Assembly (NCBI GenBank): GCA_026400395.1
Contig: JAPLPD010000101.1
Span: forward strand, 18,298 to 67,600
DNA from: Alphaproteobacteria bacterium
Lineage (GTDB): Bacteria > Pseudomonadota > Alphaproteobacteria > Rhizobiales > Xanthobacteraceae
Reading direction: 5' to 3'
DNA: 49,303 bases
The notes under the pieces are model-generated. The model did no database searches. It saw nothing but the letters and a program-made list of their open reading frames with translations, and was not told where the DNA came from. Shown one piece after another: positions 1-49,303 of this stretch. Within the stretch, counting starts at the first letter, position 1. Each line of letters opens with the position of its first letter. The translations under genes were made by a program, and so were the position numbers.

Positions 1-2
1 CG

Positions 3-464
3 GCGCTCGGGATCGACACGGTCCATGTGCCCTATCGCAGTTCGGGGCTGGCGGCGCAGGATCTGATCGGCGGACGTCTCGACTATCTCTGCGCGCTGGG
101 CGCCACCGCCCGTCCGCCGATCGAAAGCGGCAAAGCCAGGGCCGTTGCGCTGCTCACGGCGGATCGGTCGCCGCTGTTTCCCGATCTGACGACCTCCAAG
201 GAGCAAGGGGTGGCCGGCGTCGATTCGTATTTCTGGTCGGCTTTCCTGTTCCCGAAGGATACGCCGGACGCCATTGTTCAGCGGCTTTCCGATGCCGGCA
301 ATCAAACGCTCAGCCGCCCCGCGACCGTGGAGCAATTGCGCAGGGCGGGCATCGAGCCAGTCGCTGCCAATCGCCGCTCGGCGGCGTTCCAGCGCGACTT
401 CATGGTGTCGGAAATGAAAACCTGGGCCGACCAGGTGAAGGCGAGCGGACTGCCGCTGCAGTAG
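3..464 (+). CDS. Tripartite tricarboxylate transporter (Bug/TctC family) substrate-binding protein, 5'-truncated by window edge
   Basis: This is the C-terminal part of a periplasmic Bug-family binding protein. Family members capture small carboxylates or similar solutes and either feed a TctAB membrane pair or act as orphan sensors. The reading frame is open from base 3, upstream of the internal GTG at 27. The visible start resembles the family's central strand: VPYRSSG, then a Gly-rich turn and the 'D..' segment before the second lobe. The C-terminus ends with the typical amphipathic helix (MKTWADQVKASG). No tctA or tctB is visible. The substrate cannot be deduced. Two further Bug proteins lie at 7611 and 16324, also without permeases. 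Confidence 0.85.
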   Translation, partial: ALGIDTVHVPYRSSGLAAQDLIGGRLDYLCALGATARPPIESGKARAVALLTADRSPLFPDLTTSKEQGVAGVDSYFWSAFLFPKDTPDAIVQRLSDAGNQTLSRPATVEQLRRAGIEPVAANRRSAAFQRDFMVSEMKTWADQVKASGLPLQ

Positions 465-465
465 G

Positions 466-485
466 CGCGCTGCTTCGACAGCGCG
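466..485 (+). terminator. Weak hairpin after the Bug gene
   Basis: Arms CGCGCTG and CAGCGCG (7 bp, loop CTTCGA) start two bases after the stop codon of the Bug gene. Only two T follow, so this is at best a weak intrinsic terminator. Confidence 0.35.
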
Positions 486-719
486 TTCACAGCCATGATA
501 ATTCCTTCACGCCACCCGCTTGACCATTTTTCGCTCTTCCACAACCATCTTTCCGCAGATTGCCGACTGTTTGCCAAAGGACGAGGGCGCGTAATCGCGG
601 TTTGAGTTCGAGACCGAACTGGAGAGGCTGAAAGCGGCGCAGGTTAAAGGAATACAATCCTCGAACCCCGCGCGCTCCTCCGCTACATTTTCCGCACCCT
701 CCGCAACTTCGCATATCCC

Positions 720-1022
720 ATGACACGCCTCCCCACGGCGCGCCTCGGCGCGCGCCCGCGTCGCGCGTCATCGCTGCGTCGCGGCCGCTCGGCGCTGGCT
801 GGTGCGCAGCGGCGCTTCAATGCCTTAGCGCACGACGACGCGGCGCTAAACGACGCGCCGGGCCGCGCGCCGTATGCGCGCGAGCCGTTGCCTGGCGAGG
901 TTTCGCTGAAGCCGCTCACCCATGAGGCGCGGGCGATGTACGAGGCCGGCGTGGTTCCGGTGACGCGTGATCCGGCGAAAGCTGCGCGTCAGCAGGCACG
1001 CTATCGCGAGGGGCAGCGCTGA
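720..1022 (+). CDS. Doubtful small Arg/Ala-rich hypothetical protein
   Basis: An open frame of 100 codons in the otherwise empty 610-base stretch 465-1074. No ribosome-binding site precedes the ATG. The N-terminal half is Arg-rich, as expected of noise in GC-rich DNA. The centre (PLTHEARAMYEAGVVPV) looks protein-like and resembles the lead-in to a helix-turn-helix in some alphaproteobacterial proteins, but no HTH follows. It may be a truncated relic or a chance ORF. The rest of 465-1074 shows no gene. Confidence 0.25.
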   Translation: MTRLPTARLGARPRRASSLRRGRSALAGAQRRFNALAHDDAALNDAPGRAPYAREPLPGEVSLKPLTHEARAMYEAGVVPVTRDPAKAARQQARYREGQR

Positions 1023-1074
1023 GCATTCTCGCGCGCGGTTGTAATTTCCGCGCGCTTCGTCATGGTGCGCGCAA

Positions 1075-2562
1075 ATGAACCCGCCGAACATCCAGGAAAC
1101 ACCCGCGCCGCCGGAACAAGCTCCGCTCGATCATGCGGCGATCCGCGCGATCATGATGGGCATCCTGCTGGCGATGTTCCTCTCGGCGCTGGAGCAGACC
1201 ATCGTTGCGCCGGCGCTGCCGACCATCGGGCGCAGCTTGGGCGACGTGGAAAACCTGTCGTGGGTGGTGACGGCGTATCTGCTGGCGAGCGTGGTGGCGA
1301 CGCCGCTGTTCGGCAAGCTCTCCGACATCCACGGCCGCAAGCGCATGATGATGATCGCCATCGCGGTGTTCGTGGTTGGCTCCGTGGCTTGCGCGCTCGC
1401 GCCCAACATGCCGGCGCTGATCGCGGCGCGCGCGCTGCAGGGCCTCGGCGGCGGCGGCATCCTGCCGATCGCCCACACCATCCTCGGCGATATGGTGTCG
1501 CCGCGCGAACGGCCGCGTTACCAGAGCTACACGTCGGTGATGTTCATGACGGCGAGCATCACCGGTCCGGTGGTCGGCGGCGTGGTAACCGACTACGTGC
1601 ACTGGACCATGATCTTCTGGATCAACCTGCCGATGGGCCTGCTGGCGCTGTGGATGACCGACCGCGCACTGAACAAGCTGCCGCGCTACGAACGGCCGCA
1701 TAAGCTCGACGTGCTCGGCGCGCTGCTAATGGTGTGCGCGGCGCTGGCGCTGATGCTGGCGATGACGTACGGCGGGCAGCGCTACGCTTGGGGCTCGGCG
1801 CCGATCCTGGGCCTGCTCGTGGGAGCGGCGGCTCTGTGGCTGCTGTTCGTGCTGCGCGTGGCGACCGCGCCGGAGCCGTTCATCCCGCTGACCATCCTGC
1901 GCATGCCGATCCTCGCGGCGACCACCGCGGCGGGGTTCTTCAGCGTCGGTGTCATCATCGGGCTGATCATTTTTATGCCGGTGTATTTCGAACTGGTGCT
2001 GGGATTCTCGCCGAGCGGCTCGGGCACCGCGCTGATCGCGTTCCTGGCGGCGGCGACGGCGGGCTCGTTCTTCGCCGGCCGCATGATGGTCCGGCTGACG
2101 CACTACAAGCTGCTGCCGGCGGGCGGCCTGCTGCTCGGCATCGTCATGATGGCGGTGTTCGCGTGGAAGCCCGCCGGGCTGTCGCTGATCGAAGTGTGCG
2201 CGCTGCTCGCCATCGGCGGGGCGGGGCTCGGCGTGATGTATCCGGTTACCACCACCATCGTGCAGAACGCCGTCGCGCCGCACCAGCTCGGCATCGCGAC
2301 CGGCGCGCTCAACTTCGCCCGCCAGCTCGGCGGCGCGATGATTGTCGCGGCGTTCGCCGCCATTGTCCTGGGCGGCATCGACACCGGCGGGCGCGGCCTG
2401 ACGCTCGACATGCTGCGTGGCGGCGCGCACGGCGCCGGCGGGGATTTCGCCGGCGTGTTCCGCTGGCTGTTCGCGGCGGGCGCGGTGTTCCTGCTGGCGG
2501 GGCTTGTGGCGGTGCTGGCGATCGAGGAGCAACCGATGCGCGGGCGTGACGGGGATTCATAG
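1075..2562 (+). CDS. DHA2-family MFS drug efflux transporter (first of tandem pair)
   Basis: A 495-residue inner-membrane proton antiporter of the EmrB/QacA (DHA2, 14-helix) type, expected to export hydrophobic or cationic drugs. Visible signatures: a first helix with LEQTIVAPALPTIG, MFS motif A after TM2 (GKLSDIHGRKR), the GLGGGG run, and an antiporter motif C-like segment (GPVVGGVVTD). Hydrophobic helices continue to a short charged tail. It starts at an ATG without a strong Shine-Dalgarno sequence. A paralogue follows 132 bp after its stop, so the two probably arose by tandem duplication. No periplasmic adaptor (EmrA) or TetR regulator adjoins. The substrate is unknown. Confidence 0.9.
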   Translation: MNPPNIQETPAPPEQAPLDHAAIRAIMMGILLAMFLSALEQTIVAPALPTIGRSLGDVENLSWVVTAYLLASVVATPLFGKLSDIHGRKRMMMIAIAVFVVGSVACALAPNMPALIAARALQGLGGGGILPIAHTILGDMVSPRERPRYQSYTSVMFMTASITGPVVGGVVTDYVHWTMIFWINLPMGLLALWMTDRALNKLPRYERPHKLDVLGALLMVCAALALMLAMTYGGQRYAWGSAPILGLLVGAAALWLLFVLRVATAPEPFIPLTILRMPILAATTAAGFFSVGVIIGLIIFMPVYFELVLGFSPSGSGTALIAFLAAATAGSFFAGRMMVRLTHYKLLPAGGLLLGIVMMAVFAWKPAGLSLIEVCALLAIGGAGLGVMYPVTTTIVQNAVAPHQLGIATGALNFARQLGGAMIVAAFAAIVLGGIDTGGRGLTLDMLRGGAHGAGGDFAGVFRWLFAAGAVFLLAGLVAVLAIEEQPMRGRDGDS

Positions 2563-2706
2563 CTGATCCGCACGCAAGACCGTTGAAATCCGCGGATGCG
2601 GGGCCGATGTTGCCGTGCAGCATGAGCCCGCCGAATCGTCGGCCGTGTATTATTTCGCGGAACATTTGCGGATCATTTCGAGAGCGTCTGAGGATTGTTT
2701 GAAGGC

Positions 2707-4308
2707 ATGAATTTTTCCCGAGCGGCAGCGCGGGCGCGGGCCCGTGTCCGATTGAGCGTCCGGGGCCGGCGCGGGCTCGGCGCACGTATCGCGCCGGCGA
2801 AGGCGGCCGTCGTGGAAAGTTCCACCCGCGGGCCGGCGACGCCGATGAGCCACGCCGAGGTCCGCAAGATCTTCTTCGGCCTGATGCTGGCGGCGTTCCT
2901 GGCTGCGCTGAACCAGACCATCATCGCCACCGCGCTGCCGACCATCGGGCGCTATTTCGGCGACTTCGAAAATCTCTCCTGGATCGTCACCGCCTATCTG
3001 CTGACCTCGACGGCGGTGGCGCCGCTCTACGGCAAGCTCTCGGATATCTGGGGCCGGCGGGCGATGATCCTGGCCGCCATCGGCCTGTTCGTCGCGGGCT
3101 CGGCGATGGCCGCCGCCGCGCCGGACATGACCTGGCTCATTCTCGGGCGCGGCCTGCAGGGCATCGGCGGCGGCGGCATCCTGCCGCTCTGCCAATCGGT
3201 GATCGCCGACGTGGTCGCGCCGCGCGAGCGCGGCCGCTATCAGGCCTACATGGGCGTGGTGTGGGTGACCTCCGGCGTCGCCGGTCCGGTGTTCGGCGGC
3301 ATGCTGGCGGAGCACTTCCACTGGTCGCTGATCTTCTGGGTCAATGTGCCGCTCGGATTGGGCGCGGCTGTGCTCACCAACATCTATCTGAAGAACATTC
3401 CGCGGCACGATCGCCGCCACAAGCTCGACGTGCTCGGCGCCGCGCTGATGATGGGCTCGGCGATCCCGCTGTTGCTGGCGCTGACCTGGGGCGGCACGCG
3501 GCTGCCGTGGCTGTCGCCGCCGATCCTGCTGCTGATCGCCGCCTCGTTCGTGCTGTCGCTGTTGTTCGGCTGGCGGCTCAATCGCGCGGCGGAGCCGTTC
3601 CTGCCGCTCACCGTGCTCAACAATCCGGTGATGCGGATGGGCACCGCGTCGGCGTCGCTGTCGATGGGCGTGCAGATCGGCCTCACCATCGTGGTGCCGA
3701 TGTATTTCGAGGTTGCGTTTCATCTGAGCGCGACCGAGTCCGGCATCGCGCTCATTCCGATCGCGCTGACCACGCCGGGTTCGCTCCTGTCCGGGCAGGC
3801 GATGATGTACTGGAAGCACTACAAGCGGGCGCCGATGTTCGGGCTCGCCTGCGCGCTGGTCGCGCTGGTGTGCCTGATCTGGCGGCCGGACATGCGGCTC
3901 GCCTATGTCATCGTGCTGCTCTCGGTGGTCGGCACCGCGGTCGGCCTCGTCTATCCGGTCACCACCGTGTCGATCCAGAACGCGGTGCCACATCATCAGG
4001 TCGGTATTGCGATGGGGGCGCTGAACTTCTTTCGATCGCTGGCGGCGGCTTTCATCGTGGCGGTCTTGGGCGCGATTCTGCTTGCCGGTCTCGGCGTAGC
4101 GCCGGAGCGGGGCGGTCACGCCATCTCGGTGATCTCGTCGGTCAGCGCCGCCGGGTCGGGCGTGGCGCTGGTGTTCCGGTGGGTCTTCCTCGCGGCCTTC
4201 GCGTTCCTGGCGGTGAGCCTGCTGTGCTTGGTCCTGATGGAAGAGCGGCCGTTGCGCAGCGGCGTCGTGCCGGCCGATCCGCCGGTCGCGCCGCCGCCCG
4301 GGCGGTAA
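2707..4308 (+). CDS. DHA2-family MFS drug efflux transporter (second of tandem pair)
   Basis: Paralogue of the preceding transporter, co-linear over the whole membrane region: LNQTIIATALPTIG, GKLSDIWGRR (motif A), GIGGGG, GPVFGGM (motif C-like). The ATG at 2707 gives 533 residues with an Arg/Ala-rich cytoplasmic leader of about 46 residues that the first copy lacks. The first membrane helix aligns only from the internal ATG at 2845, so the leader could be untranslated; a TTG at 2695 is also possible. The C-terminus is Pro-rich. Expected role is proton-driven efflux in the inner membrane; the substrate is unknown. Confidence 0.88.
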   Translation: MNFSRAAARARARVRLSVRGRRGLGARIAPAKAAVVESSTRGPATPMSHAEVRKIFFGLMLAAFLAALNQTIIATALPTIGRYFGDFENLSWIVTAYLLTSTAVAPLYGKLSDIWGRRAMILAAIGLFVAGSAMAAAAPDMTWLILGRGLQGIGGGGILPLCQSVIADVVAPRERGRYQAYMGVVWVTSGVAGPVFGGMLAEHFHWSLIFWVNVPLGLGAAVLTNIYLKNIPRHDRRHKLDVLGAALMMGSAIPLLLALTWGGTRLPWLSPPILLLIAASFVLSLLFGWRLNRAAEPFLPLTVLNNPVMRMGTASASLSMGVQIGLTIVVPMYFEVAFHLSATESGIALIPIALTTPGSLLSGQAMMYWKHYKRAPMFGLACALVALVCLIWRPDMRLAYVIVLLSVVGTAVGLVYPVTTVSIQNAVPHHQVGIAMGALNFFRSLAAAFIVAVLGAILLAGLGVAPERGGHAISVISSVSAAGSGVALVFRWVFLAAFAFLAVSLLCLVLMEERPLRSGVVPADPPVAPPPGR

Positions 4309-4546
4309 CCAACGGAGCGATCGGTGGGTGCGGCGGAGCGAACGCCCTTGATGTTGGCGCTCACATCGTCCATATGAATCGCTTAGTCGACATGCAGCGC
4401 GACGAACCAACAGAACAGCCCAAATCCCATTGTCGGACTTGTTAGTCGTTCCCGAGGGGCGCGTTCCTCTTCCCAATGCAAGGTCGCGGGGCGGATTGGC
4501 CGCCGCTAAAGCCATTTTTCGAATGCCATTACCCAAGGAGTGAGCC

Positions 4547-4798
4547 ATGCAAAATGGCCCAAGATCGAACTCGAATTCGCGCCAGCAAGGGCGCGGCCGG
4601 CGCTGGGATTCCAACGGTGGCGGCAACGGCTCCCGCCCGCGTCCGCAGAACAACCAGAACGCCCAGCGCAGCTATGAGCGCTACATGGCGCTGGCCCAGG
4701 CCGAGATCGTCGCCGGCGATATCGTCAGCGCGGAAAACTACTACCAGCACGCCGAGCACTATCTGCGGTCCATGTCGCCGGACCCGGAAATAACTTGA
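4547..4798 (+). CDS. DUF4167 domain protein
   Basis: An 83-residue protein with an AAGGAG Shine-Dalgarno sequence 8 bases upstream of its ATG. The first ~35 residues are Asn/Gly/Arg-rich and disordered (RQQGRGRRWDSNGGG). Residues ~38-78 match the DUF4167 core common in alphaproteobacteria: NAQRSYERYMALAQAE, then SAENYYQHAEHYLRSM. Longer homologues have a Pro/Gln-rich tail that is missing here. The basic N-terminus suggests nucleic-acid or ribosome contact, but the function is not established. It is monocistronic: 248 bp upstream are empty, and an intrinsic terminator lies 162 bp downstream. Confidence 0.85.
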   Translation: MQNGPRSNSNSRQQGRGRRWDSNGGGNGSRPRPQNNQNAQRSYERYMALAQAEIVAGDIVSAENYYQHAEHYLRSMSPDPEIT

Positions 4799-4959
4799 AG
4801 TCAAACGAGTGAGGCGAGACTAGGGCACAGATCGCCCTGCGGCGGTCCCGGCGGCGCCGCGAAAAAGGCGCAAGACGAGCGCCAGCTACCGCTCCCATGC
4901 AAACTATCCAAAGCCTGCTGGAACGAAGCGCGCGCCGCGGGCTTGCCAATACGAACCAC

Positions 4960-4989
4960 GCCGCCATGACCCCCGTGGCGGCTTTTTTT
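4960..4989 (+). terminator. Rho-independent terminator
   Basis: A 7-bp stem GCCGCCA/TGGCGGC with a 9-nt loop, followed directly by seven T. It ends the transcript from the DUF4167 gene, or of an untranslated RNA in 4799-4959, before the next gene at 5013. Confidence 0.75.
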
Positions 4990-5012
4990 CATCAATCGAG
5001 CGGAGAAGATTT

Positions 5013-5462
5013 ATGAACGCCTGTTCCAAGTTGCTCGCTGTCGCGCTGATGTCGACGGCCGGGCCGTGGATGGTTGCGCCAGCCGGAGCTGTGCCGATCG
5101 GATCGTTGGCAGGCGTGCAGGACCACGCGGAGCCGACGACCGAGAACGTTCGGTGTCGCGGCGGCGGCGGTTATTGGCGCGGTGGCCGCGGCGCCGGAAT
5201 CGGCGCGGGAATCGTTGCCGGGGCAATCATCGGCGGCGCGATCGTTGGAAGCCGTCCTGGTTACAGCTATGGCTACGCGCCTGCGCCGGCCTATGGTTAC
5301 GGCTATCAGCCGGGCTACGTCGAGGACGATGCCGATGACGACTACGTCGCTATGGCTCCGAACGGCGGCGGCGCCGGATACTGCGCGCAGCGCTATCGGT
5401 CTTACGATCCGCGCTCAGGCACGTTCCTCGGTTACGACGGACTTCGGCATCCGTGCCCCTGA
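5013..5462 (+). CDS. BA14K-like exported protein with glycine-rich middle
   Basis: 149 residues. An N-terminal signal peptide (about residues 1-26, ending PAGA) precedes a mature part with a Gly-zipper stretch (GAGIGAGIVAGAIIGGAIVG), a Tyr/Pro/Gly-rich linker, an acidic patch (EDDADDDY), and a C-terminal motif YCAQRYRSYDPRSGTFLGYDG that is the hallmark of the BA14K family (Brucella 14-kDa immunoreactive, lectin-like). It is probably envelope-associated; the Gly-zipper could insert in a membrane. The two cysteines of the C-terminal module probably form a disulfide. A bidirectional terminator follows. Confidence 0.82.
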   Translation: MNACSKLLAVALMSTAGPWMVAPAGAVPIGSLAGVQDHAEPTTENVRCRGGGGYWRGGRGAGIGAGIVAGAIIGGAIVGSRPGYSYGYAPAPAYGYGYQPGYVEDDADDDYVAMAPNGGGAGYCAQRYRSYDPRSGTFLGYDGLRHPCP

Positions 5463-5493
5463 GGCGCACGCAGCTTCAAGTCGCATAATAAAC

Positions 5494-5529
5494 AAAGGCC
5501 GGTGCGATCGTTCGATCGCACCGGCCTTT
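5494..5529. terminator. Bidirectional intrinsic terminator between convergent genes
   Basis: A perfect 17-bp inverted repeat (AAAGGCCGGTGCGATCG and its complement) around a 2-base centre, with A at one end and T at the other. It serves the BA14K-like gene on the plus strand and the ABC transporter gene ending at 5556 on the minus strand. Confidence 0.85.
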
Positions 5530-5555
5530 TCCTTTGCGTGGAGCTGGTGCTCTTG

Positions 5556-7424
5556 TCACGGTGCGCGTCCGCGCCAGAGCCGCCCGACGGCGCGCGATAC
5601 GAATTCAAGCGAAAAGTATGTACGCTCCTGAGTAGTGGCGGGGCAGTCGCGCGTTTCGCGCTCCAGCTTTATTTCGCGATCGTGGAATTGTTCGAGGCCC
5701 GGCCGGTGTCCGGAATGGATCACCGTTGCATCGGGCAACAGATCGCGCATGTATTCCATCATCCGGAACTGGCTGAACTCGTCGAGAGCCGACGTGGGCT
5801 CATCCATGATCAGGATGTCGGGCGGATGGATCAGCACGCGGGCGAATGCGAGGCGCTGCTGTTCGCCGCCGGATAGAACCGAACTCCATTGTTCGGTCTC
5901 GTCGATCCGCGAAATGAGGTGCTCAAGGCCGCAACGCGTCAGGCACTCATGAATCTTGTCGTCGGTGACGACCTGTTCGGGGTGTGGATAAAGCAGGCCG
6001 GCGCGCAGCGGGCCGAGCGGGATATACGGGCGTTGCGGCATGAAGGCGATGTCGGCGCCCTCCGGGCGCAGGATTTCGCCGCTGCCCCACGGCCACAACC
6101 CGGCCATCGCCCGGATCAGCGTGCTCTTGCCGGTGCCTGAATCGCCCTTGAGCAGAACCTTTTCGCCCGGCGCGATGACGGCCTCCGCGCCGTCGATCAT
6201 CAGTTTGCCGTCGTGCAACGCGACGCTGAGCCCGCGCAGATGCACGCTCTTGTCGGGGCTTGGCCCGAGCGTCAGCGTTTCGCCCTGGCCGACAGGGCCG
6301 AGACTTGCTTCCAGGCGGTCTATGGCGTCGGACAATTGCGTCACGCGGTGGGACGACGCGAACCAGTCGGCCAGACGGAGCGCGTTGTCGGCCAGCCAGT
6401 TGAGCGCCACCTGCACCTGCGCGAACGCGGCGGCGGCCTGCATCAGCGAGCCGAGCGTCATCTCGCCCGCGAGATATTTCGGTGCGCCGAGCAGCAGCGG
6501 CACCACAGGCGCCAGCACCTGGTTTGCGCCGTTGAGCCACATCATGCGCCCTTGCCAGGCAATCACGCCGAGCCAGCGCTTAACCAACTCGGAATAGGTC
6601 AAGTCGAGGCGTCCGCGTTCGTCCTGATCGCCGCCGATCATCGCGATGGTCTCGGCGTTGTCCTTCACGCGCGTGAGTTCGTAGCGGAACTGTGCTTCGC
6701 CGGCGGCCTTGGCTTCGACGTTGCGCACCAGCGGGCGCCCGAGCAGGAACATGCCGAGCGTGGTGATCGTGGAATAGATGATGCAGGCGAACACCATATA
6801 GCCGGGGATGGAAACCCCGGCGACGGTCAAGGCGCCGCCGACGACCCAGAGTACGCCGATGAATGAGACCGCGGCGAGCACGGCGTTCAGAACGCCCAGA
6901 GAAAAATCGACCAGCAGTTCGATCGCGATCCGGCCGTCCTCAGCGATGCGCGCCTCGGGATTGTCGGCGTCGGTGTGGACGACGGTGAGTTGATAGAAAT
7001 GCCGGTCCGCGAGCCAGCGGTCGACCAATGCGCGCGTCAGCCACTGGCGCCAGCGAAGCTGCAGGCGCATCCGGGAATGCAGCAGCCCGACGGAAAAGCT
7101 CGCCGACAAAACCGCCAGCACCAGAACGAGACCGAGCCCGGTCATGACGGCCGCGGTGTTCTTCTGCTCGAGGGCATCGAAGAAAAACTTGTTCCAGCGG
7201 TTCAGCGCAAGTGCCGCGCCGAGGTTGGCGACCAGAAAGACCAGGATGGCGACAGTCAGGAGCCATGCGCGCAGGCGTGTCTCGCCACGCCAGAAACCGG
7301 ACGCGAGTTTCAGGAACCGCCGTGACCGGTTGGAACTCGCTGGTTGTGCATCTCGGGTCAAAACGGTCTCGCTGCGCGTGCTTCGGGTTGGCCTGACTTT
7401 GGCAAATCGTGCGTGCGAGTCCAT
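5556..7424 (-). CDS. ABC transporter, fused permease/ATPase of the SbmA-BacA/YddA type
   Basis: 622 residues from the ATG at 7424 (an upstream in-frame extension to 7538 looks untranslated). The N-terminal membrane domain has about six helices with the ABC_membrane_2 pattern (LNRWNKFFFDALEQKN, then ALNWLADNALRLADW). The C-terminal ATPase has Walker A GDSGTGKST near residue 425, signature LSGGEQQR near 515, Walker B DILIMDEPTSALDE near 535 and the H-loop HSGHRP. The domain order matches bacterial YddA/ABCD-like half-transporters, which act as homodimers and export or import peptides, fatty acyl or vitamin-like molecules. The substrate is not evident. It stands alone, with a shared terminator downstream. 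Confidence 0.88.
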   Translation of the reverse strand: MDSHARFAKVRPTRSTRSETVLTRDAQPASSNRSRRFLKLASGFWRGETRLRAWLLTVAILVFLVANLGAALALNRWNKFFFDALEQKNTAAVMTGLGLVLVLAVLSASFSVGLLHSRMRLQLRWRQWLTRALVDRWLADRHFYQLTVVHTDADNPEARIAEDGRIAIELLVDFSLGVLNAVLAAVSFIGVLWVVGGALTVAGVSIPGYMVFACIIYSTITTLGMFLLGRPLVRNVEAKAAGEAQFRYELTRVKDNAETIAMIGGDQDERGRLDLTYSELVKRWLGVIAWQGRMMWLNGANQVLAPVVPLLLGAPKYLAGEMTLGSLMQAAAAFAQVQVALNWLADNALRLADWFASSHRVTQLSDAIDRLEASLGPVGQGETLTLGPSPDKSVHLRGLSVALHDGKLMIDGAEAVIAPGEKVLLKGDSGTGKSTLIRAMAGLWPWGSGEILRPEGADIAFMPQRPYIPLGPLRAGLLYPHPEQVVTDDKIHECLTRCGLEHLISRIDETEQWSSVLSGGEQQRLAFARVLIHPPDILIMDEPTSALDEFSQFRMMEYMRDLLPDATVIHSGHRPGLEQFHDREIKLERETRDCPATTQERTYFSLEFVSRAVGRLWRGRAP

Positions 7425-7610
7425 TGATTTCGTCCATCCACGCCAGCCACGACGAATCCGTGGCCGGTAATGGGCGGATATAACCAAGGCGCCGTATGGA
7501 ACTCGGCGCATTGCGCATGCCGATGTGTCAAATGACACGGCGAATCCGCCTAGGCATCGTCGGATTGGAGGCGCTGCGGGCCGGATGGGCGCCGAAGTCA
7601 GGGCCGCACG

Positions 7611-8573
7611 TTACGGCGTGAGCGCGATGTTCTTTTCTTTAACCAGCTTTGCCCATTTGGCGACGTCGGCGGCGAGAAGTTGACGCATCTCGTCCGCGCC
7701 GCCGCTCCGCACTACAGCGCCGGTGCTCTCGAAGCGGGCGCGAACTTCGGGCTGGGCCACCGCTTCCTTGATAGCGGCTTCGATCGTTGCTGCGGCCTCC
7801 TTCGGCGTGCCGGCCGGGGCGAAGAAGCCGATCCAGGTGTTCACCTCGTAGCCTTTGACTCCGGCCTCATCGAGCGTCGGCACGTCCGGATACTTCTTGG
7901 ATCGCTCCTTGCTGGTCACGGCGAGGGTGCGAATGCGGTCGGACTGCAGCCCCGCGCTTCCGGTGGTGAGGTCGGCGATGATCATGCTGGTCTCGCCCGA
8001 GATCGTCGCGGTCACCGCGGGCGCGCCGCCGCGGTAGGGGATGCTGCGGATGTCGATGCCGGCCATCGCCTTGAACAGCTCCAGCGCCAGCAGCGTGGCC
8101 GAGCCGCCGGAGGCGTGGGTCAGCTTGCCCGGCTCTTTTTTGGCGAGCGCAATCAGTTCGACGACTGAATTGGCCGGCAAGTCCTTGTTCAGCATCAGGG
8201 CCTCGGGGATCGACACGACGAGGCCGAGCGGTACGAAGTCCTTTTGCGGATCGTAGGGCAGGTCGGCGAACACCAGCGGATTGATCGCCATCGTGCCGTC
8301 GTGGGCGACCAGTAGCGTGTAGCCGTCCGCCGGTGACTTCTGCACGGCCTCCGCGCCGATCCGCATAGCGGCGCCGGCGCGGTTCTCGATCACCACGGGC
8401 TTGCCCCACTTGGCCTGCAAGCGTTCGGCGATGACGCGCGCGGTGGTGTCGATCGAACCGCCGGGGGCGGTCGGAACAATGATCTTCACCGCGCGCTCGG
8501 GGAATCCCTGAGCGCTGGCGAGCGCCGTCGAGACGCCGAGTACGAGGGCTGCGGCGAACGTTCGTTGGGTCAT
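7611..8573 (-). CDS. Tripartite tricarboxylate transporter (Bug family) substrate-binding protein
   Basis: 320 residues with a Sec signal peptide (residues 1-21, ending ALASA-Q). The Bug fold signatures are present: FPERAVKIIVPTAPGGSIDT at the mature N-terminus, GKPVVIENRAGA, a ligand-loop region SPADGYTLLVAHDGT, and the second-lobe PYRGGAPAVTATISGE. It is a periplasmic solute receptor of unknown ligand. Its gene lies 23 bp downstream of the MetE-like gene in the same direction, so the two are probably co-transcribed. No TctA/TctB permease genes are present. Confidence 0.92.
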   Translation of the reverse strand: MTQRTFAAALVLGVSTALASAQGFPERAVKIIVPTAPGGSIDTTARVIAERLQAKWGKPVVIENRAGAAMRIGAEAVQKSPADGYTLLVAHDGTMAINPLVFADLPYDPQKDFVPLGLVVSIPEALMLNKDLPANSVVELIALAKKEPGKLTHASGGSATLLALELFKAMAGIDIRSIPYRGGAPAVTATISGETSMIIADLTTGSAGLQSDRIRTLAVTSKERSKKYPDVPTLDEAGVKGYEVNTWIGFFAPAGTPKEAAATIEAAIKEAVAQPEVRARFESTGAVVRSGGADEMRQLLAADVAKWAKLVKEKNIALTP

Positions 8574-8596
8574 CTACTCCTCCCTGGCGGCGGCCG

Positions 8597-9649
8597 TTAA
8601 CCGGCCGCTTTGATCGCTTGCAGATGCTCTTTCAGCACGGCCGGGATTTCTTCCGGCGGGATGCGGCCGAAGCCACAATAGGCGGCGAGGCCGAACTCCG
8701 GCAGATACTTCCGCGCCATCGCGATGCGCTCGTTGAAGCCGTCCATGTTGTGGATGACGCCGAGATAGACGCGCGCGCCCTTTGGCTTGAGGTTCTTCAG
8801 AGGGGCGAAGAACTCTTCTTTCACGCCGGGGAGTATCGGAAGGTGAATCCAGTCCACGCGGCGGCCGGAGGCTTCGATGATGCCGTTGGCGAGATCAACC
8901 GCCGCCGACAGGTCTGGCGGCGCGAAGCGCGGCCAGCCGCCGAGCGTGCCGAAGCAGAGATGGTAGCCGAGTTCGACGGTCTCGGGGATGCCTCGGTTCA
9001 GCGCACGGAACTGCGCGACGTTTCTCTCGATTTTGTCTTCGGTGCTGGTGCTTTCAACCGCGCCGTAGACATCCTGAAGTTCGGTCGAGCAGTCCCATTG
9101 GATTGCAAGGTCTTCGTTCGGGATGTGTTTGACGATGGTGGCGACCTCGGCGGCGAGCGCTTCGGTAAAGCCTGGCCGGATTTTTGCGACATCGGCCTTG
9201 TTCGGAAAAATGCGCGGCGGCAATGCGCTGACCACGGAGGCGAGCGAGACCTGGAAGCGCAGGTGCTTCGGCAACTCGCCCTTGTCGCGCAGAGTCTTGA
9301 ACACGAAATATGAATTGATTGCATCGCGGGCATAGCCGACGCGCCAGCCGGCGTCGCCGAAACGGACCTTGTCGACGCCGTCCTTGACCTTGAACCACCA
9401 CGCGTCCTTGGCGTTGCGCGGGTTCAGCCGCTCGACGCCATCCTCGGGCGCCGGCCGCTGCACGGTTTCGAGCTGCGGATGGCCGGACAGCACCTGATAG
9501 TGGATGCGGCTGATCCAGTGCTTGCGCGGGCCGACCTCGCCGTCCGGCATCGTCTTCAGTGCCGCGCCAAGCGGCTTGCCGAAATCGCGGAACACCTGTT
9601 CCGGCGTGTCGAGGGGGATGCTGCCGACCAGGAGGACGTCTTGTTGCAT
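8597..9649 (-). CDS. MetE C-terminal-like (UROD/MetE superfamily) protein of unknown substrate
   Basis: 350 residues forming a single TIM-barrel-type domain like the catalytic half of cobalamin-independent methionine synthase. The zinc site can be followed: a His-x-Cys (YHLCFG) in the second half and a late Cys near the C-terminus (AYCGFG). The N-terminal folate-binding half of true MetE is missing, so methyltetrahydrofolate-dependent methionine synthesis is unlikely. A thiol-directed alkyl transfer or C-S lyase role is possible. It is upstream of, and probably in an operon with, a Bug solute-binding protein, which hints at use of an imported compound. It is distantly related to the protein at 26511. 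Confidence 0.7.
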   Translation of the reverse strand: MQQDVLLVGSIPLDTPEQVFRDFGKPLGAALKTMPDGEVGPRKHWISRIHYQVLSGHPQLETVQRPAPEDGVERLNPRNAKDAWWFKVKDGVDKVRFGDAGWRVGYARDAINSYFVFKTLRDKGELPKHLRFQVSLASVVSALPPRIFPNKADVAKIRPGFTEALAAEVATIVKHIPNEDLAIQWDCSTELQDVYGAVESTSTEDKIERNVAQFRALNRGIPETVELGYHLCFGTLGGWPRFAPPDLSAAVDLANGIIEASGRRVDWIHLPILPGVKEEFFAPLKNLKPKGARVYLGVIHNMDGFNERIAMARKYLPEFGLAAYCGFGRIPPEEIPAVLKEHLQAIKAAG

Positions 9650-9700
9650 GCGGGCGCTCCGTTTCCGGGCGGGACCGTAGCAGGGACTTGTCCGGCTGTT

Positions 9701-11590
9701 CTAGTGCTCGAGTCCCCGCGTGATCAGCCGCGCCAGCCGCTCGGAGAAGCTTTTGGCGTCGCTCGGCGCCTCGCCGTCGAGCACGCGCGCTTCGTCGAAC
9801 AACAGGTGGGCGGCGTCCTCCTTGAACGATCGGTCGTCGTCGCCGAGCGCCGCCAGCGAAGCGACCAGGCTGTTGCGCGGATTGATTTCCAGCACCGGCT
9901 TTTGCGCCGGCAGCGCGCGGCCCGACCCGGCCAGCAGCTTTTCCAGCGACCGGTCCGGCCCGCTGTCGGAGGCGACCAGGCACACCGCGCTGTCGGTGAG
10001 GCGGTCGGACGCGCGCACATCGGACACCGCATCGCCGAGAGTGAGCTTCACGAAGGCGATGAAGTTGGTGACCGCCTCGTTGGTCTCCGGTTTGGGTTCG
10101 TCCTTGGCGTTGAGCAGGGGGATCGCCGCGAGGTCGGCCGCGCCCTGGGTGACCGATTTCAGCTTCTTGCCGTCGAACGATGGCATCGCGCTGGTCCACA
10201 GGCTATCGACCATCTCGGATAGCAGGAGCACCTCGATGCCACGGGCACGGAAGCCTTCAAGGTGGGGGGAGGTCTCGATCTGGGCGAGGTTGTCGCCGGC
10301 GATGTAGTAGATCGCGGTCTGGTTCGGCTTCAGGGACGCGGCGATGTCCTTGAGGCTTCGCCGGACTTCGGTGGAGGCGGTGGTGCGGAAGCGCGCCAGC
10401 TTGAGCAGCGTGTCGCGCCGCTCGTAGTCCTCGTAGATGCCCTCCTTGATGACGGGACCGAACACGTCCCATATTTTTCCGTACGCCTCGGCGTCGCTGT
10501 CGGCGAGCTTTTCGAGGTCGCCCAGAACGCGGCCGGTCACACTCTTCTTGATCGCGGCGAGGATCGGGCTTTGCTGGATCATCTCGCGCGACAGGCTCAG
10601 CGGCAGATCGGCGGAATCCACGAGGCCGCGCACGAAGCGCAGATACCGCGGTAGGATTTCCGCGTCGTCGGTGATGAAGACGCGTTTGACGTACAGCTTC
10701 ATGCGGCCTTTGCGCTCGTTGTCGTAAAGGTCGAACGGGCGCGCGGTCGGAACGAAGGCGAGGGCGGTGAATTCGTGCCGGCCCTCGGCGCGGAAGTGCA
10801 CCGTTATCGCCGGCTCGTCGAAATTGCCGAAGTTGCGGTAGAAGTCGGTGTATTCCTCGGGCTTGATCTCCGAACGCGGCCGGGTCCAGAGCGCCGCGCC
10901 GTCGGCCAGTTCGTCGGCCTCGGCGCCGGGCTTCTCGACGATGGCGATCGGCACCGGCACGTGGCCGGAATTCGCGCGCACGATCCGTTCGATGTTGAAG
11001 CGCTCGGTGTAGGACTTGGCGTCCTCCAGCAGATGCAACATGACGCGGGTGCCGCGCGTCAGGTCCGCGGCGTCTGCCGCCGGCTCGACCGTGTAGCTGC
11101 CCTTGCCGTCGGACGACCAACGCCAGGTCTCCTCGCTGCCGGCGCGGCGCGAGATGACTTCGACATGGTCGGCGACCATGAAGGCCGAATAGAAGCCGAC
11201 GCCGAACTTGCCGATCAGGGTGGCGCTCTCGCCGGACTTGGTGGCCTCGAGCCGCTCCATGAACGCCTTGGTGCCGGATCTCGCGATGGTGCCGAGCGAC
11301 TCGACCAGATCGGCGCGGCTCATGCCGATGCCGTTGTCCTCGATGGTGAGCATCTTCGCGTCGGCGTCGAGCTTGATGGTGATGCGAGGCTTTGCGTCGT
11401 CGGTCAGCAGCGAGGGCGTGGCGATCGCCTCGTAACGGAGACGCTCGCAGGCGTCGGCGGCGTTAGAAATCAATTCGCGAAGGAATACATCCTTGTCGGA
11501 GTAGACCGCGTGCACCATCAGGTGCAGCAGGCGGGAGACGTCGGCTTCGAAGGGGCGGCTTTCCGGCTTGGTGTCGGCAGTGGTTGTCAT
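9701..11590 (-). CDS. htpG: Molecular chaperone HtpG (Hsp90)
   Basis: 629 residues from the ATG at 11590 (a TTG at 11599 is also in frame), typical family length. The N-terminal GHKL ATPase domain shows ELISNAADACERLRYE, DNGIGM and GKFGVGFYSAFMV. The middle domain has the catalytic-loop region SADLPLSLSREMIQ. The C-terminal dimerisation domain ends without the eukaryotic EEVD motif. It is a cytosolic ATP-dependent chaperone that remodels client proteins with DnaK. A heat-shock-like promoter lies just upstream. It is transcribed alone. Confidence 0.97.
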   Translation of the reverse strand: MTTTADTKPESRPFEADVSRLLHLMVHAVYSDKDVFLRELISNAADACERLRYEAIATPSLLTDDAKPRITIKLDADAKMLTIEDNGIGMSRADLVESLGTIARSGTKAFMERLEATKSGESATLIGKFGVGFYSAFMVADHVEVISRRAGSEETWRWSSDGKGSYTVEPAADAADLTRGTRVMLHLLEDAKSYTERFNIERIVRANSGHVPVPIAIVEKPGAEADELADGAALWTRPRSEIKPEEYTDFYRNFGNFDEPAITVHFRAEGRHEFTALAFVPTARPFDLYDNERKGRMKLYVKRVFITDDAEILPRYLRFVRGLVDSADLPLSLSREMIQQSPILAAIKKSVTGRVLGDLEKLADSDAEAYGKIWDVFGPVIKEGIYEDYERRDTLLKLARFRTTASTEVRRSLKDIAASLKPNQTAIYYIAGDNLAQIETSPHLEGFRARGIEVLLLSEMVDSLWTSAMPSFDGKKLKSVTQGAADLAAIPLLNAKDEPKPETNEAVTNFIAFVKLTLGDAVSDVRASDRLTDSAVCLVASDSGPDRSLEKLLAGSGRALPAQKPVLEINPRNSLVASLAALGDDDRSFKEDAAHLLFDEARVLDGEAPSDAKSFSERLARLITRGLEH

Positions 11591-11626
11591 GGCAGTCAAG
11601 AGTCCCCAGGGATTGCAACGGCTTCC

Positions 11627-11654
11627 AGATGGCGAGAAAGCCGTGCGAGTTCAA
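11627..11654 (-). promoter_or_regulatory. Putative RpoH (heat-shock) promoter of htpG
   Basis: On the minus strand, TTGAA (11654-11650) is followed after 15 bases by CGCCATCT (11634-11627). This resembles the sigma-32 boxes CTTGAA and CCCCATnT, with a spacer one or two bases longer than the E. coli optimum. The start codon lies about 37 bases downstream. Confidence 0.35.
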
Positions 11655-11817
11655 AAGCATCGACGAGACAGGTATGGCTTCGGACGGCGCGGCGGCGGGT
11701 TCAACCCCAGAGTATCGGCAAGGCTCTGGAATTTCATACGTAATTTTGGTCTGTGACCTTTCGCACTTCAAGCTTTGACGGCCGGCGCGCAATCTCGAAA
11801 CAACACAGGAGGTAGCC

Positions 11818-12060
11818 ATGCCCCGACCGTTCACCAAGGACCCCACCGCGTTCTTCTCTGTCGTCGGCGTTCCTTATATCAGCGAACACCACGCCATGGA
11901 CTTCCCCGTCCGCGAACGCCGGACCGACGATCAGCGACCGCGCACGCTGGAAATCGGCTTTGCAACGATCTGCGTGGGCTTCTGCACGGTGATGCTCGGC
12001 GTTCCGCTGTTCGCAAGCGACGGCGCGGCGCGGTTGGTCGAGGTCGCCTTCGCGCGGTGA
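11818..12060 (+). CDS. Small hypothetical membrane protein
   Basis: 80 residues with a strong AGGAGG site 5 bases upstream of the ATG, which argues for real translation. Residues ~43-65 (IGFATICVGFCTVMLGVPLF) form one plausible transmembrane helix after a charged stretch (RERRTDDQRPR). No family was recognised. It is divergent from htpG and convergent with the Crp/Fnr regulator gene. Confidence 0.6.
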   Translation: MPRPFTKDPTAFFSVVGVPYISEHHAMDFPVRERRTDDQRPRTLEIGFATICVGFCTVMLGVPLFASDGAARLVEVAFAR

Positions 12061-12101
12061 AATGGAATCGCCGGGCGGTGTTGCCGTCCGACTTCAAGGC
12101 G

Positions 12102-12788
12102 TCACTCTTCCTGAACCTTGTGCATCAGTTCTGGCACGTTGTTCAGAACGAACGCGCCCCGCCGCTTGGTCAGAAGCCCCGCGCGCTCCAAAGCCTTCAA
12201 CTCGCGCGCCACCATTTCGCGCCGGGTGCTGACCCGCGCGGCGATGTCGGAATGCACCGGCGGCGGCGACACAATGGCGCGGCGTTGGTCGGTCGGATCG
12301 GGCCGCGACCGCCGCAACAACTCAGCATAGATCCGGTTCTTGACGTGCATCGAGCTGAATTCATTGACCCGCTGGTCGAGCGTGCGAATGCGGGTGACAA
12401 GCTGAAACAGCAATTGCTCGGCGACATCGGGATATTTGCGGATGATCTCGCGGAACGTGACCGCCGGCATGCGTGCGATGGTGGCGTCGGTGATGGCAAG
12501 GATTCCTGCCGACCGCGGTTGTCCGTCGATCGCGGACATTTCGCCGAAATAGCCGCCGGCCTCGATGTCGCCCAGGATGATTTCACGGTCCGGCGACGGC
12601 GTGATCAGCACCTGCACCACTCCGCTGGTCAGGAAATAGATGTCGGTGCCGATGTCATTCTGCTCAAGCAGCCATTCCTTGGGATGAGCATGGCGCCACT
12701 GGCAGCGGCGGTCGAACTCCTCCCGGTCCTTGCGCTCGATCGAGCGCAACAACCCGACCTTCTCCAAGGTCTCATGTGCCTTCGCCAT
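12102..12788 (-). CDS. Crp/Fnr-family transcriptional regulator
   Basis: 228 residues from the ATG at 12788, chosen because GGGAG lies 7 bases upstream (a GTG at 12812 is in frame). The N-terminal cyclic-nucleotide-binding-like beta-roll has the phosphate-binding-cassette-like GGYFGEMSAIDGQPRSA at about residues 69-85. A long dimer helix follows, then a C-terminal winged HTH (SDIAARVSTRREMVARELKALERAGLL). There is no FNR-type Cys cluster, so oxygen sensing through Fe-S is unlikely. The cassette Arg-Ser before Ala is compatible with cAMP or another nucleotide. Target genes are unknown; it is divergent from the flavin monooxygenase gene. Confidence 0.9.
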   Translation of the reverse strand: MAKAHETLEKVGLLRSIERKDREEFDRRCQWRHAHPKEWLLEQNDIGTDIYFLTSGVVQVLITPSPDREIILGDIEAGGYFGEMSAIDGQPRSAGILAITDATIARMPAVTFREIIRKYPDVAEQLLFQLVTRIRTLDQRVNEFSSMHVKNRIYAELLRRSRPDPTDQRRAIVSPPPVHSDIAARVSTRREMVARELKALERAGLLTKRRGAFVLNNVPELMHKVQEE

Positions 12789-13010
12789 CGGATCACTCCC
12801 AGATGAGGACACTCTAGCAAACTATACCGAAGTTTCGGCGTCCGGTCTCCGGAAAGCGGGGGGTGATTGGCGTTCATTGGAGGTTGTCCCGCCGGTGTCC
12901 TGAAATGGCTCATTTGCCGCGCAATGGCCGGGTCGACCTCTGCAAAACCGGCCCGGCTCATGCGCGGGCGGGTGGCTTTTGTGTCCGGCGCGGCATGCTA
13001 ACAATAGCGC

Positions 13011-14276
13011 ATGGATGTGATCGTCATTGGCGGCGGGATCGGCGGGCTGACGCTCGCGCTGGCGTTGCACGCCTCGGGGAAGGCGCGCCGCGTTCGCGTG
13101 TTCGAGGCCGCGAGCGAAATGCGCGCGCTCGGAATCGGCATTCATATCGGCTCGCACGCGATGAAGGAACTGAGCGCGCTCGGGCTTGAGGACGCTCTGG
13201 TCGCCACCTCCAGCCAGCCGGAGGACTACGCCTTCTTCACCCGCCACGGACAACTCGTCTACCGGCGGCCGTTCGGCAAGGCGGCGGGCCATCCTTATTC
13301 GCACCTCACGCTGCTTCGTCCCGACCTGCAGCGGGTGATGCTGACGGCGGTGCGCGAACGGATCGGCGCCGGGAATTTCACCGTCGGCCATCGCTGCACC
13401 GGCGTAGAGCAGAGCGGCGGGCGCGTCACCGCGAATTTCAGTGGTCCCGACGGCAAGGCGTTGCCGCCCGCGGAGGGCGATCTCCTGGTCGCCTGCGACG
13501 GCATCCATTCGGCGGTCCGCAAGCAGTTCTATCCCGGCGAAGGCCCGTTCTGTTTTCGCGGCTGCAATCTCTGGCGCGGCACCACGCTGCGGAAGCCCTT
13601 TCTCACCGGCGCCAGCATCGCCCGCATCGGCGCGCGGAATTCAACGATGCTGATCAATCCGCTGCGCAGCACCATCGACGCCGACGGAAACCAGCTCATC
13701 AACTGGGTATGCGAGATCGAGGGCGATGTGGCGGTGCCGGTCGATTGGAACAAGCCGGCGCGGGTGGAGGACTTCTTTGCCAACTTTCAGGACTGGACGT
13801 TCGACTGGATGGATGTACCGTCGCTGATCCGGGGAGCCGATCAAATCCTGTCCTATCCGATGGTGGACCGCGATCCACTGCCGCGCTGGAGTTTTGAGCG
13901 AGTGACGTTGCTGGGCGACGCCGCGCATCCGATGTATCCGCAGGGCGGCAACGGGGGCGCGCAGGCGATCCTCGATGCTGCGGCGCTGGCGCTGCTGCTG
14001 CAGACCGAGAGCGACCCGGTGTCGGCCCTGAAGGCGTATGAGGACTCGCGGTTGCCGGCGACCAGCAAGATCGTCGTGCAGAATCGCACCGCGCCGCCCA
14101 ACGTGATCCTCGATACGGTCGAGCAGCGCACCGGCGGAAAGCGTTTTGACCGGCTGGACGATGTCATCACGCAGGATGAGATGAAGGCGATCTTCGAGGG
14201 CTATCAAAAGGTCGCTGGCTATCAGATGCGACAGGATACACGAGGTTCGTCATCGCCAGGCCAGGCCGGGCGATGA
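13011..14276 (+). CDS. FAD-dependent aromatic monooxygenase (PhzS/salicylate hydroxylase-like)
   Basis: 421 residues of the class A flavoprotein monooxygenase fold. The dinucleotide-binding GxGxxG motif is at residues 7-12 (VIGGGIGGLTLALAL), the DG motif is LLVACDGIHSAVRKQF, and the GD motif is GDAAHPMYPQGGNGGAQAI. The family inserts one oxygen atom into an aromatic ring using NAD(P)H and O2. The sequence style is nearest to the PhzS-like 'flavin-dependent oxidoreductase' group. The substrate is unknown. It precedes the GlcG-like gene by 25 bp, so the two may be co-transcribed. Confidence 0.88.
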   Translation: MDVIVIGGGIGGLTLALALHASGKARRVRVFEAASEMRALGIGIHIGSHAMKELSALGLEDALVATSSQPEDYAFFTRHGQLVYRRPFGKAAGHPYSHLTLLRPDLQRVMLTAVRERIGAGNFTVGHRCTGVEQSGGRVTANFSGPDGKALPPAEGDLLVACDGIHSAVRKQFYPGEGPFCFRGCNLWRGTTLRKPFLTGASIARIGARNSTMLINPLRSTIDADGNQLINWVCEIEGDVAVPVDWNKPARVEDFFANFQDWTFDWMDVPSLIRGADQILSYPMVDRDPLPRWSFERVTLLGDAAHPMYPQGGNGGAQAILDAAALALLLQTESDPVSALKAYEDSRLPATSKIVVQNRTAPPNVILDTVEQRTGGKRFDRLDDVITQDEMKAIFEGYQKVAGYQMRQDTRGSSSPGQAGR

Positions 14277-14301
14277 CGTTGGAAAGTCAGGGAGAATGAC
14301 A

Positions 14302-14730
14302 ATGGCAGACACGGCCCCATCGCTGAAGCTCACCTTCGAGGGTGCGCAGAAGCTGCTAACCGCGGCGATTGCAAAGGCGAACGAGTTGAATGTCCCGCAA
14401 TGCATTTGCATCGTCGACAACGGTGGCCATCTGCTGACCATGGGCCGGATGGATGGTGCTTTCGCGATGTCCATCGAAACCGCATTTCGCAAAGCCAAGA
14501 CGGCGGCTTCTTACGGCATCCCGACCGGCGGCATCACGCCGGCGCTGGAAATCAAGCTGGCGCTCGGCACCGACGGCCAGCGCATCAATCTCCTGGGCGG
14601 GCTGCCGGTGATCGTGGACGGCAATGTCATCGGCGGCATCGGTGTGGGCTCCGGCACCGGCGAGCAGGACCGCGAGGTAGCGGCGGCGGCGCTCGGCGCG
14701 ATCGCCGGGGCGAAGCGGTTTACGTTCTAG
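14302..14730 (+). CDS. GlcG/HbpS-family heme-binding-like protein
   Basis: 142 residues. The ATG at 14302 has GGGAG at proper spacing; an ATG six bases earlier sits too close to it. The family fold shows in AKANELNVPQCICIVDNGG, MDGAFAMSIETAFRKAKTA, GLPVIVDGNVIGGIGVGSG and the C-terminal QDREVAAAAL. Relatives are HbpS (extracellular heme binding) and GlcG, often next to oxidoreductases as accessory proteins. There is no signal peptide, so it is cytosolic. Its TAG stop overlaps the opposite-strand stop of the amidohydrolase in a shared CTAG. Confidence 0.88.
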   Translation: MADTAPSLKLTFEGAQKLLTAAIAKANELNVPQCICIVDNGGHLLTMGRMDGAFAMSIETAFRKAKTAASYGIPTGGITPALEIKLALGTDGQRINLLGGLPVIVDGNVIGGIGVGSGTGEQDREVAAAALGAIAGAKRFTF

Positions 14731-16232
14731 TTTTCCTTGCGGCCGACGTAGCGTTCGAGGCCCGTCACGACCTTCCATGCCGCGCGATTGCCTTCGAGCA
14801 ATGGCGGAATGAGGTCGGCGCTTTTCTGCGCGAGTGCAGCCACCTCGCGGCGCAGGGCGGGGGAGAGATCCGCCGCCTCCGCCGCGAGCGCGGCTTCGTC
14901 CACGGTGACGAGCTTGCCGTCGCGGACAACGGGGCGGCCGGCGACGAACACGGTTTCGACGGCGCGGCCGGCTTCGGCGAACACGATCTGCCGCGCCGCG
15001 CTGTTGAGCGGCACGAAGGCCGGCTCGTTGAGATCGAGGATCATCATGTCGGCTGCCATGCCGGGCTTCAGCGCGCCGGCCTGGCCTTCGAGGCCGACGG
15101 CTTTGGCGCCGTTCAGCGTCGCGGCGCGAAGCGCATAGGCCGCGTCGATCTGATGCGGGTCGGGCGAAGTGATCGCCGGCAGCAGGCACAGCATCCGCAT
15201 GGCGATGAAGATGTTCTGCGTCTCGGCGCAACTGTAGTTGTCGCAACCGAGCGCAATGCCGATGCCGGCCTTGTGCAGATCGATGATCGGGGCGGCGCCA
15301 CTTTTGAGTTTCAGATTGCTGATCGGGTTGTGCACCAGCCGCGCGCCGTTTTCGGCCAGCATGGCGATGTCGGAGGGGGAGAGCCAGACGCCGTGCACGA
15401 GGTTGAGCCGGTCGTTCATCAGTCCGGCGCGGGAGAGCATTTCGAGCAGCGAGGTGGACTGCACGCGCGCGGCGGCGGCCTGCGGCCGGGTCTCGTAGAC
15501 ATGGGTGAACACCGGCAGGTTGTGCTCGCTGGAAAGCGCGGCGAGTCCCTCCAGCAGTTCCGGCGAACAGCGTTGTGGCGCCGACGGCGTGATCGCCCAG
15601 GTGGTCAGCGGCCGCGGTTTCTTGCCGAGGCGGCGCATTTGGCCTGTGATGAAGTCCAGTTCCTGCTTGGCCGGCCGGCTGGTGCCGATCAGGCGCGCGC
15701 GGATCGCCTCCGGCACCGCCGCCATCAGCGGCGCGATGTCGAGAGCGGCGCGGTCGCGCGCGGCCAAGCCCAACACAACGCGGATACCGGCTTCGTCGTA
15801 GGCCGACAAGATGGTGTCGAGATACTCGTCCTCGGCGGGAACGAGGGTCAGGAAGTCCTGCACCGTGGTGATACCATTGCGCAGCATTTCCGCCGCGCCG
15901 ATCAGGGTGCGGATTCGCACCTCGCGGTGAGTGCGCTTGCCGTAGCTCGCGGCGTTGGTGTGCAACGCCCAGATGTCGAAGGGCATTTCCTCGAACATGC
16001 CCTTCATCATCGCGTCGTGCGAATGGTAGTGCGCGTTGATGAAACCGGGAGCCACCAGTTTGTTGGCGGCTTCGATCACCTCGACGTCCGGTTCGGGATC
16101 GATGTGGGGGTGAACGCGTTCGATTTTGCCGCCGTCGATCAGAATGTCGGCGACCGCGGGCTGGTGGACGTCACCTTCGTGGCTGTAGACACGGCCGCCG
16201 CGAATCAGAAACCGTTTCGATTGCTCGGGCAT
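14727..16232 (-). CDS. TRZ/ATZ-family amidohydrolase (cytosine/guanine/MTA deaminase-like)
   Basis: 501 residues of the metal-dependent amidohydrolase superfamily, subtype III. Metal ligands are recognisable: HYHSHD at about residue 67 (the HxH pair), a His in FTHVYE, a His in LVHGVWLS and an Asp in GCDNYSC. Relatives hydrolyse amino-heterocycles (guanine, hydroxyatrazine, 5'-methylthioadenosine). The N-terminal 'RGGRVYSHEGDVHQPAVADI' beta segment and the C-terminal 'FVAGRPVVRDGKL' close the small beta-domain. The substrate is unknown. It is downstream of a Bug receptor gene in the same direction with a large palindrome between, so uptake and hydrolysis of one compound is a reasonable guess. 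Confidence 0.88.
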   Translation of the reverse strand: MPEQSKRFLIRGGRVYSHEGDVHQPAVADILIDGGKIERVHPHIDPEPDVEVIEAANKLVAPGFINAHYHSHDAMMKGMFEEMPFDIWALHTNAASYGKRTHREVRIRTLIGAAEMLRNGITTVQDFLTLVPAEDEYLDTILSAYDEAGIRVVLGLAARDRAALDIAPLMAAVPEAIRARLIGTSRPAKQELDFITGQMRRLGKKPRPLTTWAITPSAPQRCSPELLEGLAALSSEHNLPVFTHVYETRPQAAAARVQSTSLLEMLSRAGLMNDRLNLVHGVWLSPSDIAMLAENGARLVHNPISNLKLKSGAAPIIDLHKAGIGIALGCDNYSCAETQNIFIAMRMLCLLPAITSPDPHQIDAAYALRAATLNGAKAVGLEGQAGALKPGMAADMMILDLNEPAFVPLNSAARQIVFAEAGRAVETVFVAGRPVVRDGKLVTVDEAALAAEAADLSPALRREVAALAQKSADLIPPLLEGNRAAWKVVTGLERYVGRKEN

Positions 16233-16248
16233 GCTCGTCTCCAGTGTT

Positions 16249-16288
16249 CAATTGCATCATCGCGCATAAACGCGCGAAGATGCAATTG
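16249..16288. repeat. 40-bp imperfect palindrome between Bug receptor and amidohydrolase genes
   Basis: Outer arms CAATTGCATC and GATGCAATTG (10 bp perfect), then an A/A mismatch, then inner arms TCGCGC/GCGCGA around the loop ATAAAC. It lies 17 bases upstream of the amidohydrolase start and 36 bases past the Bug stop (minus-strand order). No T-run follows. It could be an operator, or an RNA stem-loop setting the relative expression of the two genes. Confidence 0.6.
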
Positions 16289-16323
16289 CTCACGGAATAA
16301 GCACATGAATACGAACCGGAGTT

Positions 16324-17352
16324 CTACTTCTCCGTATAGGCTGCCCGGACCTTCTCAAGGATGTCCGGCTTGATCGCGGCGACCTCGGCCACGAACCTCT
16401 GGAGTTCTTCGCCGGGGATCGGACCGACCGTGAGCTGCATTTTCTGCGCCTCGGCCAGGAAATCGGCATCCTTCATGGTGGCGTCGAATGCGCGGCGAAG
16501 CGCCTCCACCCGGTCTTTCGGGACATTCGGCGCGGTGAAGAACGATGTTCCGATTTCGGCGGCATTGACCACGGCGCTGAGCACCTGACGTTCCTCGTCG
16601 TTGCGCGCGAGTTCAACCACCGTCGGGACGTCCTGCAACTCGGGATGCTTCTTCACCGCGAACTGCACGAGCACGTTGATCTTCTTCTCCGGACGCCAGT
16701 CCGGATGGGCGACCTTCACCGACGTCCACGACGTCGAATGACCCTCGACTTCGCCGCGCTCGACCGCGAGCTGGGCGTCGTTCGAGCCCTTGTAGCCCAT
16801 GATCAGCTTGAACTTGGTGCCAAGCACCCGGTTCATCACCGTCGGGTAGATCGACACCGTCGAACCGACCCCGGTGCCCGACAATTTGGCCTCGGTCTTG
16901 AAGGCGTCGGCCACTGTCTTCACCGGCGAGGTGTGCCAGGTGAACACCATGTTGATCAGCGAGTCGATCCGGCCGATCCAGTTCAACTCTGCGGTCTTGA
17001 ACCGCACGCCCTGGCTGCCGAGCATCTCGTCGAGCGGCGAGGTTGGCGCGCCGATACCGAGTACGGTGCCGTCCTTCGGCGCGACGCCGTAGACATAGGC
17101 GAGGGTGAGGAACGATCCGGCGCCCGGCCGGTTCTGCGGCACCACTGTCGGATTGCCAGGAATGTGCTTGCCGAGATGACGGGAGAGCAGCCGCGCGTAG
17201 ATGTCGTTGCTGCCGGCCGGCGGATAGCCGATGGCCAGCTCGATCTGCTTGCCCTTGTAGAATTGCTCCGGCGTCTGCGCAGCGGCGGGGCCGCCCGCGC
17301 ATGCAACGGAGACAAGCGCGGCCAATGCGGCCGCGTTGCGTATGCGTATCAT
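16324..17352 (-). CDS. Bug-family (TTT) substrate-binding protein
   Basis: 342 residues from the ATG at 17352, where a Sec signal peptide begins (IRNAAALAALVSVACAGGPAAAQ). The open frame continues upstream but reads as non-coding. Mature features: FYKGKQIELAIGYPPAGSNDIYARLL, PGNPTVVPQNRPGAGS, and a second lobe with GVGSTVSIYPTVMNRVLGTKFKLIMGY. This belongs to the longer Bug subgroup whose N-terminus reads 'GYPPAGSND' rather than 'PFPAGGxxD'. It is an orphan receptor without tctAB nearby, placed upstream of the amidohydrolase gene. Confidence 0.9.
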   Translation of the reverse strand: MIRIRNAAALAALVSVACAGGPAAAQTPEQFYKGKQIELAIGYPPAGSNDIYARLLSRHLGKHIPGNPTVVPQNRPGAGSFLTLAYVYGVAPKDGTVLGIGAPTSPLDEMLGSQGVRFKTAELNWIGRIDSLINMVFTWHTSPVKTVADAFKTEAKLSGTGVGSTVSIYPTVMNRVLGTKFKLIMGYKGSNDAQLAVERGEVEGHSTSWTSVKVAHPDWRPEKKINVLVQFAVKKHPELQDVPTVVELARNDEERQVLSAVVNAAEIGTSFFTAPNVPKDRVEALRRAFDATMKDADFLAEAQKMQLTVGPIPGEELQRFVAEVAAIKPDILEKVRAAYTEK

Positions 17353-17495
17353 GGTGTCCTCGGCGTTTCCTGCTTGCCGCGGCCGTTGGATCGGCCGGTC
17401 GGCGGCCATCCATAGCGCATTCCGGCGCGGGCGTGCAGCGCCGACGGAGCCGCATTGCGCCCCGCCCGGCGCGCGGCGCGATCGGATCGCCGAGT

Positions 17496-17708
17496 CTATA
17501 GTTCCGAGGCTTCTTGGGCGCGCTCGTAAGGGGCGGCCGCTTCCGGCGCGAGAGGCGGCCCCGCTTGAAGCGCCTCGGCCTGCTGGGCAAGGCGCAGCCA
17601 TGCCAGCGCGACGTTCAGCACGATCGCCTTCTCTTCGGCGGTGGTTTCGTTCTGCGCCTGCCGCACGCAATCCTCGGCGTAATCCCGATACTGTGTCACG
17701 CTGCCCAT
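17496..17708 (-). CDS. Small conserved-type hypothetical protein
   Basis: 70 residues from the ATG at 17708, which has a GGAGG site 9 bases upstream. The pattern YRDYAEDCVRQAQNETTAEEKAIVLNVALAWLRLAQQAE is that of a small helical protein frequent in Bradyrhizobium-like genomes. The helical hairpin is followed by a Pro/Ala tail. The function is unknown. No signal peptide or membrane segment is seen. Confidence 0.65.
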   Translation of the reverse strand: MGSVTQYRDYAEDCVRQAQNETTAEEKAIVLNVALAWLRLAQQAEALQAGPPLAPEAAAPYERAQEASEL

Positions 17709-17770
17709 TGCCGTCCTCCACGCAAACAACACGTCTCGATAGGCAACAGGACTGTGACCTCGTGCAGACG

Positions 17771-17801
17771 AAAATGCGGCGGACCATCGGGTTCCGCCGC
17801 A
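17771..17801 (-). terminator. Rho-independent terminator (minus strand)
   Basis: 9-bp arms TGCGGCGGA and TCCGCCGCA with a 9-base loop, followed on the minus strand by TTTT. It lies about 100 bp downstream of the last frame of the split membrane-protein operon (17903) and upstream of the small gene at 17708. Confidence 0.65.
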
Positions 17802-17902
17802 CGGGTTAGCGATCAGCCAAATTCAACTGGAGAACGCGGCGCCCGTCAATCGCCGAAAGTCGAAGGTATGCCCGGTAACGTTTTTCGTCCTCAGTGACGC
17901 AG

Positions 17903-17983
17903 TCAGTTCAGCCACTGCGAAAGACTGAAACTGGCAACGAACAACACAACGATCAGTGTAACCCTGATGGTGCCCTTTGGCAT
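17903..17983 (-). CDS. Possible 26-residue single-helix membrane peptide
   Basis: MPKGTIRVTLIVVLFVASFS followed by LSQWLN and TGA: a short basic N-terminus and one hydrophobic helix. Its ATG lies four bases after the TGA of the preceding frame, a spacing typical of translational coupling, and a terminator follows downstream. The size and form resemble known small membrane proteins, but nothing else supports it. Confidence 0.35.
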   Translation of the reverse strand: MPKGTIRVTLIVVLFVASFSLSQWLN

Positions 17984-17987
17984 CGCG

Positions 17988-18530
17988 TCACCGTCGCGCT
18001 TGGATCGATCGGGGGAACTGGCGGTCGCGGCCGAGGACGGCGATCGCGACGACCAACGGGACCAGCCAGGCAAGCCTGCTCTGGTAGCGGTCGTGCGGAT
18101 TCGACAACACGCCGCATATGACGGCGTTGCCGACCAGCGCCGCCAGCAGCACCGCCGCGAGCGCTGCGATCCGCCGGGAAGCTGCGGCCAGAATGATCGC
18201 CGGCAGCGCCGCGATCGCCAGCGCCTGCACCGGAATGTGGACGAGATTGGCCCAGCCGAAATTGAATGGTGACGTCGCCTGCCGGCCGGCGAGATAACCC
18301 GGCAGCGCCCCTGGCGCAAATCGTTCGAAAGTCCACTGGGTGTTCCAGTTCCAGGGCGTCAGGCCATCCCCGGTCGCGATCGCTGAGAACTGCTGGAGCG
18401 TGTCGAGTATAGCCGCCTTGAGATGCATGCCGGGGTAAAGCGTCAAGCTCTCGATAACAATTCGCCGAGCTTCGGGCTCGAATTGTTCAGGGCCGCCGAG
18501 CCTGTAGAACGGGCTTGTCTCGGCCCACAT
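17988..18530 (-). CDS. C-terminal fragment of a split polytopic membrane protein
   Basis: 180 codons opening with an ATG placed directly after the in-frame TAA (18531-18533) that ends the upstream frame. Contents: a periplasmic-type loop (PFYRLGGPEQFEPEARRIV, TPWNWNTQWTFERFAPG) and three or four hydrophobic helices. The frame is the same as that of 18531-19379 and the sequence reads as a natural continuation of it. The simplest view is one ~463-codon gene broken by a nonsense codon. Reinitiation at the TAA-ATG junction could still make this piece. Confidence 0.6.
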   Translation of the reverse strand: MWAETSPFYRLGGPEQFEPEARRIVIESLTLYPGMHLKAAILDTLQQFSAIATGDGLTPWNWNTQWTFERFAPGALPGYLAGRQATSPFNFGWANLVHIPVQALAIAALPAIILAAASRRIAALAAVLLAALVGNAVICGVLSNPHDRYQSRLAWLVPLVVAIAVLGRDRQFPRSIQARR

Positions 18531-19379
18531 TTAGTCGTCCGCGGTGCGGGGAAGCTCGGTGCGATAGGCGCAAAGTCGGATCTGCGCATTTGGGCAATGG
18601 TCGGCGAGATAGCGGTCGGCGATCCCGACCTGCACCAGCCGGCCGAACACGAAGTTGAAGCCGCCGGGGGTGAAGGCAAGCTGCCGGCTGATGGCGAAAT
18701 TCGACATTGGCGCCAGCAGAAGGCCGGCCGCGACCGCGAGCGCCGGCAGCGCGATGGCGGGCTGCGGCAGTTTGATCCGCGTTCCCAGCGCACGCAGCAG
18801 GCCCAGGAGCCCGACGAGCCCTGACGCCAGCGCCAGGATCGACATGTGGCTCGCGATCGCCGCAGCGATCAACGCGGCGAGGACGGCGGTTTCCCACCGA
18901 CGTAGGCCGTCCGCATGAAATGCCAACATCGCCAGGGCCATCACCGAGGCCGGAAGCAAAATGTCAGGCATCAGCTGCGCGGTATACCAGGGCAGACCGG
19001 TCAACGCGCAGAGCAGCAACACCAGCGCGGTGGCGAGCCAGGGCCCGTCACCGATACAGTGCAACCGCAGCAGGAGGACGACGAGCCAAGCGACGAGTCC
19101 GGCCTGGGCCAGCACATTGGGCCAGAATTGATGCTCGGTGCCGAGCGCAAGAAACGCGCCGTAGATCGCCGAACGGCCCGTCGAAAGCGTCGCCTCAAAC
19201 GGCCGCGCCAGATAGCCGCCGGTGTCGTGGAAAACGATGGGAAAGCCGTTCCAAAGCGCGGGCCAGAGCAGGGCCAGAAGCATCAGCACACCAGCGGGAG
19301 CCCAGACCGGGTACCGGTAGGTTCGCCAGCTCATGAACTGGCCACGGGTACCTGGGGGCTGAGTATGAGCCTGGAGCAT
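18531..19379 (-). CDS. N-terminal fragment of a split polytopic membrane protein (GT-C-like?)
   Basis: 282 residues (a start at the ATG 19334 is equally possible). It shows a first helix VLMLLALLWPALWNG, a loop with FHDTGGYL, and about seven more helices, ending with a loop that stops at TAA after LPRTADD. An Asp in the loop after the first helix is the pattern of GT-C-fold, lipid-phosphate-sugar-dependent glycosyltransferases and related proteins, but the family was not recognised. The same frame continues after the stop at 18530. It is probably an inactivated gene, or two translationally coupled halves. Confidence 0.55.
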   Translation of the reverse strand: MLQAHTQPPGTRGQFMSWRTYRYPVWAPAGVLMLLALLWPALWNGFPIVFHDTGGYLARPFEATLSTGRSAIYGAFLALGTEHQFWPNVLAQAGLVAWLVVLLLRLHCIGDGPWLATALVLLLCALTGLPWYTAQLMPDILLPASVMALAMLAFHADGLRRWETAVLAALIAAAIASHMSILALASGLVGLLGLLRALGTRIKLPQPAIALPALAVAAGLLLAPMSNFAISRQLAFTPGGFNFVFGRLVQVGIADRYLADHCPNAQIRLCAYRTELPRTADD

Positions 19380-19524
19380 GGGCCTGCTTGACCGACCCCC
19401 GAGGGATTGCCGTCGTCAGCTCACATGTTGCAATCATTGCCCGGCCTCGATGACAATTGGATGAAACGGCAGCCGTCTGTTGTGCTCGCGATGCCGCATG
19501 CAGGGCCTCCCAGCGTCGCTGCAT

Positions 19525-19719
19525 CTAGCTCGCCTGGCGGACCTGCGGCTTCGACCGCCGATCGGGCTTGTCGAGCCGCGCCTCGGTCGCGGTCCACACA
19601 TGCTCGGTGACGCAGTAGGGGCAAAAAATCCGGCCGCCGGTGGCCGGGGCGCTGTTGGTGTCGAACCCGGTGAAAACATAATTTCCGGTGTGTTGGCACC
19701 GGATGCCGATCCTGGCCAT
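19525..19719 (-). CDS. Small Cys-pair (zinc-ribbon-like) protein
   Basis: 64 residues from the ATG at 19719 with AGAGGAG 6 bases upstream. A first cysteine is in RIGIRCQHTG and a CxxC in IFCPYCVTEHVW, arranged like half of a zinc ribbon, then a charged tail. It resembles short alphaproteobacterial proteins that read 'C..TG..V.TG...d...f......CP.C...H.W'. It is cytosolic. The function is unknown; metal or nucleic-acid binding is inferred from the Cys pattern only. Confidence 0.7.
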   Translation of the reverse strand: MARIGIRCQHTGNYVFTGFDTNSAPATGGRIFCPYCVTEHVWTATEARLDKPDRRSKPQVRQAS

Positions 19720-19877
19720 GCTGGCTCCTCTGCCGTGCAACCCTTGTTCGGGAGCACAACGAGGAGACTCCGAAACCGGTTCCATCGTAAAGCGTTGCGC
19801 CTGGAGCAGAGCCGCTGCACGCTTTCGTGTGATGCGGAAGATCGGCCGGGCCAGACCGGGCCCGCGCCGTTAGCAAG

Positions 19878-21185
19878 TCACAGCACCTGTCCCGCCTTGA
19901 ACTGACCGGAGGGGAACACATGCAGCGACTCGAACCCGGTCTTCGTCACCCGCACGCATTGGCCGAACTGCACGCCCGCCTTCTCGTCCTTGGTGATCAC
20001 GTTCGGCTGTACCACCATGCACATGTTCTCCTGCAGAACGAGTGTCGGGGGATGCCCCGCCGGCCGAGACTTCGAGCCGAGGATCGGCTGGAAATATCCG
20101 CCTCCGAAGCCATGGACCAGGTCGTCATAGGTGGTGAAACCGTTCTTCTCGATAAGGGACGACGCCTCGATGAGTTCTCGGGTGTGTACGCCGGGCTTGA
20201 TCGTCTTGGTGATGTCGCCGAATGCCTGTTCGGCGGTGGCATGCAGGTCCTTGTAGAGCTGCGTGGGCTCGGCCTCGACGGTAAAGCCGCGCAACACCTG
20301 GCCCGAGTAGTCCCACCATGTCGAGGTCAGCTCGCAGAATACGAAGTCGCCGGGTTTGACCGTGCGGCGCGTGTGGTACTGGCGCGGCACGCAGCAGTCC
20401 GGCGCCGACATCGGTGTCGAGCCGATGAAGTGGATGCCGATGGTGCCGCCGATGCCGACATAAGAGCGCTCGATCATGTTGCCGAGTTCATGCTCGCTCA
20501 TGCCGACCTTGGTGCCCGCAACCAGCGTGCGCATGCCGAGATCGGAAAGCGCGCCGCCGATGCGCATCCATTGGATCTCCTCCTCAGACTTGATGAGGCG
20601 AAGCTCGATGTATTCGCGCCCGAACGACACCAGCGGCACCTTTGTCTCGATGCCCTTCCAGGCCGCGCCATTGAGCGGGCCAATCACGCCAACCTTCTTG
20701 GCGCCGCGCTTTGCCAGTTCTTCGGCGACGAGCTGCGCGCCTTTCTCCTGGCCCCAGCGCACATCGACGCCTTTCGCCACCTCGCGGCATTGTGGCAGGT
20801 GATTGTAGTACTCGACCCACATCACCATCTGCTCGCCCGGCTTGAAGAGCGTGAGGCACTCCGACGTGCCGCGCCAACCCGTCATCCAGACGTTGGCGTT
20901 GCCAACCCAGGTGTTGGTGACCATCAGGACGTATTCGAGGCCCGCCGCCGCCATTTTGGCGGCCAGCGCATCTTGGCGGCGCTTGTACTCCGCGTCGGAA
21001 AACCGCGGGTAGCTCTGCTCGAAAATCTTGCGGTACTCCTCCGGCAGACGCAACGACTCGAAACCCGAGGGCCCGGTGGCAGCCACAGGGGCGGCGCCTT
21101 GCGCGAGCGCCTCGCTGGCCTGCGATCCAGTGGTGGCGACGGCTCCACCCGCCAGCAACATCGAATTGAAATGACGGCGGTCCAT
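19878..21185 (-). CDS. Exported M24-fold (Xaa-Pro peptidase/creatinase-like) protein with degenerate metal site
   Basis: 435 residues from the ATG at 21185, which has GGAGGA upstream. The N-terminus MDRRHFNSMLLAGGAVA is a Tat-type signal. Then come a creatinase N-terminal-like domain and a pita-bread C-domain. Of the five usual metal ligands (D, D, H, E, E) only the His is kept (H358 in LVHGFGGGY). The two Asp positions read Glu285 (VFCELT) and Gln296 (SGQVLRG), and both Glu positions read Gln (VVQPN, FGQCVRV). A metallopeptidase role is therefore unlikely. A creatinase-like metal-free C-N hydrolase or a binding role fits better. It stands alone in the minus direction. Confidence 0.85.
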   Translation of the reverse strand: MDRRHFNSMLLAGGAVATTGSQASEALAQGAAPVAATGPSGFESLRLPEEYRKIFEQSYPRFSDAEYKRRQDALAAKMAAAGLEYVLMVTNTWVGNANVWMTGWRGTSECLTLFKPGEQMVMWVEYYNHLPQCREVAKGVDVRWGQEKGAQLVAEELAKRGAKKVGVIGPLNGAAWKGIETKVPLVSFGREYIELRLIKSEEEIQWMRIGGALSDLGMRTLVAGTKVGMSEHELGNMIERSYVGIGGTIGIHFIGSTPMSAPDCCVPRQYHTRRTVKPGDFVFCELTSTWWDYSGQVLRGFTVEAEPTQLYKDLHATAEQAFGDITKTIKPGVHTRELIEASSLIEKNGFTTYDDLVHGFGGGYFQPILGSKSRPAGHPPTLVLQENMCMVVQPNVITKDEKAGVQFGQCVRVTKTGFESLHVFPSGQFKAGQVL

Positions 21186-21350
21186 GATTGCTGTCCTCCA
21201 GCCTCTGGAATTTCTGTGGCCTGTTGTGACAGCGCCACCGGACGCCAGCCTATGCAAATGACGCGCCGGGTCACAAGCGGGCTCAGGGCCTACCCGACAG
21301 GCTGATTATGCACAGCGCGGTGCATCAATAATTTCCTAGGCAAATAGTCC

Positions 21351-21379
21351 TTGACAGCCGCACGCTGCTCCAGTAGGGT
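21351..21379 (+). promoter_or_regulatory. Putative sigma-70-type promoter before the GTA remnant
   Basis: A perfect TTGACA -35 box, a 17-base spacer and a TAGGGT -10 box, 72 bases upstream of the ATG at 21451. It is the best housekeeping-like promoter match noticed in the window. Confidence 0.4.
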
Positions 21380-21450
21380 TGCGGCACGTTCAAGAAATGC
21401 GCCCGGCGGCGGTTTGAAGCCCCCGGCGCGAAACCCCGCGAAACATCATC

Positions 21451-21975
21451 ATGATTTCTGCACCCACGCCCGACGTGGTGGCGCTCGCGCGCCGCCTCTA
21501 TGCGCAAGGCGCACCTGTCAGAGCGATCCTTGCTGAAACCGGCATGTCGCTCGGCACCCTATACCGCTGCCTGGCCGGACACTTTCCGGATGGCTCGGGA
21601 ATCGATCCGGCGAACATTCCGCTCCGCCGCCCGGGCGTGCGCATGCGCCAGCGTCTGGGCACCCGCGCGGCCTTGGTGACGCGCATGTGGCGCACGGCCG
21701 AGCGGCAGATCGAAGAAATCGAGGATCGGCTGAAAGCGTCGGGCATTGGTCTCGACGAGCGCGAAAGCAACGCGCGCACGCTGGCCATCGTCGCAAAGAC
21801 ACTGCGCGAGCTGTCCGCTGTCGATGAGGCAGCGAAGCCGCGCAAGGGAAAAAAGCATTCGCCCGATGACGACAACGCGCCACGCAATATCGACGAGTTT
21901 CGACAGGAGCTTGCGAGGCGCATTGACGCGCTCGTCGACAGCCGGACTGGGTCCGGAGGTGGAGGCGCTTCTTAA
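21451..21975 (+). CDS. HTH protein, probable small-terminase-type DNA-packaging subunit (GTA gp1-like)
   Basis: 174 residues. Residues ~8-40 form a helix-turn-helix (VVALARRLYAQGAPVRAILAETGMSLGTLYRCL) like those of terminase small subunits. A long amphipathic segment follows (MWRTAERQIEEIEDRLKASG...ESNARTLAIVAKTLREL), then a charged linker and the end NIDEFRQELARRIDALV. It sits directly before, and overlaps, the terminase large subunit gene, as the packaging subunit does in GTA and prophage head clusters. It would recognise DNA and stimulate TerL. A generic regulator is the alternative. Confidence 0.65.
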   Translation: MISAPTPDVVALARRLYAQGAPVRAILAETGMSLGTLYRCLAGHFPDGSGIDPANIPLRRPGVRMRQRLGTRAALVTRMWRTAERQIEEIEDRLKASGIGLDERESNARTLAIVAKTLRELSAVDEAAKPRKGKKHSPDDDNAPRNIDEFRQELARRIDALVDSRTGSGGGGAS

Positions 21976-23209
21976 GCCCCGCACCATTCGACGCGTTCTT
22001 AAAGACTGGGAGACCTTCGCGCATCCGCATCAGCGGACACCGGACGGCGACTGGACCACATGGCTGCTGCTCGGCGGCCGAGGCGCCGGGAAAACCCGCG
22101 CCGGCGCCGAATGGGTGAAGCGCCTGGCGCGGCGCGCTCCAGGGCAAGGCCCGATCGCGCTGATCGGCGAGACCGAGCATGACGCCCGCGAGGTGATGGT
22201 CGAGGGCGTTTCGGGATTGCTGGCGGCGCACGAGCCCGGCGAGCGGCCGACGTGGATTCCGTCGCGCCGCCGGCTGGAGTGGGGCAACGGCGCTGTGGCG
22301 CAGGTGTTTTCCGCCGAGGATCCGGAGAGTCTGCGGGGGCCGCAGTTCGCGGCCGCCTGGTGTGACGAGCTTGCCAAGTGGCGCTACGCCGAAGCTTCCT
22401 TCGATATGTTGCAGTTCGGGCTGCGCCTTGGCGAGCGGCCGCGGCAGGTCATCACGACCACGCCGCGGCCGATCGCGCTGATCAAGCGGCTGGTCGCCGA
22501 TCCGAAAACCGCGGTGACGCGGGCGGCGACGGTGACCAACGCGCGGCATCTGGCGCCGGCGTTTCTCGACGCGGTGGTCGGCCGCTACGCCGGCACGCGG
22601 CTCGGACGCCAGGAACTCGATGGCGAGATCGTCGATGAGCGCGCCGACGCGCTGTGGTCGCGCGGGCTGATCGAGAGCTGCCGCATCGAGAACGCGCCGC
22701 CATTGCGGCGAATCGTGGTCGCGGTCGATCCGCCGGCGTCGTCCAATGCCAGCGCCGATTCCTGCGGGCTTGTCGCCGCGGGCTGTACGGAGGACGGCAC
22801 TATCGTGGTGATCGCCGACGAGACCGCGGGAGGGCTGACGCCCGGCGGCTGGTCGCGCCGCGCCGTCGCATTGTGGCGCAGGCTTTCCGCCGACGCGCTG
22901 GTGGTCGAGGTCAACCAGGGCGGCGAGATGGTGAGGGCGGTGATCGGCGATGCCGACGCGTCGGTGCCGGTGGTCGCGGTGCGCGCACACAAGGGCAAGT
23001 GGCTGCGCGCCGAGCCGGTGGCGCATTTGTATGAACAGGGGCGGGTGAAGCACGCTGGCGCGTTTGCCGCGTTGGAGGACGAGATGTGCGACTTCGGCCT
23101 CAACGGATTGTCGCAAGGGCGCTCGCCGGACCGGCTCGACGCGATGGTGTGGGCGGTGACCGCGCTGAGCTTCGGGGCGAAGGCCGAGCCGCGGATCAGA
23201 AGCTTGTGA
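21959..23209 (+). CDS. Terminase large subunit, GTA/prophage type
   Basis: About 416 residues if it begins at the GTG at 21959; in-frame ATGs at 21866 and earlier would overlap the upstream gene more. The ATPase half has Walker A LLLGGRGAGKTRAGAEW and Walker B AAAWCDELAKW, then a coupling-type TTTPRP. The nuclease half has an RNase H-like first strand VVAVDPPAS and VVEVNQGGEMV, ending SPDRLDAMVWAVTAL. The length and both domains look intact. It would pump DNA into a capsid, but no capsid genes remain nearby. It is close in style to RcGTA gp2 of Rhodobacter capsulatus. Confidence 0.88.
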   Translation: MEALLKPRTIRRVLKDWETFAHPHQRTPDGDWTTWLLLGGRGAGKTRAGAEWVKRLARRAPGQGPIALIGETEHDAREVMVEGVSGLLAAHEPGERPTWIPSRRRLEWGNGAVAQVFSAEDPESLRGPQFAAAWCDELAKWRYAEASFDMLQFGLRLGERPRQVITTTPRPIALIKRLVADPKTAVTRAATVTNARHLAPAFLDAVVGRYAGTRLGRQELDGEIVDERADALWSRGLIESCRIENAPPLRRIVVAVDPPASSNASADSCGLVAAGCTEDGTIVVIADETAGGLTPGGWSRRAVALWRRLSADALVVEVNQGGEMVRAVIGDADASVPVVAVRAHKGKWLRAEPVAHLYEQGRVKHAGAFAALEDEMCDFGLNGLSQGRSPDRLDAMVWAVTALSFGAKAEPRIRSL

Positions 23210-23226
23210 GCCGAAAGGAGAGCGCC

Positions 23227-24069
23227 GTGTTTGAACAGCTTAAGACATTGCTTCGTGCTCCGGAGGCGAAAGCCTCGCGCACCGCGCAACTGATCCAGTT
23301 CGAGAGCGGCGGCCGTGCCCGCTGGACGCCGCGCGACTACGCGGCGCTGGCGCGCGAGGGCTATGTCTGCAACGCCATCGTGCATCGCGCGGTGAAGCTG
23401 GTTTCGGAAAACGTCGCCGCCTCGAATTATCTCGTCTACGAGGGCGCAGCGCAGCGCGATCCGCATCCGCTTCTCGATCTGATGGCGCGGCCGAACCCGC
23501 GCCAGGAGGGCGCGGCGTTTCTCGAAAGCGTCTGCGCGCATCTGCTGCTGGCCGGCAACGCCTACATCGAGGCGGTATCGGTGGAGGGCCAAGGATCGAA
23601 GGATGTGCGCGAGCTGCATGCGCTGCGGCCGGACCGCATGCGCGTGGTGCCCGGCGCCGACGGCTGGCCCGAGGCTTATGACTATACGATCGGCGGGCGC
23701 AGCGTGCGCTTCGAGCAGAACGCGCCGCTGCCGCCGATCCTGCACCTGACGCAGTTCCATCCGCTTGACGATCACGACGGGCTGAGCGCGATCGAGCCGG
23801 CCGCGGTCGCCATCGAACTTTCATTGGTCGAATGTCCTTTGTTCATGCTCACGCTCCTGCATGCGCTATGGATGGGCCACGACGTTGCCATCAATGGATT
23901 CGCCACTATGTCAGCCCTGCTGATAACCTATTTTGGCGCTCGTTTCGGCGTTTTGGGTGTTTATGTCACGGGTCGTACTCGTGAAAAGGAGGCCGGCTTG
24001 TCCGGCCAATTGCCGCCGACTGTGATTGGCGATCTGCTCAAGGCTTTGACGTCGAACAAGAAGAAGTGA
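23227..24069 (+). pseudogene. Truncated phage/GTA portal protein fused to a membrane-protein C-terminus
   Basis: It starts at the GTG 23227 after AAAGGAG. Residues 1 to ~197 are a normal HK97-type portal N-terminus (YVCNAIVHRAVKLVSENVA, HPLLDLMARPNP, LLLAGNAYIEAV, LRPDRMRVVPG, ending HDGLSAIEPAAVAIE). After about base 23817 the protein becomes a hydrophobic segment (LLHALWMGHDVAINGFATMS, ALLITYFGARFGVLGVYV) with a charged tail GRTREKEAG...NKKK. Base composition falls at the same point. The second part could be the end of a three-helix GTA-holin-like protein; that identity is a guess. The C-terminal half of the portal is gone, so it cannot form a working portal ring. Confidence 0.75.
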
Positions 24070-24440
24070 TGAACCGTTCATCCGACATTCAGCCGGCTGT
24101 TCCTATTACGGGTGTCATGGTTCATGCACTTGCCCTGGTGGTTGCTCTGACGGTCATGCTGACCGCCCTGGTCACACCGGCCGGGGCGGACGAACTGGCC
24201 TGCCTCGGCAAAACCGAACAGAGGGCCGCGCTTTCCAACGGCCAAACGGTTACGCTGGCGGCGGCGATTCGCTCGGCGCGCGGTTCTGTGCGCGGGCGCG
24301 GATCCCGGGAGGTGGTCAGGGCTCGCCTTTGCCGTGAGGAAAAGGGCCTTGTCTACCTGCTGACCATGCTCACGCGGGACGGCAAAGTCACGCACACGGC
24401 CGTCGATGCGACCAGCGGCAAGGTTGTCGACGCCCGCTGA
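24069..24440 (+). CDS. PepSY-like exported protein upstream of a two-component system
   Basis: 123 residues. The ATG overlaps the stop of the previous gene (TGATG); an internal ATG at 24117 would begin the hydrophobic export segment directly (MVHALALVVALTVMLTALV). After cleavage near PAGA the mature part has a single PepSY-like module ending VVRARLCREEKGLVYLLTML...VTHTAVDATSGKVVDAR. PepSY proteins are periplasmic and commonly sit beside PhoPQ-like systems, where they may modulate sensing or protease activity. The response-regulator gene follows after 16 bp. Confidence 0.75.
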   Translation: MNRSSDIQPAVPITGVMVHALALVVALTVMLTALVTPAGADELACLGKTEQRAALSNGQTVTLAAAIRSARGSVRGRGSREVVRARLCREEKGLVYLLTMLTRDGKVTHTAVDATSGKVVDAR

Positions 24441-24456
24441 CCGGGAGGAATTACCC

Positions 24457-25122
24457 TTGCGTCTCCTCGTGATCGAGGACGATCCCGACCTCAACCGGCA
24501 ACTCGCCACGGCACTGACCGACGCGGGGTATGTGGTTGATCGCGCCTTCGACGGCGAAGAGGGGCATTATCTGGGCGAAACCGAGCCCTACGACGCGGTG
24601 ATCCTCGATATCGGTTTGCCGAAGATGGACGGAATTTCGGTGCTGGAGTCATGGCGCCGCGCCGGGCGCGCCATGCCGGTGCTGATGCTGACCGCGCGCG
24701 ACCGCTGGAGCGACAAGGTGCAGGGCTTTGACGCCGGCGCCGACGACTATGTCGCCAAGCCGTTTCATCTGGAGGAGGTGCTGGCGCGCATCCGTGCGCT
24801 GCTGCGCCGCTCCGCCGGCCACGCCAAGAGCGAGTTGAACTGCGGGCCGGTCCGGCTCGACACCCGCACCGGCCGTGTCGCCGTCGATGGCAATCCGGTC
24901 AAGCTCACCAGCCACGAATACCGGCTGCTCTCGTACCTGATGCATCACGCAGGCCGCGTGGTCTCCCGCACCGAACTGGTCGAACATCTTTACGACCAGG
25001 ACTTCGACCGCGACAGCAACACCATCGAGGTGTTTGTCGGCCGCATCCGCAAGAAGCTCGGCGTCGATATTATCCAGACCGTGCGCGGGCTCGGCTATCT
25101 CCTCACGCCGCCGGTCGCATAA
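24457..25122 (+). CDS. OmpR/PhoP-family response regulator
   Basis: 221 residues from a TTG at 24457 with GGGAGGA 7 bases upstream; earlier in-frame starts overlap the PepSY gene. The receiver domain has the acidic pair IEDDPD, the phosphoacceptor Asp in VILDIGLPKMDG, Thr in LMLTARD and Lys in VAKPFH. The C-terminal winged helix reads LTSHEYRLLSYLMHHAGRVVSRTELVEHLYDQDFDRDSNTIEVFVGRIRKKLG. The 'DxDRDSNTIEV' form is typical of PhoP-like regulators. The partner kinase gene follows after 9 bp. Confidence 0.95.
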   Translation: MRLLVIEDDPDLNRQLATALTDAGYVVDRAFDGEEGHYLGETEPYDAVILDIGLPKMDGISVLESWRRAGRAMPVLMLTARDRWSDKVQGFDAGADDYVAKPFHLEEVLARIRALLRRSAGHAKSELNCGPVRLDTRTGRVAVDGNPVKLTSHEYRLLSYLMHHAGRVVSRTELVEHLYDQDFDRDSNTIEVFVGRIRKKLGVDIIQTVRGLGYLLTPPVA

Positions 25123-25131
25123 CAGAGAACC

Positions 25132-26505
25132 ATGCGCGCCAATTCACTCGCGCTGCGGCTTTTCGTTTCGGCGACGGTGTGGATCGCGCTCATCCTGTTC
25201 GTCACCGGCTTCGTGCTGTCCGGGCTCTATCGGGAGTCCGTGGAGCGTGCATTTGACCGGCGTCTCGGCGTCTATCTGAAGACGCTGATCGCCGACCTGG
25301 CGTCACCCGACATCCCGATCGAGAAAACCGGGCAGATGCTGGGCGAGCCGCTGTTCGAATTGCCGCTGTCTGGCTGGTATTGGCAGGTGACGCGCCTCGA
25401 TCACAGCAAGCCCGAGGTGACGTCGTCCCGCTCGCTGTGGGACCGCGGCCTGCAGCATCTCAACGAACAGAATGTGCGGCCCGATCTGGACGGTCAACGC
25501 AAGGCTTATGTGCCGGGTCCCGAGGATCAACGGCTCCGGCTGGTCGAGCGTGACGTCGATCTCGGCGACGACGGACGCTTCCGCGTGACGGTGGGCGGCG
25601 ACGCCGCCGAACTCGACGACGAGGTTCTGGCTTTCGACGGCGCCATCGTCACGACCTTCCTGGTGCTGGCGGCGGTGCTGCTGCTCACCACGCTGTTCCA
25701 GGTGCGGTTCGGCCTGGCGCCGCTCAATCGAATATCCCGCGGGCTGGCGGCGATCCGCTCCGGCAAGGCCGAGAAACTCGCCGGTTCTTTCCCGGTCGAG
25801 ATCGAGCCGCTGGCGCGAGAGACCAACGCGCTGATCGATGCCAACCGCGAGATCGTCGAGCGCGCCCGCACCCACGTCGGCAATCTCGCCCATGCGCTCA
25901 AGACGCCGCTGTCGGTGATGATGAACGAGGCGGCGGGGCGCGGTGACGATCCGTTCGCCGAAAAGGTGAAAGAGCAGACCGGCATCATGCGCGATCAGGT
26001 GACGCGCCATCTGGAGCGGGCGCGAATCGCCGCGCGCGTTGCCGTGGTCGGCAGCATCACGGACGTGGTGCCGGTGGTGCAGGCGCTCGCCCGCACCATC
26101 GAACGGACTCAACATGAAAAGGACGTGGCCATCGATCTCGACATCCAGGCGCCGGACGCACGCTTCCGTGGCGAGCGACAGGACCTGGAGGAGATGGTCG
26201 GCAATCTCGTCGACAACGCTTGCAAGTGGGCGGGCGCGCGGGTTTCTATCGAGGTGATGCTGGAGCAGCCGGAGCCGGGCCGCCATGTGGTGCGCATCGT
26301 GGTCGATGACGACGGGCCAGGACTGACGCCGGCGCAGCGCGATCAGGTGTCGCGGCGCGGCCAGCGCCTCGACGAGACCAAGCCCGGATCGGGGCTTGGT
26401 CTGTCGATCGTGGTGGAACTGGTCGGCCTCTACGGTGGTTCGCTGAATCTCGGGACCGCGCCGATCGGCGGCCTTCGGGCGGAACTGGTGCTGCCGGCGG
26501 GGTGA
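25132..26505 (+). CDS. PhoQ-like sensor histidine kinase
   Basis: 457 residues. TM1 is at ~8-32, a periplasmic sensor loop runs to ~170, TM2 is at ~172-192, and a HAMP segment follows (RFGLAPLNRISRGLAAIRSGKAEKL). The H-box is THVGNLAHALKTPLSVMMNEA (phosphoacceptor His), the N-box NLVDNACKWAG, G1 DDDGPGL and G2 GSGLGLSIVVEL. The HALKTPL H-box is the form seen in PhoQ-type kinases. The signal is unknown. With the PepSY protein and the regulator it forms a three-gene operon. It converges on the MetE-like gene with only 5 bp between stops. Confidence 0.94.
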   Translation: MRANSLALRLFVSATVWIALILFVTGFVLSGLYRESVERAFDRRLGVYLKTLIADLASPDIPIEKTGQMLGEPLFELPLSGWYWQVTRLDHSKPEVTSSRSLWDRGLQHLNEQNVRPDLDGQRKAYVPGPEDQRLRLVERDVDLGDDGRFRVTVGGDAAELDDEVLAFDGAIVTTFLVLAAVLLLTTLFQVRFGLAPLNRISRGLAAIRSGKAEKLAGSFPVEIEPLARETNALIDANREIVERARTHVGNLAHALKTPLSVMMNEAAGRGDDPFAEKVKEQTGIMRDQVTRHLERARIAARVAVVGSITDVVPVVQALARTIERTQHEKDVAIDLDIQAPDARFRGERQDLEEMVGNLVDNACKWAGARVSIEVMLEQPEPGRHVVRIVVDDDGPGLTPAQRDQVSRRGQRLDETKPGSGLGLSIVVELVGLYGGSLNLGTAPIGGLRAELVLPAG

Positions 26506-26510
26506 GGGGG

Positions 26511-27719
26511 CTACTTTTTGGCCCGCGCTTTTTTCGTTGCGGCTTTCTTGATCGCCTTCTTCCCTCCCGCCTTCTTCCACAACTCCTTGCTCGCCAGCCG
26601 CGCCCCTTCGGTCATCGCCTGCATCTTGGCCCAGACGATGCTCGGATGGACCTCCTTCGATCCCGCGAATGTGGCGAATCCGCAGTCCGAGCCGGCGATC
26701 ACGCGCTCGCGCCCGACCAGGTTGGCGAACTTCACGATCCGCTCCGCGACCAACTCGGGATGCTCGACCAGCACGGTCGAATGGCTGATCACGCCGGGGA
26801 TCAGCACCTTGTCCTTCGGCAGCTTGGCATTTCCCCAGATCTTCCACTCGTGCTCATGGCGCGGGTTGGGCGCTTCGAACGAATAGGCGCCGGCGTTGAT
26901 GGTTAGAATGAGATCAAGCAGATGCTTGACCTCCATGTCATGCACCCGTGGCCCCATGTTGATCCCGTAGCAGGTGTGGTGACGGATTTTCTCCGGCGGA
27001 ATACCGCGCAGCGCGTGATTGAGAATCTCGATGCGCGTGCGCGCCCACTTGCGGCAATCGGCGATGCTGGAATCCGGCGACACCAGATAATATGAGACGA
27101 GACGCGGATCGTCGATCTGCAGCAGGAAGCCCGCATCGACGATCGCCTTGTATTCCTCGCGCATCGCATCGGCGATGGCGGCGGCGTATTCCTCCTGCGT
27201 TTTGTAATAGGTGTTGCGCTGCCACTCCTCGATGTTGGAGGGCGAGATCGACGGCATGAACGCCTCGATCTTGCTGCCGTTGAGCGCGGCCTTGAGATTC
27301 TTGATGTCGGTTTGCAGCAGGGCATGGCCCTTGTACGTCACCGGCCCGGTGCAGACCATGCGGTTCTGCCGCGAGCCGACATGGATCGCAGCGTAGAATT
27401 CGGGGAACGAGATTGCCTCGCGCGAGCCGACCCACGGACCACGGCGCGGCGCCTCGCTGTCCAGTTCGAAGCCGCCGAGCCGCTCGTTGACGTAGGTGAC
27501 GAAGCTCGGCTTGGAGTATTCGCCGTCATCGACGATGTCGATGCCGAACTCGATCTGCTTTTGCACGATCTCCTTCACCGCGCCCGGCAGGCGTGCTGCG
27601 CGGGCAGCCTCGTCGACCGGCTTGCCTTGCTCCTTGGCCGCCAGCATTTCGAGCAGATCGGGAGGGCGGGGGAGCGAGCCGGCGTGGGTGGTGAGGATGC
27701 GCTTGGTGCTGTGTTGCAT
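26511..27719 (-). CDS. MetE C-terminal-like protein with Lys/Ala-rich tail
   Basis: 402 residues from the ATG at 27719, with AGGA upstream. It is a single TIM-barrel of the cobalamin-independent methionine synthase C-terminal type: RILTTHAGSLPRP at the start, VDDGEYSK, a zinc His-x-Cys (RHHTCYGINMG), a Glu in YSFEAPNPRHEHEW and the last zinc Cys in IAGSDCGFATF. All four zinc-ligand positions appear intact. The folate-binding half is absent. Residues ~382-402 form a repeated Lys-Lys-Ala tail like histone-H1-type or nucleoid-binding tails, unusual for this family. The reaction is unknown; thiol alkylation or C-S/C-P chemistry on an unidentified substrate is possible. Confidence 0.8.
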   Translation of the reverse strand: MQHSTKRILTTHAGSLPRPPDLLEMLAAKEQGKPVDEAARAARLPGAVKEIVQKQIEFGIDIVDDGEYSKPSFVTYVNERLGGFELDSEAPRRGPWVGSREAISFPEFYAAIHVGSRQNRMVCTGPVTYKGHALLQTDIKNLKAALNGSKIEAFMPSISPSNIEEWQRNTYYKTQEEYAAAIADAMREEYKAIVDAGFLLQIDDPRLVSYYLVSPDSSIADCRKWARTRIEILNHALRGIPPEKIRHHTCYGINMGPRVHDMEVKHLLDLILTINAGAYSFEAPNPRHEHEWKIWGNAKLPKDKVLIPGVISHSTVLVEHPELVAERIVKFANLVGRERVIAGSDCGFATFAGSKEVHPSIVWAKMQAMTEGARLASKELWKKAGGKKAIKKAATKKARAKK

Positions 27720-27956
27720 GGGATGTCCTGACGGTACCCGGCTGGGCCGGCGCGCCGAGATGCCGCGGTGAATTCCCGGCGGGGTGGCGTGTGCCTTCCC
27801 GCGGCCCTCCGAGGCTAGCCGGGGAGGTGCCGGTTTTCCAGCATGGGCAAAGGTTGCGTTTTGCCCCAATCGCTGCCTCTACGTCTCATCCTGACGCGCA
27901 GTCCGTCTGGCTGAGTGCCGGTGGGCGGGTTAGAAGGCGTCGAGAAGGGGACGGCG

Positions 27957-28436
27957 ATGATTCGAAATGGCATCCGAGTTCTGCCGTTTGTGCTGGCCGG
28001 AACGGTGCTGGCCTCCTGTTCGTCCGATTCCGGTCCGAAAGAGGTCGGCGGCACGCTGGTGGGCGCGGGCGCGGGCGCACTGATCGGCAACGCGATCGGT
28101 GGCGCGGCGGGTAATCGTGCGGCCGGTACGATTGCCGGCGCAGCGATCGGCGGCATGCTAGGCAACCGCGTCGGCGCCGCGATGGACGACGAAGACAAGC
28201 GCCGCGCCTATGCGGCGCAGATGCAGGCGCTCGAAGGCGGACCGTCCGGCGCGCCGGTGGCTTGGCGCAATCCGGATTCCGGGCGCTATGGCTCGATCGT
28301 GCCGGGACCGGCCTACGATCAGAACGGCATGAACTGCCGCCAGTTCACCCACACCATCTACATCTACGCCAAGCCGCAGACCGCGCGCGGCACTGCGTGC
28401 CGCAATCCGGACGGCACCTGGCAACCGGTCGGTTGA
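27957..28436 (+). CDS. Glycine-zipper outer-membrane lipoprotein (17-kDa surface antigen-like)
   Basis: 159 residues from the ATG at 27957 (AAGGGG upstream). It has a lipoprotein signal with lipobox LASC (Cys ~21), a short Ser-rich linker, a glycine-zipper 2TM domain (GGTLVGAGAGALIGNAIGGA, AGTIAGAAIGGMLGNRVG) and a C-terminal beta module (MNCRQFTHTIYIYAKPQTARGTACRNPDGTW) with two cysteines that could pair. This matches the Rickettsia 17-kDa antigen/SlyB-like layout. It probably lies in the outer membrane. It is monocistronic. Confidence 0.85.
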   Translation: MIRNGIRVLPFVLAGTVLASCSSDSGPKEVGGTLVGAGAGALIGNAIGGAAGNRAAGTIAGAAIGGMLGNRVGAAMDDEDKRRAYAAQMQALEGGPSGAPVAWRNPDSGRYGSIVPGPAYDQNGMNCRQFTHTIYIYAKPQTARGTACRNPDGTWQPVG

Positions 28437-28533
28437 TCGCGACCGGTGGATGGGTTGACGCGGGCGGCGCAGGCCGCCCGTTTTCCTTGTAGAGATGAGC
28501 CGGGGAACGATCGTCGCGCCTGAGGTTGGGGGA

Positions 28534-30867
28534 ATGACGCAACACGCTGGGGAGGGGCAGCGCTTTCCGCTGGCGGGAGCGTTCGGCCTCTACACCGTGG
28601 CCTTCCTGGCGCTGGCGTCGCCCTGGCTGTCGGGCGCGGTCGAAATTCCCTACGACGCCGCCTCGCAGTTCTATCCGCAGCTTGCCTTCCTCGCCCGCTC
28701 GCTGGCGGCCGGTCAGTCGCCATTCTGGACGCCGAACATTTTCGCCGGCTGGCCGCAGATTGCCGATCCGCAATCGCTGATCTTCTCCCCGCTTCATTTG
28801 GCCGTTGCGCTGCTGGTGCCGCGGCCGACGCCGTGGTTCGCCGACGTCGTCGTGTTCGTCATGCTCTATGCCGGCGGCGCGGGCATGATCATGTTCTTCC
28901 GCGACCGCGGCTGGCATGTGGGCGGCGCGCTGGTGGCGGCGCTGGCGTTCGCGTTCGGCGGATCGGCGGCTTCGCGCATCCAGCACGTCGGCCAGATCGA
29001 GAGTCTGGTGTTTTTTTCCCTGTCGTTGTGGTTGCTGGCGCGCGCGCTGGAGCGCTCGTCATGGCGGGCAGGCGTCGGCGCCGGTGTGTTCGCGGCGCTG
29101 ACTGTGCTCGGGCGGGATCAAGTGTCGCTGCTCGCGGTCTATGTGCTGAGCGGCCTTGTGCTGTGGCATTGGGCGTGTGGTGCGGGATGGCAGGCGCGGA
29201 TCGCGGCGAGCGCGAAGCCGCTGACCGCCGGCGCAATCACTGGCGCGATGATTGTTACCGTCCCGGTCACGCTGACCCTGCTGCTGGCAATACATTCCAA
29301 CCGCCCTGAAATCGGCTTTGCCGCTGCTGCCGGCGGCTCGCTGCATCCAGCCAATCTGCTGATGCTATTTTTCGCCGACGTATTCGGCGCATCGGATTTT
29401 AACCGTGAGCTTTGGGGCCCGCCTGGCTTTGCCTGGCACGATGCGTTCGGCCAGACCGGTCTCTACGTGGCGCAGAACACCGGGCAGATCTATTCGGGTG
29501 CCTTCGTCGCGGTCGCCGTGCTTGGCTTTGGCGTAGTGCGCGGTCTGCTGTGGTCGCGGGACATTCGCTTCTTCGCTTTGGCGCTCGCGCTCACGCTGCT
29601 CTATGCACTCGGCCGCTACACGCCGGTGTTCCAACTGATCTACGACATCTTGCCGGGAGTGACGCGCTTTCGCCGGCCGGCCGATGCGACCTTCGTGCTC
29701 GGTGCACTGCTTGCGCAGACTGCGGGATATCTCGTTCATCGCCTGCTGAGCGGATCGGTTCCGCCGCCGATGCGCTGGCAGCGCGCGGCAGAGATTTCGA
29801 TTGCTACGGCGCTCGTGGCGATCGCGGCCGGCCTCGCGCTGTGGGTCGGCGAATTGCGAAGCGCGGCGCTGCCGATCCTGTGGGGCTCAGGCTTCGCGGC
29901 GGCGGCGGTCGCGGTCATGGTGCTGGCGCGCCGCGTTGCGCCGCGCAGTGCGCTGGCGGCGGCGGCGGTGCTGGCGGCGTTCAGCGTCGCCGATTTAGCC
30001 TGGAACAACGCGCCCAACGAGTCGACCGGCCTCAAGCCCGCTCTCTATGAGGCGCTGCGGCCCGACACCACTGATGAAACCGTCACTCTGCTGAAAGCCA
30101 AGCTTAAGGCCGCCGCTGCGCCCGACCGCCGCGACCGTGTCGAACTGATCGGCATCGCCTACCACTGGCCGAACATCGGGCTGATCCACGATTTCGATCA
30201 CCTGTTCGGCCACAATCCCTTGCGCTTGATGGACTTCGAGAACGCAACGGCGGCGCCGGACACCGTCGCGGGCGTCGAGCAGCGGCAGTTTCCGCCGTTG
30301 ATGTCGTCCTATCGCTCGGTGCTGGAGAATCTATTCGGCGTGCGTTTCATCGCGGTCGGCGCGCCGGTGGAGAAGGTCGACAAGTCGCTGAAGCCCGGCG
30401 ATCTTGAATTCATCGCGCGCACCAAAGAAGCCCATGTCTATGAAAACCCGCGCGCGCTTCCGCGTGTCATGCTGGCGACGGAGTGGCGCGAGGCCGATTT
30501 CAGCGCGATGGTTCGCGATGGCCTATGGCCGGACGTCGATCCGCGCCGTGTGGTGCTGTTGGAAAGCGCTCCGGCCGGCGCGCCGAACGGTGGCGCGGGC
30601 GTCACGGCTCGCTTGGTGCGCTATGACAACACCGAGATCGTGATCGAAGCCGACGCGCCGGATGGCGGCTACGCGGTGCTCAACGACGTGTGGCATCCGT
30701 GGTGGCGCGCGACCGTGGACGGCAAGCCCACGGAGATATTGAAGGCCAACGTGCTGTTCCGTGCTGTCGTGGTGCCGCCCGGACGGCACGTCGTGCGCTT
30801 CACGTTTCATCCGTTCGCCGGCGCGTTCGCCGAGTTGAAGGGAATGCTCAGCGCGGTGTTGCGCTGA
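28534..30867 (+). CDS. Large YfhO-like polytopic membrane protein
   Basis: 777 residues from the ATG at 28534 (GAGG at suitable spacing; an ATG at 28495 is in frame). About 12 membrane helices fill residues 10-490. The first loop holds EIPYDAASQFYPQ, like the Asp-containing loop of GT-C glycosyltransferases, and the LPGVTRFRRPAD region follows later. The C-terminal ~280 residues are soluble and end in a YfhO-style module (LVRYDNTEIVIEADAPDGGYAVLNDVWHPWW...VDGKPTEI...FRAVVVPPGRHVV). YfhO relatives take part in glycosylation of surface polymers such as lipoteichoic acids in Gram-positives. The substrate here is unknown. It converges, with a 20-bp overlap, on the exported-protein gene of the OpgH operon. 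Confidence 0.8.
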   Translation: MTQHAGEGQRFPLAGAFGLYTVAFLALASPWLSGAVEIPYDAASQFYPQLAFLARSLAAGQSPFWTPNIFAGWPQIADPQSLIFSPLHLAVALLVPRPTPWFADVVVFVMLYAGGAGMIMFFRDRGWHVGGALVAALAFAFGGSAASRIQHVGQIESLVFFSLSLWLLARALERSSWRAGVGAGVFAALTVLGRDQVSLLAVYVLSGLVLWHWACGAGWQARIAASAKPLTAGAITGAMIVTVPVTLTLLLAIHSNRPEIGFAAAAGGSLHPANLLMLFFADVFGASDFNRELWGPPGFAWHDAFGQTGLYVAQNTGQIYSGAFVAVAVLGFGVVRGLLWSRDIRFFALALALTLLYALGRYTPVFQLIYDILPGVTRFRRPADATFVLGALLAQTAGYLVHRLLSGSVPPPMRWQRAAEISIATALVAIAAGLALWVGELRSAALPILWGSGFAAAAVAVMVLARRVAPRSALAAAAVLAAFSVADLAWNNAPNESTGLKPALYEALRPDTTDETVTLLKAKLKAAAAPDRRDRVELIGIAYHWPNIGLIHDFDHLFGHNPLRLMDFENATAAPDTVAGVEQRQFPPLMSSYRSVLENLFGVRFIAVGAPVEKVDKSLKPGDLEFIARTKEAHVYENPRALPRVMLATEWREADFSAMVRDGLWPDVDPRRVVLLESAPAGAPNGGAGVTARLVRYDNTEIVIEADAPDGGYAVLNDVWHPWWRATVDGKPTEILKANVLFRAVVVPPGRHVVRFTFHPFAGAFAELKGMLSAVLR

Positions 30868-31789
30868 AATCTCGAAACACCATATCCGGCGCGCTGGTAT
30901 TGTGGCGCGACGGAATGGTACGGCCCGCCCATAGCTCGGCGGCGCTGACGCTTCGGAACGGCATCACCGGCATTTGATTCCAAGCCGAGTCGTTCTTGCC
31001 CCGCCAGCCGATCTGCGAGACGTCGGCGTTACCATCCGTCACGAACATCGACCGCAAGGCGGCGAACGGCCGGTCCGCTGCGACCGGAGCGCTGAGGCCA
31101 ACGTCGAGTACGATGCGCTCCTGGTCGAGCTTCTCGAGGCGCAAGGTGGCGCTGCCGCCGCGTGCGAAATTCACTGTGAAGGTGCGCGTTGTCGGATCGA
31201 ACGCCACGTCCTTGATATCGACGAACGGACGGCCCGCCGTTTCCACCGGGCCGATCAAGAACGACGAGCCGTAGGCGCTCCAGCGCAGGTTCTGCGGCGG
31301 CAGCGGCCGCGCGCGCCAATAACCGTCGGCGGGATAGAGCACCAGCACCTCTTCGGCGCGCTCCTGGTAGCGCGTCCAGAGTTGCAACAGGTGAAAGCCG
31401 GTCTCGACGCGGTTGCCGACGCGCACCGTAACTTGGTTGCCCCGCCAAAAGCTCGGGAACGTCAGTCCGACAAGCTGCCATTCCTCGGTCTCGTAAATTG
31501 TCAGGCGGCGCTTCTCGAACTTGAACGACGGATCGTTCGACATGTCGCAGTTGGTGAAGTCGGGCGCCCAGTTGTCCTTGACGATGGTGCCCATATACGC
31601 TGGATGCGCGGCCTCGACGGTGAAGCGGCGGGCCTCGTTCGATTGCAGCTTGAGATAGACGTTGTCGGTCTCGGCGCAGCGGGTCGGCTCGCTGGCGTTG
31701 ATGACGTTGACCGCCAATGCATCGGCTGCGTGCGCGGCCGGCGCGCCAAGCAGCAGAAGCGCCGCGACGAAGCTAGGCAAGCCGCGCAT
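30848..31789 (-). CDS. Exported protein of unknown function, last gene of the OpgH operon
   Basis: 313 residues from the ATG at 31789, six bases after a GGGAG; an ATG two codons earlier is too close to it. A signal peptide covers residues ~1-21 (LPSFVAALLLLGAPAAHA). The mature part is beta-rich with conserved-looking Trp/Tyr (LQLWTRYQERAEEVLVLYPADGYW, FRSVSAAELWAGR). No family was recognised. Its start overlaps the end of the FkbM gene, so the two are coupled. OpgH normally works with periplasmic OpgG, which is absent, so this could be a functional partner in the periplasm. That is inference from position only. Confidence 0.75.
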   Translation of the reverse strand: MRGLPSFVAALLLLGAPAAHAADALAVNVINASEPTRCAETDNVYLKLQSNEARRFTVEAAHPAYMGTIVKDNWAPDFTNCDMSNDPSFKFEKRRLTIYETEEWQLVGLTFPSFWRGNQVTVRVGNRVETGFHLLQLWTRYQERAEEVLVLYPADGYWRARPLPPQNLRWSAYGSSFLIGPVETAGRPFVDIKDVAFDPTTRTFTVNFARGGSATLRLEKLDQERIVLDVGLSAPVAADRPFAALRSMFVTDGNADVSQIGWRGKNDSAWNQMPVMPFRSVSAAELWAGRTIPSRHNTSAPDMVFRDFSATPR

Positions 31790-32513
31790 ATACATCTCCC
31801 GAGTTGGCAGAATGCGGCAAAGCCGTGAGCCATGCCAGCATTGCATCGGTCGAGCGCCATTCGCCGAGAGTCTGGCTCTCTCCCAGCGCCGCGTTGAAGC
31901 GCGCGTAGCCCAGCGCCACGCAACGCTCGATGCAGGCGCGCGCTACGTCGCGCTGGATGGTAGTGAATTCGAACGACAGCGCCGCGACCGGCCGCGTCAG
32001 GCCCGCCAGCGCCTCTGCCTCGAAACCCTCCACGTCGATCTTGATGAACGTCGGTGTGCCCTGCGCGGCAATCAGCGCATCGAGCGTGGTGACCGGCACC
32101 TCGATCGATTTGTCCCACGCCTGCCCCTCCCAGCCAGCCGCGCCGTGTGCGGCGTCGACGAAAGCGCCCGATGCGGTGGAGACGGTCGGATTGGCGATAT
32201 TGATCTGCATCGCGATGGTGCCGGCTTTCCGCCCGACCGCCTTGGGCTCGATGGTAACGCCGCTGCTCAACGCGTAGAGCAGCCTCAGCGTTCGCACCAG
32301 CGCGGGCTGCGGCTCTACCGCGACGACACGCGCGTCAAGCCGGCGGAATGCGGCGATGCGGTCGCCAACGTGAGAGCCGATGTCGAAGACGAGATCGCCG
32401 GGATTGACGAACTGGCTGTACAGCCTGTCCATCGCTTCGGCGCGGCCGCGGTCGCGGTAGTACACGCCGAGCGATCGCATCACTCCGCGTGCGGTTTGAA
32501 GGCCCTGCAGCAT
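31773..32513 (-). CDS. FkbM-family SAM-dependent methyltransferase
   Basis: 246 residues from the ATG at 32513. SAM-binding motif I is LVFDIGSHVGDR, the acidic residue that follows is in VVAVEPQPALV, and the FkbM core TFIKIDVEGFEAEALAG is clear. Members O-methylate sugars and polyketides. Placed between opgH (4 bp upstream) and an exported-protein gene (16-bp overlap), it may methylate a periplasmic glucan or its precursor. It is cytosolic: no signal or membrane segment. Confidence 0.88.
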   Translation of the reverse strand: MLQGLQTARGVMRSLGVYYRDRGRAEAMDRLYSQFVNPGDLVFDIGSHVGDRIAAFRRLDARVVAVEPQPALVRTLRLLYALSSGVTIEPKAVGRKAGTIAMQINIANPTVSTASGAFVDAAHGAAGWEGQAWDKSIEVPVTTLDALIAAQGTPTFIKIDVEGFEAEALAGLTRPVAALSFEFTTIQRDVARACIERCVALGYARFNAALGESQTLGEWRSTDAMLAWLTALPHSANSGDVYARLA

Positions 32514-32517
32514 GGCG

Positions 32518-34317
32518 CTACGCCGGCCGCGCGGCGGCGGTGACCGCGGGCAGTGCCAGCGCGGTGAGCGCCCGCGGCGGCGCGGTCTCCTCGGGCAGCC
32601 GGCCGATGCCAATGCGGGTTAGCAGCCGGCCGAGCGCGGGCCGGGCTGTGAACACCGCGAGCGGGATCGACAAAGCCGGGCCGCCGGCCAGCAGAAACGC
32701 GTAGACCAGTGCGTTCGGGTGAGTGGTGGCGACCAGTCCAAGCGAGGCCACGCCCAGGGCTGTGTGCGGCCACAACTGGTGCAGCGCTTGCGACCACGGA
32801 ACGGTGTGGTCGTCGCGCATCTGGCCGATCCAGCCGATCACCCGGCCAAACGGCAATCCAGCGAGGAACAACGTGTGGCAGACCCACATGATCGGCGACA
32901 ACAGAATGAAGAACACGGTCTCGGTCAGCACGCTGGAGAGAAACCGCGCGGTGCCGCCGAAGTTGCGGCGAAGCTGCGGCCGCGTCAGCACATCGATCAC
33001 GGTGGCGATCTTCGGCGCAAACCACATCACCAGTATTATGACGAGCAGAGCGCGGCCGGCGTCGGGGCGGATGAAGTCGGCCGGCACCGGCGTCGCAGCC
33101 AGCGCGAGTGTGCCGATGATCAGGAGCCCGATCCACGCCGGCGATCCCAAGAACATCAGCATGGCGAAGGCGAGTTGGAAACGGCTGACCGGTTTCAGGC
33201 CGGGCGTGAACAGAAAGTAGCCGTATTGCAGGGTGCCCTGGCACCAGCGTTGATCGCGCCGGATAAACTCGGTCAAAGTCGGCGGATTCTCCTCCCAGCC
33301 GAGGTCCTCCTCGGGCAGCACGCGCACATAGTAGCCGGCGCGTCGCATCAGCGCCGCCTCGATCTGGTCATGGCTCAGCACATGGCCGCCAAGCACTCCG
33401 CCGTCCGGCAATTTGGGGATGTGGCAATGGGCGAGGAACGGCGCGATGCGGATGATCGCGTTGTGTCCCCAGTACGGGCCACAGTCGCTCTGCCACCAGG
33501 CGCTGCCGATCGTCCATGAGCGCATGCCGAGCCGCATGCCGAATTGGAAAATCCGCGCGAAAGCGCTGGTCGATGGCATGCCGACGACCAGGCCTTGGAG
33601 GATTCCGAGCTTTGGATCGGCCTGGATCACCCGCACCATGCGCATGATCGCGGCGGCGGTCATGAAGCTATCGGTGTCGAGCGTGACGGCGAACTCGTGC
33701 TGGCCGCCCCAGCGCTCGCAGAAGTCCCAGAAATTTCCGGCCTTGAAGCCGGTGTTTTCGGTGCGGCGGCGGTAGGTCACCGGAATTCGGTCTCGCCATT
33801 GCGTGGCGAGCGCATCGAAGCCTGTCTGCTCAAGGGCGGCGATGTCCGGCTGGCTGGTGTCGCTTAGAACGTAAAGATGAAAGCGGCCCGCGGCGCCGGC
33901 GAGATCGATCTCCCGCATCATGGCGTCGAGATTGCGGATCACCCGGTCGGGTGGCTCGTTGCGAACGAAGATGGCGATCGCCGTCGATGCCGTGATCGGC
34001 TCGTCATTGCGCAGCCCGGCGACGGACGGCACCACGCTGGCGACCGGATCGCGGGCGAACCGCATGATGAAAAAGCCGATGGCTGCGTTCCAGAAGCCTA
34101 TCACCGACCACGGCATGGTGAGGCCGAAGAAGAGAAGGAGTAGCGCATTGGCCAGACCGAAGCCGCCGGCCGAGAGCGCGTAGCCCGCCAGCGCCATCAG
34201 GGTTGCGATGCTGGTTAGCACAAGGCACAGGAACAGCGCACGGCGCCCGACAATCCTGGCGTCGGAACCGTTAGTTAGCGGCAAATCCGTGATTCCGCGC
34301 CCCGACACGCCCAACAA
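32518..34317 (-). CDS. opgH: Glucans biosynthesis glucosyltransferase H
   Basis: 599 residues (start TTG 34317 right after AAGGAAG; a GTG at 34308 has better spacing). An inner-membrane GT2 processive glucosyltransferase that makes the beta-1,2 backbone of osmoregulated periplasmic glucans from UDP-glucose. The layout is two N-terminal helices, a cytosolic GT2 domain with FVRNEPPDRV, TLDTDSFM (DxD), EEDLGWEENPP and the Q-x-x-RW motif RRDQRWCQG, then about six C-terminal helices. E. coli OpgH is 847 residues; this is the shorter form lacking long cytosolic ends. The usual opgG partner is absent; instead an FkbM methyltransferase and an unknown exported protein follow. Confidence 0.92.
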   Translation of the reverse strand: MLGVSGRGITDLPLTNGSDARIVGRRALFLCLVLTSIATLMALAGYALSAGGFGLANALLLLFFGLTMPWSVIGFWNAAIGFFIMRFARDPVASVVPSVAGLRNDEPITASTAIAIFVRNEPPDRVIRNLDAMMREIDLAGAAGRFHLYVLSDTSQPDIAALEQTGFDALATQWRDRIPVTYRRRTENTGFKAGNFWDFCERWGGQHEFAVTLDTDSFMTAAAIMRMVRVIQADPKLGILQGLVVGMPSTSAFARIFQFGMRLGMRSWTIGSAWWQSDCGPYWGHNAIIRIAPFLAHCHIPKLPDGGVLGGHVLSHDQIEAALMRRAGYYVRVLPEEDLGWEENPPTLTEFIRRDQRWCQGTLQYGYFLFTPGLKPVSRFQLAFAMLMFLGSPAWIGLLIIGTLALAATPVPADFIRPDAGRALLVIILVMWFAPKIATVIDVLTRPQLRRNFGGTARFLSSVLTETVFFILLSPIMWVCHTLFLAGLPFGRVIGWIGQMRDDHTVPWSQALHQLWPHTALGVASLGLVATTHPNALVYAFLLAGGPALSIPLAVFTARPALGRLLTRIGIGRLPEETAPPRALTALALPAVTAAARPA

Positions 34318-34386
34318 CTTCCTTATGTCGTCCGTCCGTGCTGGATATACCCGGCGGCGAGGCTTTTAGTCCAATAAGGAGAAGGT

Positions 34387-35367
34387 GTGGCGGACGGCGG
34401 CGAGGTGGCGCAGGCGCTCTGGTATGTGGGACCGGGCCGGGCCGAAATCCGCGATGAGCGGCTGGCGCCGCTCGCGGACGGCCATGTGCGGGTCCGCGCG
34501 GTCCACGGCGCCATCAGCCGAGGCACCGAGGCGTTGATCGCCGCCGGCCGCGTGCCGGAAAGCGAACACCGGCGCATGCGTGCGCCGTTCATGGGCGGTG
34601 CGTTTCCGTTTCCAGTGAAGTACGGCTACGCCACGGTCGGCGTGATCGAGGCCGGGCCGGCCGCACTGGCCGGGCGTCCGGTGTTTGCGCTGCATCCGCA
34701 TCAGACCCGCTTCGACGTGCCGGCGGAGGCGGTGGCTCCGCTTCCGGCGGATATTCCGCTGTCGCGCGCCGTGCTGTCCGCGAACATGGAGACGGCGCTG
34801 AACGCGGTCTGGGATGCGGCGCCGGGCCCATCCGGGCGGATCGCCGTGGTCGGTGCCGGTGTGGTCGGCGCGCTGGTCGGGCTTCTCTGCGCGCGGATCG
34901 AAGGCGCCGAGGTCACGCTGGTCGATGTCGATCCGTCGCGCGCTGAACTGGCGCGGGCGCTCGGACTCAATTTCGCCGCGCCGGACGATGCGCCGGTCGA
35001 TTGCGCGTTTGTGTTTCACGCCAGCGCCAGCGCCGCCGGGCTGGCGACGGCGCTCACTGCCGCCGGCGACGAGGCGACCATCCTGGAATTGAGCTGGTAC
35101 GGCGCGGGAACCGTGGCGGCGCCGCTGGGCGGCGCATTCCACAGCCGGCGGCTGAAGCTCATATCGAGCCAGGTCGGCAAGGTGGCGCCATCGCACCGGG
35201 CGACGCACACCTACCGCCAGCGTCTCGACGCCGCGATCAAGCTCCTCGCCGATCCACGGCTTGATGTGCTGCTTGCGCCGGCCGTCGCGTTCCGCGACCT
35301 TCCGGCTCGGCTTCCCGATATCCTGAAACCCCGGAGCGGCGTACTCTGCCAGCTCATTACCTACTGA
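34387..35367 (+). CDS. MDR-superfamily dehydrogenase without zinc ligands
   Basis: 326 residues from the GTG at 34387 with AAGGAGAA upstream. It has a medium-chain dehydrogenase fold: GroES-like N-domain, then a Rossmann domain with GxGxxG-type GRIAVVGAGVVGALVGLL and acidic VDVDPSRAELA. The catalytic-zinc region reads AVHGAISRGTEALIA, with Ser-Arg-Gly-Thr-Glu replacing the Cys-Gly-x-Asp motif, and the structural four-Cys lobe is missing. That fits the zinc-independent, BchC-like branch of MDR reductases. It is the first gene of a tight operon with the PTPS-like gene (9 bp), GT4 and methyltransferase genes. The substrate is unknown, perhaps the side chain of a pterin-like product. Confidence 0.85.
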   Translation: MADGGEVAQALWYVGPGRAEIRDERLAPLADGHVRVRAVHGAISRGTEALIAAGRVPESEHRRMRAPFMGGAFPFPVKYGYATVGVIEAGPAALAGRPVFALHPHQTRFDVPAEAVAPLPADIPLSRAVLSANMETALNAVWDAAPGPSGRIAVVGAGVVGALVGLLCARIEGAEVTLVDVDPSRAELARALGLNFAAPDDAPVDCAFVFHASASAAGLATALTAAGDEATILELSWYGAGTVAAPLGGAFHSRRLKLISSQVGKVAPSHRATHTYRQRLDAAIKLLADPRLDVLLAPAVAFRDLPARLPDILKPRSGVLCQLITY

Positions 35368-35376
35368 GAGGCAACC

Positions 35377-35778
35377 TTGTTCACTGTTGAAGTCCGCGAT
35401 CACATCATGATCGCCCATTCGTTCCGCGGCGCGGTGTTCGGTCCGGCCCAGGCGCTGCACGGCGCGACCTTCATGGTCGATGCGGCGTTCATCGCCGATG
35501 AACTCGATACCAACGGCATCGTGGTCGATATCGGCCGCGCGCTGGATACGCTGAAAGAGGTGTTGCAGCCGCTGAACTACAAGAACCTCGATGACTTGCC
35601 GGAGTTCAAAGGCAAGAACACCACGACCGAGTTCCTGACCAAATACATCTTCGACCGGCTCGCACATCACGCCCGTGAAGGTGATCTCGGCCGGCCGGGC
35701 CGCGAGTTGAGCGCGATCCGCGTGTCGATCGGCGAATCGCATGTGGCGCGCGCCTCCTACGAGGCGCCGTTGTGGTGA
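35377..35778 (+). CDS. PTPS/QueD-like protein lacking canonical catalytic residues
   Basis: 133 residues from a TTG at 35377, spaced after GAGAGG. The T-fold of 6-pyruvoyl/6-carboxytetrahydropterin synthase is recognisable: IAHSFRG (first zinc His, H14), ALHGATFMVDAAF (H28), GIVVDIGRALDTLKEVLQPL, NTTTEFLTKYIF and the substrate Glu in GESHVARASYE. However, the usual HGH is HGA (A30), no Cys exists at the catalytic position before it, and the Asp-His dyad of LDHxxLN reads LNYKNLD (N67, Y68). Canonical triphosphate elimination is therefore doubtful. It may carry out a different step or bind a pterin. It overlaps the GT4 gene by 7 bp. Confidence 0.85.
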   Translation: MFTVEVRDHIMIAHSFRGAVFGPAQALHGATFMVDAAFIADELDTNGIVVDIGRALDTLKEVLQPLNYKNLDDLPEFKGKNTTTEFLTKYIFDRLAHHAREGDLGRPGRELSAIRVSIGESHVARASYEAPLW

Positions 35779-36824
35779 AGCGCGTCGCGTTCGCGGTGCC
35801 GGGCGATCTGGCGACGCCCACCGGCGGCTACGCCTACGACCGCCGCATGATCGCGGAACTGCAAAAGCTCGGCTGGCAGGTCGATGTGATCGAGTTGGGC
35901 GACGGCTTCCCGCGTCCGAGCCCGGCGACCAAGACGGCGGCGCATGACGCGCTTGCCGCCGTGGCGAAGGATTGCCCCATCGTCATCGACGGGCTGGCGT
36001 TCGGGGTTCTGCCGGAGGCGGCCAAGGCGTTGCATGACGGCCATCTACTGCTCGCCCTGGTGCATCATCCGCTGGCGCTGGAGACGGGACTTCCGCCCGC
36101 CGACGCGGCGGCGTTCAAGGTCAGCGAATACGACGCACTGGCCGCCGCGCACGGTGTCGTGGTCACAAGTCCATCGACCTCGAAGCTTCTGATCGACGAC
36201 TACGACGTGCCGCCCGACCTCGTCACGGTGGCCTGTCCGGGCACCGATCGCGGCACCATGGCGAAAGGCAGCAGCGATGGCATTGTGCGGCTGCTCGCAG
36301 TGGGCTCGGTGGTGCCGCGCAAAGGCTATGACGTGCTGATCCAGGCGCTGACGCCGCTGGCGGGCCGGGCGTGGCGTCTGACGATTGCCGGCGACCGGAC
36401 GCGCGACGAGGCGGCGGCGATGCAGCTCGACGCGGAAATTGTCGGCAGCGGTCTGGTCGGGCAGATCGAAGTGCTGGGTGCGCTGCCGGCGGATCGCATC
36501 GATGCGCTCTATGCGGCATCCGATGTGTTTGTGCTGCCGTCCCGCTTCGAGGGATACGGCATGGCGTTCGCCGAAGCGCTGGCGTACGGCTTGCCCGTCG
36601 TCGGCACGACGGCTGGCGCCATCCCCGACACGGTGCCACCCAACGCCGGCGTGCTCATCGAGCCGAACGACATTAAAGCGCTGACGCGCACGCTCCGGAT
36701 GCTGATCGATAATCCGAAGGAGCGGCTGTGGTTTGCCGCCGGCGCCCGCGAGGCCGGCGCGGCGTTACCGACGTGGCAGGACTCGGCGAAATTACTGGCC
36801 GGGGCGATCGAGGCGCTGGCATGA
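35772..36824 (+). CDS. GT4-family glycosyltransferase
   Basis: 350 residues from the GTG at 35772, overlapping the previous gene. It has the GT-B fold: acceptor-side N-domain (TPTGGYAYDRRMIAELQKLGW), the linker VACPGTDRG, donor domain VGSVVPRKGYDVLIQAL, and the GT4 C-terminal signature SRFEGYGMAFAEALAYGLPVVGT with the EX7E pattern. It transfers a sugar from a nucleotide-sugar donor to an unknown acceptor in the cytosol. In this operon the acceptor could be a GTP-derived small molecule rather than a polysaccharide, because no polymer export genes are near. That is inference. Confidence 0.88.
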   Translation: MVKRVAFAVPGDLATPTGGYAYDRRMIAELQKLGWQVDVIELGDGFPRPSPATKTAAHDALAAVAKDCPIVIDGLAFGVLPEAAKALHDGHLLLALVHHPLALETGLPPADAAAFKVSEYDALAAAHGVVVTSPSTSKLLIDDYDVPPDLVTVACPGTDRGTMAKGSSDGIVRLLAVGSVVPRKGYDVLIQALTPLAGRAWRLTIAGDRTRDEAAAMQLDAEIVGSGLVGQIEVLGALPADRIDALYAASDVFVLPSRFEGYGMAFAEALAYGLPVVGTTAGAIPDTVPPNAGVLIEPNDIKALTRTLRMLIDNPKERLWFAAGAREAGAALPTWQDSAKLLAGAIEALA

Positions 36825-37621
36825 GCTTCAGCGCTACCTGGCTTGAACTGCGCGAGCCCTACGATCGCCAAGCGCGCAATCCGGCCGTGCTGGACGCGGT
36901 GGTGGCGGCGCTTGCCGGGCGTTCTTCGGTCACCATCGTCGATCTCGCCTGTGGCACGGGATCGACGTTCCGCGCACTCAGTCCGCGGATCAAGGCGCGG
37001 CAAAGCTGGCGGCTGATTGATAACGATCTCAGCCTGCTGGCGCGCGCTCCAGAGTCATCCGCCGACGCGGGCGTAGAGACCATCCCGATGGACCTCAACC
37101 GCGATCTGGAGGCGGCGTTCGACGATCCCGCCGATCTGATCGTCACGTCGGCACTGCTCGATCTGGTTTCCGACGAATGGCTGCAGCGGCTGGTGGTCGA
37201 GGCCGCGGTGCGGAATCTGCCGGTTCATGCGGCGCTCAGCTACGACGGACGCATCGCGTTCGATCCGGTCGATGCGGGCGACGCGAGGATCGTCGCCGCG
37301 ATCAATGCGCATCAGCGCACGGACAAAGGCTTCGGAGCGGCGCTCGGTCCGCAAGCCGGGGAACAGGCGATCAAGCGGTTCGAGCGGATCAATTACGCGG
37401 TGGTGCAGGGTGTGTCCGATTGGACCTTCGCGCCGCAGGACCGCGAGATCCAGATGGAAATACTCTCAGGATGGGCGACCGCCGTGCGCGAGACCGGCAA
37501 GCTGCCGCTGCCTGATGTGCTCGGCTGGCTGACGCGCCGGCGCGATTTCGTGGCCGCCGGCCGCTCGTCGATCCGCGTCGGTCACGTCGATTTTTTCGCC
37601 CGCCCAACCGGCACGCGCTGA
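36821..37621 (+). CDS. Class I SAM-dependent methyltransferase
   Basis: 266 residues. The ATG overlaps the upstream TGA (ATGA), a translational-coupling layout. SAM motif I is TIVDLACGTGSTFRAL, followed by the acidic post-I loop WRLIDNDLSLL and motif IV DLIVTSALLDLVSDEWL. The start MSFSATWLELREPYDRQARN resembles the N-cap of small-molecule methyltransferases. It is the last gene of the dehydrogenase/PTPS-like/GT4 operon. Its end overlaps the opposite-strand RibD-like gene by 40 bp. Confidence 0.85.
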   Translation: MSFSATWLELREPYDRQARNPAVLDAVVAALAGRSSVTIVDLACGTGSTFRALSPRIKARQSWRLIDNDLSLLARAPESSADAGVETIPMDLNRDLEAAFDDPADLIVTSALLDLVSDEWLQRLVVEAAVRNLPVHAALSYDGRIAFDPVDAGDARIVAAINAHQRTDKGFGAALGPQAGEQAIKRFERINYAVVQGVSDWTFAPQDREIQMEILSGWATAVRETGKLPLPDVLGWLTRRRDFVAAGRSSIRVGHVDFFARPTGTR

Positions 37622-38352
37622 GCCGATAAGTCGCAGTCGAACAGCACCTCGTCGTCAAGACGATGCACTTTCACCGGCATCAAGATCGCCTCGTCCACCC
37701 GCGCGATCGGCGGCAACGCAAAGCTGGACCGGCCGGAGCCGAGAATGATCGGCGCCACCGTGACGTGCAGCCGGTCGAGGCATTTCGCTGTGAGAAAGCG
37801 CGACACCGTATCGGCACCGCCTTCGATCAGCACGCGGCGCAGGCCACGGGCGGCCAGCGCCGACAGGATGTCCGGCGGCGCGAGTTGCCCGTCCATCTTG
37901 GCGACGCCGACGATCTCGATGTCGGCGGGCAAGGGCGGTTTGGCTCCCGCGCCGGTCACCACCAAACGGCGAACCCCGTCGTTGGCCAGGAGTTTGGCGC
38001 CGGACGGAAGCCGCCCGCGCGCGTCGATAACGACCCGTGCCGGTTGCGGACCGTTGACCCGACGCACCGTGAGCTGTGGATCGTCAGCCAGAGCGGTACC
38101 GACCCCGATCACGACCGCGTCGACCAGCGCCCGCAGCCGGTGCAGGTGGGCAAGCCCGGCCGGGCCGTTGATGTAGTGGGAATGACCGGTCTCGGTGGCG
38201 ACCCGGCCGTCCAGCGACTGGCCGATTTGGGCGACGACCATGAGGTCGTCGGCCCTTCCATGCCGCAACGGGCCGAACAGGCCCTCCCAAGGCCCCGGGA
38301 GAGGGAAGGTCAGTGCCCGAAAAGCTTCAGGAACGGAGGCCCAGGAATCCAT
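37582..38352 (-). CDS. RibD C-terminal-type (DHFR-fold) pyrimidine reductase
   Basis: 256 residues from the ATG at 38352; the ATG at 38436 would add 28 residues and cannot be excluded. The family signature is the RibD_C reductase: MVVAQIGQSLDGRVATETG, HYINGPAGLAHLHRLRALVDAVVIG, TALADDPQLTVRRV, VLIEGGADTVSRFL. In riboflavin synthesis this domain reduces the ribosyl side chain of the pyrimidine after deamination, with NADPH. The deaminase half of bifunctional RibD is absent. It is divergent from GTP cyclohydrolase II, whose product (after other steps) is its expected substrate class. Confidence 0.85.
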   Translation of the reverse strand: MDSWASVPEAFRALTFPLPGPWEGLFGPLRHGRADDLMVVAQIGQSLDGRVATETGHSHYINGPAGLAHLHRLRALVDAVVIGVGTALADDPQLTVRRVNGPQPARVVIDARGRLPSGAKLLANDGVRRLVVTGAGAKPPLPADIEIVGVAKMDGQLAPPDILSALAARGLRRVLIEGGADTVSRFLTAKCLDRLHVTVAPIILGSGRSSFALPPIARVDEAILMPVKVHRLDDEVLFDCDLSAQRVPVGRAKKST

Positions 38353-38556
38353 ATCCCGATTGTCATTTCCTGCGGCTAGGGTTGGCGGCTTTCGTCCCGG
38401 AGCTTCGCATCGCCGGACGGAAGACGGCGGAACCATCTCTTGCCATAATAGCTTATTGCGGTTGAAAGTGACATGGATCAATGGCTTAGGCGAATAATAA
38501 GGCCGGCCCGGTGTTCTTAGGTTGGGGTCGGCAAGGCAGTAAACGAGCGAGCATGA

Positions 38557-39726
38557 ATGCCAGATAAGAATGTTGGGCCTACGGGCTCCGTCCTGTTCGG
38601 GACCCGCGAGCAGGTGGGTGTCGGTCGAGGGATATCCGAGTTTCGGGCTGGCCGTCCGGTGGTGGTGACCGGTGCCGGTGAGGCGCTGCTTTGTCTTCCG
38701 GTCGAAGGGCTGACCAAAGAACGGCTGCACGCGTTTCGGGCGCTTAGCGCGCCGATCGCGCCGCGTCTGGTGCTAACCAGTTTGCGGGCGCAGTCGCTGG
38801 GGATCGAAACCGACCAACCCGTCGCGCTCGAGTTGCTGGCCGACATCGACGCGAACATGATCCTCGCTCTGGTTGCCGACGCCACATCCGATCATCAATT
38901 CGTGCCGGAGCCGGCGGTCGCCGCCGCGGTCGCGGCCATCGAACTGGTCAAGCTCGCGCAGGTTCTACCCGCGGTCCTGATCGCGGAGACCGTCGAGTCC
39001 GTCACCTCCAACTTCAACCCTGCCATCATCGCCGTCGAAGCGAGCGCCGTCGCGCGGTATCGCGAGACGGCCACGCAAACGCTCACCATTGCCGGGGAGG
39101 CCCATGTGCCGCTCAGCTCCGGCGTGCGCACGCGGTTCGTGGTGTTCCGCGACGCCTTCGGCGACGATCCGGTCGCGGTGATCGTTGGCACGCCGGATTT
39201 GTCGAAGCCGGTGCCGGTCCGTATCCACTCCGCGTGTCTCACCGGCGACGTGTTCGGTTCGCGGCGCTGCGATTGCGGCGATCAGTTGAAGCTTGCGCTT
39301 GCGCGGCTGCAGGAGGCCGGCGGCGGCGTCATCCTCTATCTCGCACAGGAGGGTCGCGGTGTCGGTCTCGCCAACAAGATGCGCACCTACAAGCTGCAGG
39401 ATGGCGGCCTCGACACGGTCGACGCCAACACCACGCTCGGCTTCGACGACGACGAGCGCGAGTATGGCGTCGCGGTCCGCATGCTGCAGATGCTGGGCTG
39501 CAGCCGGGTGGTGCTGCTCACCAACAATCCGGCCAAGCTCGAAGGTCTTGCTAAGGCCGGTATCGAGATTGCCGGCCGCATGCCGATCGAGACCCCGATC
39601 AACTCGGACAACCGCCGCTACTTGACGGCGAAGGCGTCGCGCGCCGGCCATCAGCTTCGGCATGTGATGGCATCGATCGCCGGGCATTCCGAAAGCGATG
39701 ACAAGGAGACCGGCCTGGTGCCTTGA
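38557..39726 (+). CDS. ribA: GTP cyclohydrolase II with degenerate N-terminal domain
   Basis: 389 residues. The C-terminal ~200 residues are a complete GTP cyclohydrolase II: zinc motif HSACLTGDVFGSRRCDCGDQL, substrate loop AQEGRGVGLANKMRTYKLQD (with the active-site Tyr), ANTTLGFDDDEREYGVA and the closing NNPAKLEGL...NRRYLTAKA. It opens GTP, releasing formate and pyrophosphate, to give 2,5-diamino-6-ribosylamino-pyrimidinone phosphate. Residues 1 to ~180 resemble the position of a DHBP-synthase domain but lack its acidic active-site signature, so RibB activity is not expected. It starts the rightward operon with cytochrome b561 and creatininase genes. Confidence 0.92.
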   Translation: MPDKNVGPTGSVLFGTREQVGVGRGISEFRAGRPVVVTGAGEALLCLPVEGLTKERLHAFRALSAPIAPRLVLTSLRAQSLGIETDQPVALELLADIDANMILALVADATSDHQFVPEPAVAAAVAAIELVKLAQVLPAVLIAETVESVTSNFNPAIIAVEASAVARYRETATQTLTIAGEAHVPLSSGVRTRFVVFRDAFGDDPVAVIVGTPDLSKPVPVRIHSACLTGDVFGSRRCDCGDQLKLALARLQEAGGGVILYLAQEGRGVGLANKMRTYKLQDGGLDTVDANTTLGFDDDEREYGVAVRMLQMLGCSRVVLLTNNPAKLEGLAKAGIEIAGRMPIETPINSDNRRYLTAKASRAGHQLRHVMASIAGHSESDDKETGLVP

Positions 39727-39746
39727 GGCCGGGACCGGCGAGGACG

Positions 39747-40268
39747 ATGACTTACACGCTCACCGCGCGCGTCCTTCACTGGGTCATTGCGGCCCTCGTT
39801 CTCGCCTTGATTCCGGTCGGCATCGCCATCGCCAACGTCGATTTCGGCCCCTGGCAGAACACGCTCTACGATCTGCACCGCTCGACCGGTACGCTGGTGC
39901 TGTTGCTCATGGTCGTCCGGCTGTGCTGGCGTCTGACCCATCCGGCGCCGCCGCTGCCGCAGGACCTGCAGGCGCTGCAGCGGTTCGCCGCCCACGCCAC
40001 GCATTTCACGCTCTATGGACTGGTGATCGCCCAGACGATTGTCGGCTGGATTGCCACATCTGCCTACCGCGCACCGATCCGGGTGTTTTGGCTGTTCAAT
40101 CTGCCGCCGATCTGGCGCGAGGACCGCGTCTTCTCGGAGACGATGTTTGGCGCGCATAAACTCATAGGCATCACACTTGCGTGCATGCTCGGCGCTCACA
40201 TCGGGGCCGCGCTGTACCACCATTTCATCCGCAAGGACCAGATCCTGATGCGCATGGTACGCGGCTAA
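39747..40268 (+). CDS. Cytochrome b561-type membrane protein
   Basis: 173 residues from the ATG at 39747 (GAGGA close upstream; a TTG at 39723 overlaps ribA). Four membrane helices with paired heme-b His: ARVLHWVIA in helix 1, DLHRSTG before helix 2, THFTLYG in helix 3 and GAHKLIG plus AHIGAALYHH near helix 4. This fits the bacterial CybB/b561 family, which passes electrons between the quinone pool and periplasmic or membrane partners. It lies between ribA and the creatininase gene (3 bp from the latter). Its connection to their pathway is unknown. Confidence 0.88.
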   Translation: MTYTLTARVLHWVIAALVLALIPVGIAIANVDFGPWQNTLYDLHRSTGTLVLLLMVVRLCWRLTHPAPPLPQDLQALQRFAAHATHFTLYGLVIAQTIVGWIATSAYRAPIRVFWLFNLPPIWREDRVFSETMFGAHKLIGITLACMLGAHIGAALYHHFIRKDQILMRMVRG

Positions 40269-40271
40269 CCG

Positions 40272-41081
40272 ATGGCTGGCCCCGCAGACAGCCGCACGAT
40301 CGGCGACCTCACGTTCCAGGAGGTGAACACGGCGTTGAGCGCCAGTTCGATCCTCTGTCTGCCGATGGGCTCAATGGAGCAGCATGGACCGCATCTGCCG
40401 CTCAACACCGACACCGTGCTGGCCGAGGCGTTTACCGCGCGCATCGTCGAACGCTGGGGCGAGGCATACGACCTGTGGCGGCTGCCGCCGGTCGCGGCCG
40501 GGCTGTCACGGGAGCACGAATGGGCGCCCGGCACACTGTCGCTGTCCGTCGGTGGCCTGACGCAGATGCTGCGCGAGCTTTGCCGCGTGATCGTACGCGC
40601 GCTGCCGGCCCGCAATCTGCTGATCGTGAACGGGCATGGCGGCAACCGTGGCCTGCTCGAAGTGCTGGGGTGCGAACTGCGCGGCGACTTCGGGCTGAAC
40701 GTCTGCGCGCTGCATCTCGGTGCCATGATCAGTCCAGTGGCCGACGCGGCTATCCCCGAAATCCACGCCGGGATGGATGAGACTTCGGTGATGCTGGCGC
40801 TGGCTCCCGGTCTGGTCCGCAGCGACCGGATCGGCCAATTGATAAACCCGCCGAATGGAACCGCCGTCCAGGCGGCGATCCTCGACCCGACGACCAGTTG
40901 GCCCTGGTCGAGCGGCGACAAGAGGATCGCGGATTTGGGCGTGATTGGCGACGCAGCCAAGGCGTCCGCCGGGCATGGCCATTCGATCGTGACACGGGTG
41001 GTCGAGGGCGCAGGGGCGGTGCTCAAGCAGCTCCGCGACAATCAGCCTGGGGCGGCGGGTGCCGCCCCCCGACAGCCCTAA
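40272..41081 (+). CDS. Creatininase-family amidohydrolase
   Basis: 269 residues. The family's metal site is intact: Glu and His in GSMEQHGPHLPLNTD together with its last Asp, His in IVNGHGGN, and Glu in HAGMDETS. Members hydrolyse cyclic or linear amides: creatinine, the formamide FAPy (ArfB in archaeal flavin/F420 synthesis), mycofactocin precursor peptide (MftE). Because it lies in one operon with GTP cyclohydrolase II, a role on a GTP-derived pyrimidine or pterin amide is more likely than creatinine degradation. That is inference from context. Confidence 0.88.
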   Translation: MAGPADSRTIGDLTFQEVNTALSASSILCLPMGSMEQHGPHLPLNTDTVLAEAFTARIVERWGEAYDLWRLPPVAAGLSREHEWAPGTLSLSVGGLTQMLRELCRVIVRALPARNLLIVNGHGGNRGLLEVLGCELRGDFGLNVCALHLGAMISPVADAAIPEIHAGMDETSVMLALAPGLVRSDRIGQLINPPNGTAVQAAILDPTTSWPWSSGDKRIADLGVIGDAAKASAGHGHSIVTRVVEGAGAVLKQLRDNQPGAAGAAPRQP

Positions 41082-41141
41082 CCAACTCTTAATCAGGCTG
41101 CGCTAAAACGAGGGCTGGTTTCCTGTGCGAGTGGTGCCGGA

Positions 41142-42551
41142 ATGGCCAGCCAGGCCGAATCGTCCGCCGAAAAGTTGCGAGCCTACCTCCGCGAGTTGAA
41201 GCCCGGAGCGCGGGCGCTTCTCATTGCTGAGCTGGAGCGTGGGTTGCTGCATGGCGCGGGCCCTGCCGGGGCGGAACTCGTGCTGTCCGAACTGCGGCGA
41301 AGTCTCCGCGAAGGCAGCACCAAGTCGTCCCGCTTCGGCGATCCGGCCCGTCTGTTTTTCCAGCCGATCGAACCGTTCCTGGTCGATGACGGACCCGATC
41401 ACAAGCATCGCGGACGCATCGCGCGTTCCGCGCTCGAGCCGCTCTGGATTTGGATCGGCAACAGGGTCATGCCGGGCGAGGTCAACACCTATTCCGAGCA
41501 GGTCGAGGAGGCGCTCGGCGCCGGCGATTCCGATGCAGCCGAGCTTCACGCGCGTGCGTTCCAGGACCGCGCGATGGTGCGCATCACGCAGATGATGCAA
41601 AGCGCCGACGATAAGGAGCGCCGCCGCCTCGGCGTTCAGCTCGGCACCGAACGCGCCTTCGAGGACGTGCAAGCGTTGCGGGGAATTCTCGCGTCGCGTG
41701 ACGGCTTGGCGATGCTGGGTACGCAGTTGACCGGCCACATCACCGCGCTGGCCGGTCCGGTGCTTGAAAGCGTCAAGGCGCAGGTCGACTCGCTTGCGGG
41801 AAAGTCGGACCTGTTTCTCTATTCGCTCGTGCTGGTGATGAGCAAGCTGGTGTCGCCCTGGCAACTGATCCGGCTGGCGATCCGGGCGGCCAACAGCGAC
41901 GACGCCAAGCGCATCGCCGAGACGCCGTACGCGGTCACGGTTCAGATCGTGCTGGAAGAGGTCGACCGCCGGGTCCGCGAACTCGCAGCCGATCTCAAGA
42001 GCGGCCGCGGCATCGCGGTTGCGGCGCTGCTCAAAGAGGTCCACGACGCGCTGCGCGGTTTGCGCTCGGAGATCGACCTGCCGGCGGAGTCAGTTTGGGG
42101 CAAGCAGCTCACCACGCTCCGCGCCGAAGTATCCAAGATTCTTACCGGCGAAATCGAAATGATGCCCGGCCGGGTGCGGCGGCTGATCCGGCCGCGGCCG
42201 GCGAAGGAAATGTCGGCGGGCTCCCGGCTCGACGCCGACGAGGTGTCGGAGACCGAGGCGCTGATCGGCTTTGTCGCGGCCTGCCGCAACTACGCCAGCG
42301 AGCTTGCCGTCAACGAAGTCACGCAGCGCACCTTCAACGAGTTGCAACAACTGCTCGATACCGGCACCCGCGCGCTGCTCGACGCGCTGCGCGGTGCGAG
42401 CCCGGCCGAACGCACGTTCCGTCTGTCGCAGGTCGATGCAGCGGTGCGTTTCTGCGCCAAGGTGTTCGGTCAGGAGTATGCATCGACGCTTGCCAAGGCC
42501 GCCGAGGTCGCCGCGCACGATCCCGGACGAAAGGCCGCAGGCCGCGCCTGA
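41142..42551 (+). CDS. Conserved-type hypothetical protein, helical, 469 residues
   Basis: No family was recognised. The sequence is almost wholly alpha-helical and soluble, with an N-terminal LREL/RALLIAELERGLL segment, a central VLVMSKLVSPWQLIRLAIRAAN stretch that could form one amphipathic or membrane-associated helix, and a C-terminal EVTQRTFNELQQLLDTGTRALLDAL. There is no signal peptide and no enzymatic motif. It lies 60 bp after the creatininase gene and 108 bp before ccmI, and could belong to either or stand alone. Confidence 0.8.
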   Translation: MASQAESSAEKLRAYLRELKPGARALLIAELERGLLHGAGPAGAELVLSELRRSLREGSTKSSRFGDPARLFFQPIEPFLVDDGPDHKHRGRIARSALEPLWIWIGNRVMPGEVNTYSEQVEEALGAGDSDAAELHARAFQDRAMVRITQMMQSADDKERRRLGVQLGTERAFEDVQALRGILASRDGLAMLGTQLTGHITALAGPVLESVKAQVDSLAGKSDLFLYSLVLVMSKLVSPWQLIRLAIRAANSDDAKRIAETPYAVTVQIVLEEVDRRVRELAADLKSGRGIAVAALLKEVHDALRGLRSEIDLPAESVWGKQLTTLRAEVSKILTGEIEMMPGRVRRLIRPRPAKEMSAGSRLDADEVSETEALIGFVAACRNYASELAVNEVTQRTFNELQQLLDTGTRALLDALRGASPAERTFRLSQVDAAVRFCAKVFGQEYASTLAKAAEVAAHDPGRKAAGRA

Positions 42552-42659
42552 AAAGGCGCTGACTCCAGCAAACAGGGCCATTTCTTGGGCTGGGCCGCCC
42601 GTCCAAATGCGGCAGCGTGAATGTTTTTTGCCTGCCCCGGCCGGGGATGGTAACCTTCC

Positions 42660-44117
42660 ATGATGATGCTCTGGTTTGTCATAGCGTTGATGACAGCGGC
42701 CGCCGTATTCGCGGTGCTGTGGCCACTCCGGCGGCATGTGCCGCAGCGCGGCGGCAGCGATATCGAGGTCTATCGCGACCAGCTTGAGGAAATAGAGCGC
42801 GACCGCGCGGCCGGCATGATTGCCGAGCGCGAGGCCGAGGCCGCCCAGGTCGAGATTTCACGGCGGTTGCTTGCCGCGGCGGATTCCGCGCCCCCAGCCA
42901 AGCCGGTTTCCGGAGCGGTTCGCCGGCGTCGGATCGCGGCCTTCGTGGCACTGGTGCTGCTGCCGTTCGGCGCCGTCAGCTTCTATTTGCAATTGGGTTC
43001 ACCGCAATTGCCCAGTCAGCCGCTTCAAGCGCGGGGCGGCGCGACCACGCCGGACCGCTCGGCCTCGGAAATGGTCGGCCGCATCGAGGCCTATCTCAAA
43101 ACGAATCCGGACGACGGCCAGGGTTGGGAGATGGTCGGTTCGCTCTATCTTCGAATGGGCTTGCTGGACGAAGCGGTGAAAGCACGGCGGAACTCGTTGC
43201 GCCTGCTCGGTTCCAGCCCGGAGCGTCAGGCCAATCTCGGCGAGGCGCTGGTCGGCGCCGCCAACGGTGTTGTCACCGAAGAAGCCAAAGCGATCTTCGG
43301 CAATGTTCTTCGTCTTGATCCGCGCGACGTCCGGTCCCGCTTCTTCATGGGCCTCGCGGCTGAGCAGGACGGACGGACCAAGGATGCCGCCGAGACTTGG
43401 CGCGCGCTCTTGGCCGACGCCACGCCCGACGCGGATTGGGCGGGCTTTGTTCGTGAATCGCTGGCGCGCGTCGATCCGGCCCCAGCCGCCGCGGCAAAGT
43501 CCGGACCGGGCGCCGCCGAGATGGCCGCTGCAAACGAGATGACGCCCGAGCAGCGCCAGGAGATGATCCAGGGCATGGTGGGGCGGTTGGCAGAACGCCT
43601 GAAGCGCGACGGTTCCGACGTGAACGGCTGGATCATGCTGGTGCGCAGCTACACGGTGCTGGGCGCGCCGGCGCAGGCGCGTGCCGCCGCGGATGAAGCG
43701 CGTCAGGCCCTGGCGAGCGATCCCGAGAAGCTCAAGCTCCTGAACGAATCCATTGTGCGCGAGATGGCGCAGCCCGCCGTTCCCGCCGTCGCGGCTGCTC
43801 CGCCTCGGCCAGTCGCGCCGTCGCCGGCCCAGGTGGCACCGGGGCCAAGTGCCGCAGACATGGCCGCGGCCAATGACCTGTCACCGGAACAACGCAACAC
43901 CATGATCCGTGGTATGGTCGCGCGGCTCGCGGAACGTCTCAAGCAGGACGGCAGCGACGTCGAGGGATGGTTGCGGCTGCTGCGCGCCTATATGGTGCTT
44001 GGCGACAAAGATCAGGCGCGCGCCGCGGCCGTCGAAGCCCGCCGCGCGCTGGCCAGCGACCCCGGCAAGCTGCGGCAGGTCGATGAGATGATCAAAGGAC
44101 TGGGGATCGAAGGCTGA
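42660..44117 (+). CDS. ccmI: Cytochrome c biogenesis protein CcmI (CycH) with duplicated C-terminal module
   Basis: 485 residues. The N-terminal membrane helix ([19 protein letters not shown]), a cytosolic leucine-zipper-like loop ([20 protein letters not shown]) and a second helix near residue 90 are typical of CcmI, which hands apocytochrome c to the CcmFH heme-ligation complex. A TPR region follows. Then a module of about 80 residues occurs twice, ~113 residues apart: [29 protein letters not shown] and [29 protein letters not shown], each with a TPR-like [18 protein letters not shown]. It is first in the ccmIEFH operon. Confidence 0.92.
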
Positions 44118-44118
44118 C

Positions 44119-44568
44119 ATGATCCGCAAGCAGCGGCGCCTGGTTTTGATCGGCTCAAGTGTCGGCGTGCTCGCGTTGGCCGCGGGGTTAATTCTCTACG
44201 CGATGAGCAGTTCAATCGTGTTTTTCAACTCGCCGACCGATCTCGCGGATGGGAAATTGGCGCCAGGCACCGCGGTTCGGCTTGGTGGGCTGGTCAAGGA
44301 GGGATCGGTTCAGCGAGGGGCTAATCTAGCGGTCCGGTTTGAAGTGACTGACGGCAATCGCGCGATTCCGGTGACTTTCGTTGGCATCCTGCCGGATCTG
44401 TTCCGTGAAGGGCAGGGTGTGGTCACGGAAGGCAAAATGCAGTCCGACGGGGTGTTCAAAGCGGATACCGTGCTCGCCAAGCACGACGAAAACTACATGC
44501 CGAAGGAAGTCGTTGACGCGTTGAAGAAACAAGGCCGCTGGGAAGAAGGAAGCGGGAAACCAAAATGA
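44119..44568 (+). CDS. ccmE: Heme chaperone CcmE (CycJ)
   Basis: 149 residues, starting one base after the ccmI stop. One N-terminal anchor helix ([21 protein letters not shown]), then the periplasmic OB-fold with [30 protein letters not shown] and the heme-attachment motif HDENY (His122 covalently binds heme, Tyr126 is the axial ligand). It carries heme from CcmABCD to CcmF. It overlaps ccmF by 4 bp. Confidence 0.97.
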
Positions 44569-46547
44569 TCGCGGAAATCGGCCACTACGCGCTGGTTCTG
44601 GCGCTGGCTCTTGCCCTCGTCCAATCGATTGTCCCGGCGATTGGGGCAAGGCGCCGCGACGACACCTTGATGGCCGTGGCGGGGCCGACGGCGCTCGCCC
44701 AGTTCGCTTTCGTGGGGCTGGCCTTTGTCGCGCTCACCGCAGGCTACGTGACGTCGGATTTTTCCGTCGTCAACGTCTTCGAGAATTCGCACTCGGAGAT
44801 GCCGCTGATCTACAAGTTCACCAGCGTGTGGGGAAACCATGAGGGCTCGATGCTGCTCTGGGTTCTCATTCTTTCGTTGTTCGGTGCGCTAGTCGCGGCG
44901 TTCGGCACCAACCTGCCGTCCACGCTGAAGGCCAATGTGCTGGCCGTGCAATCGTGGATCGCGGCCGCGTTCTATCTCTTCATCCTGGTGACATCGAATC
45001 CGTTCCTGCGGCTGGCGCAGGCTCCGATGGAGGGACGCGATCTCAATCCGATCCTTCAGGACCTAGGGCTCGCGATCCATCCGCCGTTGCTTTACATCGG
45101 CTATGTCGGCTTCTCGATCTCGTTCTCTTTTGCGATCGCAGCGCTGATCGAGGGCCGCATCGACGCCGCCTGGGCGCGCTGGGTGCGGCCGTGGACGCTG
45201 GCGGCCTGGATGTGCCTGACGCTCGGTATCGCCATGGGTTCGTACTGGGCCTACTACGAACTGGGTTGGGGCGGCTTCTGGTTCTGGGATCCGGTCGAGA
45301 ACGCATCGCTGATGCCGTGGCTTGCCGGCACCGCGTTGCTGCACTCCGCCGTGGTGATGGAAAAGCGCAATGCGCTGAAGGTCTGGACCATTCTGCTGGC
45401 GATCCTGACGTTCTCGCTGTCGCTGATGGGGACGTTCTTGGTACGCTCCGGCGTGCTGACGTCGGTGCATACGTTCGCCAGCGATCCGACGCGCGGCGTG
45501 TTCATTCTCGCCATTCTGGTGCTGTTCATCGGCGGCGGTCTCGCGCTGTACGCTTGGCGCGCGCCGATGCTCAAGCAGGGCGGCCTGTTCGCGCCGATGT
45601 CGCGCGAGGGCGCGCTGGTGTTCAACAATCTGTTTCTCACCGCAGCCTGCGCGACCGTTTTCGTCGGCACGCTCTATCCGTTGGCGCTCGAAGTGCTGAC
45701 CGACGAGAAGATTTCGGTCGGCGCGCCGTTCTTCAATCTCACCTTCGCACCGCTATTCGTCCCGCTCCTGCTGGTGGTGCCGCTCGGCCCGTTGATGCCC
45801 TGGAAGCGCGGCGACCTGTTGGCTGTCGTACAGCGGCTGATGGGTGCCGGGATTGCCGCACTCTTCGCAATCGCTGGGACCTTGGCGGTCACCAGCGGCG
45901 GGCCGGTGCTCGCTGCGCTCGGCGTCGGCCTTGCCGCCTACGTCATGGTCGGCTCGCTCACCGATTTCGCCGAACGGACCGGCCTGCTGCGGTTGCCGCT
46001 ATCGACCGCGCTGACTCGCGCGCGTGGCCTGCCGCGCTCGGCGTTCGGCACCATGATCGCGCATTTCGGCCTCGGCGTTTCGCTATTGGGCATCGTTTGC
46101 GCCGCGACGTGGGGCACCGAGAAAATCGTTTCGCTGAAACCCGGCGCGACGGTTTCGCTGCGCTCCTACGATCTGAGCTTCGACGGCCTGGTGGCTCGCC
46201 AGGGCCCGAACTACCGCGAGACGATCGCCAAGTTCAGCGTTCGGCAGGGCGGCAATGTGATCGGCACGATGGAGCCCGCGAAGCGCAGCTTCCAGGCGCG
46301 GCAGAGTTCGACCACCGAAGCAGCACTGCTGACGCGCGGCGCGAGCCAGCTTTATCTTTCGCTCGGCGATCCCGGCGACGACGGCTCGCTCGCGGTGCGG
46401 CTCTATCACAAGCCGCTGGTGCTGCTGATTTGGATCGGCACGCTGATCATGTTCATCGGCGGCGGGCTGTCGCTGTCGGATCGGCGGCTGCGGATCGGCG
46501 CGCCGAAGCCGGCGCGGTCGAAGTCCACACTGCAGCCGGCGGAGTAG
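44565..46547 (+). CDS. ccmF: Cytochrome c heme lyase subunit CcmF (CycK)
   Basis: 660 residues with about 15 membrane helices. The heme-handling WWD-type domain is clear: [19 protein letters not shown]. Conserved periplasmic His residues lie in the flanking loops ([36 protein letters not shown]). It works with CcmH and CcmI to attach heme covalently to CxxCH motifs in the periplasm. The C-terminal periplasmic domain ([19 protein letters not shown]) precedes the last helix. It sits in the operon between ccmE and ccmH. Confidence 0.97.
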
Positions 46548-46550
46548 GCA

Positions 46551-47063
46551 GTGAGGGCTAGGCGGAACCGCTGGATTTCGATCGCTGCGGTTGCGCTTGC
46601 GCTCGCCGCATCGACGTCGTCGTTCGCGGTGCAGCCCGACGAAATCCTGCCCAACCCCGCGCTTGAATCGCGCGCCCGCGAACTGTCGCGCGAACTGCGC
46701 TGCATGGTCTGCCAGAACCAGTCGATCGACGATTCCGACGCGCCGCTGGCGCGCGATCTGCGGCTGCTGGTGCGCGAGCGCCTCACCGCGGGCGACAGCA
46801 ATTCCCAGGTGCTCGACTTCCTGACCGCGCGTTACGGCCAGTTCGTGCTGCTCAAGCCGCGGCTCGGCTGGGATACCGCGCTGCTGTGGGCAGCGCCCGG
46901 CGTCGTTCTTGCGCTCGGCGTGGCCGGGCTGGTCGGCCTGCTGCGGCGGCGCTCGCGCCCTGGTCATGCCGAAGCGGAGCAGCCCGCGCTCACCGTGGCT
47001 GAACAGCGCCGCCTGACCAAGTTGCTCGGCGAAGGTGGAAAATCAACAGGGCCGTCGGCCTAG
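46551..47063 (+). CDS. ccmH: Cytochrome c thiol-disulfide subunit CcmH (CycL)
   Basis: 170 residues from a GTG at 46551, three bases after the ccmF stop. It has a signal peptide (WISIAAVALALAASTSSFA), a periplasmic three-helix domain with the redox motif LRCMVCQNQSIDDSDAPLA, then VLDFLTARYGQFVLLKP and a C-terminal anchor helix (AAPGVVLALGVAGLVGLL). It reduces or holds the apocytochrome CxxCH cysteines for ligation. It is the last gene of the ccm operon. Confidence 0.96.
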   Translation: MRARRNRWISIAAVALALAASTSSFAVQPDEILPNPALESRARELSRELRCMVCQNQSIDDSDAPLARDLRLLVRERLTAGDSNSQVLDFLTARYGQFVLLKPRLGWDTALLWAAPGVVLALGVAGLVGLLRRRSRPGHAEAEQPALTVAEQRRLTKLLGEGGKSTGPSA

Positions 47064-47116
47064 GTCGTTGATTTATCGCGATAATTGTGGTCCCCGAGAT
47101 TACCAAAGATTAATTC

Positions 47117-47142
47117 CCCCGCCACGCCCGCGTAAGGCGGGG
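47117..47142 (+). terminator. GC-rich hairpin after ccmH
   Basis: CCCCGCC/GGCGGGG arms with a 12-base loop and no T-run. A possible factor-dependent end of the ccm operon, or a leader structure of the degP transcript. Confidence 0.3.
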
Positions 47143-47206
47143 CTCCCCATGTTCTGTCCAACACGAAGCGCTGGGGCGCTGATCCACGTCGAGGACAGAC
47201 ATTCAG

Positions 47207-48730
47207 ATGACTCAGGTCAATTCAACGAAATCGCGAATCTTACCGATGCGGCGGCTCGCGCTTCTGGCCACCACCGTCGCCGGCCTCGCCGTGGGCGGAC
47301 TGATGGTGGCGCCGACCTTGTCGCCCTACGCCACGCAGGCGGTGGCGCAGAACCTCTCCCAGGAGGCCCAGCACCTCGCCCGGCCTTCCGGCTTTGCTGA
47401 CATCGTCGAGAAGGTGAAGCCTTCGGTTTTCTCCGTTCGCGTCAAGGTACGCACCGATGCCGACCAGGTGTCCTCCGATGACGAGAACCCGTTTCCGAAG
47501 GGCTCTCCGATGGAGAAGTTCTTCAAGCGCTTCGGTATGCCTGATGGCGGCCAGGGCGGTCAGGGTGGACCGAACAGCCCGCGCGGCCGGCAGTTCGGCC
47601 AAGCCCAGGGCTCCGGCTTCTTCATCTCGGCGGACGGCTTTGCCGTGACTAACAACCACGTCGTGGAGAAGGCCACGAACGTCGAAATCTCCACCGACGA
47701 CGGCAAGACCTACAGCGCCAAGGTGATCGGCACCGATCCGCGCACCGATCTGGCGCTGATCAAGGTCGAAGGCAGCAACTTCCCCTACGTCAAGCTGGCG
47801 GAAGCGGCGCCCCGCATCGGCGACTGGGTGCTGGCGGTCGGCAATCCGTTCGGCCTTGGCGGTACCGTCACCGCGGGCATCGTCTCGGCTCGCGGCCGCG
47901 ACATCGGCGCCGGTCCGTATGACGACTTCTTGCAGATCGACGCGCCGGTGAACAAGGGCAATTCCGGCGGCCCCACCTTCAACACCGAAGGCAGCGTGAT
48001 CGGCGTCAACACCGCGATCTTCTCGCCGTCGGGCGGGTCGGTGGGCATCGCCTTCGCCATTCCGGCGGAAACAGTGAAGACGGTGGTTGCTCAGCTCAAG
48101 GACAAGGGCTCGGTGACGCGCGGTTGGATCGGCGTGCAGATCCAGCCGGTAACGCCGGAGATCGCCGAGAGCCTCGGCATGAAGAAGTCCGGCGGCGCGC
48201 TGGTCGCGGAACCGCAGAAGGATGGCCCGGCGATGAAGGCCGGCATCCAGTCCGGCGACGTGATCGCCACGGTGGACGGCAAGACAGTGGCGGATGCTCG
48301 TGATCTCGCTCGCAAGATCGGTGGCATCGCCCCCGGTACGGCGGTCAAGCTCGGCATCCTCCGCGGCGGCGCCGACAAGACCATCACCCTGACGCTCGGC
48401 GAGTTGCCGAACGCCCGTGAGGCGCGTGCCGACACCAAGGCCAAGTCGGAGAAGACCAGCAGCGAAGCGCGGCTCGGGCTGTCACTCACTCCCGGCGGCA
48501 GCGAACCCGGTGTTGTCGTCGCCGAAGTCGATCCGTCCGGACCGGCAGCGGATTTCGGCTTTAAGGCTGGCGACGTGATCCTCGAGGTCGGCGGTCAGAC
48601 CGTCGCCACGCCCGCCGAAGTGGGCAAGGCGCTCGGCAATGCTCGCGAGGATGGCAAGCGAAGCGTGCTGATGCGCGTGAAGAGCGAACAAGGGACGCGG
48701 TTTGTGGCGGTTCCGCTCAGCCGCGCCTGA
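47207..48730 (+). CDS. degP: DegP/HtrA-type periplasmic serine endoprotease (Do family)
   Basis: 507 residues, with GAGGA upstream. It has an N-terminal export signal (LALLATTVAGLAVGGLMVAP), a trypsin-like domain with catalytic His151 (TNNHVVEK), Asp181 (PRTDLALIK) and Ser253 (NKGNSGGP), and a Q/N-Gly-rich LA-loop (GMPDGGQGGQGGPN). PDZ1 is near 300-390 (GWIGVQIQPVTPEIAESLG) and PDZ2 is at the C-terminus (SGPAADFGFKAGDVILEVGG). It degrades or refolds misfolded envelope proteins as an oligomer. It follows ccmH by 143 bp, a gene order common in Bradyrhizobium-like genomes. Confidence 0.95.
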   Translation: MTQVNSTKSRILPMRRLALLATTVAGLAVGGLMVAPTLSPYATQAVAQNLSQEAQHLARPSGFADIVEKVKPSVFSVRVKVRTDADQVSSDDENPFPKGSPMEKFFKRFGMPDGGQGGQGGPNSPRGRQFGQAQGSGFFISADGFAVTNNHVVEKATNVEISTDDGKTYSAKVIGTDPRTDLALIKVEGSNFPYVKLAEAAPRIGDWVLAVGNPFGLGGTVTAGIVSARGRDIGAGPYDDFLQIDAPVNKGNSGGPTFNTEGSVIGVNTAIFSPSGGSVGIAFAIPAETVKTVVAQLKDKGSVTRGWIGVQIQPVTPEIAESLGMKKSGGALVAEPQKDGPAMKAGIQSGDVIATVDGKTVADARDLARKIGGIAPGTAVKLGILRGGADKTITLTLGELPNAREARADTKAKSEKTSSEARLGLSLTPGGSEPGVVVAEVDPSGPAADFGFKAGDVILEVGGQTVATPAEVGKALGNAREDGKRSVLMRVKSEQGTRFVAVPLSRA

Positions 48731-48739
48731 CGAGTTGAG

Positions 48740-48762
48740 CCCGCGCCCGGTTCTGGCGCGGG
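48740..48762 (+). terminator. Hairpin after degP
   Basis: An 8-bp stem CCCGCGCC/GGCGCGGG with a 7-base loop, 10 bases after the degP stop. No T-run follows, so termination would be weak or Rho-assisted. Confidence 0.4.
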
Positions 48763-48783
48763 TGTGAGATCGGGGCCGTAACG

Positions 48784-48884
48784 TCGGCATTCGTCGCCCC
48801 CGCCGACGGAACGAACCCGGGGGACGGGTGTGAGCCCGTCCCCGATTATACCGTCGTTGTTCTCGGCATTCGTCGCCCCCGCCG
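48784..48884. repeat. Direct repeat pair flanking a second hairpin
   Basis: The 22-base sequence TCGGCATTCGTCGCCCCCGC plus CG occurs at 48784-48805 and 48863-48884. Between them lies a 9-bp hairpin, GGGGACGGG/CCCGTCCCC with loop TGTGAG (48820-48843). It may be an intergenic repetitive (REP-like) element. No function is seen. Confidence 0.5.
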
Positions 48885-49004
48885 GGAACGGCGATGGTGG
48901 GGGGGCGGTGGAGCGATCCTCCGCCCACCACTTGATCTCGAGGCCGGACACAGGCGCGGACGGCCGGATTTCGATACAGTGGCCGCACCTCAAAGCGGAC
49001 CGAC

Positions 49005-49303
49005 ATGCGCCTCCTCATCGTAGAAGACGATCGCGACGCCTCCGACTATATCGCCCGGGCTTTCCGGGAGGTCGGGCATGTCGCCGACCAGGCGCCCGAT
49101 GGCGAGGAAGGTCTGGCCCTCGCCACCGACCGGCAATACGACGTGCTTATCATCGACCGCATGCTGCCCAAAAAAGACGGCCTCTCACTGATCGGTGAAT
49201 TGCGCGCCAAGAGCATCGAAACACCGGTGCTCATCCTGTCCGCGCTCGGTCAGGTCGATGACCGCGTCAAAGGTCTGCGCGCCGGCGGCGACGACTACCT
49301 GCC
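49005..49303 (+). CDS. Response regulator receiver domain (OmpR-type), truncated by window end
   Basis: 99 codons are visible. Receiver features: LLIVEDDRDASDYI (acidic pair), phosphoacceptor Asp in VLIIDRMLPKKDGL, Ser replacing Thr in LILSALG, and GGDDYLP before the conserved Lys that would lie just beyond the edge. The effector domain is not in the window, so the subfamily is inferred from the receiver sequence style. It lies 274 bp after degP. Confidence 0.88.
   Translation, partial: MRLLIVEDDRDASDYIARAFREVGHVADQAPDGEEGLALATDRQYDVLIIDRMLPKKDGLSLIGELRAKSIETPVLILSALGQVDDRVKGLRAGGDDYL

Follow-up and report, generated by a model that had tools for sequence, protein, structure and literature searches.

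Introduction

Several described systems share parts with the locus analyzed here. The GTP cyclohydrolase II (GCH II) SCO6655 of Streptomyces coelicolor makes FAPy owing to a Tyr-to-Met change, and in the archaeal order of steps the non-deaminated intermediate is the one that is reduced. Enzymes of the PTPS/QueD family depend on three zinc-binding histidines, a catalytic cysteine and an Asp–His pair, and a glutamate binds the ring. Cyanobacterial pterin glycosides are not known to involve a GCH II, a phosphatidyltransferase or an MdoH-like step. According to part of PMC13259868, pterin synthesis begins with GCH I. A passage of another source reports that the creatininase family includes a proven formamidase for FAPy, the same intermediate, and that GTP cyclohydrolase is missing from the riboflavin pathway of Hyphomicrobiales (PMC9478397).

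The locus resembles riboflavin synthesis (RibA, RibD, BrbF) in having a GCH II and a RibD-type reductase, and perhaps also in a formamidase of the creatininase family, while it differs from it in the absence of a deaminase domain and of RibB and RibE matches in 108 related loci. Its PTPS-like protein is orthologous to SCO6650 of S. coelicolor, the structure of which (PDB 3d7j) is labelled uncharacterized. Its membrane glycosyltransferase belongs to the same GT2 family as the osmoregulated glucan synthase OpgH/MdoH, but the cluster enzymes form a separate clade. If its product is a pterin, it would resemble the cyanobacterial pterin glycosides in joining a GTP-derived ring to a sugar, although the cluster contains GCH II, unlike the route from GCH I in that part of PMC13259868.

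Genes of the locus and their recurrence

The window, a stretch of 49,303 nt from an alphaproteobacterium of the family Xanthobacteraceae, contains all eight adjacent genes of the initial annotation, which were found as open reading frames with Pfam or profile matches between positions 34387 and 41081. The first four, all on the plus strand, encode an MDR dehydrogenase without zinc ligands (34387..35367; BchC-like at 32 bits, far under the BchC cut-off), a PTPS/QueD-like T-fold protein (35377..35778; Pfam PTPS, 77.7 bits), a GT4 glycosyltransferase (35772..36824; Pfam) and a SAM methyltransferase (36821..37621; Methyltransf_25, 30 bits). A 9-bp gap is followed by overlaps of 7 and 4 bp, which bears out the tight arrangement noted initially; the operon-like spacing of the cluster genes is real. 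The minus strand encodes a RibD C-terminal-type reductase (37582..38352; RibD_C, 143.7 bits), whose start at Met 38352 is inferred, the longest open reading frame extending to 38730. Back on the plus strand are a GCH II with an N-terminal RibB-like domain (38557..39726; GTP_cyclohydro2, 185 bits), a cytochrome b561 (39723 or 39747..40268; Ni_hydr_CYTB, 102 bits) and a creatininase-family amidohydrolase, a candidate FAPy formamidase (40272..41081; Creatininase, 175.5 bits).

The limits first drawn for the cluster were too narrow, as the conserved neighbourhood reaches upstream to an MdoH-like membrane GT2 glycosyltransferase (32518..34317, minus strand) and beyond. This enzyme scored 685.9 bits against NF003963, which is under the cut-off of 884, but it passed those of two other MdoH models, and it belongs to a cluster-specific clade. 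Next to it lies an FkbM-family methyltransferase gene (31773..32513, minus strand, start inferred; Methyltransf_21, 52.5 bits; TIGR01444, 82.6 bits). The membership of two further genes is uncertain. The all-beta protein c13 (30848..31846, minus strand), which looks secreted by eye, had no Pfam match at E ≤ 0.01, and its predicted model (pLDDT 79.5) had no PDB fold match at E ≤ 0.001. The 790-residue YfhO-like membrane protein (28495..30867, plus strand; Pfam YfhO, 34.8 bits) is an occasional neighbour.

Conservation of the neighbourhood, which the initial annotation had proposed to check, extends far beyond close relatives. The core of MDR, PTPS-like, GT4 and methyltransferase genes recurs in alpha-, beta- and gammaproteobacteria and in actinomycetes, usually with the RibD-type reductase and often with GCH II; carriers include Xanthobacter autotrophicus (L068) and Streptomyces tendae (L113). 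Two haloarchaeal plasmids preserve the same gene order, and neither RibA nor RibD was found in these two stretches with the models used. The co-occurrence of the same genes across phyla is beyond chance.

The frequencies were obtained from a set of 109 loci, including 80 from GTDB, the top 80 among at least 583. The set includes one repeat (L204 of L113), one locus near the window's own species (L034) and two PTPS genes without the remaining cluster genes, which were retained (L203 and L115). Using neighbour-family models trained on loci from this very set, we found MDR near the core in 102 loci, GT4 in 104 and the methyltransferase as a separate ORF in 88, a number that excludes the methyltransferases fused to GT4, which form one ORF with it in 8 further loci. 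RibD was present in 70, the MdoH-like GT2 in 57, RibA in 49, creatininase in 25, the FkbM methyltransferase in 24, c13 in 15 and the YfhO-like gene in 7. Cytochrome b561, a gene that is common in general, had a relative no more than 8.5 kb from the PTPS gene in 28 of 109 loci.

To compare genomes with and without the cluster, 37 Hyphomicrobiales genomes were used, of which 13 have it and 24, from the same family and order as the host, do not among the matches listed; four genomes with a weak PTPS-family match of at most 33 bits (G632, G701, G869 and G958) were counted with the latter. Among the listed matches, the cluster-type reductase (at least 188 bits) was present in 11 of 13 cluster genomes versus none of 24 clusterless ones, the cluster-type MdoH-like GT2 (at least 428 bits) in 10 of 13 versus none of 24, and canonical GCH II in 9 of 13 versus 1 of 24 (G639). 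Other MdoH-like copies in the 37 genomes scored at most 308 bits against the cluster clade. Two cluster genomes are without a cluster-type RibD and four without a canonical GCH II. Because RibA or RibD is missing near the core in many loci, in some genomes and in the haloarchaeal stretches, the link to GTP is not universal. The recurring gene set supports a dedicated cluster that consumes GTP in one branch and tailors its product with glycosyl and methyl groups. The initial annotation was largely right in this, but it understated the extent of the cluster.

Conserved and lost residues of the cluster enzymes

The PTPS-like protein matched SCO6650 with E=1.4e-44 over 131 residues (profile E=2.2e-61), and its assignment to the PTPS family holds, while the QueD catalytic residues are absent. 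In the alignment, HGA replaced HGH and Ala replaced the Cys in 22 of 22 sequences, and the consensus has Asn-Tyr in place of the Asp–His pair, whereas Glu120 was invariant and the TTE motif was retained. As judged from these sequences, the catalytic residues are lost and the ring-binding Glu is kept; the initial annotation had overlooked this loss, along with the pairing of GCH II and creatininase described below. A queuosine role was rejected in view of the lost residues and of an additional PTPS match of more than 100 bits in 8 of the 22 searched genomes with the cluster (rows read by eye); in the host, the cluster gene is the only PTPS match. No gene was annotated as queC or queE, by annotation name, in 11 annotated plasmid stretches. 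The MDR alignment contains no Cys among its 90% columns, and SRGTE is conserved. The nearest solved relative of the GT4 enzyme is the D-inositol 3-phosphate glycosyltransferase 7qsg, that is, a small-polyol glycosyltransferase.

The GCH II of the window has an intact zinc Cys triad and catalytic Tyr278 in its sequence. Its N-terminal half has a RibB-like fold but no DHBP_synthase match, whereas the host RibBA has one of 260 bits, and the RibB-like domain looks inactive from its sequence. Where Met or Gln takes the place of the catalytic Tyr in a cluster GCH II, a creatininase gene was always nearby (12 of 12 copies, 11 of them distinct); among copies of the Tyr type, 9 of 35 had one. The Fisher values for these counts and for the neighbourhood counts take no account of kinship and carry no weight here. 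The window locus, with a creatininase and without the Tyr substitution, differs from this pairing of a FAPy-type GCH II with a putative formamidase. Creatininase as a constant member of the cluster is weakened by its presence near the core in only 25 of 109 loci, and the relatives G785 and G801 have none near the PTPS gene. The window creatininase reached 129 bits with the MftE model (cut-off 172) and 23.5 bits with the ArfB model (cut-off 180); its Creatininase score is below the 200 bits or more of most creatininases of relatives, in a comparison limited to these genomes. For the reductase, Pfam found only RibD_C and no deaminase domain. With an archaeal reductase model it scored 105 bits, versus 123 bits for the housekeeping RibD, and so by this measure it is no more archaeal-like than the latter.

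Proposed pathway and its alternatives

We propose, with a probability of about 0.5, that the cluster encodes a dedicated pathway whose product is an aminopyrimidine or pterin, glycosylated and methylated, that is located in or across the membrane. GCH II would open GTP to 2,5-diamino-6-ribosylamino-pyrimidinone phosphate, a step that a separate creatininase-family formamidase would complete for the Met/Gln-type enzymes. With no deaminase at hand, the RibD-type reductase would act on this intermediate in its non-deaminated state and reduce it to its ribityl form. The T-fold protein related to PTPS, which would no longer act as a PTPS, could hold the 2-amino-4-oxo ring. Meanwhile, the MDR enzyme without zinc may alter the side chain, possibly by an oxidation leading to ring closure to a pterin. 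GT4 would then attach a sugar, and the methyltransferase would methylate this sugar or the ring. In the host and in many alpha- and betaproteobacteria, the MdoH-like GT2 would insert the conjugate into the membrane or move it across; elsewhere, this task would fall to a CDP-alcohol phosphatidyltransferase together with a flippase-like protein. Cytochrome b561 may serve as a redox partner. Among the products suggested initially, a pterin or pyrimidine remains the best reading, while a flavin-like compound appears less likely because no RibB, RibE or deaminase gene accompanies the cluster.

The predicted location of the product was derived from two membrane modules, which the initial annotation had overlooked. 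Among the 81 loci with full flanks, 37 had only the MdoH-like enzyme, 32 only the CDP-alcohol phosphatidyltransferase, two both and 10 neither. Both modules occupy the same site, divergent beside the MDR gene (53 of 57 MdoH-like and 32 of 37 phosphatidyltransferase genes). Hence, the membrane step, as assigned from protein families, is either an MdoH-like GT2 or a phosphatidyltransferase, usually with the flippase-like protein, and rarely both. Alternatively, the cells could secrete the product as a soluble glycoside of a pterin or aminopyrimidine, to act as a UV screen, signal or antioxidant, with the membrane genes serving as exporters only or being unrelated. Cyanobacteria have pterin glycosides, as described in part of PMC13259868, and the 10 loci with neither module would fit such a product; however, the remaining 71 of 81 loci have at least one of the modules near the core, and the flippase-like gene was found there only together with the phosphatidyltransferase (30 of 30), although L093, a locus without full flanks, has it without that enzyme. 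We regard a soluble glycoside as unlikely.

It is far less probable that the product is a membrane glycan or glycolipid, with GCH II, the reductase and the creatininase as chance neighbours supplying riboflavin and the PTPS-like protein as a scaffold. What speaks for it is that no canonical GCH II other than that of the cluster was found in the host, where the GCH II half of RibBA lacks the zinc cysteines, and that the cluster creatininase is the only one in this genome. The question raised initially, whether RibA and the reductase are the sole riboflavin enzymes, is thus answered positively for GCH II but negatively for the reductase, as a full RibD and RibE are encoded on another contig. In the 108 related loci, tblastn with host proteins as queries (E ≤ 1e-4) gave no match to RibE or RibB and one weak match to the RibD deaminase domain (L191). 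A riboflavin operon as the whole story was rejected on the grounds of these missing neighbours and of the full RibD and RibE elsewhere. Among the listed matches, each of the 24 clusterless genomes retains both a RibBA-like and a RibD-like match, while the cluster-type RibD is confined to cluster genomes, as is canonical GCH II except in G639; GCH II and reductase activities, as predicted from sequence, were also found repeatedly beside the core in other phyla. These observations argue against mere riboflavin supply, but the host GCH II and creatininase could feed both riboflavin and the cluster product. Neither another canonical GCH II nor a creatininase of at least 200 bits was found in the host, whereas such a creatininase is present in all 12 other cluster genomes. 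On the other hand, its assembly is in 369 contigs and may miss a gene, and relatives without canonical GCH II presumably begin riboflavin synthesis by another way, so that this double duty appears somewhat unlikely.

A bolder version of the proposed pathway, which we also consider doubtful, is a cross-domain route to pterins without GCH I. GCH II would be followed by ribityl reduction and by MDR oxidation at C2′, after which ring closure by the 5-amino group would take place with the PTPS-like protein as a scaffold. Once glycosylated and methylated, the pterin could be a membrane-lipid head group or an envelope-bound redox cofactor, which would be served by cytochrome b561. Literature searches of openly licensed PMC papers found no paper describing the cluster. 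If the proposed pathway is true, it would be a widespread GTP-derived small-molecule pathway, undescribed as far as these searches went, in which membrane modules are exchanged in an unusual manner, and it would provide a function for the SCO6650 fold.

The comparison of genomes also touches riboflavin synthesis itself. The zinc cysteines were checked in 27 RibBA proteins, and in 23 of the 24 clusterless Hyphomicrobiales, among the matches listed, there was no canonical GCH II and RibBA was without these cysteines. This bears on the missing GTP cyclohydrolase of Hyphomicrobiales mentioned in the cited passage (PMC9478397).

Conservation and organization of the cluster

The eight genes which the initial annotation had placed at 34387-41081, encoding an MDR dehydrogenase, a PTPS-like protein, a GT4 glycosyltransferase, a methyltransferase, a RibD-type reductase, GTP cyclohydrolase II (GCH II, RibA), cytochrome b561 and a creatininase, were all found there, and the described close packing of the plus-strand genes was confirmed, with a 9 bp gap between the MDR and PTPS-like genes, a 7 bp overlap of the PTPS-like and GT4 genes, and a 4 bp overlap of the GT4 and methyltransferase genes. 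The RibD-type gene lies on the minus strand, its 3′ end overlapping the end of the methyltransferase gene, and the GCH II, cytochrome b561 and creatininase genes follow downstream on the plus strand. The minus strand at 30848-31846 encodes a conserved protein of all-beta type that by eye looks secreted; it matched no Pfam family, and a PDB fold search returned no match at E ≤ 0.001.

The PTPS-like protein was used as a probe for relatives, which were counted above 80 bits (threshold read from the tables). Such relatives were present in 36 of 289 alphaproteobacterial and 27 of 398 Pseudomonadota genomes, each including the genome itself, and in 9 of 296 genomes from the phylum of Streptomyces tendae. 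Among GTDB contigs, at least 583 relatives were found. Family models were applied to 109 loci, made up of the best 80 of these, 8 plasmid loci, 20 fetched regions and the window, and neighbors were counted up to 8.5 kb from the PTPS gene. The data showed MDR at 102 loci, GT4 at 104, and the methyltransferase as its own ORF at 88 and in one ORF with GT4 at 8 more; RibD was found at 70, RibA at 49, cytochrome b561 at 28 and creatininase at 25, and an FkbM-family methyltransferase at 24. Many loci end at a contig edge; among the 81 with 8 kb of DNA on both sides (full-flank loci), MDR was found at 77, GT4 at 76, the methyltransferase at 69, RibD at 53 and RibA at 43. The genes form a real, widely conserved pathway cluster, apparently undescribed in the openly licensed literature, and its product class, derived here from gene content alone, is a putative one. 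Two Streptomyces loci (L203 and L115) carry a PTPS-like copy without the rest of the cluster, adjoining in L115 a gene for a MEKHLA-domain protein. A YceI-family gene lies near the cluster at nine loci (two alphaproteobacterial, three gammaproteobacterial, four listed as Pseudomonadota).

The same order of MDR, PTPS, GT4 and a methyltransferase-like gene occurs on a Haloarcula plasmid, with creatininase and CDP-alcohol phosphatidyltransferase genes close by, and the four-gene core is repeated on a Halomicrococcus plasmid. The haloarchaeal proteins matched the family models with E values of ≤3e-69 (MDR), about 1e-58 (GT4), about 1e-25 (methyltransferase), and 3e-15 and 3e-11 (PTPS), while RibA and RibD were not found by these models in the two plasmid stretches. 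The HxH motif is kept in the haloarchaeal PTPS proteins, but is missing from those of the bacterial clusters. A sulfatase-annotated or weakly sulfatase-like gene was seen near the cluster on two rhizobial plasmids and one haloarchaeal plasmid.

Membrane module and GTP branch

Near the PTPS gene, an MdoH-like membrane glycosyltransferase (32518-34317, minus strand, in the window) was found at 57 of the 109 loci, a CDP-alcohol phosphatidyltransferase at 37 and a flippase-like gene at 33. Among the full-flank loci, the MdoH-like gene was present without the phosphatidyltransferase at 37 and the phosphatidyltransferase without the MdoH-like gene at 32, while 2 loci carried both genes and 10 had none of the two; every flippase-like gene at these loci had a phosphatidyltransferase with it (30/30). 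Both alternatives occupy the same position, divergent beside the MDR gene (53 of 57 and 32 of 37 loci having each together with MDR). Mainly because of this pattern, the cluster product would be expected to reside in or across the membrane. The phosphatidyltransferase retains the CDP-alcohol phosphatidyltransferase motif DxxDGxxAR...GxxxDxxxD.

Among 37 Hyphomicrobiales genomes, 13 with and 24 without the PTPS-like gene, canonical GCH II (≥159 bits) was found in 9/13 versus 1/24, the cluster-type reductase (≥188 bits) in 11/13 versus 0/24, and the cluster-type MdoH-like enzyme (≥428 bits) in 10/13 versus 0/24, all uncorrected for kinship. Relative to the PTPS gene, seven of these nine GCH II genes are at most 5 kb away, an eighth is 15 kb away and the ninth sits on a different contig.

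Properties of the cluster enzymes

The PTPS-like protein is an orthologue of SCO6650 from Streptomyces coelicolor. In 22/22 aligned sequences it has HGA where PTPS has HGH, and alanine at the PTPS cysteine site, and its consensus has Asn-Tyr in place of the Asp-His pair, while Glu120 is invariant (22/22). PTPS chemistry is therefore unlikely judging from these residues, and the protein could instead bind a 2-amino-4-oxo-pyrimidine. The MDR family has no cysteine in 90% columns, and the closest solved structures to GT4 are MshA- and PimB-type enzymes. An archaeal reductase model gave 105 bits for the cluster reductase versus 123 bits for the housekeeping RibD, so that sequence alone does not tell the substrate.

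The window GCH II keeps the zinc cysteines as well as the tyrosine found at the aligned position in the E. coli enzyme. Among 49 cluster copies, 12 (11 distinct) have methionine or glutamine for this tyrosine, all with creatininase nearby, while of 35 tyrosine-type copies 9 have creatininase nearby and 26 none; of the remaining two, one has leucine and one is cut, and creatininase is near neither. Such a substitution reportedly halts the S. coelicolor enzyme at the formylated intermediate FAPy. All Met/Gln copies belong to named actinomycetes or to genomes in the S. tendae phylum, so they may reflect few evolutionary events; the only two tyrosine copies in this group (L099 and L185) have no creatininase. 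PMC9478397 reports FAPy deformylation by a creatininase-family protein and failed complementation by one distant homologue, hence formamidase activity would not be transferable to the window creatininase by homology alone. For the window GCH II, a RibB-like fold is predicted in the N-terminal half, with no DHBP_synthase match in a Pfam search and no RibB acidic loop seen by eye. Matches to the cluster GCH II fold also include PDB entries named UTP cyclohydrolase.

Riboflavin supply

Separate riboflavin genes, suggested as a check in the initial annotation, are present in the window genome: a full RibD (TIGR00326, 325 bits) adjoins riboflavin synthase (222 bits) on contig C123. RibBA on contig C76 keeps the RibB half, its GCH II half lacks the zinc cysteines, and a third GCH II-like gene (L003, contig C151) belongs to the PRK07198 family (742 bits), which leaves the cluster enzyme as the sole canonical GCH II found here; it possibly serves both riboflavin and the cluster product. 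The three zinc cysteines are missing from 27/27 RibBA proteins examined in the same order (including loci L135-L154 and L209-L214), 23 of them from clusterless genomes, and are kept in 10/10 canonical GCH II enzymes. No canonical GCH II was found in 23 of the 24 clusterless Hyphomicrobiales genomes. Since their RibBA lacks the zinc cysteines, these relatives must begin riboflavin synthesis by another route, in agreement with the missing cyclohydrolase discussed in PMC9478397.
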